DNA of 64,000 nucleotides from Cytobacillus massiliigabonensis (GTDB lineage Bacteria > Bacillota > Bacilli > Bacillales > Cytobacillaceae): NCBI RefSeq assembly GCF_900199725.1, contig NZ_LT904904.1:1257377-1321376 (forward strand), written 5' to 3'. A program made the position numbers and the translations under genes. The notes under the pieces are model-generated. The model did not search any database, was not told where the DNA came from, and saw only the letters and a program-made list of their open reading frames with translations. Within the stretch, counting starts at the first letter, position 1. Each line of letters opens with the position of its first letter. Shown piece by piece: positions 1-64,000 of the stretch.

Positions 1-349
1 TGTAGTAGGCGATATTCTTGCGAAAGCACAGGGGATTGGCCGTAAGTCTGCGTTTGGAAAGGTTGTCATTGCCCGTAATGCTGCTGAAGCTTTAGCTAAA
101 GTTACGGAAGGATCGATATTAGTAACAATTGGCTCTGATCGTGAGATGGTGCCAGCAATTGAAAAATGCAGTGCACTAATAACTGAAGAGGGCGGGCTGA
201 CAAGCCATGCTGCCGTCGTTGGTTTAAATGTAGGGATTCCAGTTATTGTTGGCGCAGAAAATGCTACAACCATACTAAAAGACGGGCAGGAAATTACCGT
301 TGATTCCAATCGTGGTGTGATCTACAACGGCCATGCAAGTGTTCTATAA
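1..349 (+). CDS. pyk: Pyruvate kinase, C-terminal part (partial)
   Basis: The window opens inside this gene; the frame is open from base 2 to the stop at 347-349. The 115 residues seen carry the extra C-terminal domain of Bacillus-type pyruvate kinases, which resembles the phosphohistidine domain of PEP-utilising enzymes. The motif [13 protein letters not shown] is followed by [12 protein letters not shown], and the TSH motif marks that fold. Pyruvate kinase turns PEP and ADP into pyruvate and ATP, the last step of glycolysis. The catalytic barrel lies upstream of the window. The position next to fxsA, ytvI and citZ matches B. subtilis. An isolated PEP-utilising domain is the alternative, but the gene order makes pyk much more likely. 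Confidence 0.93.
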
Positions 350-386
350 ATGACTAGAGCTCAAATTATATAAACAATTGAATTTC

Positions 387-395
387 TGCTATAAT
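387..395 (+). promoter_or_regulatory. Extended -10 promoter for fxsA
   Basis: TGCTATAAT is a perfect TG-N-TATAAT extended -10 lying 37 bases before the fxsA start. No good -35 is visible, which is usual for extended -10 promoters. It would allow transcription of fxsA apart from pyk. Confidence 0.5.
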
Positions 396-432
396 GGAAT
401 GGAGATTAATCCATTATAAAAGAGGTGGCATC

Positions 433-819
433 ATGCGCTACTTACTCTTACTAATTATCATTGTACCTGCTGCGGAAATTGGTGTTTTGCTGCTGTCAGG
501 CAATTTGATTGGTGTATGGCCTACGTTAGGAGTCATTCTTTTTACAGGCGTTCTAGGTGCTTATCTTGCAAAAAAGCAGGGACTAGAAACGATAAGAAAA
601 GCGCAGGACCAGCTTCGTTATGGGCAATTGCCAGGTGAGGCAATTTTAGAAGGCATTTGTATTTTAGCAGGCGGAATTTTCTTGCTTACCCCAGGATTTA
701 TTACTGATATTACAGGTCTTTTGCTGCTGGCTCCACCAACACAATCCTTATTTAAAAAGCTGATTTTAAAAGGTTTTAGAAGATGGATGGATAGAAATAC
801 GGTTACGATTATACGATAA
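433..819 (+). CDS. fxsA: FxsA family membrane protein
   Basis: A 128-residue membrane protein of the FxsA family, named for E. coli FxsA, whose overproduction relieves F-plasmid exclusion of phage T7; its cellular role is unclear. The ATG at 433 was chosen over an upstream in-frame ATG at 394 because AGAGGTGG sits just before it and because residue 1 then begins the first hydrophobic helix (RYLLLLIIIVPAAEIGVLLL). A second segment (WPTLGVILFTGVLGAYLA) and a third around residues 70-95 (ILAGGIFLLTPGFITDITGLLLL) follow, including the GG.F.L.PGF.TD.G motif typical of the family. The basic C-terminal tail is probably cytoplasmic. A terminator follows directly. Confidence 0.9.
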   Translation: MRYLLLLIIIVPAAEIGVLLLSGNLIGVWPTLGVILFTGVLGAYLAKKQGLETIRKAQDQLRYGQLPGEAILEGICILAGGIFLLTPGFITDITGLLLLAPPTQSLFKKLILKGFRRWMDRNTVTIIR

Positions 820-827
820 TGAAAGAG

Positions 828-862
828 AAAAAGGTCACTCCTGGAGAGTGACCTTTTTTTTG
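828..862 (+). terminator. Terminator after fxsA
   Basis: AAAAGGTCACTC pairs with GAGTGACCTTTT around a short loop and is followed by a T run. Confidence 0.9.
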
Positions 863-868
863 TGGTTT

Positions 869-983
869 GGCGAATATTATTGATGTAACGGCGAATATAT
901 CTTATATTTGTCCAATAAAATGCGGTGGACGGCGAATATATCTTATTTTTGTCCAATATAATTCCGTGGACAGTGAATATTAC
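869..983. repeat. Tandem 41-bp repeat
   Basis: Two full 41-bp units (890-930 and 931-971) begin GGCGAATATATCTTAT and end TGGAC. Degenerate partial units flank them at 869 (GGCGAATATTATTG) and 972 (AGTGAATATTAC). The repeat lies between the convergent genes fxsA and ytvI and is not coding. Confidence 0.75.
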
Positions 984-1012
984 AGCGGATTGAGATATGT
1001 CATGTTTTTCAT

Positions 1013-2137
1013 CTAGGCTTTGTTTTCATTTTTTCCTATGATAAATGCCCAAATATCACGGAATACGTTTGCTCGATGCAAGGTAGTTAAAATAACAAGG
1101 GTGACTGGTCCGACAATCAAACCAAGAAAGCCAATGAGCTTAAATCCAACAAATAGTGCAACCAATGTAGCAAGCGGGTCCATTCCGATATTAGACGATA
1201 ATATTTTAGGCTCCATTACTTGCCGCTGCACAAGAACAATCACATATAAAACTCCTAACCCGATTGCCATGCTCATTTCTCCGGCTATCGCTTCATATAT
1301 GATCCACGGAACGAAAATTAAACCCGTTCCCAAGTATGGAATGACATCAACAATTCCTGTAATTAAAGCAATTGTGATTGCATAATCTACTCGAAGGATT
1401 AGTAATCCAATTAGAATAATGACGGTCGTAATCGAAATTAATGTAGCCTGAGCCTTCACAAATCCAAATAACGCCTTTTTTAAATCGGCAAATACTGTTT
1501 TACCGCTTGCTCTTGCACGGCTAGGAATAAGCTTGCTGCCAAGTGTTGAGAGGCGATACCAATCCTTACTAATGAAAAATGTTCCTAGCAAAGAGAAAAT
1601 CAGCACAGTTGCAGCATTAGGAAACCAGGAAATAATATTAGGGATTTTCCCAAAAAAGTTTTGGATGAAAGCACCGACTGTTGTGCCGATATGACTTCCA
1701 ACATTTTTAATATTTTCTACGATTGTATCCTGTTGTCCTGTATCTAAATCCTTGAATAGGCTAGTCAGCTGATTATAAAGTGGAATGATCTGAGCTGCAA
1801 AGAATTCCTCTATATAATTAATCAGCGTATCTAAATGCTTTGGTACGACATTCGAAAGATAGTCTGCACCAGAAACAATTTCTGCAATTAGTAAAGTAAT
1901 CAGTCCAGCAAAGACCCCGATGATGATGATGATGCTTACAAGAACAGCTAGTGAGCGTGGCATTCTGCCTCTTTTTTCTAGGAAGTTTACAAGTGGATTA
2001 ATTAGAAATGCGATGGCGAATCCGATAATGAAAGGATATGTTACTTTAGATAAATAAAAACAGCTTAAGAGCAGGAGCACAACGAAGCCGATCACAAAAA
2101 GAAATCTTAATGTCCTATGTAAATATACAGGATTCAA
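1013..2137 (-). CDS. ytvI: AI-2E family transporter-like protein, YtvI type
   Basis: A 374-residue polytopic membrane protein of the AI-2E transporter family (PerM/TqsA group); Bacillus YtvI is associated with sporulation. The start is TTG at 2135-2137, with AGGAGGT six bases upstream. There are about eight hydrophobic segments: two near the N-terminus (residues 10-30 and 33-50), one at about 62-85, then after a soluble stretch the set from about 155 to 350. The family motif PYLGTGLIFVPW lies near residue 265. The transported substrate is unknown and should not be assumed to be autoinducer-2. The gene is convergent with fxsA and divergent from citZ, as in B. subtilis. Confidence 0.88.
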   Translation of the reverse strand: MNPVYLHRTLRFLFVIGFVVLLLLSCFYLSKVTYPFIIGFAIAFLINPLVNFLEKRGRMPRSLAVLVSIIIIIGVFAGLITLLIAEIVSGADYLSNVVPKHLDTLINYIEEFFAAQIIPLYNQLTSLFKDLDTGQQDTIVENIKNVGSHIGTTVGAFIQNFFGKIPNIISWFPNAATVLIFSLLGTFFISKDWYRLSTLGSKLIPSRARASGKTVFADLKKALFGFVKAQATLISITTVIILIGLLILRVDYAITIALITGIVDVIPYLGTGLIFVPWIIYEAIAGEMSMAIGLGVLYVIVLVQRQVMEPKILSSNIGMDPLATLVALFVGFKLIGFLGLIVGPVTLVILTTLHRANVFRDIWAFIIGKNENKA

Positions 2138-2455
2138 AAAAATACCTCCTATTTTTTAGGAATGTTAATTATCTTTCATCATACACCATTCCAATACGAG
2201 TTATAAATGCAAAAGGATTCAAATTTACCCTGGATAATAAGGAAATATTGTTAATCTATCTTTTATAAGATGACAGAATAAAAAGCAATATATTTTTAAT
2301 ATTTATAAAGTTATGTTAGAATAGCTTAATAGTAGAAAAGTTGTAGAAAACTGTTTAGGCATCATTCAATGCTTTTTCAAATTCTTATTTAGCAAAGGAA
2401 TGTAAATAACTTTTCTTGAAAAATAATAATTTTTTCACATTTTCGCCACTTTTCA

Positions 2456-2484
2456 TTCACAAAAGTCAGATAATTGTTTATAAT
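2456..2484 (+). promoter_or_regulatory. Probable sigma-A promoter of citZ
   Basis: TTCACA and TATAAT are separated by exactly 17 bp. The transcript would start near 2491 and carry a leader of about 310 nt before citZ. Confidence 0.6.
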
Positions 2485-2577
2485 AGGACTTAAGTGTACA
2501 ACCATTTTCATAGGGCTCTTGAAAATTTTATTTCATCCTATTATTCTAGTATTTTTATCTAATTTTTTTGTGTAAAA

Positions 2578-2592
2578 ATGTAAGCATTTTCT
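2578..2592 (+). promoter_or_regulatory. Candidate CcpA site (cre) in the citZ leader
   Basis: ATGTAAGCATTTTCT fits the cre consensus WTGNAANCGNWNNCW except for A in place of the core G. It lies about 90 bases downstream of the proposed start point, where it could act as a roadblock. CcpA control of citZ is known in B. subtilis; this particular site is an inference. Confidence 0.45.
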
Positions 2593-2803
2593 TTTCATTA
2601 TGTCGAGCAGTCGCTCATTGTTGATGATAGTTTGTTTTTTTATGTTTGGTCTGTAGTCCGGCGTATTAGTCGGATTTAAAAGGCTGAAATTACGCCTTTA
2701 AATATCAGAATATTTTTTCAAAGGTTAAATGATGGGATTTAACTTCAAAAGTATTACAGACAAAGGGTATGGGGAAATTTATTATGTAAAGGAGAGATTC
2801 AGT

Positions 2804-3922
2804 ATGACAGCAACACGCGGACTCGAAGGGGTAGTAGCTACTACATCATCTATAAGCTCTATCATTGATGATACTTTAACTTATGTTGGTTATAATATTG
2901 ATGATTTGGCTGTAAATGCAAGTTTTGAAGAAGTAATTTATCTTTTATGGCATAGAAAGCTTCCAACTCAAGCGGAGCTTACGGAATTAAAAAATCAGTT
3001 AGCTGACAATGCAGGGCTGCCTAAGGAAGTATTAGACCATTTCAAGATGTATCCGATCGATCAAGTGCACCCTATGGCTGCTCTTCGTTCAGCTGTTTCT
3101 CTTTTAGGATTGTATGATGATGACGCGGATTTAATGGAAACAGAAGCAAATTATAATAAAGCAATTCGCTTGCAAGCAAAAATGCCTTCAATTGTAGCAG
3201 CATTTGCTCGAGTAAGAAAAGGTTTAGAGCCGATTGCTCCTAGAAAAGACCTTGGTTTTGCAGCGAATTTCTTATATATGTTATCAGGCAAAGAACCAGA
3301 GCCTATCGCAGTTGAAGCAATTGATAAAGCTTTAGTTCTGCATGCTGACCATGAATTAAATGCTTCTACTTTCACTGCACGTGTATGTGTGGCAACTTTA
3401 TCAGACGTTTATTCTGGAATTACAGCGGCCATCGGTGCCCTAAAGGGACCATTGCATGGGGGAGCTAATGAAGCAGTAATGAAAATGCTGACTGATATTG
3501 GCACACTTGAAAATGTAGATTCATATATTCGTGGGAAACTAGAAAAGAAAGAAAAAATCATGGGTTTTGGTCATCGTGTATACCGTAAAGGGGATCCACG
3601 TGCAAAACACTTAAGAGAAATGTCAAAGAAACTAACTGAACTTACTGGTGAACCACATTGGTATCAAATGTCTACTCAAATAGAGGAAATTGTAACTGGC
3701 GAGAAAAATCTGCCGCCAAATGTTGATTTCTATTCTGCTTCTGTCTATCACAGCTTAGGAATCGATCATGACTTATTTACACCAATCTTTGCTGTAAGCC
3801 GTGTATCTGGCTGGCTGGCCCATATTCTTGAGCAATATGAAAACAACCGTTTAATCCGCCCGCGTGCAGATTATACAGGTCCTGGCATGCAAGAATATGT
3901 TCCTGTAGGTCTGAGAGGCTAA
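2804..3922 (+). CDS. citZ: Citrate synthase II
   Basis: Makes citrate from oxaloacetate and acetyl-CoA, the entry step of the TCA cycle. The ATG at 2804 follows AAAGGAGAG and gives 372 residues, the usual length; an upstream in-frame ATG at 2729 lacks a ribosome site and would add an unconserved stretch. The N-terminus TATRGLEGVVATTSSIS is typical of short Gram-positive citrate synthases. Catalytic motifs are present: GPLHGGANE (first His), MGFGHRVYRKGDPRA (second His) and NVDFYSAS (catalytic Asp). Citrate synthase, icd and mdh follow in the order known from B. subtilis, but here hairpins and separate leaders divide the genes. A cre-like site in the leader suggests carbon repression. Confidence 0.97.
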   Translation: MTATRGLEGVVATTSSISSIIDDTLTYVGYNIDDLAVNASFEEVIYLLWHRKLPTQAELTELKNQLADNAGLPKEVLDHFKMYPIDQVHPMAALRSAVSLLGLYDDDADLMETEANYNKAIRLQAKMPSIVAAFARVRKGLEPIAPRKDLGFAANFLYMLSGKEPEPIAVEAIDKALVLHADHELNASTFTARVCVATLSDVYSGITAAIGALKGPLHGGANEAVMKMLTDIGTLENVDSYIRGKLEKKEKIMGFGHRVYRKGDPRAKHLREMSKKLTELTGEPHWYQMSTQIEEIVTGEKNLPPNVDFYSASVYHSLGIDHDLFTPIFAVSRVSGWLAHILEQYENNRLIRPRADYTGPGMQEYVPVGLRG

Positions 3923-3935
3923 ATAGAAAAGAGCA

Positions 3936-3956
3936 AGCGGCTAGGCCCTAGCCGCT
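3936..3956. repeat. Perfect palindrome and remnant of the dispersed element
   Basis: AGCGGCTAGG and CCTAGCCGCT flank a single base. To about 4015 the text (GCGCAAGCGGCTAGCCC, then GGGGCGACAAGCATAGGCGCT) looks like a class A element with its middle deleted. There is no T run, so this is a weak candidate for the citZ terminator. Confidence 0.5.
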
Positions 3957-4091
3957 GGAACTGGACAAAGAAAAGCGCAAGCGGCTAGCCCAGGGGCGAC
4001 AAGCATAGGCGCTGATTAGAAAACTTAATATTTTCAGAAACAGCATTTACTTTTATTTCAAAAGTTGCTGTAATAAAGAGAAGAAGGAGGG

Positions 4092-4190
4092 TTAGGGGCA
4101 GTGGCCTTCTAACCTTTGATTCTGATAGATGCAAGGCAGTTTTATATACATATAAAAGCCAAAGGCTTAAAAACTGCCGCTGCTTTTTAA
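4092..4190 (+). promoter_or_regulatory. Structured leader / possible attenuator before icd
   Basis: GGTTAG at 4092 can pair with CTAACC near 4119, and GGCAGTTTT at 4135 pairs with AAAACTGCC at 4170-4178, followed by GCTGCTTTTT. The second hairpin resembles an intrinsic terminator placed about 20 bases before the icd ribosome site. No known riboswitch class was recognised. Confidence 0.35.
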
Positions 4191-4208
4191 AAATGGAGGG
4201 AATAAACA

Positions 4209-5477
4209 ATGCAAGGTGAAAAAATCACGGTTAGCAATGGAGTATTAAACGTACCAAACAATCCAATCGTTCCATTTATTGAAGGAGACGGAACAGGTCC
4301 TGATATTTGGGCTTCAGCATCAAGAGTATTAGATGCAGCAGTAGAAAAGGCATATAAAGGTGAACGCAAAATAGTCTGGAAAGAAGTATTGGCGGGAGAA
4401 AAAGCATTCAATCAAACGGGAGAATGGCTGCCTTCAGAAACGTTAGACGTAATCAATGAATATTTAATCGCGATTAAAGGTCCTTTAACAACACCAATCG
4501 GTGGCGGGATTCGTTCATTAAACGTTGCTCTTCGTCAAGAATTAGATCTATTCGTATGTTTACGTCCTGTACGCTGGTTTGAAGGTGTGCCTTCACCTGT
4601 TAAGCGTCCTCAAGATACAGACATGGTTATTTTCCGCGAAAATACTGAGGATATCTACGCGGGAATTGAATATGCAAAAGGTTCAGATGAAGTGAAGAAG
4701 CTAATTGCTTTCCTTCAAGATGAAATGGGTGTGAATAAAATTCGTTTCCCTGAAACCTCTGGTATCGGAATTAAGCCAGTTTCAGAAGAAGGAACAAGCC
4801 GTCTAGTGCGTGCAGCAATTGACTATGCTATTAAAGAAGGTCGTAAATCCCTAACTTTAGTGCATAAAGGAAATATCATGAAATTCACTGAAGGCGCTTT
4901 TAAAAACTGGGGCTATGAGCTTGCAGAGAGAGAATACGGGGATAAGGTATTCACTTGGGCACAGTATGACCGCATTAAAGATGAGCAAGGTGCTGAAGCT
5001 GCAAATAAAGCTCAAGCAGATGCTGAAGCGGCAGGCAAAATTATCGTCAAAGATGCGATTGCAGATATTTTCTTACAGCAAATCCTTACTCGTCCAAAAG
5101 AATTTGACGTTGTTGCAACGATGAACCTAAACGGGGATTATATCTCTGATGCACTTGCTGCACAGGTTGGCGGAATTGGTATTGCTCCAGGAGCAAACAT
5201 CAACTATGAAACAGGTCATGCCATTTTTGAAGCAACTCATGGAACAGCTCCGAAATATGCGGGATTAGATAAAGTAAATCCTTCATCTGTTATCCTTTCA
5301 GGTGTATTAATGCTTGAACATTTAGGCTGGAACGAAGCTGCAGATATGATTGTAAAATCAATGGAAAAATCAATTGCTTCTAAAGTTGTCACTTACGACT
5401 TTGCTCGTCTAATGGATGGTGCAACAGAAGTGAAATGCTCTGAGTTTGGTGATGAATTAATCAAAAATATGGAGTAA
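4209..5477 (+). CDS. icd: Isocitrate dehydrogenase, NADP-dependent
   Basis: A 422-residue enzyme that oxidises isocitrate to 2-oxoglutarate and CO2 in the TCA cycle. ATG 4209 follows TGGAGGG with a normal gap. The substrate loop [13 protein letters not shown] contains the serine that is phosphorylated in the E. coli enzyme. [13 protein letters not shown], the [15 protein letters not shown] metal-binding segment (Asp pair) and [12 protein letters not shown] (cofactor loop) are all present. Length matches B. subtilis Icd (423). NADP preference is inferred from the family. It lies between citZ and mdh, so it belongs to the carboxylic-acid branch of the cycle; the gap to citZ is 286 bp and contains hairpins, so it may have separate control. 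Confidence 0.97.
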
Positions 5478-5481
5478 TGAA

Positions 5482-5596
5482 ATGCGGAAGCGCCTCGATC
5501 AGCCCCGACAATCATAAGACAAAGCACGCAGGAAATCCTGATTTCTGGAGTGATTTGGCTTAGACTTACGGAGCTAGGCGCTGGAGCTAGACAGTT
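5482..5596 (-). repeat. Dispersed palindromic element, class A (reverse copy)
   Basis: Read on the minus strand it begins GTCTAGCTCCAGCGCCTAG and ends GGCGCTTCCGCATTTC, like the other class A copies. Its inner hairpin (AGAAATCAGGATTTCT on the minus strand) differs in sequence but is still paired. Confidence 0.8.
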
Positions 5597-5633
5597 GTCC
5601 GCTCAAAAGTGGTATACTTTATATATGTTATTA

Positions 5634-5665
5634 GGAGGCTGTTCTTGGATCAAGAACAGCCCTCC
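5634..5665 (+). other. Strong hairpin before mdh
   Basis: CTGTTCTTG and CAAGAACAG pair around GAT, and flanking GGAG/CTCC extends the stem with one bulged base. The hairpin is followed by TTGCATATAT, not a T run, so it is more likely an mRNA processing or stability element than a terminator. Confidence 0.6.
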
Positions 5666-5700
5666 TTGCATATATCATAATTTTCGAGGAGGAACGAGTC

Positions 5701-6639
5701 ATGTCATTGAAACGTAAAAAGATTTCCGTTATTGGTGGAGGCTTTACTGGTGCAACTACTGCATTCCTGCTAGCACAAAAGGAATTAGGGGATGTTGTTT
5801 TGGTAGACATTCCACAAATGGAAAACCCAACAAAGGGAAAAGCTCTAGATATGCTTGAAGCAAGCCCTGTTCAAGGATTTGATGCTAACATTACCGGCAC
5901 TTCCAGCTATGAAGATACAGCTGATTCAGATATCGTAGTTGTAACGGCTGGAATTGCGCGTAAGCCTGGCATGAGCCGTGATGATTTAGTGCAAACAAAC
6001 CAAAAAATAATGAAAAGTGTTGCACAAGAGATTGCAAAGCATTCTCCTAATTGTTTCATCGTTGTTTTAACAAATCCAGTTGATGCAATGACATATACTA
6101 TTTTTAAAGAGTCTGGCTTCCCTAAAAACCGTGTAATTGGTCAATCGGGTGTTCTTGATACGGCTCGTTTCCGAACGTTTATTGCTCAAGAATTAAATCT
6201 GTCAGTTAAAGATATTACGGGCTTCGTTCTAGGCGGGCATGGAGATGATATGGTTCCGTTAGTACGCTACTCCTATGCAGGCGGGATCCCTTTAGAAACA
6301 CTAATTTCAAAAGAGCGTCTTGAAGCAATTGTGGAACGCACGCGAAAAGGTGGCGGAGAAATTGTTAACTTACTAGGCAATGGCAGTGCTTATTATGCTC
6401 CAGCTGCATCATTAGTTGAAATGTGCGAAGCGATCCTTAAAGATCAGCGCCGAGTTCTTCCTTCCATAGCTTATCTTGAAGGGGAATATGGATATGATGG
6501 CATTTATTTAGGTGTTCCGACGATCCTTGGGGCAAATGGCATTGAAAAAGTAATAGAACTTGAATTAACAGCAGATGAAAAAGCAGCATTAGATAAATCG
6601 GCTGAAGCTGTAAGAAATGTAATGGCTGTTCTAGCATAA
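5701..6639 (+). CDS. mdh: Malate dehydrogenase
   Basis: Oxidises malate to oxaloacetate with NAD. The 312-residue protein is of the LDH-like type found in Bacillus. The Rossmann motif [14 protein letters not shown] lies at residues 12-25. The substrate loop [11 protein letters not shown] carries two of the catalytic Arg residues, and [12 protein letters not shown] carries the catalytic His. The ATG at 5701 follows GAGGAGGAACG. It is third in the citZ-icd-mdh order but is separated from icd by a reverse-oriented repeat and a strong hairpin. A clear terminator ends the unit. Confidence 0.97.
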
Positions 6640-6663
6640 TTTTTGCGCGATAGTAAGATAAAT

Positions 6664-6697
6664 AAAAAAATTCGGGAAATTCCCGAATTTTTTTATT
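6664..6697 (+). terminator. Terminator after mdh
   Basis: AAAAAAATTCGGG and CCCGAATTTTTTT pair around AAATT, giving an A-rich upstream arm and a T run on the downstream side. It could work in both directions. Confidence 0.93.
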
Positions 6698-6822
6698 TAA
6701 TTCCTTTTTTGGATAATATAATAGTGATATAATAGAATAAATAGACTGATAATTTTAATAATTATTAGCTATTTTTTTAAGTATCATTGAAATCGTTTAC
6801 ATAACTTTGGAGGTGCAGAAAA

Positions 6823-7299
6823 ATGTTACTTGGGAAAAAAAGAAAATTAGGTAGAAAGATTGAAGAGATCTCTGCTGGGGAGAAATTAACTTTAACTGAA
6901 AAAATAGAAGATAAGGATTTACTATTATATTTAGGTTTAACGAATGATGCAAATCCACTTTATATTCAACATGATTATGCATCACAAACACCATACAAAA
7001 AGCCAATTGTTCCAAGTATCATGCTGAATGGGATTATTAATTCTGCTATTTCGAAATATCTCCCTGGACCAGGAAGCCATATTTTAAAGCAAGAAATTGA
7101 ATTTTTAAAACCTGTTTATCACTATGGAACAGTACAATTTCTATTTGAAGTTACAGAGGTTAGCAATAGCAGCCATACGGTTCAAATAGAGGTAATTGGC
7201 ACAAACGAGGATGAGGAAACAGTGATCAAAGGGAAATTACTTGTATGCCCTCCTCATCGCCTGAATAAAATGGAAGGCGAAGCGCTTGATAATTTTTAA
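6823..7299 (+). CDS. MaoC-fold (hot-dog) hydratase-like protein
   Basis: A 158-residue single hot-dog domain related to MaoC / (R)-specific enoyl-CoA hydratases. ATG 6823 follows TTGGAGGTG. The hydratase motif is seen as GLTNDANPLYIQHDYA (about residues 48-63): Asp and Asn-Pro are kept, but the position normally held by the catalytic His (NPIH) is Tyr. IVPSIMLNGIINSAI and EIEFLKPVYHYG are also typical of the fold. A similar gene lies between mdh and phoP in other Bacillus genomes, from memory. It may bind an acyl-CoA, or act on a substrate that does not need the His; hydratase activity should not be assumed. Confidence 0.8.
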   Translation: MLLGKKRKLGRKIEEISAGEKLTLTEKIEDKDLLLYLGLTNDANPLYIQHDYASQTPYKKPIVPSIMLNGIINSAISKYLPGPGSHILKQEIEFLKPVYHYGTVQFLFEVTEVSNSSHTVQIEVIGTNEDEETVIKGKLLVCPPHRLNKMEGEALDNF

Positions 7300-7313
7300 C
7301 TTAATCTGTTTTA

Positions 7314-7350
7314 AGAAGGGATGTGCAGTTGCATGTCTCTTTTTTCTTTG
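7314..7350 (+). terminator. Terminator after the MaoC-like gene
   Basis: GGGATGTGCA pairs with TGCATGTCTC, allowing three G-U pairs, and is followed by TTTTTTC. Confidence 0.75.
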
Positions 7351-7362
7351 TAAAAAAGAAAT

Positions 7363-7436
7363 TGTCGGTCTGATTAATTGAACAAGCCTTTATGTACGAA
7401 GTAATAACCGGCGCCGTGAAATTAGGCAGACCGACA
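7363..7436. repeat. 74-bp element bounded by perfect 10-bp inverted repeats
   Basis: TGTCGGTCTG (7363-7372) and CAGACCGACA (7427-7436) enclose 54 bases that include the palindrome CGGCGCCG. It is not coding and matches none of the other repeats in the window. Confidence 0.6.
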
Positions 7437-7570
7437 TTTACATAATTTGTTGTGAGCAGATTCTCATGAAAGTTTTTATTTGTTTAGTGTTACCCTTGTT
7501 CCAAATAGATACACAGTTTATATTAGAAGGGAAGAGATTAAATTTAACATTTTTAAGTGATAAGAAAGCA

Positions 7571-7728
7571 GGGTGCTGTCTAGCGCAAGCGCCCTAGCGG
7601 CTAATGTTCTTCGCCCACCTCCCTGCGTCAAGTTAACATCGGTTCACTATCGTTCACCGTGTTTCCTTTATCTCAGCCGGTGTGCTCCAGGTCATACGCC
7701 GCTGAACAGGGAGCTTGCGCTTTTCTTA
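7571..7728 (+). repeat. Dispersed palindromic element, class B
   Basis: Starts CTGTCTAGCGCAAGCG and ends GGAGCTTGCGCTTTTC. GCGCAAGC...CCCT...CGGC pairs with GCCG...AGGG...GCTTGCGC. It shares the middle text CGACATC/TTCGCTATCG-GTTTCC-ATCTCAGCCGG with the copies at 16599, 23347 and 53678. It lies upstream of phoP; most of the 475-base gap before phoP is accounted for by this, the terminator and the 74-bp element. Confidence 0.8.
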
Positions 7729-7774
7729 TAATCTTGGATGATTAATAGGGGAATATATCAACTTGGAGGCAAAT

Positions 7775-8491
7775 ATGGAGAAGACAATTCTTGTTGTTGA
7801 TGATGAACAATCAATCCTAACCTTATTGGAGTATAATCTGCAGCATGCAGGCTTCAAAGTGATTACAGCGATGGATGGGGAGGAGGGAATTAACCAAGCC
7901 TTATCCCATCTCCCGGATTTAATCGTGTTAGATCTTATGCTTCCTAAACTTGATGGGATTGAGGTATGCAAACAGCTCCGTCAACAGAAGGTGTTCATAC
8001 CTATATTAATGTTAACTGCAAAAGATGATGAGTTTGATAAAGTGCTTGGGCTGGAGTTGGGTGCAGATGACTATATGACAAAGCCGTTTAGTCCAAGAGA
8101 AGTGGTTGCAAGGGTAAAGGCTATTTTGCGGAGAACACAAATACAGATGGAAACACCAGTCATGACAGAGGAAGAGTCAGGTCATGTTCGTATTGCTGGT
8201 TTAAAAATTATTCCGGATCATTATGAAGCCTATATTGAAAATGAGCTATTAGAGTTAACACCAAAAGAATTCGAGCTTCTGTTATATTTAGCAAAAAATA
8301 AAGGACGGGTACTGACAAGGGATCAGCTTCTTAGTGCAGTATGGAACTATGACTTCGCAGGGGATACTCGAATTGTTGACGTACATATTAGCCATTTAAG
8401 AGAGAAGATTGAGCAAAATACAAAAAAGCCTGTATATATAAAAACCATTCGCGGATTAGGCTATAAGCTGGAGGAGCCGAAAGGAGAATGA
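7775..8491 (+). CDS. phoP: Response regulator PhoP
   Basis: OmpR-family response regulator of the phosphate-starvation system, 238 residues. ATG 7775 is preferred because GGAGG lies at 7765-7769; the in-frame TTG at 7763 overlaps that ribosome site. Receiver domain: acidic pair VVDDE near residue 8, phospho-acceptor Asp in IVLDLMLPKLDG, Thr/Ser switch in MLTAKDD, and Lys in MTKPFSPREV. The C-terminal winged helix includes LTPKEFELLLYLAKNKGRV and DTRIVDVHISHLREKIE. It is translationally coupled to phoR (4-base overlap). When phosphorylated, PhoP controls Pho regulon promoters. YycF/WalR is the closest alternative, but gene order and partner point to PhoP. Confidence 0.95.
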   Translation: MEKTILVVDDEQSILTLLEYNLQHAGFKVITAMDGEEGINQALSHLPDLIVLDLMLPKLDGIEVCKQLRQQKVFIPILMLTAKDDEFDKVLGLELGADDYMTKPFSPREVVARVKAILRRTQIQMETPVMTEEESGHVRIAGLKIIPDHYEAYIENELLELTPKEFELLLYLAKNKGRVLTRDQLLSAVWNYDFAGDTRIVDVHISHLREKIEQNTKKPVYIKTIRGLGYKLEEPKGE

Positions 8492-10260
8492 TAAAATTTC
8501 GAACCAGGCTTCTTTTCGCATTAATTACATTAATATTCGCTGTCCTCATTGGATTAGGACTTTTGCTGGGGCAGCTTTATAAAAGTTATTATTTAAATGC
8601 TTTCGATGAACGTTTAAAAAAAGAGACTGGAATGATTTCAAGTTATATTGAGGACGAGGGCGGCATACTAGCCCTAAAAAGTGGAACGATCCATACATTT
8701 AGCAAAGTATTAAATGCTCGTGTGACAATTGTTGATATATCAGGAGTCATTATTTATGATAGTAAACCGTTAAAGGACGCTAGCAGCTATGATGAACATC
8801 AATCGGTTATAAGAAGTATGATCAAAAAGGATGCGGCCGGTCATCATTTAATTGAGGCGGAAGACGGATATGACCTTCATTATTACTGGAGACCGATTGA
8901 TCAATCAGGGGCAGATGAGGGTTTTGTTCTTTTAAGTACAAAAATGACAGAAATTAATAAAGCCTATCAGCAGATTTGGTGGATCTTAATCATTAGTCTA
9001 GGCTTTGCCTTCATTGTTATCCTTCTATTAGGAACTAGAATTATGAACCGTTATACAAAGCCTATTGAAGCTGCAACAAACACAGCAATTGAACTAGCTA
9101 AAGGAAACTATCGTGCTCGTACATATGAAGATCAGATTGATGAGACTGGCATGCTTAGTGCTTCAATCAATATCCTTGCAAGGAATCTTCAAGAAATGCG
9201 GAAGTCACAGGAAATGCATCAGGATCGACTTGCAGCACTTATCGAAAATATGGGAAGCGGCTTAATATTAATTGATAAGAAGGGCTATATCAGCTTAATC
9301 AATCGACCTTATAAAGAGCTATTTCGTGTTCATGATGCTGAGTATACGAATAAACTTTATTATGAAGTGATTCAGCATCAGGAAGTCACTTCCATAATCG
9401 AAGAGCTTTTTATGACGGAACAAAAGGTAAGGAAACAAATTTTTATCCCACTAAGTCACGGGAGACAGCATTTTGAAATATACGGCGTACCTATCATTGG
9501 AACAAATGATGTTTGGAAAGGGATTTTACTCGTATTTCATGATATTTCTGAATTGAAAAAGCTTGAACAAGTAAGAAAAGACTTCGTAGCAAATGTTTCT
9601 CATGAATTAAAAACACCTATTACTTCAATAAAAGGATTTTCTGAGACGCTTTTAGACGGGGCAATGGAGGATAAGGAAGCGCTAGAAGCTTTTTTGAACA
9701 TCATTTTGCAGGAAAGTGATCGATTGCAATCGCTTATACAAGATCTTTTAGATCTATCCAAGATGGAACAGCTAGGTTTTCACCTTTCTATTCAACAATA
9801 CAATTTAAAAACAACACTAGAAGAAGTATTAGCTATTTTGAATAAGAAGGCTGATGAAAAAGAGATTAAGCTTCAGTTTGAAGCGGATAGAGAATCCATT
9901 TTAATTGAAGGGGACGCAGATCGTCTGAAACAAGTCTTTCTAAATCTTGTTTCAAATGCCATCTCTTATACACCAAATGGCGGACAGGTTTTTCTGCGTA
10001 TAAGTGAATCAGCAGCCAAAATATTTGTTGAAGTGAAGGATACTGGTATTGGAATGGAAGAGAGCGAAGTTCCAAGGATATTTGAAAGATTTTATCGTGT
10101 GGACAAAGCCCGCAGCCGAAATTCCGGGGGAACAGGTCTTGGACTTGCCATTGTGAAACATATTGTAGAGGCACATAAAGGGAACATCAGTGTCACCAGT
10201 GAAGTAGGGAAAGGAACGACATTTTTAATTGAGCTTAATAAACGGTTTCATGACGAATGA
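8488..10260 (+). CDS. phoR: Sensor histidine kinase PhoR
   Basis: A 590-residue membrane sensor kinase paired with PhoP. ATG 8488 overlaps the phoP stop, with AAAGGAG just before it. Layout: transmembrane helix at about 8-28, an extracytoplasmic sensor region at 30-160, second helix at about 163-183, HAMP at about 184-240, PAS at about 245-350, then the HisKA domain with VANVSHELKTPITSIKGF holding the phospho-His. The ATP-binding domain shows NLVSNAISYT (N box), DTGIGM (G1), FERFYRVD (F box) and GTGLGLAIVK (G2). Length is close to B. subtilis PhoR (579). It phosphorylates PhoP during phosphate limitation. Confidence 0.95.
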   Translation: MIKFRTRLLFALITLIFAVLIGLGLLLGQLYKSYYLNAFDERLKKETGMISSYIEDEGGILALKSGTIHTFSKVLNARVTIVDISGVIIYDSKPLKDASSYDEHQSVIRSMIKKDAAGHHLIEAEDGYDLHYYWRPIDQSGADEGFVLLSTKMTEINKAYQQIWWILIISLGFAFIVILLLGTRIMNRYTKPIEAATNTAIELAKGNYRARTYEDQIDETGMLSASINILARNLQEMRKSQEMHQDRLAALIENMGSGLILIDKKGYISLINRPYKELFRVHDAEYTNKLYYEVIQHQEVTSIIEELFMTEQKVRKQIFIPLSHGRQHFEIYGVPIIGTNDVWKGILLVFHDISELKKLEQVRKDFVANVSHELKTPITSIKGFSETLLDGAMEDKEALEAFLNIILQESDRLQSLIQDLLDLSKMEQLGFHLSIQQYNLKTTLEEVLAILNKKADEKEIKLQFEADRESILIEGDADRLKQVFLNLVSNAISYTPNGGQVFLRISESAAKIFVEVKDTGIGMEESEVPRIFERFYRVDKARSRNSGGTGLGLAIVKHIVEAHKGNISVTSEVGKGTTFLIELNKRFHDE

Positions 10261-10370
10261 TGGATAGCAAGCTTTTAATAAATTTACATGTTTTTTACAG
10301 CCGCTTTATAATCTCTTAATATCTGCCAGTTACAATAATAATTGAAAAACCCCTTCATCCAAGGAGTTAG

Positions 10371-10408
10371 AAAAAGGAGAAAGCAACCCCTGCTTTCTCC
10401 TTTTTCAT
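10371..10408 (+). terminator. Terminator after phoPR
   Basis: AAAAAGGAGAAAGCA and TGCTTTCTCCTTTTT are perfect complements around a five-base loop. Confidence 0.93.
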
Positions 10409-10465
10409 ATATCTTCTAGGATATAATAAAATTAATGTTGTGGATAACTTTGTAATAGGTTGTCT

Positions 10466-10588
10466 GCATCCAGCTCCAGCGCCTACCCCCTCGAGGTCAC
10501 AAGCCAATCCTCCCAAAAAGGTAAAGAACACCTTTTTGGTGAGGTTCGTCTTGTGCTTGTCGGGGGTGATCAAGGCGCTTGCGCATTT
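10466..10588 (+). repeat. Dispersed palindromic element, class A
   Basis: Runs from GCATCCAGCTCCAGCGCC to GGCGCTTGCGCATTTG. The inner hairpin is AAAAAGG-TAAAGAACA-CCTTTTT; the outer arms are CCCCC/GGGGG and AGCGCC/GGCGCT. It fills most of the gap between the phoPR terminator and hflK, and TATAAT at 10604 follows its end. Confidence 0.85.
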
Positions 10589-10672
10589 GTAATTGTTTTG
10601 TCATATAATTGAAACCTTTTTATGATGAAATCGTATAAAAAGTTAGCGAAATGTTTTGAAGGGGGAGAGACA

Positions 10673-11638
10673 ATGGTCAGTCTAAAGAGAATTTATACAT
10701 TAACAGGACTAGTATTTTTAATCATTATATTAGGCATTACTGCCTTTACGACATGGTACACAGTCGATGAGTCTGATCAAGCGGTTATTTTAACCTTTGG
10801 AAAAGTTGAAGAAGGAATAACAGAGCCAGGTCTTCATTTTAAACTGCCATGGCCTATTCAAAGTGTAGAAAAGCTTTCAAAGGAAACATTTAGCCTTCAA
10901 TTTGGTTATGAAGATAAGGGTAAGAAATCTAAAGATTTTCCTGAAGAAACAAAGATGATTACTGGGGATGAGAATATTGTCATGGCCGATCTTGTTGTTC
11001 AATGGAAGATTACTAATCCGGAGAAATATTTATATAATTCATCAAATCCGAAAGAGATTCTTCATGATGCTACGTCTGCATCCTTAAGGAGTATTATCGG
11101 AAGCTCAAATATTGATGATGCTTTGACATCTGGAAAAGCTGATATTGAGTCAGACGTAAGGGAGCTGCTAACATCACTAATACAAAAATATGATATTGGG
11201 ATATCTGTCTTGGCGGTTAAGCTTCAGGATGTAGAGCTACCTAATGATGAAGTGCGAAAGGCATTCACAGATGTAACTGATGCGCGAGAAACTGCGAATA
11301 CAAAAAAGAATGAAGCCCAAAAATACAGAAATCAAAAATTAAATGAAGCAAAAGGTGAGAAAGATGCGCTTATTTCGAGGGCAGAAGGGGAAAAAGCCGC
11401 TCGATTAGAAAGAGCCCGTGGAGATGTAGCAGTCTTCAATAAGTTATATGCAGAATACAAGAATAATCCGGATATTACGAGAGAGCGCCTTGTGATTGAA
11501 ACCCTTGAGCAAGTGCTTCCAAATGCAGAAATTTATATTATGAATGATGACGGAAATACAATGAAATACTTCCCGATTCGTCCTTTAGAAAAAGAGGAGC
11601 CTAAGCCGAAAGCAGAAGGAAGTGAAAATAATGAGTGA
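10673..11638 (+). CDS. hflK: HflK, FtsH-associated SPFH protein
   Basis: A 321-residue membrane-anchored SPFH/band 7 protein. With HflC it forms a large complex that regulates the FtsH protease in bacteria that have it. ATG 10673 follows GGGGGAGAG; the in-frame ATGs at 10622 have no ribosome site. An N-terminal transmembrane helix (IYTLTGLVFLIIILGITAF) precedes the band 7 domain, with LTFGKVEEGITEPGLHFKLP near residues 45-65. A long charged helical region rich in KNEAQKYRNQKLNEAKGEKD follows, and a C-terminal acidic tail. The gene overlaps hflC by 8 bases. B. subtilis lacks this pair at this locus, so this is a difference in an otherwise collinear region. Confidence 0.9.
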   Translation: MVSLKRIYTLTGLVFLIIILGITAFTTWYTVDESDQAVILTFGKVEEGITEPGLHFKLPWPIQSVEKLSKETFSLQFGYEDKGKKSKDFPEETKMITGDENIVMADLVVQWKITNPEKYLYNSSNPKEILHDATSASLRSIIGSSNIDDALTSGKADIESDVRELLTSLIQKYDIGISVLAVKLQDVELPNDEVRKAFTDVTDARETANTKKNEAQKYRNQKLNEAKGEKDALISRAEGEKAARLERARGDVAVFNKLYAEYKNNPDITRERLVIETLEQVLPNAEIYIMNDDGNTMKYFPIRPLEKEEPKPKAEGSENNE

Positions 11639-12566
11639 TCAAAATGTCGTTAATATGAATGAGCGTGGTGGAAACAATCTTCAATGGAGAAAGTATATTA
11701 AGCTTGGTATTTTCTTTGTCATCCTTTTTGTCTTAATTGGCATCCTTATTAGCAATCTTTTTGTTGTAAAGGAGGGGGAATATAAGGTAATCAGGCAGTT
11801 TGGGGAAGTAGTTAGAATAGAGAGTGAACCTGGTCTGACTTATAAAATTCCTTTTATCCAAAGTGTTTCTACCTTGCCTAAATATCAAATGACTTATGAT
11901 GTATCTGAAGCAGAGATCAACACAAAGGATAAAAAGCGGATTATCATTGATAACTACGCAGTTTGGCGAATAGAGGATCCTAAGAAGATGATTGCTAACG
12001 CGAGAACATTGGAAAGTGCTGAATCGAGAATGGAAGAATTCATTTACTCCGTCACACGTACAGAGCTAGGTCAGCTTAATTATGAAGCGATCATTAATGA
12101 AGGGAAGTCTTCCAGAGGTTCATTAAATGACCGGATTACGGAAAAAGTGAATGAGCTGCTTAACAAGGATAATTACGGAATTGTTGTCACGGATGTACGA
12201 ATGAAACGAACGGATTTGCCAGAAGAAAATGAGCAGTCTGTCTATACGAGAATGATTTCTGAACGTCAATCGAAAGCCCAGGAATATTTATCAAAAGGGG
12301 ATGCGGATAAGAATGTCATCATCGCAAAAACTGATAAAGAGGTAAAAGAAATATTATCAAAGGCTCAAGCGGACGCTGAAGAAATTCGGGCTGAAGGGGA
12401 AGGCGGAGCTGCTAAAGTATATAATGAAGCTTTCTCAAAAGATCCTAGCTTCTATTCCTTGTACCGTACATTAGAATCCTATAAAAAGACAATCAATGGG
12501 GAAACAGTTATTGTCTTGCCATCTGATTCGCCATATGCCCGCTTATTAATGGGGAATACAAACTAA
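11631..12566 (+). CDS. hflC: HflC, FtsH-associated SPFH protein
   Basis: A 311-residue partner of HflK. ATG 11631 lies inside the end of hflK, with GAAGGAAG about nine bases upstream; the GTG at 11622 is too close to that site. A transmembrane helix at about residues 24-45 (LGIFFVILFVLIGILISNLF) precedes the band 7 domain (VVKEGEYKVIRQFGEVVR...EPGLTYKIPF). The coiled-coil region has the typical RMISERQSKAQEY and AQADAEEIRAEGEGGAAKVYNEAF motifs, and the C-terminus has FYSLYRTLESYKK. Overlap with hflK indicates coupled translation. It is named protease modulator in many annotations but is not itself an obvious protease. Confidence 0.92.
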   Translation: MSDQNVVNMNERGGNNLQWRKYIKLGIFFVILFVLIGILISNLFVVKEGEYKVIRQFGEVVRIESEPGLTYKIPFIQSVSTLPKYQMTYDVSEAEINTKDKKRIIIDNYAVWRIEDPKKMIANARTLESAESRMEEFIYSVTRTELGQLNYEAIINEGKSSRGSLNDRITEKVNELLNKDNYGIVVTDVRMKRTDLPEENEQSVYTRMISERQSKAQEYLSKGDADKNVIIAKTDKEVKEILSKAQADAEEIRAEGEGGAAKVYNEAFSKDPSFYSLYRTLESYKKTINGETVIVLPSDSPYARLLMGNTN

Positions 12567-12575
12567 ACACTTTAT

Positions 12576-12640
12576 AAACCGTTATTTTTCATTCTTTATC
12601 TACTCATGATAAAATGGAGGAAAATAACGGTTTTTTGCTT
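12576..12640 (+). terminator. Long-armed terminator after hflC
   Basis: AAACCGTTATTTT and AAAATAACGGTTT are perfect 13-base complements separated by 32 bases, followed by a T run. Confidence 0.7.
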
Positions 12641-12663
12641 TAGGCAAAGGAAGGAGAATTGTT

Positions 12664-15294
12664 TTGAAAAAGAAGCTTGTTTTAATTGACGGCAATAGCA
12701 TTGCTTACCGTGCTTTTTTTGCCTTGCCTCTTCTGAACAATGATAAAGGGATTCATACGAACGCCGTTTATGGATTTACGATGATGCTAAATCGAATTCT
12801 TGAGGATGAAAAACCTACTCATCTATTAGTTGCATTTGATGCAGGAAAGACCACATTCCGACATAAGACATTTAGCGAGTATAAAGGAGGGAGACAAAAG
12901 ACGCCGCCAGAGCTATCTGAACAGTTTCCCTTCATTCGTGAGCTGTTAGATGCTTATGGAATATCACGTTATGAATTAGAAAATTACGAAGCAGATGATA
13001 TTATCGGTACGCTCTCCCTTCATGCTGAAAATGATGACTTTGAAGTGAAAGTTATTTCTGGTGATAAGGATTTAACACAATTAAGTTCAGAAAAAACAAC
13101 TGTTTTAATTACTCGCAAAGGGATTACAGAAATTGAAAATTATACTCCTGCCTATATACAAGAAAAGTATGGAATTACACCCGATCGAATTATTGATATG
13201 AAAGGATTAATGGGGGATGCTTCAGATAATATCCCTGGTGTGCCAGGCGTTGGTGAAAAGACAGCACTTAAATTGCTTAAGGAATTTGGATCACTTGAGA
13301 CTATACTATCTTCAGTTGATAAAGTTGGCGGGAATAAGCTGAAGGAAAAGCTAGAGGAATTTAAAGAACAGGCATTAATGAGTAAGGAATTAGCAACAAT
13401 TACAAGAGAAGCGCCTATAGATATCGAGCTAAGTGAAGTCGAATACGAAGGGTATGAAAGAGACAAGGTAGTCAGCATTTATAAAGAACTAGGCTTCAAT
13501 TCATTATTGGACAAGCTAAGCGGAGAAACAGGATCAGAAGAAGTTGAGCTTGATGATATTGAATATGAAGTTATTAATGAGATAACAGAGGATATTTTTT
13601 CAGATGAGAACGCTTTTTATATAGAAGTGCTGGAGGATAATTATCATTATGCTGATATTATTGGCTTTTCAATTGCTAATGATAAAGGAATCTTTTTTAT
13701 TTCCACAGAGATAGCGTTAGCTTCACAAGCTTTTAAACAATGGGCAGAGGATGCTAGCAAAGAAAAAATTGTTTATGATGCGAAAAGGTCTGAGGTTTCC
13801 CTTCGCCATCATGGCATTCATTTAGCAGGAGTGAGCTTTGATCTCTTGATGGCATCCTACCTCATTAATCCATCTGCAACGATAGAGGATGTTGCCTCTG
13901 TTGCAAAAAGCCATGGCTATGAAGCCATTCAATCAGATGAAGTGTTCTATGGAAAAGGGGCCAAACGAAGGGTGCCAGAAGAAGGCATGTTAGCAATAAA
14001 CCTGGCAAGAAAAGCTGCTGCATTAGAGGCTCTGAAAGATAAGCTTGATAAGGAATTGAAGGAGAATCAGCAAGCAGAGTTATTCTATGAATTAGAAATG
14101 CCTTTATCATTAATTCTTGCTGATATGGAATCCTGTGGGGTAAAAATGGATCTTGAACGATTAAAAGCCATGGGAGAAGAGATTCATTCAAAATTAGTTG
14201 GAATTGAGAGCCGAATACATGAATTAGCAGGAGAAAAGTTTAATATCAACTCGCCCAAACAGCTTGGGGTCATTCTTTTCGAAAAGCTAGGGCTTCCTGT
14301 TTATAAAAAAACAAAAACGGGTTATTCAACCTCAGCGGATGTTCTAGAGAAGCTTGAAACGAAGCATGAAATCGTTAGAGAAATCCTCAATTATCGTCAG
14401 CTTGGAAAACTTCAGTCCACGTATATCGAGGGCTTGCTTAAAATTGTCAACAAGGACAATGAAAAAGTGCATACAAGATTTAATCAGGCTTTAACACAAA
14501 CAGGAAGGTTAAGTTCAACCGATCCGAACCTCCAGAATATCCCTATCCGTCTAGAAGAGGGAAGAAAAATTAGGCAGGCATTTATCCCTTCTGAAAAAGA
14601 CTGGGTTATCTTTGCTGCTGATTATTCGCAGATTGAGCTTCGGGTACTTGCGCATATTGCTAAGGATGATAAGCTGATCGATGCCTTTAATCACGATATG
14701 GATATCCATACAAAAACAGCGATGGAAGTATTTCATGTTAGTGAAGAGGATGTTACTTCCAACATGCGCCGTCATGCCAAAGCAGTTAACTTTGGGATTG
14801 TATATGGAATTAGTGATTATGGTTTATCCCAAAGCCTTGGGATTACACGAAAAGAAGCAGGTCAATTTATAGAGCGTTATTTAGAAAGCTATCCAGGGGT
14901 CAAAGCATATATGGAAGATATTGTTGCCGATGCCAAGCAAAAAGGGTATGTCTCAACCCTTCTTCATCGCAGAAGATATCTTCCTGAAATCACGAGCCGT
15001 AATTTTAATCTGCGCAGCTTTGCAGAACGGACAGCGATGAATACCCCTATTCAAGGAAGCGCAGCAGATATTATCAAAAAAGCAATGATAGATATGGCAG
15101 CACGTTTGAAAAGTGAGAACTTAAAAACGCGTTTACTACTACAAGTGCATGATGAATTGATCTTTGAAGCACCAAAGGATGAAATCGAGGTTTTGAAGAA
15201 AATTGTCCCAGAGGTAATGGAAAACGCAGTGGAGCTTGAGGTTCCGCTTAAAGTTGATTACGCTTTTGGACCAACATGGTTTGATGCTAAATAA
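12664..15294 (+). CDS. polA: DNA polymerase I
   Basis: An 876-residue family A polymerase used in Okazaki fragment maturation and repair. The start is TTG at 12664, with AAGGAGAATTG just upstream. N-terminal 5' nuclease domain: LIDGNSIAYRAFFALP, YEADDIIGTL, VISGDKDLTQL and the helix-hairpin-helix GVPGVGEKTALKLL. The middle 3'-5' exonuclease-like domain keeps only FYIEVLE where active enzymes have a DxE motif, so proofreading is probably lost, as is usual in Bacillus PolA. Polymerase motifs: A, DYSQIELRVLAHIA; B, RRHAKAVNFGIVYG; C, LQVHDELIFE. It starts the polA-mutM-ytaF-coaE cluster. Confidence 0.97.
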   Translation: MKKKLVLIDGNSIAYRAFFALPLLNNDKGIHTNAVYGFTMMLNRILEDEKPTHLLVAFDAGKTTFRHKTFSEYKGGRQKTPPELSEQFPFIRELLDAYGISRYELENYEADDIIGTLSLHAENDDFEVKVISGDKDLTQLSSEKTTVLITRKGITEIENYTPAYIQEKYGITPDRIIDMKGLMGDASDNIPGVPGVGEKTALKLLKEFGSLETILSSVDKVGGNKLKEKLEEFKEQALMSKELATITREAPIDIELSEVEYEGYERDKVVSIYKELGFNSLLDKLSGETGSEEVELDDIEYEVINEITEDIFSDENAFYIEVLEDNYHYADIIGFSIANDKGIFFISTEIALASQAFKQWAEDASKEKIVYDAKRSEVSLRHHGIHLAGVSFDLLMASYLINPSATIEDVASVAKSHGYEAIQSDEVFYGKGAKRRVPEEGMLAINLARKAAALEALKDKLDKELKENQQAELFYELEMPLSLILADMESCGVKMDLERLKAMGEEIHSKLVGIESRIHELAGEKFNINSPKQLGVILFEKLGLPVYKKTKTGYSTSADVLEKLETKHEIVREILNYRQLGKLQSTYIEGLLKIVNKDNEKVHTRFNQALTQTGRLSSTDPNLQNIPIRLEEGRKIRQAFIPSEKDWVIFAADYSQIELRVLAHIAKDDKLIDAFNHDMDIHTKTAMEVFHVSEEDVTSNMRRHAKAVNFGIVYGISDYGLSQSLGITRKEAGQFIERYLESYPGVKAYMEDIVADAKQKGYVSTLLHRRRYLPEITSRNFNLRSFAERTAMNTPIQGSAADIIKKAMIDMAARLKSENLKTRLLLQVHDELIFEAPKDEIEVLKKIVPEVMENAVELEVPLKVDYAFGPTWFDAK

Positions 15295-15347
15295 GAAATG
15301 ATTGATGGGCATATTGCCTTAAAGATTCTACAGGAAGTGATATAGCA

Positions 15348-16175
15348 ATGCCTGAATTACCAGAGGTAGAAACCGTCCGCAGGACATTATTGGAATTAGT
15401 AAGTAATAAAGAAATTGAACATGTTTCGGTTTTTTGGCCCAAAATTATTAAACATCCGGAAGAAATAGCTCAATTTCAGGATGCATTAGTTGGACAGACT
15501 GTACAGGATATTGGAAGAAGAGGGAAATTTTTAATTCTTTACACGGATGACTACGCCCTTGTTTCTCATTTGAGAATGGAAGGGAAATACGGCGTATTTC
15601 AAAAAATAGAGCCCGTAGATAAGCATACCCATGTAATCTTCCATTTTACCGATGGAACTGAGTTGCGTTATAAGGATGTACGGAAATTTGGAACCATGCA
15701 CCTTTATATGAAAGGGCAGGAATTCAGCACACTCCCGCTATCACAATTAGGACCGGAGCCATTTTCTGCAGACTTTACGGTTGAAGCATTGGCTTCTAAG
15801 CTCGCGAAAACAAAAAGAAATATAAAGGCTGTTCTCCTTGATCAAAAAGTTGTAGTAGGTCTTGGGAATATTTATGTGGATGAAGCATTATTCCGATCAG
15901 GAATTCATCCAGAAAGAGCTGCAGATGATTTAACAAGAGAAGAGATGGAAAGACTTCATCAGGAAATTTCAGATACCTTATCAGAAGCAGTACAAAAAGG
16001 GGGGAGTACGATTCGATCGTACGTAAACTCTCAAGGGCAAATTGGCATGTTTCAGCTTGAGCTATTTGTCTATGGCAGAAAAGGTGAAGACTGCAAGGCA
16101 TGCGGAAGCACACTTGAAAGAATTGTTTCAGGTGGACGCGGAACTGTCTTTTGTCCAAAGTGCCAGGTTAAATAA
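15348..16175 (+). CDS. mutM: Formamidopyrimidine-DNA glycosylase
   Basis: A 275-residue base-excision repair enzyme that removes 8-oxoguanine and formamidopyrimidines and cuts the abasic site. The mature N-terminus PELPEVETVRRTL supplies the catalytic Pro and Glu. Later motifs are the Lys loop in RMEGKYG, GLGNIYVDEALFRSGIHP and the helix-two-turn-helix, then a C-terminal zinc finger CKACGSTLERIVSGGRGTVF plus CPKC. ATG 15348 follows AGGAAGTG. It lies 53 bases after polA, a conserved association. Confidence 0.96.
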   Translation: MPELPEVETVRRTLLELVSNKEIEHVSVFWPKIIKHPEEIAQFQDALVGQTVQDIGRRGKFLILYTDDYALVSHLRMEGKYGVFQKIEPVDKHTHVIFHFTDGTELRYKDVRKFGTMHLYMKGQEFSTLPLSQLGPEPFSADFTVEALASKLAKTKRNIKAVLLDQKVVVGLGNIYVDEALFRSGIHPERAADDLTREEMERLHQEISDTLSEAVQKGGSTIRSYVNSQGQIGMFQLELFVYGRKGEDCKACGSTLERIVSGGRGTVFCPKCQVK

Positions 16176-16220
16176 GTTCCTAAAAAGGGGCTAAACCAAG
16201 CCGCCTCCGCATGTCATGAT

Positions 16221-16346
16221 GTCCAGCTGCGGCGGCTAGGGGCTCGAGGTCATAAGCCAACTCGTCAAGAAGGCTAAAGAACAGCCTTCTCGCCGATTCG
16301 TCTTATGCTTGTCGCCCCTGATCGTGCCGCCTCCGCATTTCATGAT
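16221..16346 (+). repeat. Dispersed palindromic element, class A, tandem copy 1
   Basis: Runs from GTCCAGCTGCGGCGGCTAGG to GCCGCCTCCGCATTTC. The inner hairpin is AGAAGGC-TAAAGAACA-GCCTTCT; GGGG pairs with CCCC and GCGGC with GCCGC. It is nearly identical to the next copy. Confidence 0.9.
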
Positions 16347-16472
16347 GTCTAGCTGCGGCGGCTAGGGGCTCGAGGTCATAAGCCAACTCGTCAAGAAGGC
16401 TAAAGAACAGCCTTCTCGCCGATTCGTCTTATGCTTGTCGCCCCTGATCGTGCCGCCTCCGCATTTCGAGAT
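16347..16472 (+). repeat. Dispersed palindromic element, class A, tandem copy 2
   Basis: Begins exactly 126 bases after copy 1 and differs from it by only a few bases, which suggests a recent duplication. Confidence 0.9.
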
Positions 16473-16598
16473 GTCAAGCTGCGGCTCCTAGCCCCTCGAG
16501 GTCATAAGCAAATCTGGCTAGAAGGTTAAAGAACAACCTTCCATCCAGCTAGTCTTATGCTTGTCGGGGCTGAGCAAGGTGCTTCCGCATTTCGAGAT
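16473..16598 (+). repeat. Dispersed palindromic element, class A, tandem copy 3
   Basis: Again offset by 126 bases. The arms are diverged but still paired: inner AGAAGGTT/AACCTTC around the conserved loop, and CCCC...GGGC in place of GGGG...CCCC. Confidence 0.88.
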
Positions 16599-16747
16599 GT
16601 CTAGCTGCAGCGCCTATCGCCTATCAAACTTCAGGTCCCCTCCCTACGATAAGTCGACATCAATTCGCTATCGCTCATTGTGTCTCCTATATCTCAGTCG
16701 AGGACCTTCCAGTTTGTACGGCGATGAACAAGGCGCCTCCGCTTTTC
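16599..16747 (+). repeat. Dispersed palindromic element, class B, fourth in the series
   Basis: Follows copy 3 at the same 126-base offset. Nested arms are GCGCCT/AGGCGC, ATCGCC/GGCGAT, AAACT/AGTTT and AGGTCC/GGACCT. Together these four elements fill almost the whole 639-base gap between mutM and ytaF. Confidence 0.87.
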
Positions 16748-16814
16748 GTGTTAACACTGGATAGGCTTCTTCCATATACTATCTTAGCGATTGTCAGGGA
16801 GGAGTCCTATTCAT

Positions 16815-17450
16815 ATGATGCAAGGGGTCACACTTTTGTTATTAGCGTTTGCTGTAAGTCTTGATAGCTTTAGTGTTGGATTAACTTATGGCATAAGAAA
16901 AATGAATATTCCATTTAAATCAATCGGCATAATCGCCTGTTGTTCTGCTATTGCATTAATGATTGCAATGATGATTGGCCGTGTTTCAGCTCAATTTTTG
17001 TCTCCTGCATTTGCGGAAAGTTTAGGAGGAATCATACTTATCAGTCTTGGTGCATGGGTTTTGTATCAATTCTTCCGGACTGAAAAAGCAAAGGATGTTC
17101 TTCCTCATGAAAAAACGATTGTCAATTTTGAAATAAAATCACTAGGGCTAGTGATTAATATTTTACAAAAACCGATGTCTGCAGATTTTGATAAATCAGG
17201 GACAATTACTGGAATTGAAGCATTGATGCTCGGGGTTGCTTTATCACTTGATGCTTTTGGTGCGGGAATTGGTGCAGCTATGCTTGGCTATTCTCCTTAT
17301 TATTTAGCATTAACTGTGGCGATTATGAGTTCTTTATTTGTTTTTATGGGGATGAAGGTCGGCACGCTTTTTTCTAAAAGCAGTTGGGTACAAAAATGTT
17401 CATTCATTCCCGGCATTCTTTTAATTCTGCTGGGAATTTGGAAAATTTAA
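16815..17450 (+). CDS. ytaF: Sporulation membrane protein YtaF (MntP-like fold)
   Basis: A 211-residue membrane protein of the YtaF/MntP family. ATG 16815 follows AGGGAGGAG by about ten bases; a TTG at 16791 lies before that site. It consists of two homologous halves, each starting with an Asp-containing helix: LAFAVSLDSFSVGLTYG near the N-terminus and LGVALSLDAFGAGIGAAML near residue 145. There are about six transmembrane segments. The repeated LSLDAF motif is also found in manganese exporter MntP, so metal export is possible, but the Bacillus protein is annotated only by its link to sporulation. It sits in the polA-mutM-ytaF-coaE cluster. Confidence 0.88.
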   Translation: MMQGVTLLLLAFAVSLDSFSVGLTYGIRKMNIPFKSIGIIACCSAIALMIAMMIGRVSAQFLSPAFAESLGGIILISLGAWVLYQFFRTEKAKDVLPHEKTIVNFEIKSLGLVINILQKPMSADFDKSGTITGIEALMLGVALSLDAFGAGIGAAMLGYSPYYLALTVAIMSSLFVFMGMKVGTLFSKSSWVQKCSFIPGILLILLGIWKI

Positions 17451-17471
17451 AGGTTTAGGGTGAATTAGGGA

Positions 17472-18071
17472 ATGTCAATTGTTGTCGGCTTAACAGGTGG
17501 AATTGCAAGCGGGAAAAGTACCGTTTCTTCCATCTTAATCGAAAAAGGAATCACAGTCATTGATGCAGATATTGAAGCTCGTATAGCCGTGGAGAAGGGT
17601 GAGGAAGCTTATTATGAAATTGTCCGCCATTTTGGAGACGCGGTCTTGTTTGCAGATGGATCAATAGATCGGGGAAAATTAGGTGCAATAATATTTCATG
17701 ATAAAGAAAAGCGTCTCTTACTCAATAATATTGTACATCCAGCTGTTCGTAAAAGAATGATCATGAAAAAAGAAAAGGCCATTGCTAATGGCGAAAAATT
17801 AATTATTATGGATATCCCGCTGCTCTTCGAAAGTAAACTTACATCCTTAGTGGATAAAACACTGTTAGTGTATGTAGATGAAGCAGTTCAATTAGAACGC
17901 CTAATGGATCGAAATCAGCTATCAATAGAGGACGCTGTTGCGAGAATCCATTCACAAATGCCTTTAAAAGAAAAGATTCAATTGGCAGATGCGGTGATTA
18001 ATAATAATGGAACAATGGGAGAAACAAAGAAACAGCTATTAGATATTCTAAATGAATGGCATGCCATGTGA
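17472..18071 (+). CDS. coaE: Dephospho-CoA kinase
   Basis: A 199-residue kinase for the last step of coenzyme A synthesis, phosphorylating the ribose 3'-OH of dephospho-CoA. The P-loop is [17 protein letters not shown] at residues 6-22. The DAD motif (VIDADIEAR) near residue 33 and [11 protein letters not shown] near 113 are typical, with [16 protein letters not shown] in the lid region. Length matches B. subtilis CoaE (197). It starts 21 bases after ytaF, so the two are likely cotranscribed, and a terminator follows. Confidence 0.95.
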
Positions 18072-18117
18072 ATAGCGTAATTAGTTTACTTGTAAGCAGA
18101 AATAAAGCAAACCTTAT

Positions 18118-18145
18118 AAAAGAGCCAAAGGGCTCTTTTTTTATA
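18118..18145 (+). terminator. Terminator after coaE
   Basis: AAAGAGCC pairs with GGCTCTTT around AAAG and is followed by a T run. Confidence 0.9.
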
Positions 18146-18199
18146 TTATTCTTTATGAATTACCAGAATAATAAAACATTTAAATTCCGCATTTTAATG

Positions 18200-18228
18200 A
18201 TCACAAATGTCCACCAATATGTTATACT
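18200..18228 (+). promoter_or_regulatory. Promoter of gapB
   Basis: ATCACA and TATACT are separated by 17 bp. The -10 lies inside a CcpN-type operator. Confidence 0.55.
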
Positions 18229-18261
18229 AATTACAACAACGAACATTAAAAGTATAACATT
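18218..18261 (+). promoter_or_regulatory. Pair of CcpN-type operators at gapB
   Basis: TATGTTATACT (18218-18228) fits the CcpN consensus TRTGHYATAYW exactly. AGTATAACATT (18251-18261) is, on the opposite strand, AATGTTATACT, with one mismatch at the first base. The two face each other across the transcription start. CcpN represses gapB under glycolytic conditions in B. subtilis. Confidence 0.65.
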
Positions 18262-18281
18262 AATGTGGAAGGGGCCGTAAT

Positions 18282-19316
18282 ATGAAGGCGAATATTGCAA
18301 TTAATGGTTTTGGAAGAATTGGACGAATGGTGTTTAGAAAGGCCATTCTTGACGACAAACTTAATGTGGTTGCCATCAATGCAAGCTATCCTGCAGAGAC
18401 TTTGGCACACTTAATAAAATATGATACAAACCACGGGAAATTTGAAGGGGAAGTTATTGCTGAAGAGGGAGCTATTATTGTAAACGGAAAAAGAGTTCAA
18501 TTATTAAGCAACCGTAATCCAGAAGAACTTCCTTGGCAGCAGTTAAATATTGATATCGTCATTGAAGCAACAGGAAAATTTAATTCGCGAGATAAAGCTG
18601 CGCTTCATTTAGAAGCTGGTGCAAAGAAAGTTATCTTAACAGCACCGGGAAAGAATGAAGATGTGACAATTGTTATGGGGGTAAATGAAAGCGCATTAAA
18701 CATTAATGAGCATGATATTATCTCTAATGCTTCTTGTACGACAAACTGCTTGGCACCTGTTGCGAAGGTTCTTGATGAACAATTTGGAATCGAAAATGGA
18801 CTAATGACAACGGTTCATGCGTATACAAATGATCAGAAAAATATTGATAATCCGCATAAGGATTTACGCCGTGCACGTGCATGCGGCCAGTCAATCATTC
18901 CAACATCAACAGGCGCGGCTAAGGCATTGTCATTAGTACTTCCGCATCTTAAAGGAAAGCTGCATGGAATGGCTTTACGAGTACCAACACCAAATGTTTC
19001 ACTAGTTGATTTAGTTGTAGACCTTAAATCGGATGTTACGATTGATCAGATCAATGAGGCATTTGAAGCCGCTTCTAAAGGTTCTTTAAATGGTGTATTA
19101 GATATTACTGATGAGCCATTAGTATCCATTGATTTTAATACAAATGAACATTCAGCTATTATCGACGGATTATCAACAATGGTAATTGGTTCGAATAAAG
19201 TAAAAGTTCTAGCATGGTATGATAACGAGTGGGGATATTCTTGCCGTGTTGTTGACTTAACAAAGTATGTAGCTCAGGAATTATTCAATTCTTCAATTGT
19301 AAAAGTAGGAAACTAA
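18282..19316 (+). CDS. gapB: Glyceraldehyde-3-phosphate dehydrogenase, gluconeogenic
   Basis: A 344-residue GAPDH. The Rossmann motif INGFGRIGRMVFRKAI is at the N-terminus, the catalytic Cys is in ISNASCTTNCLAPVAK, and the C-terminus has WYDNEWGYSCRVVDL. The sequence NASYPAETLAHLIKYDTNHG, with no acidic residue after the second beta strand, fits the GapB branch, which prefers NADP and works in gluconeogenesis; GapA would be glycolytic. Position next to speD and coaE matches B. subtilis gapB. Two CcpN-type sites at the promoter agree with repression during growth on sugars. Confidence 0.95.
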   Translation: MKANIAINGFGRIGRMVFRKAILDDKLNVVAINASYPAETLAHLIKYDTNHGKFEGEVIAEEGAIIVNGKRVQLLSNRNPEELPWQQLNIDIVIEATGKFNSRDKAALHLEAGAKKVILTAPGKNEDVTIVMGVNESALNINEHDIISNASCTTNCLAPVAKVLDEQFGIENGLMTTVHAYTNDQKNIDNPHKDLRRARACGQSIIPTSTGAAKALSLVLPHLKGKLHGMALRVPTPNVSLVDLVVDLKSDVTIDQINEAFEAASKGSLNGVLDITDEPLVSIDFNTNEHSAIIDGLSTMVIGSNKVKVLAWYDNEWGYSCRVVDLTKYVAQELFNSSIVKVGN

Positions 19317-19336
19317 ATACTGTAAAATAATTAAGG

Positions 19337-19366
19337 CTTGCCGTTCAACGGCAGGTCTATTTTTAA
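19337..19366 (+). terminator. Terminator after gapB
   Basis: CTTGCCGTT and AACGGCAGG form a compact hairpin followed by TCTATTTTTAA. Confidence 0.8.
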
Positions 19367-19466
19367 TTGGCATTATTTTCTATATTCGTATAGTCCCAGT
19401 CTTTTAGGAAAAGGGATAAAGGAGGACAAGAAGAAGACCCCTTAACAATTTTTTTAAAAGCATATA

Positions 19467-19495
19467 TTGCAAAAAGAAATCAAACAAAGTATACT
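19467..19495 (+). promoter_or_regulatory. Probable speD promoter
   Basis: TTGCAA and TATACT are 17 bp apart. A second TATAAT at 19524 has no good -35. The 321-base gapB-speD gap holds only the gapB terminator, this promoter and the structured leader. Confidence 0.6.
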
Positions 19496-19540
19496 AGTCC
19501 TCGTGAACTTCTTAAATTTTGGTTATAATGGCTACTTAAA

Positions 19541-19630
19541 GGGTTAGGACCTCTCTGGACTAACTTTCCCCCGTGGTAGTTGTGAACCATTGGAAACTTA
19601 GAAATTCATTATTATTGTTAAAGGGGGAAA
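19541..19630 (+). promoter_or_regulatory. Structured speD leader that can mask the ribosome site
   Basis: TTTCCCCC (19565-19572) is the exact complement of GGGGGAAA (19623-19630), which contains the speD Shine-Dalgarno. Two other small stems are possible: GTTAG...CTAAC at 19543-19564 and GGT...ACC at about 19575-19588. No known riboswitch consensus was recognised. Confidence 0.4.
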
Positions 19631-19637
19631 TTTGAAT

Positions 19638-20012
19638 ATGGAAACAATGGGTCGTCATGTTATCTCAGAATTATGGGGATGCGATTTTGAAAAGTTAAAT
19701 GATATGGATTTTATTGAAAGAACGTTTGTAGGTGCAGCATTAAAGTCTGGTGCTGAAATTCGCGAGGTTGCCTTTCATAAATTTGCACCACAAGGTGTTA
19801 GCGGAGTGGTGATCATTTCCGAATCACATTTAACGATTCATAGCTTCCCAGAACATGGATATGCAAGCATTGATGTATATACATGCGGTGATCTTGATCC
19901 TAGCATTGCTGCGAATTTCATTGCGGAGGCTTTAGGAGCCGAGACATGTGAGAATATTGAGATTCCTCGCGGTATGGGTCCAGTTCAAGTTAAGCAATCT
20001 AACATTTTATAA
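19638..20012 (+). CDS. speD: S-adenosylmethionine decarboxylase proenzyme
   Basis: A 124-residue proenzyme that makes decarboxylated SAM, the aminopropyl donor for spermidine. Its two chains arise by self-cleavage between Glu and Ser in [18 protein letters not shown], and the Ser becomes the pyruvoyl cofactor. The His in LTIH and the Cys in VYTCGD are the expected catalytic residues. ATG 19638 is about ten bases after AAGGGGGA; the TTG at 19632 is too close to it. Length agrees with B. subtilis SpeD (126). It is flanked by gapB and nrdR as in B. subtilis and is monocistronic by its terminator. Confidence 0.95.
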
Positions 20013-20034
20013 TGATTATTGAGATGTGAAACTC

Positions 20035-20067
20035 AAGAGGTGTATTTTATGCACCTCTTTTTATTTT
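20035..20067 (+). terminator. Terminator after speD
   Basis: AAGAGGTG and CACCTCTT pair around a nine-base loop and are followed by TTTATTTTG. Confidence 0.9.
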
Positions 20068-20190
20068 GTCTAGCTGCGGCGGCTACCCCCTCGAGGTCAC
20101 AAGCCAATCCGCCAAGAAGGTTAAAGAACAACCTTCCTGTCGGCTCGTCTTGTGCTTGTCGGGGGTGACCAAGCCGCCTTCGCTTTTCAT
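20068..20190 (+). repeat. Dispersed palindromic element, class A
   Basis: Runs from GTCTAGCTGCGGCGGCTACC to GCCGCCTTCGCTTTTC. The inner hairpin is GAAGGT-TAAAGAACA-ACCTTC, with CCCCC opposite GGGGG. Confidence 0.87.
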
Positions 20191-20192
20191 CA

Positions 20193-20316
20193 GTCTAGCT
20201 GCGGCTCCTAGCCCCTCGAGGTCATAAGATGAGCTGGCTAGAAGGTTAAAGGACAACCTTCCATCCAGCTCATCTTATGCTTGTCGGGGCTGAACAGTCG
20301 CCTTCGCTTTTCATTT
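20193..20316 (+). repeat. Dispersed palindromic element, class A, second of a pair
   Basis: Runs from GTCTAGCTGCGGCTCC to CGCCTTCGCTTTTC. The inner hairpin is GAAGGT-TAAAGGACA-ACCTTC, and the arm GATGAGCTGG pairs with CCAGCTCATC. With the previous copy it fills the gap before nrdR. Confidence 0.87.
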
Positions 20317-20403
20317 TGTCTAGATTATACTGTTGGGGTTTTTCATAAAAAATAGTACAATAAGAGTATCATATATGAACGATTAGGATTCGGAGCTGAT
20401 AGT

Positions 20404-20862
20404 ATGAAATGTCCTTCATGTCAAAGTAACAATACCCGTGTTCTTGATTCCCGTCCAGTCGATGATTACCGATCGATCCGGCGCAGAAGGGAATGCGAGG
20501 CATGCGGATACCGTTTTACAACCTTTGAAAAGGTGGAGGAAATTCCGCTTATTGTTGTCAAAAAAGAGGGAACAAGAGAAGAGTTTAGCCGTGATAAGAT
20601 TTTACGAGGATTAATTAAAGCTTGTGAAAAAAGACCAGTTGCTCTAAAGGAATTAGAGGAAATTACTTCTGGAGTTGAGAAGGAATTACGCAGCAATGGG
20701 GTTTCAGAAATTAAGAGTGAAGCTGTAGGCGAAATGGTTATGGACAGGCTAGCCAAGATTGATGACGTAGCATATGTAAGATTTGCCTCTGTTTATAGGC
20801 AATTTAAAGATATTAATGTATTTATTGAAGAGTTGAAGGAATTGATAAAGAAAGAACAGTAA
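20404..20862 (+). CDS. nrdR: Transcriptional repressor NrdR
   Basis: A 152-residue repressor of ribonucleotide reductase genes that responds to ATP/dATP. The N-terminal zinc ribbon has CPSC (residues 3-6) and [12 protein letters not shown] (from residue 31). The ATP-cone domain starts at about residue 49 ([20 protein letters not shown]) and ends near [17 protein letters not shown] 20404 has a modest GGAG site upstream. It is followed by a terminator and then dnaB; the nrdR-dnaB-dnaI order is conserved in Bacillus. Confidence 0.96.
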
Positions 20863-20870
20863 TTGCACCT

Positions 20871-20901
20871 GAGCTAAAAGACTCTTTTTAGCTCTTTTTT
20901 T
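20871..20901 (+). terminator. Terminator after nrdR
   Basis: GAGCTAAAAG pairs with TTTTTAGCTC and is followed by seven T. Confidence 0.88.
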
Positions 20902-20941
20902 ACTTTGATGCTGAATGAATAATGTGAAAGGTTGATGGATG

Positions 20942-22363
20942 ATGGCTCAGCATTGGCAAGAAATGCTCCCTGTAGATAGATATGCGGTTGCAGCTAACGG
21001 TTTGTTGCATGAATTTGACCGGAAAGTGCTAACCTTTTTGTATCAGCCTTTAATTGGGTCAACCTGCTTTAGTTTGTATATGACACTGTGGGCGGAGCTT
21101 GCAGAAAATCGATTATGGTCCAGTTCTAATACCCATCATAGTTTAATGAACTTTATGGATATGAATCTGGAGAGGATCTATCAGGCACGTGTAAAGCTAG
21201 AAGGAATCGGTCTTCTAAAAGTATATGAACGAAAAGATGAGGAATCCCGTTCATTTATATATGAGCTTATTCCCCCATTAACGCCTGAGGAATTCTTTTT
21301 AGATGGTATGCTCAATATTTATTTGTATAGAAAAGTGGGCAAAAATCAATATTCCAGATTGAAGCGATTTTTTTCTGAGGAAAATATCCATTCGAAGCAA
21401 GAGTATCAAGACGTAACTAAATCTTTTCAGGATGTGTACATGTCAGGACATCAGGAATCAATCTCCCTTACTGCAGATGCAGAACAATCGATGCTTCTGC
21501 CTGATGGACTGCAATTTATTGGCAGAAATGAACCGGAGGGCATTCAAGTTAGCCAAGCACTGTTTAATTTTGATCTGCTGGCGGCTGGCTTAAATGAGTC
21601 TCTCGTTCCGAAGAAGGCTTTAACGAATAGAGTAAGAAGTGCGATAAGTAATCTTGCCTTTTTGTATGGGATCGATCCAATTCAAATGAAAAATATAGTC
21701 ATTAGTGCCCTGACAGAAAATAATGAAATTAACATTGAAGAGCTAAGAAAATCTGCAAGAGACTGGTATCAGCTTACAAATTATGATCAGCTGCCATCAC
21801 TTGTTGATCGAATTCAGCCTGTTCTGCACCAAACACAAAAAAATGAGCCGAAGACGAAGGAAGAGGAGTTGCTTCGTTATCTAGAGATGACTTCACCAAG
21901 GCAATTATTAAAAGATATATCGGGCGGTGCAGAGCCTTCAAAAGCGGACCTGCAAATTATTGAAGACGTGATGTTCCAGCAAAAGCTCCTGCCTGGAGTC
22001 GTTAATGTTCTGATACAATATGTTATGCTAAAGTCAGATATGAAATTAACCAAAGCGTACGTAGAGAAAATTGCGAGTCATTGGGCTAGAAAGAAAATTA
22101 TCACCGCAAAAGAAGCCATGCTTTTAGCAAAAAATGAACATAAACAATATACTGAGTGGGCGGAAGGAAAGAAATCGCCAAAGACAACTAAATCTTCTGG
22201 AAAAAAGAAGACGATCCGTACCGAAATGCTGCCTGATTGGTTTGATGATCAAGAGAAGCAAAAGCCAGCTGGCAAGAAGAAAGATGACGAAGAACTGAAA
22301 TTGAAAAAAAGGGAACTGGAAGAAACTTTGAAGAAATTGCGTTCAGGGGAGGGAACTAAGTGA
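20942..22363 (+). CDS. dnaB: Replication initiation and membrane attachment protein DnaB
   Basis: A 473-residue Gram-positive DnaB, which with DnaD and DnaI loads the DnaC helicase at oriC and at restart sites. It is not the replicative helicase despite the name. The start is ATG 20942 (or ATG 20939, three bases earlier) after AAAGG. The N-terminal region carries DDBH1-type winged-helix features (VLTFLYQPLIGSTCFSLYMTLW) and the C-terminal half holds a DDBH2 domain ending near YVEKIASHWARKKI with the YxxxIxxxW motif. The tail is very rich in Lys. It overlaps dnaI and both are likely cotranslated. Confidence 0.93.
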   Translation: MAQHWQEMLPVDRYAVAANGLLHEFDRKVLTFLYQPLIGSTCFSLYMTLWAELAENRLWSSSNTHHSLMNFMDMNLERIYQARVKLEGIGLLKVYERKDEESRSFIYELIPPLTPEEFFLDGMLNIYLYRKVGKNQYSRLKRFFSEENIHSKQEYQDVTKSFQDVYMSGHQESISLTADAEQSMLLPDGLQFIGRNEPEGIQVSQALFNFDLLAAGLNESLVPKKALTNRVRSAISNLAFLYGIDPIQMKNIVISALTENNEINIEELRKSARDWYQLTNYDQLPSLVDRIQPVLHQTQKNEPKTKEEELLRYLEMTSPRQLLKDISGGAEPSKADLQIIEDVMFQQKLLPGVVNVLIQYVMLKSDMKLTKAYVEKIASHWARKKIITAKEAMLLAKNEHKQYTEWAEGKKSPKTTKSSGKKKTIRTEMLPDWFDDQEKQKPAGKKKDDEELKLKKRELEETLKKLRSGEGTK

Positions 22364-23292
22364 TGGAGAAAATTAATGATACATTAAAACGTCTTGCTGG
22401 ACAGGCAGACTTTCAAAAAAGATATGAAATGCAACGCAGAGAAACTTTAAATAACCCTGATGTGCAAGCGTTCTTGAAAAGCCATAAGGATGAAATAACA
22501 GCTGATATGGTAAATAAAGGCTTAATAAAACTTTTTGATTACGCACAGCAGAGCAAGGAATGCAACCAATGTCCGAGCCTTGAGGGATGTAATAATGTAA
22601 TGAAAGGATATCACCCTCATCTTGTCATTCAAAGGGGAAGCATTGACCTTCATTATGATAAATGTCCACGTAAAGTGATGGAAGATGAAAAACGCAAAAA
22701 TGAAAAGCTGATTCAAAGTTTGTATGTCCCTAGCGATATTCTCCATGCGTCCTTTGATTCTATTTACGAGGATGATGACCGGATTGATGCTGTCCAGAAA
22801 GCGGCATCCTTTCTGATGAGCTACAAACCTGACTCAAAACAAAAAGGGATTTACTTTTATGGAATGTTTGGTGTAGGTAAATCGTTTTTATTGGGTGCCA
22901 TTGCCAATGAACTAGCGAAAAAGAATGTATCTTCGATGATCGTTTATGTTCCTGAATTTTTACGGGAAATGAAAAGCTCGATTGCTGATTCTACATTAAA
23001 TGACAAAATTGCTGCCATTAAAAAGGTTCCAGTCTTGATGTTTGATGATATTGGAGCAGAGACTATGTCGAGCTGGACAAGAGATGAGGTGCTCGGACCG
23101 ATTCTTCAGTTTAGAATGCTTGAAAGCTTGCCGACATTCTTTACATCCAACTTTGATTTTCATGAGCTGGAGCATCATTTATCATACAGTCAGCGTGGCG
23201 AAGAAGAAAAAATGAAAGCAAGACGGATTATGGAGCGTATTAAATACTTAGCTGAACCGGTATTAGTAGAAGGACCTAATCGGAGGGTATAA
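22363..23292 (+). CDS. dnaI: Helicase loader DnaI
   Basis: A 309-residue AAA+ ATPase that loads the replicative helicase with DnaB and DnaD. ATG 22363 is chosen (AGGGGAGGG about nine bases upstream); GTG 22360 is also possible. The N-terminal helicase-binding domain has a zinc-binding set CNQC (about residue 63), a Cys shortly after and CP near residue 104. The AAA+ core has Walker A GMFGVGKSFLL, Walker B VLMFDDIGAE, sensor I TFFTSNFD, and the Arg finger region SQRGEEEKMKARRIMERI. It directly follows dnaB with one shared base. Confidence 0.95.
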   Translation: MEKINDTLKRLAGQADFQKRYEMQRRETLNNPDVQAFLKSHKDEITADMVNKGLIKLFDYAQQSKECNQCPSLEGCNNVMKGYHPHLVIQRGSIDLHYDKCPRKVMEDEKRKNEKLIQSLYVPSDILHASFDSIYEDDDRIDAVQKAASFLMSYKPDSKQKGIYFYGMFGVGKSFLLGAIANELAKKNVSSMIVYVPEFLREMKSSIADSTLNDKIAAIKKVPVLMFDDIGAETMSSWTRDEVLGPILQFRMLESLPTFFTSNFDFHELEHHLSYSQRGEEEKMKARRIMERIKYLAEPVLVEGPNRRV

Positions 23293-23346
23293 TCAAATTC
23301 TTATTTTACAGAATAAGAAAGTATAACATTTTCTAATTTGAGAACT

Positions 23347-23495
23347 GTCTAGCGCAAGCGTCCTATCGCCTATCAAACTTCAGGTCCCCTCCCTGCGGTA
23401 AGTCGACATCAATTCGCTCGTCTCATTGTGTCTCCTTTATCTCAGTCGGGGTCCTTCCAGTTTGTACAGCGATGATCAAGGCGCTTCCGCATTTG
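23347..23495 (+). repeat. Dispersed palindromic element, class B
   Basis: Runs from GTCTAGCGCAAGCGTCC to GGCGCTTCCGCATTTG. It shares CTATCAAACTTCAGGTCCCC and the downstream GTCCTTCCAGTTTGTA with the copies at 16599 and 53678. It occupies the dnaI-ytxC gap. Confidence 0.87.
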
Positions 23496-23583
23496 TTTTT
23501 AAGACTTTCTTATGGATACTTCTATTTTGTCCAAGTCCCCCATATACATTTAAAACAGAGATTTTAAAAAAGGGGGGATTTGG

Positions 23584-24459
23584 TTGATCGAAATCATTTT
23601 CCGAAAGAAGGAAGATGCAAAGGATTTTTACCAATATCTGCAGCAGTTTTACCTAGCATCTTCTGCATTATCTAATCATATTCTTCATTTTGAAGATCAA
23701 CATATAGTTAAGATAAATATTGGGTCAAACGGCACCCAGTATATAGAAATTATAAAGGAAGCGTTTTACCAATTTATTATAAAAAGCAAACAGGATCATT
23801 GGTTCCGCAGAATTTTGGCAGAGCATTACTATTATGAAGACGAGGAAGAACAGCTGCAAATACTTGAGATCATCCACTCCATCCTTGAAGGAAGCAGGGC
23901 GGAACTTGCTGTATTTGTTAGTGAGCTTGATGTTGAAAAGAATTTGAAGGAAGCAATCAGCCAAATTTTTCAAGAAAATATCGCCTTTTCCTTTGATTCT
24001 TTTGTGAAATTCAGGATGCGTCCGTTAATGGATCAACTGGCAAAGTATGTGGAAATATCGATTGATGAATATAAGATGGAGCAGGAATACCAGATGTTCA
24101 TTCAAACATTAAGGGACTTTCTGTCTGTCAGGGAAGCAAAGCTCACCCAAATTCATTTACTTATTGATGATGGGATTCACTTTTTTAATGATCAATTTTA
24201 TGAAATTAAGCGATCAGACCTTACAAGAATGATTGACCGCAAGCTTTTATTTAACCATCCAGTATATGTTGATTCTGTTACAATCGCTCCTTTGCTCTCA
24301 ATCGCGCCGACGACTATTTATCTTTACGCAGACGATATGGAACAGCCGCTTGTCAGAACCATTCATAATATTTTTGAAGAAAGGCTAATTTTTGTTCCGA
24401 TTGCAAAGTTTTTTGAAAGTAAAAGGCAGTTCTCTTTTATTGCAGATGAAAAAATATAA
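23584..24459 (+). CDS. ytxC: YtxC-like protein of unknown function
   Basis: A 291-residue soluble protein with no recognised catalytic motif; the position between dnaI and thrS and the general character match B. subtilis YtxC (sporulation protein YtxC-like family). The start is TTG 23584 after AAAGGGGGGATTTGG. The sequence is rich in charged and aromatic residues, with an acidic stretch YYYEDEEEQLQILE near residue 80 and a helical region at about 110-215. No membrane segment or signal peptide is seen. Its function is unknown. Confidence 0.82.
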   Translation: MIEIIFRKKEDAKDFYQYLQQFYLASSALSNHILHFEDQHIVKINIGSNGTQYIEIIKEAFYQFIIKSKQDHWFRRILAEHYYYEDEEEQLQILEIIHSILEGSRAELAVFVSELDVEKNLKEAISQIFQENIAFSFDSFVKFRMRPLMDQLAKYVEISIDEYKMEQEYQMFIQTLRDFLSVREAKLTQIHLLIDDGIHFFNDQFYEIKRSDLTRMIDRKLLFNHPVYVDSVTIAPLLSIAPTTIYLYADDMEQPLVRTIHNIFEERLIFVPIAKFFESKRQFSFIADEKI

Positions 24460-24468
24460 TGTCAGCCC

Positions 24469-24497
24469 TTGCATTTCCGATAATAACAAACTATAAT
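24469..24497 (+). promoter_or_regulatory. thrS promoter
   Basis: TTGCAT and TATAAT are exactly 17 bp apart, just after the ytxC stop and before the T-box leader. Confidence 0.75.
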
Positions 24498-24519
24498 ACA
24501 GTACATATTAAGATAATCA

Positions 24520-24848
24520 GTAATTGTAATGATGAGGACAAGGGCATTCAAAAAACGGTTTATAGAGAGGGAAGGCATGGCTGAAACCTTCCTAACACGA
24601 TTGAAATGCTTACCGCCTTTGAACTTCAACTTTGAATTTTTGATTGAATATAATGCGGATCGTTTCAGCTAGACCTGTTTTTTGACGAAGGGATTCGCCG
24701 CTTATCATTTGTCAAAATAGTATAGGTTGACGGAACAAGCCGTTATCTTGCTACAAGTCATTTATCGTATTTTTCGTTAAATGAGAAGTAGGGTGGAACC
24801 ACGTGTATACAAACTCGTCCCTTTTTTAGGGAGGAGTTTTTTTATTTA
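24520..24848 (+). promoter_or_regulatory. T-box leader of thrS (specifier ACC)
   Basis: A tRNA-Thr-sensing transcription antiterminator. The T-box AGGGTGGAACCACG lies at 24790-24803. The terminator arms are ACTCGTCCCT and AGGGAGGAGT with a T run (24811-24848). In stem I, AAGGGC (24541-24546) pairs with GCCTTT (24615-24620), with the Thr codon ACC at 24612-24614 on the 3' side just before it, and GAGAGGGAAGG/CCTTCC forms the upper part. Uncharged tRNA-Thr is expected to pair with both regions and allow read-through into thrS. The specifier assignment is an inference from the fold; the T-box itself is certain. Confidence 0.93.
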
Positions 24849-24871
24849 TTATGGAAAATGGAGGAATAAAA

Positions 24872-26803
24872 ATGTCAGAAGTTGTAAAAGTATCGTTCCC
24901 AGATGGTGCAGTGAAAGAGTTCCCTAAAGGGACGACAACTGAAGAAATTGCTGCATCGATCAGTCCAGGACTGAAGAAAAAATCGCTTGCAGGCAAATTC
25001 GACGGGCAAATGTATGATCTTCGCCGTCCCATTCTAGAAGATGGGTCAATTGAAATTATTACTCAAGATAGTGAAGAAGCTTTAGAAATTCTTCGCCATA
25101 GTTCTGCCCATTTAATGGCACAGGCGATTAAGCGTTTATATAAAAATGTTAAGCTTGGCGTCGGTCCTGTCATTGAAGGCGGGTTTTACTATGATATCGA
25201 TCTTGAAGAATCGATCACACCAGAAGATCTGCCGTTAATTGAAAAAGAAATGAAGAAAATTATTAATGAAAATATTGAGATTGTCCGTAAAGAAGTAAGC
25301 CGTGAAGATGCTGTTCAGCTTTTTAAGGAAATCGGTGATGAATACAAGCTTGAGCTAATTGAAGCAATTCCAGCAGATGAAACGGTTACACTTTATGAGC
25401 AAGGAGAGTTTATTGATCTTTGCCGTGGCGTTCATGTTCCTTCAACAGGGAAGCTAAAGGAATTTAAACTATTGAGTATTGCTGGTGCATACTGGCGCGG
25501 AAACAGCGACAATAAAATGCTTCAGCGTATTTATGGAACAGCTTTCTTCAAGAAGGAAGATTTAGCTGAACATTTGCGCTTGCTTGAAGAAGCAAAAGAG
25601 CGTGACCACCGTAAAATCGGGAAAGAATTAAGCTTATTCACAAACTCCCAATTGGTCGGCCAAGGGCTTCCGTTATGGCTGCCAAAAGGTGCTACAATCC
25701 GACGCATTATAGAAAGATATATTGTTGATAAAGAGGAACGTCTTGGCTATAACCATGTATATACACCAGTTTTAGGAAGTGTGGAATTATACAAAACTTC
25801 TGGTCACTGGGGGCATTATCAGGACGGGATGTTTCCTATCATGGATATGGATAATGAACAGCTTGTTCTTCGCCCAATGAACTGTCCGCATCATATGATG
25901 GTATACAAAAATAGCATCCACAGCTATCGTGAGCTTCCAATTCGAATCGCAGAGCTTGGCACAATGCACCGTTATGAAATGTCAGGCGCATTATCAGGAC
26001 TTCAGCGTGTGCGCGGAATGACTTTAAATGATGCCCACATCTTCGTTCGTCCTGACCAAATTAAGGATGAGTTCAAGCGTGTCGTTCATTTAATTCTTGA
26101 TGTGTATAAAGATTTTGATTTAACTAAGTATTCTTTCCGTCTCTCTTACCGTGATCCTGCGGATACAGAAAAGTATTATGATGATGATGAGATGTGGGAA
26201 AAGGCACAATCCATGTTAAAAGAAGCAATGGATGAATTAGGGCTTGATTATTATGAAGCAGAAGGAGAAGCGGCATTCTATGGTCCGAAGTTAGATGTTC
26301 AAGTGAAAACTGCTATTGGAAAAGAGGAAACTCTTTCAACAGTTCAGCTTGACTTCTTACAGCCAGAACGTTTCGATTTAACATATGTTGGCGAAGATGG
26401 CAAACAGCATCGTCCGGTTGTTATCCACCGTGGTGTCGTTTCAACGATGGAACGCTTTGTTGCCTTCTTAATTGAAGAATACAAAGGGGCATTCCCAACA
26501 TGGCTTGCTCCTGTACAAGTGCAGGTTATTCCAGTTTCTCCAGACGTTCATTTCGATTATGCAAAACAAGTTCAGGAGCAATTGCAGGCAGAAGGCTTCC
26601 GTGTCGAGCTTGATAACCGCAATGAGAAAATTGGCTACAAAATCCGCGAAGCACAAATGCAGAAAATCCCTTATATGCTTGTAGTTGGCGACAATGAAGT
26701 GGCAGAAAAAGCTGTCAATGTCCGCAAATACGGGGAACAGAATTCAGAAACAGTTTCATTTGAGAACTTTGTTTCAGGTCTTAAAGCGGAAGTAAAACAT
26801 TAA
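24872..26803 (+). CDS. thrS: Threonyl-tRNA synthetase
   Basis: A 643-residue class II synthetase, the same length as B. subtilis ThrS. ATG 24872 follows GGAGGAATAAA; an upstream in-frame ATG at 24851 precedes that ribosome site. Domains: TGS (residues 1-60), second additional editing domain with [11 protein letters not shown] near 75 (the HxxxH zinc/editing motif), catalytic core with motif 2 and the zinc ligand Cys in [14 protein letters not shown], motif 3 [15 protein letters not shown], and the anticodon domain from about 540. Controlled by the T-box leader upstream. Confidence 0.97.
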
Positions 26804-26807
26804 TTTT

Positions 26808-26833
26808 AAGAGAGGCTAAAGCCTCTCTTTTGT
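26808..26833 (+). terminator. Terminator after thrS
   Basis: AGAGAGGCT and AGCCTCTCT pair around AA, followed by TTTGTTTG. Confidence 0.9.
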
Positions 26834-26944
26834 TTGTGAAAAAAGGCTATTCCACAATTTAGTACATTTCTAAATCATAAAAACTACTTGCATGATTTCC
26901 TTTCTGTTGTTATAATTCAATTCGTTGTTATAAAAATGATACGT

Positions 26945-26974
26945 TTGACATGACATACTGCTTTGTGATATAGT
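26945..26974 (+). promoter_or_regulatory. Promoter of the infC-rpmI-rplT operon
   Basis: TTGACA is followed 18 bp later by TATAGT. It precedes the L20 leader. Confidence 0.75.
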
Positions 26975-27002
26975 ATCTAAGGTAATTGAATACAGTTTGA
27001 GG

Positions 27003-27128
27003 AAAAGAAGAAGCACCCGCTTCTCACCTGATTGACGCTTATGTCAGCTGTTAGCAGGTTTTACGTGAACATTTTAAGTTTAAATTTGTCCGTAAAGTGT
27101 GGGTGTTTTCATCCACACTTTTTTTATT
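27003..27128 (+). promoter_or_regulatory. L20 leader (ribosomal protein autoregulatory leader)
   Basis: The leader shows the AGAAG...CTTCT hairpin with CACCCGC, GATTGACGCTTATGTCAGC and GTTAGCAGG typical of Bacillus infC operon leaders. It ends in the terminator AAGTGTGG...CCACACTT with seven T. Ribosomal protein L20 is known to bind this kind of leader and promote termination. The rest of the gap to infC holds only a degenerate repeat. Confidence 0.85.
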
Positions 27129-27190
27129 TGCTTAAAACAATCTGCTCTACCTGAGCCGGAATGAAATGTATTACTTGCGACTTTAGTTTT

Positions 27191-27245
27191 GGTCTAGTGC
27201 AGCTGGCAGCTTCTTATAAAAGTAAAGCGCCCCGCGCTTTTCGTG
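27191..27245 (+). repeat. Degenerate remnant of the dispersed element
   Basis: GGTCTAGTGCAGCTGGCAGC and GCGCCCCGCGCTTTTCGTG resemble the two ends of the dispersed elements with the middle missing. Confidence 0.4.
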
Positions 27246-27297
27246 TCATTCTTGACCCAAACATTGTGTTCGCATTAAACCTTGGAGGTGTCTAACT

Positions 27298-27816
27298 ATT
27301 AGCAAAGATATGTTGTTAAACGAGGGCATTCGCGCCCGCGAAATTCGTCTCATTGATCAGAATGGCGAGCAATTAGGTATTAAAACAAAAAACGAAGCAC
27401 TTGAAATTGCTGCTCGTGTAAATCTGGATCTTGTTCTAGTTGCACCGAATGCAAAGCCTCCTGTAGGCCGTATCATGGACTATGGAAAGTTCAAATTCGA
27501 GCAGCAGAAGAAAGAGAAAGAAGCTCGTAAAAATCAAAAGATCATTAGTATTAAAGAAGTTCGTCTGAGTCCAACAATTGAGGAACATGATTTTAATACA
27601 AAGCTTCGCAATGCGATTAAATTCCTTGAAAAAGGCGATAAAGTAAAAGCATCCATCCGTTTCAAAGGACGTGCGATTACTCATAAGGAAATTGGCCAGC
27701 GCGTTTTAATCCGATTTGCACAAGCGTGTAATGAAGTTGGGGTTGTGGAATCACATCCAAAAATGGACGGCCGAAGCATGTTTATGGTCTTAGCACCTAA
27801 AAACAATGACAAGTAA
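27298..27816 (+). CDS. infC: Translation initiation factor IF-3, ATT start
   Basis: A 172-residue IF-3, which binds the 30S subunit, checks start-codon choice and prevents early 50S joining. The start chosen is ATT at 27298, seven bases after GGAGGTG; it gives the conserved N-terminus (M)[17 protein letters not shown]. The first ATG, at 27310, has no ribosome site at a proper distance and would cut four residues. Non-canonical infC starts are known in E. coli and Bacillus, where IF-3 represses its own rare-codon start. The N-domain covers about residues 1-75, then a Lys-rich linker ([16 protein letters not shown]), then the C-domain ([30 protein letters not shown]). The usual Cys of PPVCRIMDYG is Gly here. 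Confidence 0.95.
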
Positions 27817-27831
27817 GAGGAGGAATTCCAA

Positions 27832-28032
27832 ATGCCAAAAATGAAAACTCACCGCGGCGCTGCTAAGCGTTTCAAAAGAACAGGATCTGGTAAACTTAAG
27901 CGTTCACACGCTTACAGAAGCCATATGTTTGCTAACAAATCTCAAAAACAAAAGCGTAAGCTTCGCAAAGGAACACTTGTTTCTTCAGGCGATTACAAAC
28001 GCATCCGTAACTTACTAGTAAATCTTAAGTAA
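27832..28032 (+). CDS. rpmI: Ribosomal protein L35 (bL35)
   Basis: A 66-residue, very basic 50S ribosomal protein. The start [20 protein letters not shown] is the family signature. AGAGGAGG precedes the ATG. It lies 15 bases after infC and 25 before rplT, the conserved three-gene operon. Confidence 0.97.
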
Positions 28033-28057
28033 AGCTCGAAATTAGGAGGGAAATCAT

Positions 28058-28417
28058 ATGCCACGTGTAAAAGGCGGTACAGTTACTCGCAAACGTCGTA
28101 AAAAAGTTCTTAAATTAGCTAAAGGTTATTTCGGTTCCAAACATACATTATATAAAGTTGCTAACCAACAAGTAATGAAATCTTTAATGTATTCATATCG
28201 CGATCGTCGTCAGAAAAAGCGCGACTTCCGCAAATTATGGGTTACTCGTATCAACGCAGCAGCTCGTATGAACGGTCTTTCTTACAGCCGTTTAATGCAT
28301 GGTTTAAAGCTTGCTGGCATCGAAGTAAACCGCAAAATGCTTGCTGAATTAGCAATCGCTGACGAAAAAGCTTTTGCTGAATTAGCATCAGTTGCTAAGC
28401 AAAACCTTAATAAATAA
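28058..28417 (+). CDS. rplT: Ribosomal protein L20 (bL20)
   Basis: A 119-residue 50S protein needed early in large-subunit assembly and the autoregulator of this operon through the L20 leader. [40 protein letters not shown] and [20 protein letters not shown] are family motifs. AGGAGGG precedes the ATG. A terminator follows. Confidence 0.97.
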
Positions 28418-28432
28418 TTTAGTTTGATATAG

Positions 28433-28466
28433 AAAAGCCATTCTCGAAAGAGGATGGCTTTTTGTC
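28433..28466 (+). terminator. Terminator of the infC operon
   Basis: AAAAGCCATTCTC pairs with GAGGATGGCTTTTT around GAAA with one mismatch. Confidence 0.9.
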
Positions 28467-28494
28467 TATAAAGACGTCCTAAAGGAGAGAAGAA

Positions 28495-28767
28495 ATGCTC
28501 TATATATTGATGATCTATTTTATTATTATTAATCTTGCTGGCTTTTACATAATGAAGGCAGATAAGACAAAGGCAAGAAAGAACGAGTATCGCATAAGTG
28601 AAAAAACATTATGGCTTGTTGCACTGTTCCTTGGGGCAACGGGAATGACTTTTGGAATGAAAGCATTTAGACATAAAACAAAGCATCTCCAATTTAAATT
28701 AGGATTGCCTGTTCTCGCTTTGATCGAAATCGCTCTTTGCCTGTACCTCCTTATTCTTTTGTCATAA
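28495..28767 (+). CDS. ysdA: DUF1294 membrane protein, YsdA-like
   Basis: A 90-residue protein with hydrophobic segments at about residues 1-18, 38-55 and 70-89, matching the DUF1294 family. RISEKTLWLVALFLGATGMT and the basic MKAFRHKTKHLQFKLGLP between the last two helices are family features. AAAGGAGAG precedes ATG 28495. Position after rplT matches B. subtilis ysdA. Its function is unknown. Confidence 0.85.
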   Translation: MLYILMIYFIIINLAGFYIMKADKTKARKNEYRISEKTLWLVALFLGATGMTFGMKAFRHKTKHLQFKLGLPVLALIEIALCLYLLILLS

Positions 28768-28831
28768 CCGGCTTGCCCCTTCAATAAGCTGTAAAAGACT
28801 AGTAGAATACAGCTTAAAGAGGTGAGTGAAG

Positions 28832-29401
28832 GTGGATGATCAACTAACAATGCTGTTTGTGATGGTTGAAACAGCTGGTATATTAGCTCCAATTGCCTTT
28901 ATTTTATTTCATATTCTCCGGCAGTTTTTATTTATTCCTGTTCCGCTTGTTTGCTTAACGGGTGGAATATTGTTCGGGAGCTTCTTTGGCAGTGTATTTT
29001 CAATGATCGGATTAATGCTCAGCAGTATTTTCTTTTACGTTCTTATTAACAAAATGCCGAAAACGCATAAAAAGCTAACCAAATTAAAAAAGCGCTGGTT
29101 TGGAGAATACCGGAATTTAACGGTAGGCCAAGTTGCAGTACTGCGGTTAATTCCGTTTATTCATTATCATCTATTAAATTTTTGCCTCATTGAGAGAAAT
29201 AAAAGTTTTCAAGATTACTTGAAGCATTCGTGGATTACAAACTTGCCATTGGCGGTTTTTTACACTGTATTTGGCGAGTTTATAAGCAGATTTACTCCTT
29301 CAATGATCCTGTTAATCCTGTTCTCGCTGGCCATTCTTGTATTTATCTTAAGAGAAAAAGTAACGATCATAAAGTGGCGGGAATTTTTTAAAACGGTATA
29401 A
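28832..29401 (+). CDS. TVP38/TMEM64 (DedA-like) family membrane protein
   Basis: A 189-residue membrane protein with about five hydrophobic segments. The motif FIPVPLVCLTGGILFGSFFG near residues 42-61 and RLIPFIHYHLLNF near 112 are typical of the TVP38/TMEM64 family, related to DedA proteins and now linked to lipid scrambling or flippase-like activity in other members. The start is GTG 28832, seven bases after AGAGGTG; GTG 28826 is too close. It resembles B. subtilis YtxB, which sits near dnaI there, so the gene may have moved; this is an inference. A strong hairpin separates it from the convergent ysdB. Confidence 0.78.
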   Translation: MDDQLTMLFVMVETAGILAPIAFILFHILRQFLFIPVPLVCLTGGILFGSFFGSVFSMIGLMLSSIFFYVLINKMPKTHKKLTKLKKRWFGEYRNLTVGQVAVLRLIPFIHYHLLNFCLIERNKSFQDYLKHSWITNLPLAVFYTVFGEFISRFTPSMILLILFSLAILVFILREKVTIIKWREFFKTV

Positions 29402-29417
29402 GAAATGCGGAAGCTAT

Positions 29418-29494
29418 AAACGTTCGGAAAATTCAACTGCCCCCCAATTGTTAGACAATAACATTGGGGGGCAGTTGAAAACCGAACGTTTTTT
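29418..29494. terminator. Long bidirectional terminator between convergent genes
   Basis: AAACGTTCGG and CCGAACGTTT form the outer arms and TTCAACTGCCCCCCAAT/ATTGGGGGGCAGTTGAA the inner arms; T runs are present on both strands. It is unusually long and GC-rich in the core. Confidence 0.88.
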
Positions 29495-29909
29495 AGATAA
29501 GGTCGCCAAATGGAGTAGAGGAAGAATGGCTCTTTTCCATAAATTCCTTTATAGGACTTTTCCAATCTACTCTTGCATTTGGGTATTGCTCGATAATTTT
29601 TCTTTCAATGAAATGAAAATCCTCCCGGACCATTCCTTTAAGGGCTGATGTACTGTGAGGCCAAACGAAGATGGATATGACCTCAAAAGCATTATCAGTC
29701 GTGCCTAAATACTTTTCTCCTTCAAATAATACACCTTTATAAGTAATTAGAAAGTTTTTCCTGACATTGTTTTGGTCATCCAAAAAATAATAGCGTTTCT
29801 GCTCATGGGCAAGTTCCAGCTTGCGCTTTGGATTTAGTAAATATCTTACTGTTGTATATATTAGAAAGATAATAAGAGCAAATAAAAGAAAGCGTAACAG
29901 CCACATCAT
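29493..29909 (-). CDS. ysdB: YsdB-like membrane-anchored protein
   Basis: A 138-residue protein with one N-terminal transmembrane helix (MWLLRFLLFALIIFLIYTTV) and a soluble domain with KRYYFLDDQNNVRKNFLITY and FEGEKYLGTTDNAFEV. The start is the ATG at 29907-29909 on the minus strand after GGAGGGCTT. It resembles B. subtilis YsdB (130 residues), which is connected with control of the sigma-W pathway. No catalytic motif is evident. It is convergent with the TVP38-like gene. Confidence 0.8.
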   Translation of the reverse strand: MMWLLRFLLFALIIFLIYTTVRYLLNPKRKLELAHEQKRYYFLDDQNNVRKNFLITYKGVLFEGEKYLGTTDNAFEVISIFVWPHSTSALKGMVREDFHFIERKIIEQYPNARVDWKSPIKEFMEKSHSSSTPFGDLI

Positions 29910-30048
29910 AACAAGCCCTCCAATGCATTTTCCTTTAAATACGGATAGACAATAAAAAAGTTTCATCTTTTTTTTTATTTGTTATAATTTTTATATCCTC
30001 ATAAAGTAATATGTAAACGGATAGGTTGAAAAATCAGGATGGTGACTC

Positions 30049-30540
30049 ATGAATTATCAAAAGTTATTTGCTATGCAAAAGGGGCTTGATCAGCATATTG
30101 AAAGCCAGCATCAGTTGGAGAACGAAGATTTGTTTGATCGTAAAACACTTGCTTTGTTAGTAGAGTTAGGTGAATTGGCAAATGAAACAAGATGCTTCAA
30201 GTTTTGGAGCCTCAAACAGCCTTCAGAAAGAAAAGTAATCTTGGAGGAGTATGTGGATGGAATCCATTTTATATTGTCCCTCGGGCTCGAATGTGGATTC
30301 GAGACGGAGAAAGATTACAAGGCAAATATACATAAAGCGGAATCAGTAAATGATCAATTTTTATTGATTTACGAACTGATCAGTAAATTTAGAGCTGGCA
30401 AGTCTTTGCAGGAGTATAAAATTTTATTCCAAGCCTATTTGCATTTAGGTGAACTATTAGGGTTTCATTCGGAAGAGACTGAACAGGCCTATTTGGATAA
30501 AAATGAAGTGAATTATCAGAGACAGCAGGAAGGATATTGA
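30049..30540 (+). CDS. dUTP diphosphatase, all-alpha (dimeric) type
   Basis: A 163-residue all-alpha NTP pyrophosphatase of the dimeric dUTPase group. The metal-binding motifs are LLVELGELANE (ExxE, residues 45-55) and EEYVDGIHFILSLGLE (ExxD, residues 74-89), plus a downstream Lys/Asn segment. It would hydrolyse dUTP to dUMP and keep uracil out of DNA. The start ATG 30049 follows GGTGAC weakly. It is a single-gene unit with a terminator. MazG-type activity is the main alternative, but the length and KTLALLVELGELANETRCFKF fit Bacillus dUTPases. Confidence 0.82.
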   Translation: MNYQKLFAMQKGLDQHIESQHQLENEDLFDRKTLALLVELGELANETRCFKFWSLKQPSERKVILEEYVDGIHFILSLGLECGFETEKDYKANIHKAESVNDQFLLIYELISKFRAGKSLQEYKILFQAYLHLGELLGFHSEETEQAYLDKNEVNYQRQQEGY

Positions 30541-30548
30541 GAAAGTTT

Positions 30549-30592
30549 GGCTACCACAGGTATTGTGGTAGCTTTTATTTTTTTTGTGGAAA
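30549..30592 (+). terminator. Terminator after the dUTPase gene
   Basis: GCTACCACA pairs with TGTGGTAGC and is followed by a long T-rich tract. Confidence 0.9.
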
Positions 30593-30596
30593 TATA

Positions 30597-30625
30597 TTGT
30601 AAACAGCTTAAATTTTGTGTATATT
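30597..30625 (+). promoter_or_regulatory. Promoter of the GntR-ABC operon
   Basis: TTGTAA and TATATT are 17 bp apart. The -10 overlaps the left half of the operator. Confidence 0.65.
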
Positions 30626-30649
30626 GTATATAAAGTATATATACAATAT
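30621..30649 (+). promoter_or_regulatory. Operator for the GntR repressor (12-bp perfect dyad)
   Basis: ATATTGTATATA (30621-30632) and TATATACAATAT (30638-30649) are perfect complements around AAGTA. It covers the -10 and start point, so it is a likely autorepression site for the GntR gene starting at 30669. Confidence 0.75.
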
Positions 30650-30668
30650 TGCTAGAAGAGGGTTTTGC

Positions 30669-31046
30669 ATGCAAATCATCATTTCTAATCATTCAAAAGA
30701 ACCTATTTATGAACAGATTTATGCCCAAATCAAGAAGCATATTTTGACCAATGAATTACAAGCTGGACAGTCTTTACCTTCCATGCGCCAGTTAGCTAAG
30801 GATTTAGATGTGAGTGTTATAACAACAAAACGAGCATATGAAGAGCTTGAAAAAAACGGTTTTATCTTTTCTGTGGTTGGAAAAGGTTCGTTTGTGTCTG
30901 AACAAAATAATGAGTTGATCCGGGAGCGAAAAATGAAAGTAATAGAAGAGCAGTTAATGGCTGCGGTTCAAAATAGTAAAGAAATAGGGATAGATTTAAC
31001 AGAATTAAAGGAACTGCTCACGATGTTATATAAGGAGGAAGTGTGA
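30669..31046 (+). CDS. GntR-family regulator, YtrA subgroup
   Basis: A 125-residue regulator made of a winged helix only, with a short C-terminal helix, as in the YtrA subgroup that controls ABC transporters. ATG 30669 follows AGAAGAGGG; an upstream ATG at 30615 would start inside the operator. The DNA-binding segment is IYEQIYAQIKKHILTNELQAGQSLP...SMRQLAKDLDVSVITTKRAYEELE...GFIFSVVGKGSFV. It is followed by an ABC ATPase (1-base overlap with its start) and a permease, so it most likely represses this operon through the dyad upstream. The inducer is unknown; cell-wall antibiotics induce the B. subtilis ytr operon. Confidence 0.9.
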   Translation: MQIIISNHSKEPIYEQIYAQIKKHILTNELQAGQSLPSMRQLAKDLDVSVITTKRAYEELEKNGFIFSVVGKGSFVSEQNNELIRERKMKVIEEQLMAAVQNSKEIGIDLTELKELLTMLYKEEV

Positions 31047-31927
31047 TGGAGAATGTAATTGAACTAAAGCATGTAAATAAGGCTTTTAACGGATTCCAAA
31101 TGAAAGATTTATCGATTTCAGTTAAGAAAGGCTTTGTTACAGGGTTTATTGGTGGGAATGGAGTAGGGAAGTCTACAGCCATTAAGATGATTATGAATTT
31201 ATTACAGCCGGATAGCGGAACGATTTCAATATTTGGATTGGATTATAAAAAGCACGAAAAAGAAATAAAACAACGAATTGGCTTTGTGTTTGATGATAAT
31301 GTCTTTTATGAAAATATTACATTGGCCGAAATGAAACGAATGATAAAACCAGCTTATAAACACTGGGACGATGCAGTGTTTAAACAGTATGTAGACATGT
31401 TTGAATTGCCATTAACAAAAAATATAAAAGACTTTTCAAAAGGCATGATGATGAAGACATCTTTAACAATGGCATTATCACACCATGCTGAATTGATTAT
31501 TATGGATGAGCCAACATCTGGTTTAGACCCAATATTTCGGAGAGAACTGTTAGATATTCTTCATGACCTCATGCAGAATGGGGAAAGAACCATCTTCTTT
31601 TCAACGCATATTACGACAGATTTAGACAGAATCGCAGATTACATCACATTTATCCATAACGGACAGCATATTTTTACAAAAGAGTATTATAAAATCGAAG
31701 AAGAATATGCAATTGTGAAAGGTGAAACGAATCTATTAGATCGTGATACAGAGAAAGAATTTATCGCGATTCGAAAATCCAATCATGGATTTGAGGCATT
31801 AACGACGAACAAAAAAAGAACAGAAGCTATTTTTGGGGAGGCGGTCATTATGGAGAAACCGACACTTGAAGATATCATGCTGTATACAAAGAAAGGAAGA
31901 GAAAACTATGTTAAATCTAATTTTTAA
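31046..31927 (+). CDS. ABC transporter ATP-binding protein, YtrB-like
   Basis: A 293-residue ATPase. The start is ATG 31046 after AAGGAGGAA, sharing one base with the regulator's stop. Walker A is GGNGVGKST (about residue 37), the signature is FSKGMMMK, Walker B is LIIMDEPTSGLDP, and the switch His is in FFSTHIT. The Q-loop region is RIGFVFDDNVFYENITLAEM, of the short-lid type seen in drug and lantibiotic ABC exporters. It ends inside the start of the permease gene (20-base overlap), so the three genes are one operon. Confidence 0.92.
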   Translation: MENVIELKHVNKAFNGFQMKDLSISVKKGFVTGFIGGNGVGKSTAIKMIMNLLQPDSGTISIFGLDYKKHEKEIKQRIGFVFDDNVFYENITLAEMKRMIKPAYKHWDDAVFKQYVDMFELPLTKNIKDFSKGMMMKTSLTMALSHHAELIIMDEPTSGLDPIFRRELLDILHDLMQNGERTIFFSTHITTDLDRIADYITFIHNGQHIFTKEYYKIEEEYAIVKGETNLLDRDTEKEFIAIRKSNHGFEALTTNKKRTEAIFGEAVIMEKPTLEDIMLYTKKGRENYVKSNF

Positions 31928-32516
31928 GGATATTCTATTACAGAAAAAAACCTTAATGATTCTGTTGCCAATATTATTCTTCTATTTATTTACAGGTTCT
32001 TCTCCTAGCTATGTAGCTATTATATTTTGCATTGCTATTATTATGAATGCTTTTGCAATTGATGAAAAATCCTCAATCAATCTCTTATTAAATTCTTTGC
32101 CGTATACGCGAAAGGAAATTGTCAGTTCCAAATACATTGGCGCTATCGTTTTTATTATTCTAGTTCTTTTGACTATTTTTTTTGGAAATTGGATTATTCA
32201 TAGAGAAATAATCCAGTGGAAACAAATGTTTTTAATAATTAGTATTGTTGCGATATTTGTTTCTCTGTCCTTTCCATTTTCTTACTTATTGAAGAGCCAG
32301 TATTTAATGATAGCAATGGGCGTTTCGTTTGTTATTTATATGATTATTGCTAATAAATTTATACCTGATATAAATGATAGAATAAGAGAAGCAGTTCAAA
32401 CATTCTTATCCTTTAGTACTTCTCAGCAGTATTTATTGCTGTTCTTATCGGTAGTGATTTTCTACAGTTTTTCATGGATGCTTTCGATCCGTATATATAG
32501 TAGAAAGGTATTTTAG
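31908..32516 (+). CDS. ABC-2 type permease subunit
   Basis: A 202-residue membrane protein with about six hydrophobic segments, for example LMILLPILFFYLFTG and IVFIILVLLTIFFGNWII. ATG 31908 lies within the end of the ATPase gene after AAAGGAAGAG. The conserved stretch NLLLNSLPYTRKEIVSSKYIGAI is typical of ABC-2 permeases with YtrB-like ATPases. It probably forms the channel of the transporter; substrate is not predictable. A terminator ends the operon. Confidence 0.87.
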   Translation: MLNLIFKDILLQKKTLMILLPILFFYLFTGSSPSYVAIIFCIAIIMNAFAIDEKSSINLLLNSLPYTRKEIVSSKYIGAIVFIILVLLTIFFGNWIIHREIIQWKQMFLIISIVAIFVSLSFPFSYLLKSQYLMIAMGVSFVIYMIIANKFIPDINDRIREAVQTFLSFSTSQQYLLLFLSVVIFYSFSWMLSIRIYSRKVF

Positions 32517-32548
32517 AGGAGTTTAGGAACGGCTCCTCTTTTTATTTT
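32515..32548 (+). terminator. Terminator of the GntR-ABC operon
   Basis: AGAGGAG and CTCCTCT pair around an 11-base loop, followed by TTTTATTTT. Confidence 0.85.
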
Positions 32549-32638
32549 GAAATGCTTGTTTTTTTCATGAATAGTCTTAAAATTAAAGGGAGGCTCTTAC
32601 TTCCTCGTTGTTATATTTTAAAATGGAGGGTGTTGAAG

Positions 32639-33553
32639 GTGTTAGTAAAAACTCGCTGTGAACCAGCAGAATTAAAGCTTCTTAGATATTTAAATAGAAG
32701 AAAGATTTTATCAGAGAAAGAAATGAATTACTATTTGAATATGGAAAAAGGTTTTTTGGGTGAGAAGAAGTTTGATGAATGGATACAGACGAACTTGTCA
32801 AAGGGTTGGCTAGTATTACATGATTTGTTGCTGGAATACAATCATACCGTATTTCAAATTGATACTTTGATCATATCCCCAGAGTTGATTTACCTTTTTG
32901 AAGTGAAAAATTATGAAGGTGATTTTTATATTGATGGGGAAAGATGGTATGCCATATCAAATGCTGAAATTAAGAATCCTATACACCAGTTGAGTCGAAA
33001 CGAACCTTTATTCAGGCGTTTGCTGCAAGATCTAGGATACAAAACTTTAACTGAAGCGAAGATTATTTTTATTAACCCTGCCTTTTACTTATATCAAGTT
33101 CCTCTTAAGACTCCAATTATTTTTTCCTCTCAGCTAAATCGATTCGCAAACAAATTAAATATGAAGACTTTTGAAATTAAAGACAGACAGCTAAAACTAG
33201 CTGAAAAATTAGTCGCTCTCCATTTAAAAGAATCACCATATATCAGACTGCCTGATTATAGTTATAACCAGTTGGTCAAGGGAATTCCTTGTGCAGCCTG
33301 CCATTCCTTTATGGCTGCTCTGACTTTAGAAACATTAATTTGTGAATCTTGTGGCTGTAAAGAAGCTGCCTATTTAGCTGTTATGCGCAGTGTAGAAGAA
33401 TATAAATTTCTTTTTCCAAATTGTAAAGTTACAACTAATTCTATCCAAGAATGGTGTGAAATCATTCAATCTAAGAAGACGATACAAAGGGTACTTTCAA
33501 AGAACTTCAAAAAAATAGGGTATGGGAAGTATACCTATTATGTGGAGAAGTAA
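32639..33553 (+). CDS. NERD-domain protein with C-terminal CxxC pair
   Basis: A 304-residue protein with a nuclease-related (NERD) domain. The start GTG 32639 lies nine bases after GGAGGG; no ATG is well placed. NERD motifs: an acidic residue in FLGEKKFDEWI, then FQIDTLIISPELIYLFEVKNY (Asp, then Glu-x-Lys, as in the PD-(D/E)XK-like core), and a Gln/Asn helix QLSRNEPLF. The C-terminal part has two CxxC pairs (CAACH and CESCGC, about residues 218-240), likely a zinc site. Activity has not been shown for most NERD proteins. It has no operon partner here and lies next to the 52-bp repeat array. No transmembrane segment is seen. Confidence 0.82.
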   Translation: MLVKTRCEPAELKLLRYLNRRKILSEKEMNYYLNMEKGFLGEKKFDEWIQTNLSKGWLVLHDLLLEYNHTVFQIDTLIISPELIYLFEVKNYEGDFYIDGERWYAISNAEIKNPIHQLSRNEPLFRRLLQDLGYKTLTEAKIIFINPAFYLYQVPLKTPIIFSSQLNRFANKLNMKTFEIKDRQLKLAEKLVALHLKESPYIRLPDYSYNQLVKGIPCAACHSFMAALTLETLICESCGCKEAAYLAVMRSVEEYKFLFPNCKVTTNSIQEWCEIIQSKKTIQRVLSKNFKKIGYGKYTYYVEK

Positions 33554-33620
33554 AGCAAATTTGACAGCTTGCTATAAGAACATGATCATAAAGCTCAAAC
33601 CAAGGTGCTTATGAAAAATT

Positions 33621-34306
33621 GGTAGCCATGAAGCGTTCATGTCGCCCGAAATTAGGAACCCTAGAATAAATAGGGAGCCATGAAACGTTCATGCCGCCCG
33701 AAAAAAGGATCCCAGAATAAATAGGTAGCCATGAAGCGTTCATGCCGCCCGAAAATAGAATCCCCAGAATAAATAGGGAGTCATGAAGCGATCATGCCGC
33801 CCGAAAAAAGGATCCCCAGAATAAATAGGGAGCCATGAAACGTTCATGCCGCCCGAAAAAAGGATCCCAGAATAAATAGGGAGCCATGAAGCGTTCATGC
33901 CGCCCGAAAATAGAATCCCGAGAATAAATAGGGAGTCATGAAGCGATCATGCCACCCGAAAATAGGATCCCCAGAATAAATAGGGAGCCATGAAACGTTC
34001 ATGCCGCCCGAAAAAAGGATCCCAGAATAAATAGGGAGCCATGAAACGTTCATGCCGCCCGAAAATAGGATCCCCAGAATAAATTGGTAGCCATGAAGCG
34101 ATCATGCCGCCCGAAAATAGGAACCCCAGAATAAATAGGGAGCCATGAAGCGATCATGCCGCCCGAAAATAGGATCCCCAGAATAAATAGGGAGCCATGA
34201 AGCGTTCATGCCGCCCGAAATTAGAATCCCCAGAATAAATTGGGAGTCATGAAGCGATCATGCCGCCCGAAATTAGAATCCCCAGTATAAATCGGTAGCC
34301 ATATAT
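33621..34306. repeat. Tandem array of 13 repeats with 51-52 bp period
   Basis: Unit starts (GGGAGCCATG or variant) are at 33621, 33673, 33724, 33776, 33828, 33879, 33931, 33983, 34034, 34086, 34138, 34190 and 34242, with a truncated 14th at 34294. Each unit has the small palindrome CATGAA-(a/g)cg-TTCATG or CATGA-agcga-TCATG, then CCGCCCGAAAA, and a TCCC...GGGA pair that spans the unit boundary. The units contain stop codons and the period is not a multiple of three, so the array is not coding. It fills most of the 1,036-base gap; 33554-33620 and 34307-34589 show nothing else recognisable except AT-rich DNA and the leader of the next gene. Confidence 0.93.
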
Positions 34307-34589
34307 CATTCTTAACTCCCAAAGATCCATTAAATGAACAATCCCAAGATTCATTAAACAAATTTAATAATCATTTGAGCTATTAATAAGCACATTATTT
34401 CTAATAAGAGGTTTTAATTTTTATTTTTCAGAAACTTTGAGTATAATCATTAGCCCGATTTGGTCTTTATGAAAAATTTTTTTAAAAAATATAAGGTAGG
34501 AGGTTACTTGTCCACTCCAATTTTATTTATTGACATAAGTTATAGAGAATCAAAAAAGCAATATCAATATCCAATAAGGAGTGGAATGA

Positions 34590-35429
34590 ATGAGAAGAAC
34601 TAATAATGGATGTTGTGGGCAAGGTGTGGTACAGAATAGTAAGCATGAAGTTTGCCCACCACTGCCTGCATGTCAAGAGGCTAAATCAAAGACCTTATTT
34701 TGTGAAGCTGATCAGTTTGCAGTGGCAGACACAATAGAAGAAACAGTTGTTCTTGCAGATGTATTAATTCAAACATTATCCGAAGCAGATGTACACCTTC
34801 CTGTTCCCGCAAGAGATATTAAACAAATCCGAAAAAATGTAAAATTAACGCAATGTAAAGCCCTTCCAGTTGTTGGTAACCCACTTTTAGTTAAGCTATT
34901 TGTGGAAGGCTATGTACACAAAAATATTCAATTTGTCGATAGCTGCAGCGGATTTGTAAGAGACTTTAATGTAAATGTTCCATTTAAGTGCTTTCAACAA
35001 GTAGAGTTGGCTAACCCTGTTGCTTTTCCTTTCGGTGAATTTAGCGTAAAAAGCAATATTCTTGAAAGAAGACAGCTTGCTAAGGATGGAATGGGTGCTG
35101 ATCGCTGCAATTTTGGTTCCTTAACATTTGAAGTGAATAATGAACCAATTAATTGCAAATTGCTTGCATCAGCTGTGAATCAATGGGATATCCTGCACAA
35201 TTTCGATCAATGGGGACGCTTCAATAAAATCACAGAAAAAATGGAAGTTATTCTAATTTTAAAATTGACTCAAAGACAACAAATTGTAGCCGATGGAGCA
35301 GGGGCTCCTGGAGCTGCTGGAGATCTTTGTGAACCGGAAGTAACTGATTTAAAGACATTGGATACAATTCAAACGGAAGCAACACCACTAAATGTTTGGG
35401 AAAAGTTTAAAAACATTACAGGTCAATAA
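34590..35429 (+). CDS. SPOCS-like spore surface protein (CsxC-type)
   Basis: A 279-residue protein I place with spore-coat or exosporium proteins of the CsxC / DUF3794 (SPOCS) type. AAGGAGTGG precedes ATG 34590. Cys-rich N-terminus (NGCCGQG, CPPLPAC). The core from about residue 52 reads VVLADVLIQTLSEADVHLP, RDIKQIRKNVKLTQCKALP and KLFVEGYVHKNIQFVDSC, followed by VNVPFKCFQQVEL. The C-terminal part KITEKMEVILILKLTQRQQIV mirrors the gene at 36905. No signal peptide or membrane helix. The family is found on spores of Bacillus and Clostridium; the cotY/cotZ-type gene nearby supports this. Family name is from memory; the fold similarity among the three local genes is seen directly. Confidence 0.7.
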   Translation: MRRTNNGCCGQGVVQNSKHEVCPPLPACQEAKSKTLFCEADQFAVADTIEETVVLADVLIQTLSEADVHLPVPARDIKQIRKNVKLTQCKALPVVGNPLLVKLFVEGYVHKNIQFVDSCSGFVRDFNVNVPFKCFQQVELANPVAFPFGEFSVKSNILERRQLAKDGMGADRCNFGSLTFEVNNEPINCKLLASAVNQWDILHNFDQWGRFNKITEKMEVILILKLTQRQQIVADGAGAPGAAGDLCEPEVTDLKTLDTIQTEATPLNVWEKFKNITGQ

Positions 35430-35481
35430 TGATCAATGAATGAAGGGGTGCTGTAATTGAATGCACCCCTTTCACTAATTT

Positions 35482-36852
35482 TTACAGGAAAGGTTCAAGT
35501 GAATGAACGTCTATATATTGTTTCTGCAAGAGATCAATTGATAATTGGATGCTGCCTTTAATATGGAGAAAGGATGTTTTTTTCTCTGAGCTAATCTCCT
35601 TATGCCAAGTAATGCTCGTGCTGCGCAGCTCAAACTCTATGTCATCAGCAAAAACTTGTTCACATGTTTGGTGGACGCTGATTTCATTTTCAAGTGGAGA
35701 TGAAAACAAAAATTCCCTTTGGTTGCTTATAGGCAAAATAGGCGGAGAGATCCAATGAATGTTTGCGAATTTTTTCCATGAAATAGGAATCTTAAGGTTA
35801 CAAATATCGCGAGAAGGATCATCCTTTACATATTCAATATTAGCTATTAATGTTCCGTTCAATACTAAAGTATCTGAAGGGAAAAGGATATGACAATCGA
35901 AAGATGGACTGGACCATTCAATTTTTGTTACATTGACTGTTGGCTTTAGTAAATCGAAGGATTCCCAAATTTCAGTATTTATGTCTACTTTAGCAAGCAA
36001 AATTGGGAACTTTACTATTTTTTTTTGTGCGTTCATGGTTGGAGTGTTCTTGTACTGTGTAAAATGGCTAGGTATATTTGTGTCATCACTAATGATGGAA
36101 GATTCCTCTAATGAAAGATAAGGTTTATCCTGTTCAGAGAAACGTTCTTCTTCTAAGATAGGAAATTGCTCCTTTGCTGCATGAACATCCCTTAGCATGG
36201 AGGAAATTCTTTCAAGAATTGTCGGAAGATCTTTTTGCTCTGTTGGAGGTTCTAACAGCTGATCTAGATTGGAAAATGATTCATCCAGGATGAAAAATTC
36301 ATCATCTGGACTAGCTTCTTCTAGTATTGATGTATGAAAAGGGGAATCTTCTTTAATAGTAGAAGAGTCATTATTTTGTATGGAAAAAGATTCATCCTGT
36401 TTTTCAAAAATCAATTCGTTTAAAGGTTCCTCATCGCTGATATCTGAAGATTCCTGGAACAAAGCCTCATCGATTATACGGTCAATATCCTTCTCTTGTA
36501 TTGCATCTTCTTTACTTCTTGCAGCCTCTTTGTATATCAAATGTGATTCTCTGTTCATAGGCGAAGTTGGAGTCAGCAGCGAAGATTTTTTCTCCTTTCT
36601 TTGAACAGAAGTATTATTTAATTCCTCTCTGCTTTCCTCCTCATTATTTAATAGATCCTCTTGTTTGAATTCAAAATCGGCATTTGCTTGCTCCATTTGA
36701 TTTTTAGTCATAATCGGAGGAGGATATATTAAGGGATTTGAGGTAATTTGCTGATTATTTTTACTGTAGATTGAACCATATGAATGAACATTAGATTTAC
36801 GATGAGTACTGATATTGTTTATTTTTTTCATCACTTCTGGAAGGTGATGCAT
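35482..36852 (-). CDS. Large SPOCS-like spore protein with acidic repeat-rich N-terminus
   Basis: A 456-residue protein. The first about 290 residues are low-complexity, rich in Glu, Ser, Asn and Asp, and probably disordered. The C-terminal about 170 residues hold the same domain as the neighbours: FPILLAKVDINTEIWESFDLL, VTKIEWSSPSFDCHILFP, DTLVLNGTLIANIEYV and LHIKGSIQLSIDLLQKQYIDV. The start ATG 36850-36852 follows GGAGAGG on the minus strand. It lies 52 bases downstream of the 36905 gene, so they are probably one unit. It resembles the BC_2427-type proteins of the B. cereus group, from memory. The convergent gene at 34590 ends 52 bases away. Confidence 0.65.
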   Translation of the reverse strand: MHHLPEVMKKINNISTHRKSNVHSYGSIYSKNNQQITSNPLIYPPPIMTKNQMEQANADFEFKQEDLLNNEEESREELNNTSVQRKEKKSSLLTPTSPMNRESHLIYKEAARSKEDAIQEKDIDRIIDEALFQESSDISDEEPLNELIFEKQDESFSIQNNDSSTIKEDSPFHTSILEEASPDDEFFILDESFSNLDQLLEPPTEQKDLPTILERISSMLRDVHAAKEQFPILEEERFSEQDKPYLSLEESSIISDDTNIPSHFTQYKNTPTMNAQKKIVKFPILLAKVDINTEIWESFDLLKPTVNVTKIEWSSPSFDCHILFPSDTLVLNGTLIANIEYVKDDPSRDICNLKIPISWKKFANIHWISPPILPISNQREFLFSSPLENEISVHQTCEQVFADDIEFELRSTSITWHKEISSEKKTSFLHIKGSIQLSIDLLQKQYIDVHSLEPFL

Positions 36853-36904
36853 ATATGAGCATCCTCTCCAATGCCCTCCTCACTTTTCTCTGCTGTATAT
36901 GTCT

Positions 36905-37648
36905 TTAATAATCACAATTATGCTCATCTTTATGTGCTTTCATATGATAAACTTGTACTTGTTGCTTTTGCAGGACTTTAATAATGATATCTATAACCAT
37001 TTTTTCTTCTATTTTTGTGAAAGTACCTTCCCCGAGGTGATATGGCAAAGGGCACCGATCGATCGCTTGATCCCATTCAATAATATGGCTAGAGATTAGT
37101 TCACAGTATGGCAGCTCATTATAAAATTGAGTACTTTCTTGATGAAACTGGGAAAGATCATTCGTTTGCAGTTCTTTGTTTTTTAGACATCCATTAGGCA
37201 GATGCCTAGATACGAGAAAGTCAACTTCATTCCGCATGTTCACCTCTGGCATGTCGGGCTTTGATAAAAAGTCTTTTATTTCTGTTACACATTGAAAAGG
37301 AACATCAACAGTGAGTGAAAGTAGATCGGATGCAATGTTCTTTTTCCTGTAATCTATGTTATTTTTGCATGGGCTTGCATATTGTATATTTTTACGGACA
37401 AATCCTTTTAAAAATAATTTGTTTGTTGGCAATAGAAGTCTGCATTCAGTTAATTTTACATTTTTTTTAATATCTTTAATTTCTAATACGGGTGCTGGAA
37501 ACTTTATTAAGGCATCTACATGTATTTGTACGTCAACCTCAGCTAATACGACCGGTATTTTTGTAAGTATTAAAGGTTGATCATGACAGTCGCAATCAGG
37601 ATTATTATAGGTTAAATGATAGTCATTCATATTATTTTCTTCAGACAT
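36905..37648 (-). CDS. SPOCS-like spore surface protein
   Basis: A 247-residue paralogue of the 34590 product. Matching blocks are PVVLAEVDVQIHVDALIKFP, VLEIKDIKKNVKLTECRLLL, KLFLKGFVRKNIQYASPC, VDVPFQCVTEIKDF and KIEEKMVIDIIIKVLQKQQV. The N-terminus holds CDCHDQP and the C-terminus is rich in His and Lys. The start ATG at 37646-37648 follows GAGGAGGAG. It is upstream of and probably cotranscribed with the 456-residue gene. A spore location is inferred from the family and the neighbouring coat gene; there is no experimental anchor in the sequence. Confidence 0.7.
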   Translation of the reverse strand: MSEENNMNDYHLTYNNPDCDCHDQPLILTKIPVVLAEVDVQIHVDALIKFPAPVLEIKDIKKNVKLTECRLLLPTNKLFLKGFVRKNIQYASPCKNNIDYRKKNIASDLLSLTVDVPFQCVTEIKDFLSKPDMPEVNMRNEVDFLVSRHLPNGCLKNKELQTNDLSQFHQESTQFYNELPYCELISSHIIEWDQAIDRCPLPYHLGEGTFTKIEEKMVIDIIIKVLQKQQVQVYHMKAHKDEHNCDY

Positions 37649-37745
37649 TTGGGCTCCTCCTCAATCTATACTAATTCATCCTATGCAGGATATTAGTTTA
37701 TGTTTCGATTAAGAACCTGGGTTTTTAGGGATCAATAAAAGAACG

Positions 37746-37771
37746 AAGGCCCAATACAAATATTGGGCCTG
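37746..37771 (-). terminator. Terminator after the cotY/cotZ-type gene
   Basis: AGGCCCAATA and TATTGGGCCT are perfect complements around a four-base loop; on the minus strand a T-rich stretch follows. Confidence 0.8.
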
Positions 37772-37786
37772 GCCTAATCAACAAAT

Positions 37787-38356
37787 CTATAAATATACTG
37801 CTGGCAAGCATGTGATCGAACAGAAGCATGAGAGGTCAACATTAATATATATTCCTGTTTTAACTAAATCATCTACCTTTTTGCCGTCAATTTGGCTACA
37901 TGGCGATTTTGGTTCAGTATCATCACATTTTTGATCAGATTTAATGATTAATAATTCAAGCGTTGCACACTTGTCATCAAGATCTTTAATTTTAAAAATG
38001 AACGAAGAAATGCATGCAAACTTTTTCTGTTTTGAATAGGGTGTATACGTTGTGGCTCCAGTGGCTTTAAAAGGTTTGCAGTTGCCGCAGTAAAGTATAA
38101 AAGGGATCGTGTTTTTCTTTCGTTTTTTTTCTTCCTCATATACATCATATGAATGTTTACCATGATGGTCATCTCCAGCTTTTCTCTGTGCTATGAGTAT
38201 CGCATGTAATATTTCTTCCACACAGGTTTCTTTGTCCTTATGATGATCTTTATATGCCTTTTTGTTATACTCTTCGTGGTCAACTTCATCATGATCCCAA
38301 AGATATTCATAACTGTCTCTTTCATATGAACTTTTGCACTTTTTACACATATCCAT
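37787..38356 (-). CDS. Spore coat protein of the CotY/CotZ family
   Basis: A 189-residue Cys-rich protein of the CotY/CotZ/ExsY family, which self-assembles into the coat crust or exosporium basal layer. ATG at 38354-38356 follows AAGGGG; a GTG three codons earlier overlaps that site. Family features: CVEEILHAILIAQRKA, then TIPFILYCGNCKPFKATG, a domain with FACISSFIFKIKDLDDKCATLELLI, and the C-terminal LVKTGIYINVDLSCFCSITC. The N-terminal part is unusually rich in His, Asp and Tyr (residues 15-45). It is probably transcribed late in the mother cell. Confidence 0.88.
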   Translation of the reverse strand: MDMCKKCKSSYERDSYEYLWDHDEVDHEEYNKKAYKDHHKDKETCVEEILHAILIAQRKAGDDHHGKHSYDVYEEEKKRKKNTIPFILYCGNCKPFKATGATTYTPYSKQKKFACISSFIFKIKDLDDKCATLELLIIKSDQKCDDTEPKSPCSQIDGKKVDDLVKTGIYINVDLSCFCSITCLPAVYL

Positions 38357-38554
38357 ACCTTTCACCCCTTAATAACATGTTCATAAGTAGCATACGGCTA
38401 AACATGCCAAAATGATTGAGTTCTTGTCCATAATGAGTAGATAATTTAGATAGTTATTATGAATGACAAGTACACAATATTGATTGAATCTTTGCACAGT
38501 AAGTCTTCGGTTTTGTATAATGATAAAGAATACATATTAAGGGAGGCGAAACAA

Positions 38555-39640
38555 ATGACGAAATTAGATGCAACGTTAACAATGCTAAAGGATTTAACAG
38601 ATGCAAAAGGGATTCCAGGCAATGAGCGCGAGCCGCGCGAGGTCATGAAGAAATACATAAGCCAATATGCAGATGAGGTAACAACGGATGGACTTGGCAG
38701 CTTAATTGCGAAAAAGACAGGAAAAGAAGATGGTCCAAAGATTATGGTAGCAGGTCACTTGGATGAAGTGGGCTTCATGATCACGAACATTGACGACAAA
38801 GGATTTCTTCGCTTCCAGACAGTAGGCGGCTGGTGGTCTCAAGTCATGCTCGCACAGCGTGTAACTATTGTAACGAGCAAGGGAGAGATAACAGGAGTAA
38901 TCGGTTCAAAGCCACCGCATATTCTGTCTCCAGAAGCACGCAAAAAGCCGGTAGATATTAAAGATATGTTTATAGATATCGGTGCATCTAGCCGTGAAGA
39001 AGCAGCTGGATGGGGAGTAAAGCCAGGAGATATGGTTGTCCCTTATTTCGAGTTTACTGTGATGAATAACGAGAAAATGCTTTTAGCAAAAGCTTGGGAC
39101 AACCGCATCGGCTGTGCGATTGCTATTGATGTGTTAAAAGAGCTGAAAGATGTAGATCATCCAAATGTTGTTTATGGAGTGGGAACCGTTCAGGAAGAAG
39201 TAGGTCTCCGCGGTGCACGTACATCTGCACAAAAAATTGAGCCGGACATTGCTTTCGGCGTTGATGTAGGGATTGCAGGGGATACGCCAGGAGTTACTGA
39301 AAAAGAAGCCCTCAGCAAAATGGGGAAAGGGCCGCAAATTATCCTTTATGATGCATCCATGGTTTCTCATAAAGGATTGCGTGACCTTGTAACAGATACA
39401 GCTGACGAATTGAATATTCCTTACCAATTTGATTCCGTTCCTGGAGGTGGCACAGATTCTGGTGCGATCCATTTAACACATAACGGAGTACCAGCCCTTT
39501 CCATTACTATTGCAACTCGATATATCCATTCACATGCAGCTATGCTTCACCGTGATGATTATGAGAATGCTGTTAAGCTTATTGCTGAAGTAATCAAACG
39601 CCTTGATAGAGAAACGGTTAACAAGATTACATTTGAATAA
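38555..39640 (+). CDS. ysdC: M42 family metallo-aminopeptidase, YsdC-like
   Basis: A 361-residue cytosolic peptidase of family M42 (glutamyl/deblocking aminopeptidase or endoglucanase-like), the same length as B. subtilis YsdC. ATG 38555 follows GGGAGGCG; an upstream in-frame ATG at 38459 has no ribosome site. Metal and catalytic residues: [11 protein letters not shown] (His, Asp), [16 protein letters not shown] (bridging Asp), [12 protein letters not shown] (Glu pair), GVDVGIAGD (Asp), and [15 protein letters not shown] (His). It likely removes N-terminal residues from peptides. The old annotation as an endo-1,4-beta-glucanase is unlikely. Confidence 0.93.
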
Positions 39641-39648
39641 AAAATATT

Positions 39649-39678
39649 AATACCCCGGGGATTCCGGGGTATTTTTTT
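39649..39678 (+). terminator. Terminator after ysdC
   Basis: AATACCCCGG and CCGGGGTATT pair around GGATT, followed by T6. It also separates the convergent sspI. Confidence 0.93.
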
Positions 39679-39709
39679 AAAAAAACGGCAATCAGGCGCC
39701 AGTCTTAAA

Positions 39710-39916
39710 CTATTTCAAACCACTTTCAAGCGTTTGAAGCATCTCTTGCTTATCCTGATCAGAGGAATTTTTCCAAATGACTTCAAATAAAACACCTAAT
39801 CCAGGAAGCATTTTCTCTTCTCCATTTTGGATAGCATCAACTATGGTTTCTTTTAACTCATCCTGAGAATTGCCTGTAACATTGTGTATAATTGCATTGC
39901 GCAAGTTTAAGTTCAT
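39710..39916 (-). CDS. sspI: Small acid-soluble spore protein SspI
   Basis: A 68-residue minor SASP of the SspI family. The sequence [20 protein letters not shown] and [20 protein letters not shown] is characteristic. ATG at 39914-39916 on the minus strand follows GGAGGGAG by nine bases. It is monocistronic and in B. subtilis is made in the forespore. Its location between ysdC and the SpoU methylase gene agrees with B. subtilis. Confidence 0.93.
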
Positions 39917-39996
39917 CTGCTCATACTCCCTCCAAATAATCATTTCAATAATATGTTTTCTATTTTCGGATTTATTATGTAAGATATAATAAGAAA

Positions 39997-40112
39997 AGTG
40001 GAGGCGACTGTTTAGCTCCGACAAGCATAAGACGAGCTGGATGGAAGGTTGCTCTTTAACCTTCTAGCCAGATTGGCTTATAGGAAAGAGAGTCTAGCCA
40101 GCCATAACTAGA
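39997..40112 (-). repeat. Dispersed palindromic element, class A (reverse, worn copy)
   Basis: On the minus strand it shows the inner hairpin GAAGGTT-AAAGAGC-AACCTTC, the arm AAGCCAATCTGGCTAGAAGG, and CTTATGCTTGTCGGAGC. The ends are degraded. Confidence 0.7.
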
Positions 40113-40140
40113 CAAAGAAACTAATAAAGGAGGAAGAGTG

Positions 40141-40899
40141 ATGAAGCATATCCACTCAGCAAAAAATCCTCAAATTAAACAATGGAAAAAGCTATTAACG
40201 AAAAAGGAACGGGATAAATCCGGCACTTTTTTAGTGGAAGGTTTTCACCTTGTAGAAGAAGCACTTTTAGGGGATCAAATTATTGAAATTATTATAAGTG
40301 AAAATAAGGACCTTCCCCCAAGCTGGGATTATGGTTCCATTTCTGTAACGGTTGTAACCGATGAAATTATTATGCAGCTTTCTGATACAGAAGCGCCACA
40401 AGGGATTGTAGCGATTTGCCGTTCACAGGAAATAAATATTGAATCGATTAATGGGAAAAAACTTTTATTAATTGATGCCGTTCAGGATCCAGGCAACATG
40501 GGCACAATGATTAGAACTGCTGATGCAGCGGGAATTGATGCTGTTATCGTTGGGGAGGGCAGTGTAGATATTTATAACCCGAAAGTCCTGCGTTCTGCCC
40601 AAGGAAGCCATTTTCATCTGCCAGTCATTAGAGGCAATCTTTTTGATTGGGTAAAGAAGTTGAATGAGGCAGCAATCCCTATATACGGTACAGCTTTGGA
40701 AAATGCGAAAGAGTACACAGATATACATCAAAGCGAAAAGTTTGCTTTAATCGTCGGCAATGAAGGCAGCGGTGTAAATAAAGAGCTATTGGCTGCAACG
40801 ACTGCTAATCTTTATATTCCGATTTTGGGAAAAAGCGAATCATTAAATGTCGCTGTTGCAACTGGAATTCTGCTTTATTCTCTACGAAATAAAAATTAG
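40141..40899 (+). CDS. ysgA: SpoU/TrmH-family RNA 2'-O-methyltransferase
   Basis: A 252-residue SPOUT methyltransferase. The N-terminal L30e-like substrate-binding region (SAKNPQIKQWKKLLTKKERD, GTFLVEGFHLVEEAL) is followed by the SpoU domain with DAVQDPGNMGTMIRTADAAG (motif 1), LIVGNEGSGVNKEL (motif 2) and IPILGKSESLNVAVATGILL (motif 3), which form the knotted SAM site. ATG 40141 follows AGGAGGAAG. The RNA target is not predictable from sequence, though rRNA is usual. It directly precedes the pheST leader, as in B. subtilis. Confidence 0.93.
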   Translation: MKHIHSAKNPQIKQWKKLLTKKERDKSGTFLVEGFHLVEEALLGDQIIEIIISENKDLPPSWDYGSISVTVVTDEIIMQLSDTEAPQGIVAICRSQEINIESINGKKLLLIDAVQDPGNMGTMIRTADAAGIDAVIVGEGSVDIYNPKVLRSAQGSHFHLPVIRGNLFDWVKKLNEAAIPIYGTALENAKEYTDIHQSEKFALIVGNEGSGVNKELLAATTANLYIPILGKSESLNVAVATGILLYSLRNKN

Positions 40900-40921
40900 G
40901 CATTATTTTACCGGAAACTGT

Positions 40922-40950
40922 TTGAAAGTATGCAAAGAATATACTATAAT
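40922..40950 (+). promoter_or_regulatory. pheST promoter
   Basis: TTGAAA and TATAAT are exactly 17 bp apart. Confidence 0.75.
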
Positions 40951-40974
40951 AAACAGCAAATTATATTTATAAAA

Positions 40975-41375
40975 CAATGACGGAGAAAAGTAGCTTGCGA
41001 AAGAACTTTTCAGGGAGAGAATGCCTAGACTGAAAGCATTCTTAAGGGATTGCAAAGGAACATTCACCTCCAGAGTTGACATCGGGACCATTGAAAAATC
41101 GGTGAGAGTTAGATAACTGTCTAGCTCCAGCGGCTAGCCCCTCTTGGGTCTAAGCCAAATCTCCCAGAAAGGTAAAGTACACCTTTCCGTACGATTTGTC
41201 TTATGCTTGTCAGGGCTGAAAGAGCCGTTTCCGCATTTCAATGTAAAGATGTACCGGCTTGTCGCCGTTATCGAAATGAAGCGAATACATAAGCTGTTTT
41301 TTTGCTTTTGTGTTAAAAAGGGTGGTACCGCGAATCCAAAACCTCGTCCCTTTATTGGGAGAGGTTTTTTATTTT
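40975..41375 (+). promoter_or_regulatory. T-box leader of pheST (specifier TTC), interrupted by a repeat element
   Basis: A tRNA-Phe-sensing antiterminator. Stem I spans about 40978-41075, with AGGGAGAGAATGC and GCATTCTT as upper arms and TTC at 41063-41065 in the specifier position (GAACATTCACCTCC). The T-box AGGGTGGTACCGCG is at 41319-41332. The terminator ACCTCGTCCC/GGGAGAGGT with T run lies at 41338-41375. Between stem I and the T-box, at 41119-41244, is a complete class A dispersed element, which makes the leader about 125 bases longer than it would otherwise be. Confidence 0.92.
41119..41244 (+). repeat. Dispersed palindromic element, class A, inside the pheS T-box
   Basis: Runs from GTCTAGCTCCAGCGGCTAGC to GCCGTTTCCGCATTTC. 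The inner hairpin is GAAAGG-TAAAGTACA-CCTTTC. The flanks ATCGGTGAGAGTTAGATAAC and TAAAGATGTACCGGCTT look like one continuous T-box segment; CGGT (41100-41103) and ACCG (41253-41256) could pair across the insertion. Confidence 0.87.
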
Positions 41376-41408
41376 GCCAAAAAACAGAAATTTAAAGGAG
41401 GAAGTAAG

Positions 41409-42443
41409 ATGCAAGAACGTTTAAAGGAATTGCAAACGGAAGCGCTGGAAAGTATTAACCAGGCATCAGATTTAAAAGAACTGAATGATATTCGTGTCTC
41501 TTATTTAGGAAAAAAGGGTCCAATTACGGAAGTCCTTAAAGGAATGGGGAAATTATCTGCTGAAGAGCGGCCAAAAATGGGGGCTCTTGCAAACGAAGTA
41601 AGGGATGCAATCGCAGCCGGTATAGAAGAAAAGCAGAAGCATTTAGAAGAAGCGGCAGTACAGGAGAAGCTTGCGCTTGAGAAAATTGACGTTACACTGC
41701 CAGGCCGTCCGGTTAAAACTGGGAACCATCACCCGTTAACACGCATTATTGAAGAAATTGAAGATTTATTCATTGGAATGGGCTATACGGTAGCTGAAGG
41801 ACCTGAAGTGGAAAAAGATTATTATAATTTTGAAGCACTTAATTTACCAAAGGACCATCCAGCTCGTGATATGCAAGATTCCTTCTATATAACTGAAGAA
41901 ACGCTTCTTCGTACACAAACTTCTCCAGTACAGGCAAGAACGATGGAGAAGCATGATGGAAAAGGTCCTGTGAAAATTATTTGTCCAGGAAAGGTATTCC
42001 GTCGTGATAATGATGATGCCACACATTCCCATCAGTTTATGCAAATTGAAGGTCTTGTTGTTGGTGAAAATATCCGCATGACTGATTTAAAAGGAACGTT
42101 AGAAGTTTTTGCGAAGAAATTATTTGGTGAAGATCGTGAAATTCGTTTGCGTCCTAGCTTCTTCCCATTCACAGAGCCTTCGGTAGAGGTTGATGTGTCA
42201 TGTTTTAAGTGTGGAGGGAAAGGCTGTAACATTTGTAAAAAGACTGGGTGGATTGAAATATTGGGTTCGGGAATGGTTCATCCGAATGTACTTGAAATGT
42301 CAGGTTTTGATTCTAAAAAATACTCAGGCTTTGCATTTGGTATGGGTGTTGAACGAATTGCCATGCTGAAATATGGGGTAGATGATATTCGTCATTTTTA
42401 TACAAATGATGTTCGTTTCTTAAAGCAATTTTCAATTCATGAA
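41409..42443 (+). CDS. pheS: Phenylalanyl-tRNA synthetase alpha subunit
   Basis: A 345-residue class II synthetase catalytic subunit; works as an alpha2-beta2 tetramer with PheT. ATG 41409 follows AAAGGAGGAAG; a longer in-frame reading from 41310 would start inside the T-box. The N-terminal coiled coil covers residues 1-85. Motif 1 region: [19 protein letters not shown]. Motif 2: [21 protein letters not shown]. Motif 3: [18 protein letters not shown] small zinc-like [17 protein letters not shown] insertion lies near residue 260. Confidence 0.96.
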
Positions 42444-42469
42444 TAAGACAAGGTAGAGGAGGAATTTAC

Positions 42470-44884
42470 ATGTACGTTTCATATAAATGGCTGCAGGAAT
42501 ACGTCGATTTATCCGGCGTTACTCCTGAGGAACTGGCAGAAAAAATTACGAAGAGCGGAATTGAAGTAGAAGGTGTAGAGGCGCTGAATGAGGGAATCAG
42601 CGGCGTTGTCGTTGGTCATGTTCTTGAAAGAGAGCAGCATCCAAATGCAGATAAATTAAATAAATGCTTAGTTGATATCGGTGCAGAAGAACCAGTTCAA
42701 ATCATTTGCGGGGCTCCCAATGTTGATAAAGGGCAAAAAGTAGCAGTAGCTACAGTTGGAGCAGTGCTTCCAGGCAACTTCAAAATTAAAAAGGCAAAGC
42801 TGCGCGGAGAAGAATCAAACGGAATGATTTGTTCCCTGCAAGAATTAGGCTTTGAAAGCAAGCTTGTTGCAAAGGAATTTGCAGAAGGCATTTATAACTT
42901 CCCACAAGATGTGGAGGTAGGATTAAATGCAATCGAGCAATTGCATCGTGATGACGAAGTGTTAGAGCTTGGCTTAACACCGAACCGTGCAGATTGCTTA
43001 AGCATGCTTGGAGTTGCTTATGAGGTAGCAGCCATTTTAGGAAGAGAAGTGAAGCTTCCTGTTACAGAAGTTGAGACTTCTTCAGAAAAAGCAGCAGATT
43101 ATATTCAAGTGAATGTCGATGCGAAAGAAGATAACCCTTTATATGTGGCAAAAGTGATTAAAAATGTAAAAATTGGTCCTTCTCCACTATGGATGCAAGC
43201 GAGACTAACGGCAGCTGGGATTCGTCCACATAATAACGTTGTCGATATTACAAACTATATCCTGCTTGAATATGGGCAGCCGCTGCATGCATTTGATTAT
43301 GACCGTCTTGGTTCAAAAGAAATCCTTGTGCGCAGAGCGAAGGATGGAGAGGAAATTGTTACTCTTGATGACACAAAACGTAAGTTAACTGCGGATCATT
43401 TAGTTATTACTAATGGCGAAAAGCCCGTTGCCCTTGCTGGTGTAATGGGTGGGGCAAATTCTGAGGTTCAGGCTGATACAACAAATGTTCTATTAGAATC
43501 CGCTTATTTCATTGGAGCACCTGTTCGAAAAGCATCAAAGGATCACGGATTAAGAAGTGAAGCAAGTGCGCGCTATGAAAAGGGTGTCGATCCTAATCGT
43601 GTTAGAGCAGCTGCAGAAAGAGCGGCACAGCTTCTTGCAGAATATGCCGGTGGTGAAGTGCTGAAAGGTTCTGTTGAAGCGGATTCACTAACAGTCGAGC
43701 CAGCAGTTGTGTCTGTTACTTTAGAGAAAATTAACCGTGTACTAGGAACGGAGTTAACACTGAAGAATGTAGAGGATATTTTCGCTCGCCTTCAATTTGA
43801 AACAGCGATTGACAATGGAACGATCATTGTAACTGTGCCAACACGACGCGGGGATATTACAATTGAAGAGGATTTAATTGAAGAGGTTGGACGATTATAT
43901 GGCTATGATAATCTGTTATCAACACTTCCAATCGGTTCTGCAACACCAGGGCACCTTTCACCATACCAAAACAAACGAAGATTAGTTCGCCGCTACCTTG
44001 AAGGAGCGGGGCTTTACCAAGCTGTTACGTACTCTTTAACAAACGAAGCGAAAGCAGCACAATATGCACTCGAAAACCGTGAGCCTGTAAAATTGGCGAT
44101 GCCAATGAGTGAAGACCGAAGTATTCTTCGTCTAAGCATCATTCCGCAGCTGCTAGAAGTGTTAAAATATAACGCGGCACGTCAGCATGACAGCCTGGCG
44201 GTATATGAAACAGGCGCTGTATTTTTAGCGAATGGATCAGATGAGTTGCCTGAAGAAAGAGAGCATCTTGCTGGTGCGGTAACTGGCTTATGGCAGATTC
44301 ATCCATGGCAGGGAGAGAAGAAGCCGGTTGACTTCTTTGTTGTCAAAGGAATCCTTGAAGGGCTTTTTGATAAGCTTGGATTAGCAGGCGAAGTAGAATT
44401 CCGTCAATCTGAAAAGGATGGTCTGCATCCTGGAAGAACGGCAGAAATCTATTTGTCAGGAAAATCTGTTGGTTTTGTCGGCCAAACACATCCAACAGTG
44501 GAAAAAGAGTATGATTTAAAAGAAACGTATGTGTTTGAATTATCGCTTAAGGCGATTTTAGAAGCGGAAGTTTCACCACTGCATTATGTAACAATCCCGC
44601 GCTTCCCATCTATTACACGTGATATTGCTCTTGTAGTTGATAAGGAAAAGGCTGCAGGCGAATTAGATGCCATTATTAAGGAAGCGGGCGGTGCTTTACT
44701 GAAGGAAGTCCATGTGTTTGACTTGTATGAAGGAGAACGAATGGAGCAGGGCAAGAAATCAATTGCCTTCTCATTAAAATATTTTGATCCTGAACGCACG
44801 TTAACAGATGAAGAGGTTGTAAAAGCGCATGAAAAAGTATTACATGCAGTGAAAGAAAAAGCTGGTGCTGTGTTGAGAGGATAG
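42470..44884 (+). CDS. pheT: Phenylalanyl-tRNA synthetase beta subunit
   Basis: An 804-residue subunit, the same length as B. subtilis PheT. ATG 42470 follows GAGGAGGAA and lies 26 bases after pheS. Domains: tRNA-binding OB fold (residues 40-150; [20 protein letters not shown]), B3/B4 editing domain (about 205-390; [18 protein letters not shown] and [20 protein letters not shown]), B5 (about 405-475), catalytic-like core (about 490-690) and the FDX-ACB anticodon domain at the C-terminus ([18 protein letters not shown]). A terminator follows. Confidence 0.96.
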
Positions 44885-44890
44885 AAGATA

Positions 44891-44922
44891 AAAAAGGCGG
44901 CCGTCATGGCTGCCTTTTTTAT
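44891..44922. terminator. Bidirectional terminator between pheT and rnhC
   Basis: AAAAAGGCGGCC pairs with GGCTGCCTTTTTT around GTCAT with one mismatch. It slightly overlaps the end of the convergent rnhC. Confidence 0.88.
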
Positions 44923-45854
44923 CTGTATTTTTTTCTATATATGCTCATTGCCTTCTCCGTATTTGCAAAATGAAGTTTAACAAATGCCGGCAATGCGTCA
45001 ATTCCTTTTTCATGTATCAATTTGGCAGCCGCTTCATCCACTTTTGACCCTGCCCCTTTTGTCAGTGTAAAACCGGCTTCCTTGCTGAGATTTTCAAAAT
45101 GCCTGACAAAAGCATATCTTGCTAAAATGGATGCGGCAGCAACCGCAAGATGTACGCTTTCCGCTTTTGTACTGAAAAAAACATTGTTTCTCTGGATGAC
45201 TTTTTCATTTTTTAGGTATTGATAATAAATCTCTTCTTTTGCAAATTGGTCAATTAAAATGGCATCGGGCTGTTCGGGTGCAATCTTGCCAAGGACATGT
45301 CCGATCGCTTGGTTATGAAGCAGTGCTTTTATTTTTCCTTGAGACATGCCTGATTTCTGCAGCATATTGTATTTTTCATTATGTAAGGTTAGCAGGCTAT
45401 ATGGAACGATATTTTTAATTTGTTTAGCAATGCTTATAATTTGGTCATCCTTTAAGTTTTTCGAATCTTTTACACCCAGCTCTTTTAATAATGGAATCTG
45501 TTCTTTTTTTACATAGGCTGCAACAACTGTCATTGGTCCAAAGAAATCACCGGTACCTACTTCATCAGAGCCAATAACAGAAAGGGTTTCAAATTGATCT
45601 GGCAAATAAATACCTGCATTTCTCTTTTTTTTCTCAGTGTTTGCTGCCGATAATTCCCCCCATTTGGCTGCTTCGACTTCACAGCCACCGCCTTGAAACA
45701 ATACCTTGCCCGATTTATAAGCTGTAATGGAACATGTTGGTGTTTTCGCAGCAAATACACTTCCAGGAGGAAGTTTATCGATAAGATAGGATTGATAGTA
45801 TCGTTTCATTTCATTAATTTCATTCATTTTTTTTACTAAAACTGTATTTCCCAT
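44919..45854 (-). CDS. rnhC: Ribonuclease HIII
   Basis: A 311-residue RNase H type 2-family enzyme that cuts RNA in RNA-DNA hybrids. ATG at 45852-45854 on the minus strand follows AAAGGAGAAAGC; an ATG six codons earlier lies upstream of that site. The N-terminal TBP-like domain is SVFAAKTPTCSITAYKSGKV. The catalytic core has VIGSDEVGTGDFFGPM (Asp-Glu pair at the site), AILIDQFAKE (Asp) and VHLAVAAASILARY (metal site end). Located between pheT and zapA as in B. subtilis. Confidence 0.95.
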   Translation of the reverse strand: MGNTVLVKKMNEINEMKRYYQSYLIDKLPPGSVFAAKTPTCSITAYKSGKVLFQGGGCEVEAAKWGELSAANTEKKKRNAGIYLPDQFETLSVIGSDEVGTGDFFGPMTVVAAYVKKEQIPLLKELGVKDSKNLKDDQIISIAKQIKNIVPYSLLTLHNEKYNMLQKSGMSQGKIKALLHNQAIGHVLGKIAPEQPDAILIDQFAKEEIYYQYLKNEKVIQRNNVFFSTKAESVHLAVAAASILARYAFVRHFENLSKEAGFTLTKGAGSKVDEAAAKLIHEKGIDALPAFVKLHFANTEKAMSIYRKKYR

Positions 45855-45982
45855 AGCTTTCTCCTTTTTCATTAATAGATGAATAAAAGACAGATTCTAT
45901 TAAGTTATGACAAGCTTCTACTTCCCACGTTTTTATGTTCGTGTTATGATATTGTGTAGGATTCTTAAGAATGGGGGCATAA

Positions 45983-46246
45983 ATGTTGTCAGATGTACAA
46001 AAAAACCGTACAAGTGTTGATATATATGGAACGCAGTATATCATTATAGGTACTGAAAGCCCCGGTCATATTCGCCTCGTGTCTTCGATGGTTGATGAGA
46101 AAATGCGTGAAATCAGCTCGAAGAATCCCTCTCTCGACACCAGTAAACTCGCCGTATTAACAGCTGTCAATATAGTTAATGATTATATTAAGGCGAAGGA
46201 TCGTATAGAGCTGCTTGAAAATGAATTAAAAAGAGTAAAGGACTGA
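45983..46246 (+). CDS. zapA: Cell division protein ZapA
   Basis: An 87-residue FtsZ-associated protein that promotes FtsZ bundling. The globular head (TSVDIYGTQYIIIGTESPGHI) is followed by a C-terminal coiled coil (NDYIKAKDRIELLENELKRV). ATG 45983 follows GGGGGC. It starts 128 bases from the divergent rnhC and lies 7 bases upstream of cvpA, probably in one operon. Confidence 0.93.
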   Translation: MLSDVQKNRTSVDIYGTQYIIIGTESPGHIRLVSSMVDEKMREISSKNPSLDTSKLAVLTAVNIVNDYIKAKDRIELLENELKRVKD

Positions 46247-46253
46247 ATAAGTC

Positions 46254-46793
46254 ATGCTGGATCTCGCAATCATAATTATTTTAGTTTTAGGGTTTTTTAT
46301 CGGTTTGAAAAGGGGCTTTATCCTACAAGTTATCCATTTAATAGGGTTCATCCTTGCATTTATCGTAGCGAATATGTATTATGAGAAACTCGCTCCTAAG
46401 CTAACATTATGGATTCCTTATCCAAGCTTTGGAGATCAATCTGCCTTTCAAATGTTATTTGATCAAGCCAATCTTGAAGATGCATACTATCGTGCCATCG
46501 CTTATGTAGCCATTTTCATTGCTGTGAAAATTGTTCTCCAAATTATTGGCAGTATGCTTGATTTTGTATCAAATCTGCCTGTTTTAAAACAGTTAAATGT
46601 TTGGGCAGGAGGCATTTTAGGATTTATAGAAGTATATCTTATCATGTTTATTCTATTATACATAGCTGCACTCGTACCAGTAGAAATCATACAAACGCAT
46701 TTAAATGATTCATTTATGGCTAAAGGAATCATTAAACATACGCCAATATTTTCACAGCAAATTAAAGAGATGTGGATCGAATATATAGGTTGA
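46254..46793 (+). CDS. yshB: CvpA family membrane protein (YshB)
   Basis: A 179-residue protein of the CvpA family (colicin V production-type). Four hydrophobic segments: LDLAIIIILVLGFFIGLKRG, VIHLIGFILAFIVANMYY, IAYVAIFIAVKIVLQIIGSM and GFIEVYLIMFILLYIAALVP. RGFILQVIHLIGFI is the family motif. It is placed between zapA and polX as in B. subtilis. Its function in Bacillus is unknown. Confidence 0.9.
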   Translation: MLDLAIIIILVLGFFIGLKRGFILQVIHLIGFILAFIVANMYYEKLAPKLTLWIPYPSFGDQSAFQMLFDQANLEDAYYRAIAYVAIFIAVKIVLQIIGSMLDFVSNLPVLKQLNVWAGGILGFIEVYLIMFILLYIAALVPVEIIQTHLNDSFMAKGIIKHTPIFSQQIKEMWIEYIG

Positions 46794-46888
46794 GTAACTT
46801 CTCTGAAATAGAGAAGTTTTCTTTTTATAAGATAAGATAGAGAAAACAATACTAAAAAAGAATTCGTCAATAAGGCAGGTGCTTTTAC

Positions 46889-48607
46889 GTGGTAGATAAA
46901 AAAGATGTTATTAGGCTATTGGAAACTATAGCTGTTTACATGGAGCTAAAAGGAGAAAATACATTTAAAACAGCAGCATTCCGAAAAGCTGCTGCCGCAC
47001 TTGAAGCTAATGATGAAAGCTTAAATGAAATAATTGACTTTACGAAGCTGCCCGGGATTGGAAAGGGCACATCTGCAGTGATTATCGAGTATATGAGTGA
47101 AGGGAAATCTACTGTCTTGACAGATCTGAAGGAAGCGGTTCCAAAGGGGCTGATTCCGCTCCTGCAGCTTCCTGGATTAGGCGGCAAGAAAATTGCAAAG
47201 TTAAATAAAGAACTAGGCATTGAGAATGCTGCAGATTTAGAGGAAGCATGTCTTAAAGGACAGGTACAAGCACTTGCGGGGTTCGGAAAGAAGTCAGAAG
47301 AAAAGATACTTGCTGCCCTTCGGAATGCAGGAACAAGACCGGATAGACTTCCAATCGCTTATATGCTGCCAATTGCTGAAGCAATTGAAGAACAGCTGCA
47401 GAATATTAACGAAATTGAAAAGTTTTCTCGGGCTGGCAGCTTACGAAGATTGAGAGAAACAATAAAGGACTTAGATTTTATTATTGCAACAGAAAATCCT
47501 TCAGTTGTGAGGGACAAGCTATTAAAGTTCGCAAAAATAAAAGAAATAATTGCTGCTGGTGATACAAAAGTTTCTGTTATTTTTGAATACAGCTATGATA
47601 TATCTGTAGATTTCCGTATAGTTAAGCCGCATGAATTTATTACAACTCTTCACCATTTTACAGGCTCAAAAGAGCATAATGTGCGCATGAGGCAGTTAGC
47701 GAAGGAACGCGGTGAAAAAATTAGTGAATATGGGGTAGAGAATATTGAATCAGGTAAGATGTTAACTTTTTCATCAGAAGAAGCATTTTACCGCCATTTC
47801 GGACTCCCGCTCATTCCTCCTGAGATCAGAGAAGATGGAAAAGAAGTTGATGAGTATTCTGAGGCATATGGTATAATTTCTTTTGCTGATATAAAGGGAG
47901 ATTTGCATATGCACTCAACCTGGAGTGATGGGGCTGTGTCCATTGAGGAAATGGTGAAGGCCTGTATCCAAAAAGGCTATAAATATATGGCAATTACGGA
48001 CCATTCCCAATATTTAAAGGTTGCGAACGGACTCACCCCAGAAAGATTAAGAATGCAAAAGGAAGAAATTAGACGTTTGAACGAACAGTATGAGGAGATT
48101 ACTATTTTATCAGGTGTTGAAATGGATATTTTGCCTGATGGGTCTCTTGATTATGATGATGAATTACTTGCCGAGATGGATCTTGTCATTGCATCCATCC
48201 ACTCTGCATTTTCACAATCAAAGGAAAAAATAATGGAACGCTTAAAAAATGCCATGAGGAATCCCCATGTTGACATCATCGCCCATCCTACAGGCCGGAA
48301 GATTGGCATTAGAGATGGTTACGAAGTGGATATTGATATGCTAATAGAATTGGCAAAAGAAACAGGTACAGTACTTGAACTAAATGCAAATCCTAATCGT
48401 TTAGACCTCGCACCTTTGTCTATTCAAAAGGCACAGGATGCTGGAGTGAAAATTGTTATTAATACAGACGCACATAAAATAGAAACATTAAACCATATGA
48501 GCATTGGGGTTTCCACAGCCAAAAAAGGGTGGATAAAGAAAAACACTGTTCTTAATGCCATGGATACAGAAGAATTATTATCATTTTTGTCCAAAAGGCA
48601 AGAATGA
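46889..48607 (+). CDS. polX: DNA polymerase X family protein with PHP exonuclease
   Basis: A 572-residue family X polymerase (B. subtilis PolX/YshC is 570) used in gap-filling base-excision repair. The start is GTG 46889 after AGGCAGGTG. N-terminal HhH motifs: [16 protein letters not shown] and [13 protein letters not shown]. The nucleotidyltransferase domain carries [19 protein letters not shown] (paired Asp ligands). The C-terminal PHP domain has [34 protein letters not shown] and NTDAHK, the metal-binding set for 3'-5' exonuclease activity. Its stop overlaps the region ahead of mutS2. Confidence 0.95.
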
Positions 48608-48630
48608 ATGGAATAGGAGGTAGAATCCTC

Positions 48631-50985
48631 ATGCAGGAACGTATTTTAAAAGTACTCGAATTTCATAAGGTAAAGGATCAGCTGCTTGAGCATGTATCGT
48701 CTTCATTAGGGAAAAGAAAAGCGGAAAGTTTAATGCCGTCCATTGACTTTGAGGAAATAGTACAATGGCAAGAGGAAACAGATGAGGCAGTTAAAGTACT
48801 GCGAATAAAAGGGAATGTGCCTCTCGGTGGAATCTTTGATATCCGTCCGCATGTGAAAAGATCTGTAATAGGCGGGATGCTTAGCCCGCAAGAACTGACT
48901 CAAGTTGCGAGCACGATCCATGCAAGCAGACAAATCAAAAGATTCATTGAAGAATTTGTGGATGAAAGAAGCAGCCTTCCAATATTGTTAGACTATGTGA
49001 GCAGATACAATATTCTAGCTAATTTAGAAACAACAATTAGAAACGCGATTGATGATAATGGAGAAGTGCTTGATAGTGCGAGTGATGAACTTCGATCCCT
49101 TCGCAATCAATTACGTACAAAAGAATCACGTGTACGTGAGCGGCTGGAAAGTATGATTCGTTCTTCAAATGCTCAGAAGATGCTCTCTGACGCAATAATT
49201 ACGATTCGAAATGACCGCTTCGTTATTCCGGTTAAGCAGGAATATAAGGGACATTACGGCGGGATTGTTCATGACCAAAGTTCCTCTGGGCAAACATTAT
49301 TTATTGAACCTCAATCGATTGTCCAATTAAATAATGAGCTTCAAGAAATACGTGTGAAGGAACAGCAGGAAGTTGAACGAATTTTGATTGAACTTTCGGG
49401 CAAAGTGTCTGAAGAAAGTGCAGAGCTTGAAATCATTGTTGACGTCCTTTCGGAAATTGATTTCATGTTTGCAAAGGCTCGTTATAGTAAACGAATGAAG
49501 GGATCAAAGCCTCATGTAAATAACGAAGGCAGAATTTCTTTATTTAAAGCTCGTCATCCGCTTATTCCGGCTGATGAGGTAGTGGCTAATGATGTAACAT
49601 TAGGGAAAGACTTTACGACCATTGTTATTACAGGTCCAAATACGGGCGGGAAAACAGTCACATTAAAAACGGTAGGCTTATGTACGTTAATGGCACAAGC
49701 GGGCTTGCAGATACCTGCACTGGATGGGTCTGAAACAGCTGTATTCGGGGCTGTATATGCGGATATCGGAGATGAGCAATCCATCGAGCAAAGCCTAAGC
49801 ACCTTCTCATCTCATATGGTGAATATTGTTGATATCCTAAATAAAGTCGATGATAACAGCCTTGTTCTTTTTGACGAATTAGGAGCAGGTACAGACCCGC
49901 AAGAAGGAGCTGCGCTTGCCATCTCCATTCTTGATGAAGTCTATAAACGGGGGGCAAGGGTAATAGCAACAACCCATTATCCTGAATTGAAGGCATATGG
50001 CTATAATCGTGAAGGAGTCATAAACGCGAGTGTAGAATTTGATATTGAGACGTTGAGTCCGACATATAAGCTGTTAATTGGCGTACCAGGACGAAGCAAT
50101 GCGTTTGAAATTTCCAAACGATTAGGTTTAAATGATGAGGTCATTCGTATTGCGCGTTCCTATATAAGCGCAGACAGCAACCAGGTTGAGAATATGATTG
50201 CCTCATTAGAAGAGAGCAAGAGAATTGCCGAGGCAGAGCGTGAAGAAGCAAATGACTTCCTGAAGGATGCCGAACGGCTTCATAAAGATTTGCAGAAGCA
50301 GATGATTGAGTTTTATGATCAGAAGGATACTCTCCATGAAAAAGCTGCCGAAAAAGCTGCTGCAATTATTGAGCAAGCAAAGGCGGAAGCAGAGAAAATT
50401 ATTAGTGACTTAAGGAAAATGCGCATTGAAAAAGCTGCTGAAATAAAAGAACATGAACTAATTGATGCAAAAAAACGCTTGGAAGAAGCAGCACCAAAAA
50501 TAAATAAAACGAAAAAACCTGTAAAAGGGAAGGAAAAACATACCTTTACTAAAGGGGATGAAGTAAAGGTATTAAGCTTTGATCAAAAGGGACATCTCAT
50601 TGAAAAGACTTCTGAAAAAGAGTGGCAAGTGCAAATAGGGATTCTGAAGATGAAAGTAGCAGAGAAGGACTTAGAATTTATTAAGAGTCCAAAACCAGTT
50701 GAAACAAAACCAATGGCGATTGTAAAGGGAAGAGATTTTCATGTCAGTCTTGAGTTAGACTTAAGAGGAGAACGATATGAAAATGCCTTGATGCGTGTTG
50801 AGAAATACATTGATGATGCACTCTTAGCTGCTTACCCTCGCGTTTCCATTATCCATGGAAAAGGAACAGGTGCGTTAAGACAAGGAGTTCAGGAATATTT
50901 ACGCAATCATCGTGCAGTTAAGAATATTCGCTTTGGTGAAGCAGGTGAAGGCGGTTCTGGTGTCACCGTAGTAGAATTTAAATAA
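48631..50985 (+). CDS. mutS2: MutS2 family protein (MutSB)
   Basis: A 784-residue MutS2 protein (B. subtilis MutSB is 785). ATG 48631 follows AGGAGGTAG; an upstream ATG at 48604 lies before that site. Clamp/lever helices are at residues 1-300, ATPase core with Walker [15 protein letters not shown] and Walker [16 protein letters not shown], a long coiled coil at about 515-640, KOW-like segment, then the Smr endonuclease domain with [20 protein letters not shown] and [20 protein letters not shown]. It is linked to suppression of recombination and rescue of collided ribosomes in B. subtilis, not to classical mismatch repair. Confidence 0.95.
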
Positions 50986-51004
50986 TTGGGCGGGGAGAAT
51001 GGGT

Positions 51005-51412
51005 ATGAACCAATTTTGGGAAAATGAGTTTGTGCAAACGGCAGGGTATTTCAGTGTTGTAATCCTCTGTATGATTGTTTTTCTGGCAATTTTTGAACTG
51101 GTCACAAAGTATAAGAATTGGGAAGAAATAAAAAACGGAAACGTGGCAGTTGCTATGGCTACCGGGGGGAAAATCTTTGGAATCGCTAATGTTTTTCGGC
51201 ATTCCATTATGCATAATGATAATTTGCTAATGATGATCAGCTGGGGAGTCTTTGGATTTTTCCTATTGCTTGTTGGATATTTTATATTTGAATTTTTAAC
51301 GCCAAAATTCAATATAGACAAGGAAATCGAAAACAATAACAAGGCTGTTGGCTTAATTTCAATGATTATTTCAATCGGCCTGTCCTATATTATTGGGGCT
51401 GGAATTTCTTAA
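51005..51412 (+). CDS. yshE: DUF350 membrane protein, YshE-like
   Basis: A 135-residue membrane protein of the DUF350 family. ATG 51005 was preferred to ATG 50999 because GGGGAG at 50992-50997 is then seven bases away. Four hydrophobic segments: TAGYFSVVILCMIVFLAIFE, a central GNVAVAMATGGKIFGIANVF which is the family hallmark, MMISWGVFGFFLLLVGYFIF and AVGLISMIISIGLSYIIGAG. It lies 19 bases after mutS2. Function unknown. Confidence 0.9.
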   Translation: MNQFWENEFVQTAGYFSVVILCMIVFLAIFELVTKYKNWEEIKNGNVAVAMATGGKIFGIANVFRHSIMHNDNLLMMISWGVFGFFLLLVGYFIFEFLTPKFNIDKEIENNNKAVGLISMIISIGLSYIIGAGIS

Positions 51413-51427
51413 GGAGCGATCATTAAC

Positions 51428-51511
51428 GTGGAAAAATTGGCAAAAATATTATTTGTATTATGTGGTATTTTCATTCTTCTAGGTGCTTATTATATGTTTT
51501 TTAAAGCCTAA
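51428..51511 (+). CDS. Putative 27-residue single-pass membrane peptide
   Basis: A short reading frame starting with GTG at 51428, eleven bases after AAGGAG, which itself overlaps the yshE stop. The product begins MEKLAKILFVLCGIFILLG and ends MFFKA: a charged N-terminus, one hydrophobic helix and a short basic tail. It ends 24 bases before a terminator, so it would be the last gene of the mutS2-yshE unit. No family was recognised. The spacing, start and membrane-like composition make translation plausible but it is not proven. Confidence 0.5.
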   Translation: MEKLAKILFVLCGIFILLGAYYMFFKA

Positions 51512-51534
51512 TTTTAGATATACTATTTATAAGA

Positions 51535-51569
51535 AAATCGTCATTTTCATATGGCGATTTTTTTTATAT
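51535..51569 (+). terminator. Terminator after yshE and the small ORF
   Basis: AAAATCG and CGATTTT form arms around an AT-rich loop and are followed by a T run. Confidence 0.7.
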
Positions 51570-51607
51570 GTGAATAATTTTCATATATGCATTTAGGCTT
51601 ATTCTAA

Positions 51608-51636
51608 TTGTCATGCAATCTTCATTATATTATAAT
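51608..51636 (+). promoter_or_regulatory. lcfA promoter
   Basis: TTGTCA and TATAAT are exactly 17 bp apart. Confidence 0.75.
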
Positions 51637-51641
51637 AGGGG

Positions 51642-51660
51642 CGAACAGTTTGAATGTTCG
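51642..51660 (+). promoter_or_regulatory. Dyad at the lcfA transcription start
   Basis: CGAACA-N7-TGTTCG lies at the expected start point. It includes a half-match to the FadR motif (TGAATG), but the full dyad is different from the fadR operator. It may bind a regulator or form an RNA hairpin. Confidence 0.45.
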
Positions 51661-51692
51661 AAAAATTTATTTAGTATAAAGGAGGGACTAAT

Positions 51693-53396
51693 ATGTTAGA
51701 ACAAAAGCCGTGGCTTAAAAATTATCCGGATGAAATCCCCTCAACTTTGAATTATATAAAGCAGTCAGTCCAGGATTATTTAAAAAAGGCTGCAGAAGAC
51801 CATCCGAATAAAATTGCTATTCACTTTATGGGCAAGGAATTCACCTTTAATGAAATCTATGAATCTGCATTTAAATTCGCTGGCTACCTGCAAGGAATTG
51901 GAATTGAAAAAGGCGACCGGGTAGCGATTATGCTTCCGAATATGCCAGCCTCAGTGATTAGCTATTACGGAATATTAATGGCTGGAGGAGTGGTTGTTCA
52001 AACAAATCCGCTTTATATGGAACGCGAGCTTGAATACCAAATGAAGGATTCAGGTGCGAAGGCAATAGTCACAATGGATATATTATTTCCGCGCGTAACA
52101 AAAGTGATGGCCGAGACGGATTTGCAGCATGTAATTGTAACCGCTATCAAAGATTTCCTCCCTTTTCCAAAGAACTTGATCTATCCATTTATCCAAAAAA
52201 AGCAGTATGGAATGGTTGTGAACGTTAAGCATGAAGGCAATCATCATTTATTATCTGAAATATTAAAACAGCCAAACCGAAAGCTGAAGGAGCATGACTT
52301 TGATTTTGAAGAGGATTTAGCTTTATTACAATATACTGGCGGAACAACAGGTTTCCCAAAAGGTGTTATGCTTACACATCGGAATCTTGTTTCAAATGCT
52401 GCCATGTGCCGTGCGTGGTTGTACAAAACAAAACCAGGTCAAGAAGTTGTTTTGGGAATATTACCGTTCTTCCATGTTTATGGGATGACTACTGTTTTAA
52501 TTTTATCCGTAATGGATGCCAATAAAATGGTATTGCTCCCAAAATTCGATGCAGAGACGACACTAAAAACGATTCAGAAACAGCGGCCAACACTATTTCC
52601 AGGTGCACCAACCATCTATATTGGCTTATTAAACCATCCCGATTTGAAAAAGTATGACCTATCTTCAATTGATTCATGTATTAGCGGCTCGGCTGCACTG
52701 CCAGTTGAAGTCCAGCAAAAATTTGAAGAGGTAACTGGGGGAAAACTAGTAGAAGGGTACGGATTAACTGAATCCTCTCCTGTTACACATGCAAACTTCC
52801 TATGGGATCGCCCTCGTGTGAAAGGAAGCATTGGCGTGCCATGGCCAGATACGGATGCTGCCATTTTTTCAATGGAAACAGGGGAGCCCTTGCAGCCAGG
52901 TGAAGTAGGAGAAATAGCTGTTAAAGGCCCGCAGGTGATGAAAGGATATTGGAATCGTCCTGAGGATACTGCAGATACATTAAGGGATGGGTGGCTCCTA
53001 ACAGGTGATCTTGGTTATATGGACGAAAACGGATATTTCTATGTTGTTGATCGGAAGAAGGATATGATTATTGCTGGAGGCTATAATATCTATCCGCGCG
53101 AAATTGAAGAGGTTCTTTATGAACATCCAGCAGTACAGGAAGTTGTTGCAGCTGGCGTACCAGACCCATATCGCGGAGAAACAGTTAAAGCTTATATTGT
53201 TTTGAAAGATGGAGCGGCTGTTACTGAGGAAGAGCTAAATAAATTTGCTAGAAAGCATTTAGCCGCGTTTAAGGCACCTAGAATTTATGAATTCCGTGAT
53301 GAGCTTCCGAAAACAGCGGTTGGCAAAATTTTGAGAAGAGCATTAGTGGATGAAGATAAAAAGAAGATTCAATCTGATCAGGAAAAGCGGGCTTAA
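51693..53396 (+). CDS. lcfA: Long-chain fatty acid-CoA ligase
   Basis: A 567-residue adenylating enzyme that activates long-chain fatty acids for beta-oxidation (B. subtilis LcfA is 560). AAGGAGGG precedes ATG 51693. Motifs: LLQYTGGTTGFPKGVMLTHR (P-loop), PFFHVYGMT, SGSAALPVEVQQKFEEVTGG, EGYGLTESSP (A5), TGDLGYMDENGYFYVVDRKK (A7/A8) and the C-terminal catalytic Lys in PKTAVGKILRRAL. It heads the run of lipid-degradation genes. An FadR or other operator may control it. Confidence 0.95.
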   Translation: MLEQKPWLKNYPDEIPSTLNYIKQSVQDYLKKAAEDHPNKIAIHFMGKEFTFNEIYESAFKFAGYLQGIGIEKGDRVAIMLPNMPASVISYYGILMAGGVVVQTNPLYMERELEYQMKDSGAKAIVTMDILFPRVTKVMAETDLQHVIVTAIKDFLPFPKNLIYPFIQKKQYGMVVNVKHEGNHHLLSEILKQPNRKLKEHDFDFEEDLALLQYTGGTTGFPKGVMLTHRNLVSNAAMCRAWLYKTKPGQEVVLGILPFFHVYGMTTVLILSVMDANKMVLLPKFDAETTLKTIQKQRPTLFPGAPTIYIGLLNHPDLKKYDLSSIDSCISGSAALPVEVQQKFEEVTGGKLVEGYGLTESSPVTHANFLWDRPRVKGSIGVPWPDTDAAIFSMETGEPLQPGEVGEIAVKGPQVMKGYWNRPEDTADTLRDGWLLTGDLGYMDENGYFYVVDRKKDMIIAGGYNIYPREIEEVLYEHPAVQEVVAAGVPDPYRGETVKAYIVLKDGAAVTEEELNKFARKHLAAFKAPRIYEFRDELPKTAVGKILRRALVDEDKKKIQSDQEKRA

Positions 53397-53507
53397 TTCA
53401 GAGACCGATTTATCGGCTCTTTATTTTTGAATATATGTGCTTGTCCCATCAGATTCAGTAGTTATTCTAAATGAAATTGGTTATAATATTATTTATCCCG
53501 TAATTTC

Positions 53508-53536
53508 TTGACAGAAATGAATAGTGGCACTATTAT
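53508..53536 (+). promoter_or_regulatory. Promoter of the fadR operon
   Basis: TTGACA and TATTAT are exactly 17 bp apart, placing the start near 53543, at the edge of the FadR-like operator. Confidence 0.8.
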
Positions 53537-53543
53537 AAAAATA

Positions 53544-53561
53544 TGAATGATGATTCATTCA
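53544..53561 (+). promoter_or_regulatory. FadR operator
   Basis: TGAATGATGATTCATTCA matches the B. subtilis FadR consensus TGAATGAMTANTCATTCA in all but two central bases, and both half-sites are intact. It overlaps the start point, as expected for autorepression relieved by long-chain acyl-CoA. Confidence 0.8.
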
Positions 53562-53677
53562 TTATTAAAAATGCTCTTTATATTGTACATCAAAGAAATA
53601 GCTTGAAATCGTTTTTGTTTTTTCCTAGTTTATGAAATTTCATAATCTAACGATTGGATAACTTTATAACAAGCTGG

Positions 53678-53830
53678 CGTCCAGCTACAGCGCCTATCGC
53701 CGATCAAACTCCAGGTCCCCTCCATACGATAAGTCGACATCAATTTGCTATCGCTCATTGTGTCTCCTATATCGAAAGAACCGGTCCTTCCAGTTTGAAC
53801 GGCGATGTTCAAAGCGCTTCCGCATTTCTT
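53678..53830 (+). repeat. Dispersed palindromic element, class B, in the fadR leader
   Basis: Runs from GCGTCCAGCTACAGCGCC to AGCGCTTCCGCATTTC and shares AAACTCCAGGTCCCCTCC and CTTCCAGTTTGAACGGCGAT with the other class B copies. In place of the usual CTCAGTC it has CGAAAGAACC. It lies between promoter/operator and the fadR ribosome site. Confidence 0.85.
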
Positions 53831-53844
53831 GGAGGAGGGAAAGT

Positions 53845-54429
53845 TTGAAAAAAAATAAACCGAAATATCGCCAAATCATTGATGCGGCAGTTATTGTTAT
53901 TGCAGAAAATGGCTATCATCAGGCTCAGGTTTCAAAAATTGCTAAACAGGCTGGTGTAGCTGATGGAACCATTTACTTATATTTCAAGAATAAAGAAGAT
54001 ATATTAATCTCTCTCTTTCAAGAAAAAATGGGTAATTTTGTAGAAATGGCTGAAGAAAAAATTGTAGGAACAGAATCTGCTGCAGAAAAATTGCGAATGA
54101 TCGTTGAAACGCATTTTCAAATTCTTTCAGATGACAGGCATCTGGCAATTGTCACTCAATTGGAGCTTAGACAATCGAACATCGATCTCCGCCATAAAAT
54201 AAACGAAGTGCTAAAAGGGTATCTTGCTTTAATCGAACAAATTTTAATGAATGGAAAAGAAAGCGGCGAGTTTTCTTCCACTCTTGATATACGGTTGGCT
54301 AGGCAGATGATTTTTGGTACGATGGATGAGACAGCTACGACATGGGTGATGAATGATCAAAAGTATGACATCACGGCTTTAGCAGACCCGGTCCACAAGT
54401 TACTTCTTAATGGGTTCATGAGGAGCTAG
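53845..54429 (+). CDS. fadR: Fatty acid degradation repressor FadR (TetR family)
   Basis: A 194-residue TetR-type regulator, exactly the B. subtilis FadR length. The start is TTG 53845 after GGAGGAGGG; longer readings would begin inside the repeat. The helix-turn-helix is QIIDAAVIVIAENGYHQAQV and ISKIAKQAGVADGTIYLYF, followed by KNKEDILISLFQEKM. The ligand domain has AIVTQLELRQSN and RLARQMIFGTMDETATTWVM. Long-chain acyl-CoA is the known inducer. It precedes fadB and etfBA as one operon. Confidence 0.94.
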   Translation: MKKNKPKYRQIIDAAVIVIAENGYHQAQVSKIAKQAGVADGTIYLYFKNKEDILISLFQEKMGNFVEMAEEKIVGTESAAEKLRMIVETHFQILSDDRHLAIVTQLELRQSNIDLRHKINEVLKGYLALIEQILMNGKESGEFSSTLDIRLARQMIFGTMDETATTWVMNDQKYDITALADPVHKLLLNGFMRS

Positions 54430-54452
54430 CATAGTCAAAAAGGGGGATGGAA

Positions 54453-55226
54453 ATGGAATTTTTAAATTGGTCTTATCAAGATATGGTTGCTGAGATTACG
54501 ATTAACAGGCCGCCAGCAAACGCTCTTTCTTCTGGAGTGTTAAAGGAATTATCTTCTGTATTAGACGAAGTTGAATCAAATGACGAAATTCGTGTAGTCT
54601 TGATTCATGGCGAGGGACGGTTCTTTTCTGCAGGTGCAGATATTAAAGAATTCACAACAATTGAAACGGGCGATGCATTCGCTAAATTATCTACATATGG
54701 GCAAGACCTTTTTGAACGAATGGAAAGATTTCCTAAGCCTATCATTGCAGCCATTCATGGGGCAGCTCTTGGCGGAGGTTTAGAGCTTGCAATGGGGTGC
54801 CATTTTAGATTAGTTGCGGATAATGCAAAGCTAGGATTGCCAGAGCTGCAGCTAGGATTAATTCCTGGATTTGCAGGAACTCAGCGTCTGCCTCGCTACG
54901 TTGGTACCGCAAGAGCTGCTGAAATGCTGTTTACGAGTGAGCCGATCACTGGACTAGAGGCTGTTCAATATGGATTAGCTAATCATGCTTATCCGGAAAG
55001 CGAGCTTTTAGAAAATGCTTATAAAATGGCGAAAAAGATTGCCAAGAAAAGCCCCGTCTCTATTAAAGCAGCAATCGAACTATTAAATTACTCCAAAACA
55101 GATAAGTTTCAAGACGGTGTTAAAAAAGAAGCTGAGCTTTTTGGGGAAGTGTTCGTTTCCAGTGATGGAAAAGAAGGAATCTCTGCTTTTATTGAAAAAA
55201 GAGAGCCGAATTTTACAGGCAAATAG
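54453..55226 (+). CDS. fadB: Enoyl-CoA hydratase FadB
   Basis: A 257-residue crotonase-fold hydratase of the beta-oxidation cycle. ATG 54453 is six bases after AGGGGG; ATG 54447 overlaps that site. The oxyanion/acyl-CoA segment is EGRFFSAGADIKEF (residues 52-65) and AAIHGAALGGGLELAMGC holds the second oxyanion residue and the first catalytic position; KLGLPELQLGLIPGFAGTQRLPR carries the second catalytic Glu. Length equals B. subtilis FadB (258). Only 23 bases separate it from fadR. Confidence 0.94.
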   Translation: MEFLNWSYQDMVAEITINRPPANALSSGVLKELSSVLDEVESNDEIRVVLIHGEGRFFSAGADIKEFTTIETGDAFAKLSTYGQDLFERMERFPKPIIAAIHGAALGGGLELAMGCHFRLVADNAKLGLPELQLGLIPGFAGTQRLPRYVGTARAAEMLFTSEPITGLEAVQYGLANHAYPESELLENAYKMAKKIAKKSPVSIKAAIELLNYSKTDKFQDGVKKEAELFGEVFVSSDGKEGISAFIEKREPNFTGK

Positions 55227-55442
55227 AAATTGCATGAATATTCGTTTTCAAAGAACTAGTTATCTATTATAATAGTTTGTAAAGGGAGAATTATTTCTCT
55301 TTTTATGCAATAAATTATCATAATCTTTCGAAGTGGTGAAATGTTTCTATTTGTCACTTACTAGCTTCTAAAACCTAGAGGTCTCTATCTATTTACAGCC
55401 TCGGTCGAAGAGCTTCCACTTTTTATTATTAGGAGGGAAATC

Positions 55443-56216
55443 ATGAACATCTATGTTTTAATGAAAAGAACCTTTGATACAGAGGAAAAAATCACGATTT
55501 CAGGTGGGCAAATAAACGAAGATGGTGCGGAGTTTATTATTAATCCGTATGATGAATATGCAATCGAAGAAGCGATCCAGGTGCGTGATGCGCAAGGCGG
55601 AGAAGTTACTGTTGTTTCTGTAGGGAATGAAGAAACCGAAAAGCAGCTGCGAACTGCATTAGCGATGGGAGCAGATAAAGCTGTTTTGATTAATACAGAA
55701 GATGATTTAGATTATGGGGACCAATTTACGACTGCGAAAATTCTTTCTGAATATTTAAAGGATAAGGATGCTGACTTAATTATTGCGGGCAATGTTGCAA
55801 TTGATGGCGGTTCTGGACAAGTTGGACCACGTGTAGCAGAGCTTTTGAACATTCCTTATGTAACGACTATTACGAAGCTAGATATATCTGGAAGCAACGC
55901 GACAGTTGTACGCGATGTAGAGGGCGACTCTGAAGTTATTGAAACGACGCTCCCGCTTTTAGTTACGGCACAACAAGGCTTAAACGAACCTCGTTATCCG
56001 TCATTGCCAGGTATTATGAAAGCGAAGAAAAAGCCGTTAGATGAACTTGAGCTTGATGATCTTGATCTTGAAGAAGACGATGTAGAAGCAAAAACAAAAA
56101 CGATTGAAATTTATTTGCCGCCAAAGAAAGAGGCAGGGAAAGTGCTTGAAGGCGAGCTTGCAGATCAAGTAAAAGAACTTGTTAATCTTCTTCATACAGA
56201 AGCGAAAGTAGTCTGA
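55443..56216 (+). CDS. etfB: Electron transfer flavoprotein beta subunit
   Basis: A 257-residue beta subunit of the ETF that takes electrons from acyl-CoA dehydrogenases. ATG 55443 follows TAGGAGGG. The N-terminus NIYVLMKRTFDTEEKITI and the AMP-binding QVGPRVAELLNIPYVT and LLVTAQQGLNEPRYPSLPGI signature are clear. A gap of 216 bp to fadB holds a possible extra promoter (TATAAT at 55268) but no clear operator. It forms a unit with etfA. Confidence 0.95.
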   Translation: MNIYVLMKRTFDTEEKITISGGQINEDGAEFIINPYDEYAIEEAIQVRDAQGGEVTVVSVGNEETEKQLRTALAMGADKAVLINTEDDLDYGDQFTTAKILSEYLKDKDADLIIAGNVAIDGGSGQVGPRVAELLNIPYVTTITKLDISGSNATVVRDVEGDSEVIETTLPLLVTAQQGLNEPRYPSLPGIMKAKKKPLDELELDDLDLEEDDVEAKTKTIEIYLPPKKEAGKVLEGELADQVKELVNLLHTEAKVV

Positions 56217-56256
56217 ACGAATATTCAAGAATATGAACGCAGGGGGTAAAACTCGA

Positions 56257-57234
56257 ATGGCTAGAAAAATAATCGTATTAGGTGAGGTCCGTGATGGATC
56301 ATTGCGTAATGTTTCTTTTGAAGCAATAGCAGCAGCAAAAACAGCATCTGAAGGCGGAGAAGTTGTCGGTGTTTTAATTGGCGATTCTGTAACCGCTTTA
56401 TCCGGAGAGTTAATCCACTATGGTGCGGATCGTGTGATTACAGTTGAAGATGAAAAATTAAAGCAGTATACACCCGACGGGTATTCACAAGCATTAATGG
56501 CAGTTATCGATGCTGAAAGCCCAGAAGGTCTAATACTCGGTCATACATCTTTAGGAAAGGATCTTGCTCCTAAAGTAGCAGCGAAACTAAATTCAGGTTT
56601 AATTTCTGATGTAACTGGTTTAGAAGTGGCTGGCGGTAATTTAGTTTTTACTAGACCAATTTACTCTGGTAAAGCATTTGAGAAGAAAATCGTTACAGAT
56701 GGTTTAGTTTTTGCAACCATTCGTCCAAATAATATTAGCCCTTTAGAAAAGGACGAATCTAGAACTGGAGAGGCATCTTCTCTATCTGCTGAAATTAAAG
56801 ACCTTCGCACAATTATTAAAGAGGTTGTGCGCAAAGCGAGTGAGGGTGTAGATTTATCCGAAGCAAAAGTGATTATTGCTGGCGGGCGTGGAGTGAAGAG
56901 CGAGGAAGGGTTCGAACCATTAAAAGAGCTTGCAAAAGTGTTAAATGGTGCCGTTGGTGCTTCTCGTGGTGCTTGTGATGCGGATTATTGCGACTACTCC
57001 CTACAAATTGGTCAAACAGGTAAAGTAGTTACTCCTGACCTTTATATTGCATGTGGTATTTCAGGAGCCATTCAGCATCTTGCAGGAATGTCTAACTCTA
57101 AAGTAATCGTGGCAATTAATAAGGATCCAGAAGCAAATATCTTTAAAGTAGCTGATTATGGAATTGTTGGCGATTTATTTGAAGTAGTGCCGCTTCTAAC
57201 AGAAGAGTTTAGAAAAATTTTAGTAAATGCTTAA
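56257..57234 (+). CDS. etfA: Electron transfer flavoprotein alpha subunit
   Basis: A 325-residue subunit carrying FAD, same length as in B. subtilis. ATG 56257 follows AGGGGGT; ATG 56233 is upstream of that site. The FAD-binding C-terminal domain begins near residue 190 with IIAGGRGVKSEEGFEPLKEL, and has GASRGACDADYCDY, IGQTGKVVTPDLYIACGISG and KVIVAINKDPEANIFKVADY. A terminator follows. Confidence 0.95.
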   Translation: MARKIIVLGEVRDGSLRNVSFEAIAAAKTASEGGEVVGVLIGDSVTALSGELIHYGADRVITVEDEKLKQYTPDGYSQALMAVIDAESPEGLILGHTSLGKDLAPKVAAKLNSGLISDVTGLEVAGGNLVFTRPIYSGKAFEKKIVTDGLVFATIRPNNISPLEKDESRTGEASSLSAEIKDLRTIIKEVVRKASEGVDLSEAKVIIAGGRGVKSEEGFEPLKELAKVLNGAVGASRGACDADYCDYSLQIGQTGKVVTPDLYIACGISGAIQHLAGMSNSKVIVAINKDPEANIFKVADYGIVGDLFEVVPLLTEEFRKILVNA

Positions 57235-57241
57235 TTACAAT

Positions 57242-57268
57242 ACGGGCGGCCTGTGCCGCTCGTTTTCT
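57242..57268 (+). terminator. Terminator after etfA
   Basis: ACGGGCGGC and GCCGCTCGT pair around CTGT with one mismatch, followed by TTTCTTG. Confidence 0.7.
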
Positions 57269-57408
57269 TGTTAAGTCTGGCGCAAGTCATCTGCATATTA
57301 AAGTGGGATTAAGGGGAAATTACAATTTGAGCAAATTGATAGCATCATTACATAAACGATGATATACTGTCGTTAGAATTTGAGTAGAATTTTTAGGAGG
57401 AACTAAAT

Positions 57409-57723
57409 ATGGCAATTACAAATGTTACAGATCAAACTTTTGCTAACGAAACGGGTTCAGGCGCAGTGCTTGTAGATTTCTGGGCTCCATGGTGCGGACC
57501 ATGTAAAATGATCGCTCCAGTATTAGAAGAAGTTGATGCTGAAATTGGAGATAAAGTAAAAATTGTTAAGCTTGATGTGGATGAAAATCAGGAAACAGCA
57601 GCTAAATTCGGAGTAATGAGCATTCCAACTTTACTAGTTCTTAAAGACGGAGAAGTTGTGGATAAGGTTGTTGGCTTCCAGCCGAAAGAAGCACTAGTTG
57701 AACTTCTTAGCAAACATGCATAA
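57409..57723 (+). CDS. trxA: Thioredoxin
   Basis: A 104-residue thioredoxin reducing protein disulfides and serving peroxidases and ribonucleotide reductase. The active site WCGPCK (residues 28-33) and the cis-Pro loop [15 protein letters not shown] are present. ATG 57409 follows TAGGAGGAAC. It is monocistronic, ending in a strong terminator beyond a repeat. Confidence 0.97.
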
Positions 57724-57750
57724 ATAAATAAGGCTGTTTTTATAAATTTG

Positions 57751-57882
57751 CAGAGTTGATTGGAGCGGAGGGCACTTGACTCCTGCGGGAGGAGAGGGAG
57801 CGGGAGACCTCGCAGACGCAAAGCGTCGAGGAGGCTCCCGTTCCTCCCCGCGGAAAGCAAGTGCCCGTAGCGGAAATCAACG
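57751..57882. repeat. Dispersed Bacillus palindromic repeat after trxA
   Basis: An imperfect palindrome of about 130 bp. GTTGATTGGAGCGGAGGGCA matches TGCCCGTAGCGGAAATCAAC at the other end, and GGAGCGGGAG pairs with CTCCCGTTCC; the centre is CGACGCTTTGCGTC-like. The same type of sequence is common between genes in Bacillus species. It differs from the class A and B elements. Confidence 0.75.
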
Positions 57883-57942
57883 GGCTAAATTCATTAACAA
57901 AAACAACAATCTATGGGAAAAGAGTATAAATAAAAAATAATT

Positions 57943-57977
57943 AAAATCCCCGGCTTTATTTAAGCCGGGGATTTTTG
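57943..57977 (+). terminator. Terminator between trxA and uvrC
   Basis: AAAATCCCCGGCTT and AAGCCGGGGATTTT are perfect complements around TATTT. Confidence 0.93.
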
Positions 57978-58016
57978 TATGATCAAATTAGGAATAACCT
58001 CGGGAGGTGACATCGG

Positions 58017-59789
58017 ATGAATGAAATATTAAAAAATAAATTAATGTTTTTGCCTGATCAGCCTGGCTGTTATTTAATGAAAGACCGGCAAGGGACGATC
58101 ATTTATGTAGGGAAAGCAAAAGTATTAAAAAATCGAGTCCGCTCTTATTTTACAGGATCACATGATGGGAAGACATTAAGACTAGTAAATGAAATCGAAG
58201 ACCTTGAATATATTGTAACCTCTTCTAATATGGAAGCACTCATTCTTGAATTGAATTTAATTAAAAAATATGACCCGAAATACAATGTCATGCTAAAGGA
58301 TGATAAAAGCTATCCTTTTATTAAACTAACAGCAGAGAGGCATCCGCGTCTAATTACAACAAGAAAAGTAAAAAAAGATAAAGGGAAATATTTTGGGCCG
58401 TATCCAAATGTACAAGCAGCAAATGAAACGAAGAAGCTGTTAGACCGAATTTATCCTTTAAGGAAATGTACAACCTTGCCAGATCGAGTTTGTCTATATT
58501 ACCATTTAGGTCAATGTCTCGCACCATGTGTGAACGAAGTAAGCGAACAGGAATATAAACAGATGGTTGATGAGATCACAAAGTTTCTTAACGGAGGCTA
58601 TAAGGATATTAAAAAAGATTTAACAGAGAAGATGACAGCAGCTGCTGAAGAACTGGATTTTGAAAGGGCGAAGGAATTTCGAGATAAGATTGCTCATATT
58701 GATGCGACAATGGAAAAGCAAAAGATTACTTCTACAGATATGACTGACCGGGATGTGTTTGGCTATGCGGTCGACAAAGGATGGATGTGTGTACAAGTCT
58801 TCTTTGTCAGACAGGGGAAATTAATCGAGCGGGATGTATCGATGTTTCCGATTCATAATGAGCCAGAAGAGGAAATGCTGACCTTTCTTGGTCAATTTTA
58901 CTCAAAAGCCAACCATTTTAAGCCGAGGGAAATTTTGGTTCCAGATTCCATAAATGCTGAAATGGCGGCAGAGTTTTTGGAGGTTAAAGTTTTAACCCCT
59001 CAGCGCGGACCGAAAAAGGAATTGGTAAAACTTGCATATAAAAATGCGAAAATAGCATTAAAAGAAAAGTTCTCTTTAATAGAGCGTGATGAGGACAGAA
59101 CGATAAAAGCAGTAGAAAGCCTAGGTCAGCAGCTTGGTATTTATACTCCGCACCGAATTGAGGCATTTGATAATTCAAATATACAAGGAACAGATCCAGT
59201 TTCCGCAATGATTGTTTTTATTGACGGCAAACCAGAAAAAAGGGAATATCGAAAATACAAGATAAAGTCTGTCCAAGGTCCTGATGATTATGAATCTATG
59301 AGGGAAGTTGTTCGCAGGCGTTATACGCGAGTGTTGAAAGAAGGTTTGGCCCTCCCGGATTTAATTATTATTGATGGAGGCAAAGGGCATGTAGAAGCAG
59401 TAAGAGATATACTTGAAAACGAACTGAATCTTGATATTCCTATTTCAGGACTTATTAAGGATGAAAAGCATCGGACATCTCAGCTTCTATACGGAAATCC
59501 GCTCGAAATTATTCCATTGGCACGAAATAGCCAGGAATTTTATTTGCTGCAAAGAATTCAAGATGAAGTGCACCGCTTTGCAATCACCTTTCATAGACAG
59601 CTCCGTGGAAAAAGTGCATTTCAATCGATGCTTGATGATATCCCTGGAATTGGTGAAAAACGAAAAAAACAGCTGTTAAAAACGTTTGGATCTGTAAAGA
59701 AAATGAAGGAAGCGACAATTGAGGAGTTTACGAAAATTGGCATTCCAGTAAATGCAGCTGAGGAGTTAATGAAAAAATTACAGGAATAG
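58017..59789 (+). CDS. uvrC: UvrABC system protein C
   Basis: A 590-residue excision nuclease subunit that makes both cuts in nucleotide excision repair. Domains: GIY-YIG nuclease at residues 14-95 ([29 protein letters not shown]), Cys-bearing segment near 150-170, UVR motif ([19 protein letters not shown]) near 217, RNase H-like domain with [32 protein letters not shown] and [14 protein letters not shown], and the C-terminal HhH pair ([24 protein letters not shown]). ATG 58017 follows GGGAGGTGAC. Confidence 0.96.
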
Positions 59790-59791
59790 TA

Positions 59792-59820
59792 TTGTTCGAA
59801 AAAAATGAATATGCTATAAT
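59792..59820 (+). promoter_or_regulatory. lysC promoter
   Basis: TTGTTC and TATAAT are 17 bp apart, and the -10 is extended (TGCTATAAT). Confidence 0.75.
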
Positions 59821-59854
59821 TACTGAAAATTTAATATCACTTTATAACGTTAAA

Positions 59855-60096
59855 GTGAAGGTAGAGGTGCAAACTTCATAAGTAAAAGCTTGGAGAAGAA
59901 TGAGCTTCAATGAAAAGCTTTGAAAGGGAATGTTTGCCGAAGTGAAGAAGGTCTCATCGCTTTCTTTGCTGGTTTTGTATTGAACAAATGCAAGATTGTC
60001 AAGATTCAATGTCTTGGAGGGCTATCTCACTGTGTGCACGTAAGTCTTTTTATACGGGTGACTCACAGCAATGGGATAGATTCTCATTGCTTTTTT
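59855..60096 (+). promoter_or_regulatory. Lysine riboswitch with terminator
   Basis: The L-box core is recognisable: GAAGGTAGAGGTGCAAACTT at the 5' side, AGTAA, AAAGGGAATGTTTGCCGAAG in the middle, and GGAGGGCTATCTCAC at the 3' side. GTGA at 59855 pairs with TCAC at 60027-60030 (P1). The terminator GCAATGGGA/TCTCATTGC with a T run is at 60067-60096. Lysine binding should end transcription before lysC. The stretch between it and lysC shows nothing else. Confidence 0.93.
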
Positions 60097-60191
60097 CTAT
60101 GCCAAAAATTCATTCGTCCTAGATAGTTATTAGTGGGTGAATAATAGTAAGAAGAAATCAGCCACATGAAAAGGCAGAGAGAGGGAATAAA

Positions 60192-61421
60192 GTGAGAGTA
60201 ATCGTGCAGAAATTTGGTGGAACTTCAGTTGGAGATGCGAAGAAAATTCAAGATGTAGCAAGTAGGGTAATTACGGAAAAAGAAAGAGGAAACAATGTGG
60301 TCGTTGTCGTATCAGCAATGGGGAAATCTACTGATCATCTCGTTGATCTCGCAAAAGGAATTTCTGCACAGCCGAGCAGAAGAGAAATGGACATGCTTTT
60401 AACAACTGGGGAGCAGATCACCATTTCATTATTAGCGATGGCATTAACAGAAAGAGGGTATCCTGCTATATCGCTTACTGGCTGGCAGGCAGGAATTAAG
60501 ACAGAGCCTGTTCATGGCAATGCAAGAATCATAGATATAAATACAGAAAGAGTAGAAAAAGAACTAGCTAAGGGTACAATCGTTGTTGTAGCAGGCTTTC
60601 AAGGAATAACAGAGGATGGGGCAATTTCAACTTTAGGCAGAGGCGGATCGGACACGACAGCGGTTGCTTTGGCTGCAGCGCTGAAAGCAGATAAATGCGA
60701 GATATATACGGATGTGACAGGTGTTTTTACAACAGATCCCCGCTATGTAAAAGATGCAAGGAAGCTTTTGGCGGTATCCTATGATGAAATGCTGGAGCTT
60801 GCCCATTTAGGTGCAGGTGTTTTGCATCCAAGAGCAGTTGAGTTTGCCAAAAACTATCATATACAGCTAGAAGTCAGGTCAAGTACAGAAAAAGAAGCTG
60901 GTACGATTATTGAGGAGGAAGCGGCAATGGAACAAAACTTAGTAGTACGGGGAGTAGCTTTTGAAGACAATATTACGAGGGTAACTGTTATTGGTATGCC
61001 AAATTCCTTAACAGGGCTATCTGTTATTTTTACTGAATTAGCCAAAAACCATATAAATGTAGATATTATTATTCAGAGCACACTGGCAGAACAATTAACC
61101 AACCTATCCTTCTCAATAAAAAATGAAGATTTGGCTGAAACCATTCGCGTATTAGAAAACAGCAAGAAGAAATTAAATTATGAACGGATAGAATCTGAGG
61201 CTGGGCTTGCCAAAGTATCGATTGTGGGTTCTGGAATGGTATCAAATCCAGGGGTTGCGGCTGAAATGTTTGAAGTATTGGCGGAGAATAATATTGCTGT
61301 TAAAATGGTCAGTACCTCTGAAATCAAGGTATCAACAGTTGTAGATCATGAAGAAATGATTCTTGCAGTTGAAGTATTGCATAATGCCTTTCAGCTTTCG
61401 GGGTCGCCAGTTATTTCATAG
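60192..61421 (+). CDS. lysC: Aspartokinase II (alpha chain)
   Basis: A 409-residue aspartate kinase (B. subtilis LysC 408), first step of the aspartate pathway to lysine and diaminopimelate. The start is GTG 60192 after GAGAGGGA. N-terminal kinase motif VQKFGGTSVGDAKKI, TTGEQITISLLAMAL and GRGGSDTTAVALAAAL with ATP-binding TDVTGVFTTDPRYV. C-terminal ACT domains begin near residue 255, the site of feedback control by lysine. An in-frame internal start gives a separate beta chain. Confidence 0.96.
   Translation: MRVIVQKFGGTSVGDAKKIQDVASRVITEKERGNNVVVVVSAMGKSTDHLVDLAKGISAQPSRREMDMLLTTGEQITISLLAMALTERGYPAISLTGWQAGIKTEPVHGNARIIDINTERVEKELAKGTIVVVAGFQGITEDGAISTLGRGGSDTTAVALAAALKADKCEIYTDVTGVFTTDPRYVKDARKLLAVSYDEMLELAHLGAGVLHPRAVEFAKNYHIQLEVRSSTEKEAGTIIEEEAAMEQNLVVRGVAFEDNITRVTVIGMPNSLTGLSVIFTELAKNHINVDIIIQSTLAEQLTNLSFSIKNEDLAETIRVLENSKKKLNYERIESEAGLAKVSIVGSGMVSNPGVAAEMFEVLAENNIAVKMVSTSEIKVSTVVDHEEMILAVEVLHNAFQLSGSPVIS
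60927..61421 (+). CDS. lysC: Aspartokinase II beta chain from internal start
   Basis: A 164-residue protein identical to the C-terminus of LysC. The ATG at 60927 (MEQNLVVRGVAFEDNITRV) has a strong GAGGAGGAA six bases upstream within the coding sequence. In B. subtilis the alpha2-beta2 aspartokinase II is known to form in this way. The beta chain is made of the two ACT domains. Confidence 0.8.
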   Translation: MEQNLVVRGVAFEDNITRVTVIGMPNSLTGLSVIFTELAKNHINVDIIIQSTLAEQLTNLSFSIKNEDLAETIRVLENSKKKLNYERIESEAGLAKVSIVGSGMVSNPGVAAEMFEVLAENNIAVKMVSTSEIKVSTVVDHEEMILAVEVLHNAFQLSGSPVIS

Positions 61422-61423
61422 AA

Positions 61424-61461
61424 AAAAAGCTTTCAAGCAATCGAATGCTTGAAAGCTTTTT
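61424..61461. terminator. Bidirectional terminator between lysC and yslB
   Basis: AAAAAGCTTTCAAGCA and TGCTTGAAAGCTTTTT are perfect 16-base complements around a six-base loop. Confidence 0.95.
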
Positions 61462-61475
61462 GTATGAAATACTGA

Positions 61476-61934
61476 TTAAGGCTGAATAGTATCTTTTTTA
61501 TCCCATTTAACAGTAAAGTGAATTTTTCCCTTTTTCTTTTTATTAGGATGTTCAAAAGCTTCACAGATTACTTCCTTTTGGTTTTCAATCTGCTGCGCAA
61601 GAAATCCTGCCTCGAGCTGAAAAGTAGAATGTTTATTTTCGCTGCAGCGCTGTTTAATTAAAGGGCTGAATAATTCCAGCTCCATTTCATTTTTTGACTC
61701 TTTGATGATGGTTAAGCTGCCCCAAGCAGCTTTTTGAAAAAACGTTGAAATTTCATCAAAAGTATCCATTGGATATTTACGTGCAAGTCTTTTTCCTGCC
61801 CAGTATAATATCTCAGGTGCATCATCTCCTAATAGTTCATGCAAAAGAAGTTCCCGGATGAGTTCATAGCCGAATACGGGAACGGTTTCAGTTGTATTTT
61901 CAAGTGTAATGATTTCAGATGCTGATTCGCTCAA
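61476..61934 (-). CDS. yslB: YslB family protein (DUF2507)
   Basis: A 152-residue protein of the YslB/DUF2507 family (B. subtilis YslB 148). The start is TTG at 61932-61934 on the minus strand after GAGGGG. Features: FGYELIRELLLHELLGDDAPEI near the N-terminus, YWAGKRLARKYP and FLAQQIENQK, all family blocks of the 4VR-like fold. No catalytic residues can be named. Between lysC and sdhC as in B. subtilis. Confidence 0.88.
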   Translation of the reverse strand: MSESASEIITLENTTETVPVFGYELIRELLLHELLGDDAPEILYWAGKRLARKYPMDTFDEISTFFQKAAWGSLTIIKESKNEMELELFSPLIKQRCSENKHSTFQLEAGFLAQQIENQKEVICEAFEHPNKKKKGKIHFTVKWDKKDTIQP

Positions 61935-62147
61935 ACTTGATTCCCCTCTTTCTAGTATTCTTCTATTATATACAAAACAGATGAAAATTAGACATTTATT
62001 CAGGGAAAAAAGGTTATTTTTGCACAAGGAAATTATTGCTATTTTAATATAAATAGGATGAATAGCGACTTATTGAAAAATAAGGTTTTTTATTTTAATT
62101 TTGCAATACCAATATATTTTAATAATTTTATTTTTTATGAACATTTT

Positions 62148-62162
62148 ATGTAATCGTTTCCT
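62148..62162 (+). promoter_or_regulatory. CcpA site (cre) at the sdhC promoter
   Basis: ATGTAATCGTTTCCT matches the cre consensus WTGNAANCGNWNNCW at every position. Its last base is the first base of the -35. Confidence 0.7.
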
Positions 62163-62190
62163 TGACGCTCTATGGTGTTGGGAGTAAAAT
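62162..62190 (+). promoter_or_regulatory. sdhCAB promoter
   Basis: TTGACG and TAAAAT are exactly 17 bp apart. The leader to sdhC is about 125 nt. Apart from this and the cre, the 388-base gap is AT-rich and shows nothing else. Confidence 0.7.
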
Positions 62191-62322
62191 GGACATGTCA
62201 CATAATTGTAAGAAAATGCAGTAACATTTTTATGGTGATGTTTAGGTGGAATAATCTTATACATATTTTTCTAAAAATGAAAAATGATACCTTAACATCT
62301 TTAAAAACTAGGGGGGTAAAAC

Positions 62323-62931
62323 ATGGCGGGAAATCGAGAGTTTTTTAATCGCAGATTGCATTCATTACTTGGTGTTATTCCGATTGGTGTGTTCTTAATT
62401 CAGCATCTTGTAGTGAACCATTTTGCAACAGGAGGAGAAGAGTCGTTTAACAAGGCGGCTGGTTTCATGGAACATCTTCCGTTCCGAATCATTTTAGAGA
62501 CGTTTATTATTTTCATTCCGATATTATTTCATGCAATTTACGGTCTTTATATTGCTTTTACCGCAAAAAATAATGCGAGCAGATTTGGTTTCTTCCGTAA
62601 CTGGATGTTTCTGCTGCAGCGTGTAACTGGTGTTATAACTCTTATATTTATTGTTTGGCATGTTTGGCAGACTCGTGTGCAGGCAGCCTTTGGAGCAGAA
62701 GTAAACTTTCAAATGATGGAGAATATCTTGTCTAATCCATTTATGCTATGGTTCTACATTATTTGTGTCGTGTCAGCAATTTTCCACTTTGCAAATGGAC
62801 TTTGGTCTTTCTGTGTAAGCTGGGGGATTACAATTTCTCCACGCTCTCAGTTAATTTCGACTTATGTAACGATGGGTATTTTTGTAGCCCTTTCAATTGT
62901 GGGTATTCGTGCGATCTTTGCATTTGTTTAA
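62323..62931 (+). CDS. sdhC: Succinate dehydrogenase cytochrome b558 subunit
   Basis: A 202-residue membrane anchor of complex II (B. subtilis SdhC 202). ATG 62323 follows GGGGGG. Five hydrophobic segments; the His residues in RLHSLLGVIPIGVFLIQHLV, PILFHAIYGLY, FIVWHVWQTRV and AIFHFANGLWSF are the likely ligands of the two hemes. It carries electrons from succinate oxidation to menaquinone. The operon continues with sdhA 78 bases later. Confidence 0.95.
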   Translation: MAGNREFFNRRLHSLLGVIPIGVFLIQHLVVNHFATGGEESFNKAAGFMEHLPFRIILETFIIFIPILFHAIYGLYIAFTAKNNASRFGFFRNWMFLLQRVTGVITLIFIVWHVWQTRVQAAFGAEVNFQMMENILSNPFMLWFYIICVVSAIFHFANGLWSFCVSWGITISPRSQLISTYVTMGIFVALSIVGIRAIFAFV

Positions 62932-63009
62932 TAGAAAATTAAAAACTATCAAACTCGGTTCGGTCTTTGATAAAGTTTGGATTTACTAAGTATTAGGGAG
63001 TGAGTCACA

Positions 63010-64000
63010 ATGGGTAAAGGTAAGGTTATCGTTGTCGGCGGTGGTCTAGCTGGCTTAATGGCAACAATTAAAGTTGCGGAAACAGGGACTCCGGTTGAAC
63101 TATTTTCTTTAGTGCCGGTCAAACGATCTCACTCTGTTTGTGCCCAAGGCGGTATTAACGGAGCGGTAAACACAAAAGGAGAAGGGGATTCTCCGTGGAT
63201 TCATTTTGACGATACAATCTATGGCGGAGACTTCTTAGCAAATCAGCCTCCTGTTAAAGCGATGGCAGAAGCGGCACCAGGAATTATTCACTTATTGGAT
63301 CGTATGGGTGTAATGTTTAACCGTACGCCTGAAGGATTACTTGACTTCCGCCGTTTTGGAGGAACACAGCATCACCGTACGGCATTTGCAGGGGCAACAA
63401 CTGGCCAGCAATTGCTTTATGCGTTGGACGAGCAGGTGCGCCGTCATGAAGTTGCTGGATTAGTAACAAAGTATGAGGGTTGGGAATTTCTAGGTGCGGT
63501 TGTTGATGATGAAGGCATTTGCCGCGGAGTTGTTGCTCAAAACTTAACTTCGATGGAAATTAAATCATTTGCGGGCGATGCGGTGATTATGGCAACAGGT
63601 GGTCCTGGAATTATCTTTGGAAAATCAACGAACTCTGTAATTAATACTGGTTCGGCTGCATCAATCGTTTATCAGCAAGGTGTCTATTATGCGAATGGTG
63701 AGTTTATTCAAATTCACCCGACAGCGATTCCTGGGGATGACAAGCTTCGTTTAATGAGTGAATCAGCCCGTGGGGAAGGTGGTCGTATCTGGACTTATAA
63801 GGACGGTAAACCATGGTATTTCTTAGAAGAGAAGTATCCTGCTTACGGAAACCTTGTTCCTCGTGATATTGCAACACGTGAAATCTTCGATGTTTGTGTG
63901 AGTCAGAAGTTAGGAATCAATGGGGAAAACATGGTTTACCTTGATCTCTCACATAAAGATCCACACGAACTTGATGTTAAACTTGGTGGCATTATTGAAA
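63010..64000 (+). CDS. sdhA: Succinate dehydrogenase flavoprotein subunit (partial)
   Basis: The N-terminal 330 residues of SdhA; the window ends inside the gene. ATG 63010 follows AGGGAGTGAG. The FAD-binding motif VIVVGGGLAGLMATIKVAE, the flavinylation segment KRSHSVCAQGGINGAVNTKG, FGGTQHHRTAFAGATTGQQL, IMATGGPGIIFGKSTNS and the substrate region QIHPTAIPGDDKLRLMSESA with ARGEGGRIW are all present. It oxidises succinate to fumarate in the TCA cycle. Confidence 0.97.
   Translation, partial: MGKGKVIVVGGGLAGLMATIKVAETGTPVELFSLVPVKRSHSVCAQGGINGAVNTKGEGDSPWIHFDDTIYGGDFLANQPPVKAMAEAAPGIIHLLDRMGVMFNRTPEGLLDFRRFGGTQHHRTAFAGATTGQQLLYALDEQVRRHEVAGLVTKYEGWEFLGAVVDDEGICRGVVAQNLTSMEIKSFAGDAVIMATGGPGIIFGKSTNSVINTGSAASIVYQQGVYYANGEFIQIHPTAIPGDDKLRLMSESARGEGGRIWTYKDGKPWYFLEEKYPAYGNLVPRDIATREIFDVCVSQKLGINGENMVYLDLSHKDPHELDVKLGGIIE

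Follow-up and report, generated by a model that had tools for sequence, protein, structure and literature searches.

The leader of pheS in the window, by which we mean the whole stretch of 64,000 nucleotides analysed, contains a class A element inside its T-box riboswitch. The question raised by this locus is whether a dispersed, self-folding repeat was inserted into a regulatory RNA that tolerates it, as an earlier note on this DNA had proposed, or whether the sequence is an ancient part of the T-box itself. The identity of the host RNA is clear. In a cmscan search the leader matched the T-box model RF00230 completely (model positions 1-219), and reading and folding recovered the Phe specifier, the T-box bulge and the antiterminator/terminator pair that characterize the class. 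As in other T-boxes with Stem II and IIA/B, all core parts are present in order and a Phe specifier precedes pheS; the difference is that the apical loop of Stem II is here filled by a dispersed repeat. In this match the Stem II loop holds 156 inserted nucleotides, and its score of 88.8 bits falls below the RF00230 gathering score of 93, which is why this T-box is absent from a gathering-level scan of the window. The specifier and the T-box with its terminator had been described as intact, and this is the case (Table 1): both TTC and the T-box sequence can be read directly and the terminator hairpin appears in the minimum-energy fold, though a simple terminator scan did not list it.

Table 1. 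Features of the pheS leader and their coordinates in the window.
Feature	Position	Strand	Basis
Promoter-like site of the pheS leader, TTGAAA-17-TATAAT	40922-40950	+	11/12 consensus match
pheS T-box leader (RF00230)	40968-41354	+	88.8 bits, E 4.7e-20
Specifier codon TTC (Phe)	41063-41065	+	direct reading
Stem II 5' arm and S-turn, upper helix CATTGAAA	41078-41096	+	helix partner 41236-41243
5' hairpin arm of the inserted element, GAGTTAGA..TCTAGCTC	41106-41127	+	fold; same arm at other copies
Class A element, repeat core, in the Stem II apical loop	41119-41239	+	at least 47 genomic matches; 35-copy covariation
Stem II 3' arm, TTTCAATG and S-turn GTAAAGATG	41236-41252	+	Rfam alignment, relatives
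Stem IIA/B, ACCGG..CCGTTA	41253-41270	+	Rfam alignment
Stem III	41284-41314	+	Rfam alignment
T-box sequence of the antiterminator, AGGGTGGTACCGCG	41319-41332	+	direct reading; GGGTGGTACCGCG kept in relatives
Terminator hairpin	41338-41371	+	minimum-energy fold
pheS (phenylalanine-tRNA synthetase alpha)	41409-42446	+	

The insert between the two arms of Stem II is 139 nt long (41097-41235). It is seated in the apical loop, closed by CATTGAAA (41089-41096) and TTTCAATG (41236-41243), and together with the closing TTTC it amounts to the class A core plus a 5' extension. The right border of the repeat is 41239 (CGCATTTC), and on the left the insertion reaches approximately 41106, where its own 5' hairpin begins; a hairpin arm of the same kind stands before GTCTAG at other genomic copies. 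The earlier placement of the element at 41119-41244 was correct in that a class A element lies in the leader, but its end was set too far to the right and its left side is wider. The proposal that the element interrupts a linker clamped by CGGT/ACCG had to be abandoned. These bases do form pairs when the fragment is folded by itself, but the Rfam alignment assigns the CGG of ACCGG to the pairing of Stem IIA, relatives do not conserve CGGT, and the insert is seated at the tip of Stem II. The pheS site shows no readable target-site duplication. In relatives with short loops, Stem II consists of GACATCGGGACC with a CATYGA helix, a loop, TCRATG and then GTAAAGATG. Many relatives close the loop with CATTGAAAAG/CTTTTCGATG; there CTTTTC forms the element end and GAAAAG resembles the AAGAAAG start of full-length copies; hence the ends of the element appear to prolong Stem II.

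The element itself is dispersed. A query with 41119-41244 matched at least 47 places in the genome of the window (E<=1e-3); the count is a minimum, as scores were computed for 40 of 102 candidates. Patterns for its 5' and 3' ends occur 147 and 198 times in the genome, respectively (<=2 mismatches), and reversed control patterns of both ends do not occur there. Across the taxonomic family, the 5'-end pattern (<=1 mismatch) is present in 103 of 111 genomes and in 24 of 25 genera, with 0-2 occurrences of the reversed controls per genome. In the 19 full-length loci, 97-295 nt separate the 5' extension from the first 3' end, a span that is too short for an autonomous transposon. Some of these copies (among L280-L298) have a GATAAGAAAG-like start and a CTTTTCTTATC-like end; these candidate terminal inverted repeats read GATAAGAAAG and CTTTTCTTATC at L289 and are less exact at some, not all, of the other full-length copies. 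As a short non-coding element with many dispersed copies, class A has the character of a MITE, and its copy number and the empty sites of other copies point to mobility.

Copies also occur head to tail in the genome, with a period of about 121-126. Two such arrays with a 126-nt period lie in the window, at 16221-16750 and about 20068-20312. The tandem copies at 16221 are separated by 5-nt spacers, ATTTT flanks the array at 20068-20317 on both sides, either of which may be a target-site duplication, and the last unit of one head-to-tail array belongs to a longer class that shares these ends. A separate tandem repeat at 33564-34334 has a period of about 52 nt and at least 11 units.

Covariation strongly supports the predicted fold of the element. 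The alignment comprised 35 of the 44 full copies collected; nine were excluded by hand (four near-duplicates and five truncated, decayed or divergent copies), which may have raised the paired percentage slightly. The consensus fold has 32 pairs, 96.1% of 1113 cells are paired and double changes occur at 18 of the 32 pairs. None of 500 shuffles matched the percentage paired, the number of double changes or the covariation score, and sliding the partner by 1-3 columns reduced pairing to 37-57%. One measure, the number of further pair types, was not above the shuffles, 468 of 500 being as high. In the 35 copies, 157 cells show double changes versus six with single changes (G-U), counts that are inflated by shared descent. 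The small number of G-U steps suggests either that the hairpin is important at the DNA level, in both strands, or that one arm serves as template for the other. Whole helix segments look flipped between class A copies, as though one arm of a DNA hairpin had been copied from the other.

To compare the site among relatives, the pheS leader was read in all 36 genomes of the genus, which we judged to be Cytobacillus from named relatives (Cytobacillus eiseniae and Cytobacillus firmus). The switch itself is nearly constant. The motifs AGTA, GTAAAGATG, CCGTTA and GGGTGGTACCGCG are conserved in 36 of 36 leaders and CATCGGGACCA in 35, the exception being G001; the specifier with its flanks fits a strict pattern in 34, and in G017 and G028, which the pattern misses, TTC can be made out by eye. 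The Stem II loop occurs in three states. Six leaders (G010, G011, G012, G013, G021 and G035) have a short loop of 16-24 nt without element sequence, 14 carry a long insert of 140-217 nt and 16 a shrunken insert of 24-95 nt with element ends. The element profile (E<0.01) covers most of its length in 13 of the 14 long inserts, with partial matches in three further leaders (G016, G017 and G022). Among the shrunken inserts, 14 of 16 have no profile match at this threshold (G017 and G022 do); for these 14, the assignment to the element relies on short matches at the ends and on how they align with full relatives. By our reading of these sequences, 30 of the 36 genomes hold element-derived sequence in this loop. 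The comparison of relatives suggested in the earlier note thus did find the empty site, and with the genomic copies these short loops bear out its central claim that the pheS T-box received, and tolerates, a dispersed element that folds on itself. In G004, which together with G018 is the nearest kin of the window, a shrunken copy is followed by a full copy in one loop. The leaders of G015, G016 and G031 have a third, different repeat nested inside the class A insert, and this repeat is itself dispersed (16 matches in G015, 10 in G031 and 31 in G003).

Related sequence in 30 of 36 genomes could also be expected of an ancient functional extension of Stem II, making for example an extra contact with the tRNA or a protein, from which the dispersed copies spread later. 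Stem II domains are described as long and diverse in the accessible part of PMC7583486. The six loops of 16-24 nt within the genus argue against such an origin, as do the loops outside it. Named pheS loci numbered 80, of which three belong to the genus. Among the remaining 77, a pattern search gives a Stem II loop of <=30 nt in 47 (the pattern over-reads at least 10 of 62 leaders, where it starts too early), and reading by eye gives a short loop in 10 more; five have a longer loop (L021, L017, L065, L057 and L064), and 15 were not parsed. L021 has a full class A copy in pheS Stem II according to the profile, and L017 a shrunken copy by eye. In L028 the loop of Stem III contains what looks by eye like the 3' end of an element, with no profile match. 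In L070 (Bacillus aerolatus), two tandem class A copies lie between the pheS terminator and pheS.

A further argument against an ancient extension comes from exchange. There are two insert types that differ by flipped arms (GCCCC..GGGGC versus GGGGC..GCCCC), and they swap between near-identical leaders. G008 and G025 are 97.5% identical outside the insert versus 70% within it; the corresponding values are 95.9% versus 68% for G006 and G008, 97.0% versus 75% for G009 and G019, and 95.0% versus 75% for the window and G004. Such differing inserts in nearly identical leaders indicate that inserts have been exchanged. The insert of G019 shares 94% identity across 102 nt with one of the dispersed copies in the genome of the window, whereas pheST of these two genomes is 78% identical. 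On a pheST tree of 41 rows, from which a long-branched Robertmurraya outgroup placed inside the genus in an earlier tree was left out, the minimum number of changes is four for empty versus derived loops, 13 for empty, full and shrunken ones, and five for type 1 versus type 2 among the full ones. The ancestral state is not fixed by the tree; clean loss of the insert may explain the six empty loops, and some of the apparent turnover could come from whole leaders passing horizontally between species. We infer that a resident copy attracts others or recombines with them.

The element is not confined to pheS. The window's genome has 25 T-boxes, and by the element profile two of them, pheS and alaS, contain class A copies. 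In alaS the copy interrupts Stem I, with CCATCT on one side and the AGARA T-loop of the elbow-binding motif on the other (motif names after the accessible part of PMC7583486). Profile matches were found in the alaS leaders of five of the 36 genomes (the window's, G001, G003, G018 and G033): the Stem I copy is full in the window's genome and in G001 and decayed in G018, with short loops in others, and the copy of G003, also full, sits in Stem III. Short remnants were seen by eye in alaS of G002, G029 and G030. The pheS and alaS leaders of the window's genome both score under the Rfam gathering threshold, as do two T-boxes without class A; we think that the inserts account for the low scores of the former two.

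The same element in other stems of another T-box, the spread of its 5'-end pattern through the family, the empty and short loops and the swapping of types lead us to reject the ancient extension as highly improbable. The earlier note had held that a homologous domain in all relatives would mark the sequence as an old part of the T-box; homologous sequence does exist in most of the genus, yet it goes with empty loops, type swaps and cases elsewhere. Its description of a natural experiment in tolerance was incomplete: the event is recurrent and not single, given alaS Stems I and III, the two non-genus relatives and a second family of repeats. This second, unrelated dispersed repeat of about 169 nt was observed in the Stem II region of another T-box (L260, G003:C39:82700-83400), and its relatives occur at other sites in the examined stretches of G001, G002, G003 and G018. 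The stretches examined were 20 of the 72 T-boxes in three relatives, mostly longer or weaker ones, in addition to the pheS and alaS leaders; in these 20, the class A profile gave only fragments in L265, downstream of its T-box. The T-box at 24520-24825 of the window has a long Stem II region (63 nt in the model's loop and further inserted bases), in which the element profile found nothing.

Recurrence could alternatively stem from target choice, with the element aiming specifically at hairpin tips or T-box DNA. The Stem II tip is filled in two genera and Stems I and III of alaS are occupied too, the tandem arrays suggest that copies attract copies, and a terminator-like hairpin precedes four of the 19 full-length copies under a strict rule, versus eight of 1102 control windows and one of 19 on the other strand. 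However, two of 25 T-boxes is close to the number expected if some 150-200 copies were spread across non-coding DNA, a rough estimate that assumes a non-coding share of 15%, and enrichment of elements in the T-boxes of this genome was dismissed as being at chance level. Moreover, insertions that break the T-box before an essential gene would be lost, and tolerance alone gives the same pattern. We consider target choice quite unlikely as the cause of the recurrence.

Whether the insert disturbs the leader was approached with partition-function folds in which the real element was compared with dinucleotide shuffles. In pheS the element forms 3.3 pairs with the leader versus a shuffle mean of 33.3, with 15 of 200 shuffles as low; in alaS the values are 3.7 versus 33.8, with none of 100 shuffles as low. 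In seven other pheS leaders, one to four of 60 shuffles were as low. The T-box's own pairs were equalled by 16 of 200 shuffles for the window's pheS, three of 60 for G009, one of 60 for G019 and none of 100 for alaS, and were no better than with many shuffles in G003 (34 of 60), G004 (29), G014 (20), G028 (21) and G031 (16).

A long hairpin could also have been co-opted, pacing co-transcriptional folding or offering a nuclease site and thereby tuning pheS, in which case pruning and exchange would be under selection. The persistence of the insert in most of the genus would fit, and the closing helix is kept in all 38 folded loops with 4.3-9.7 expected pairs, empty loops included. In 10 of 14 cases the shrunken insert folds no worse than 94% of the deletions of equal size made in a full relative; this comparison is weak, as the 14 cases represent few independent events and also differ from the model parent by substitutions. 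The remaining four (G032, G018, G022 and L017) do not stand out from random deletions. On the other hand, deletion inside a palindrome leaves hairpins without any selection, and insert lengths from 24 to 217 nt reveal no preferred form. We judge co-option to be unlikely.

Our preferred reading, to which we assign a probability of roughly 0.83, is that a MITE-like element was inserted at the tolerant tip of Stem II and was followed there by exchange and pruning. A dispersed hairpin has come to occupy the apical loop in the sense orientation, with its ends adjacent and apparently prolonging the Stem II helix, so that the element would fold on itself and hang off the far end of the stem. In this position it would be kept away from the S-turn, IIA/B, Stem III and the antiterminator, and would be tolerated for that reason. 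The accessible part of PMC7583486 gives Stem II regions of about 10 to 200 nt that act through the S-turn near mid-stem, and locates IIA/B in the functional core of that domain. Tolerance presumably reflects that the tip of Stem II does not touch the tRNA. The resident copy would then serve as a landing or recombination site at which family members insert in tandem or replace the resident, exchange proceeding through tandem insertion and recombination, and internal deletions would prune a copy back to a short hairpin. Any effect on antitermination would be small, and insertion and turnover are probably near neutral.

T-boxes and MITE-like repeats are both known kinds, and insertions of repeats into structured RNAs have precedents. 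Curious insertions of unknown structure and function are noted in every T-box domain in PMC7583486, the accessible part of which does not name dispersed repeats as their source. In Rickettsia, palindromic elements lie inside the tmRNA and RNase P RNA genes, according to the portion of PMC2229807 available, and are likewise small repeats tolerated in a structured RNA. Those RNAs are constitutive, whereas pheS involves a switch that must refold and exchange and pruning at one site. Cyanobacterial RNase P RNA reportedly contains STRR repeats (Vioque 1997, cited in PMC2858038), again a repeat family in a structured RNA, with the difference that STRR are short tandem repeats in another RNA. The bcr1-bcr3 repeats of the Bacillus cereus group are intergenic, MITE-like and often within UTRs in the available text of PMC3446304, where the term 'T-box' does not appear; their resemblance to class A is one of description. 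Prokaryotic MITEs are characterized as short, structured elements with terminal inverted repeats and many copies in the accessible sections of PMC10969869, and class A is similar in being short, structured and present in many copies. The same sections go no further than to envisage riboswitches formed by MITEs, and they point to potential T-box motifs in BOX elements. Among the matches listed, which cover the open literature with subscription papers mostly outside, no description of a dispersed repeat inside a T-box was found.

A broader idea, which we regard as rather doubtful, is that the tips of T-box stems, Stem II above all, are cassette sites where self-folding mobile elements arrive, recruit others, swap and are pruned by selection for a continuous helix, with the resulting differences in length tuning co-transcriptional switching. 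If true, many unexplained T-box insertions would be accounted for. RNA-family searches can miss T-boxes that carry such inserts, a warning for surveys of these regulators. At the least, a part of the unexplained insertions in T-boxes is given a source, namely dispersed hairpin repeats. The 36 genomes provide a natural allele series of empty, full, swapped, nested and pruned forms on a nearly constant switch, which allows tolerance, folding insulation and any regulatory cost to be measured directly.
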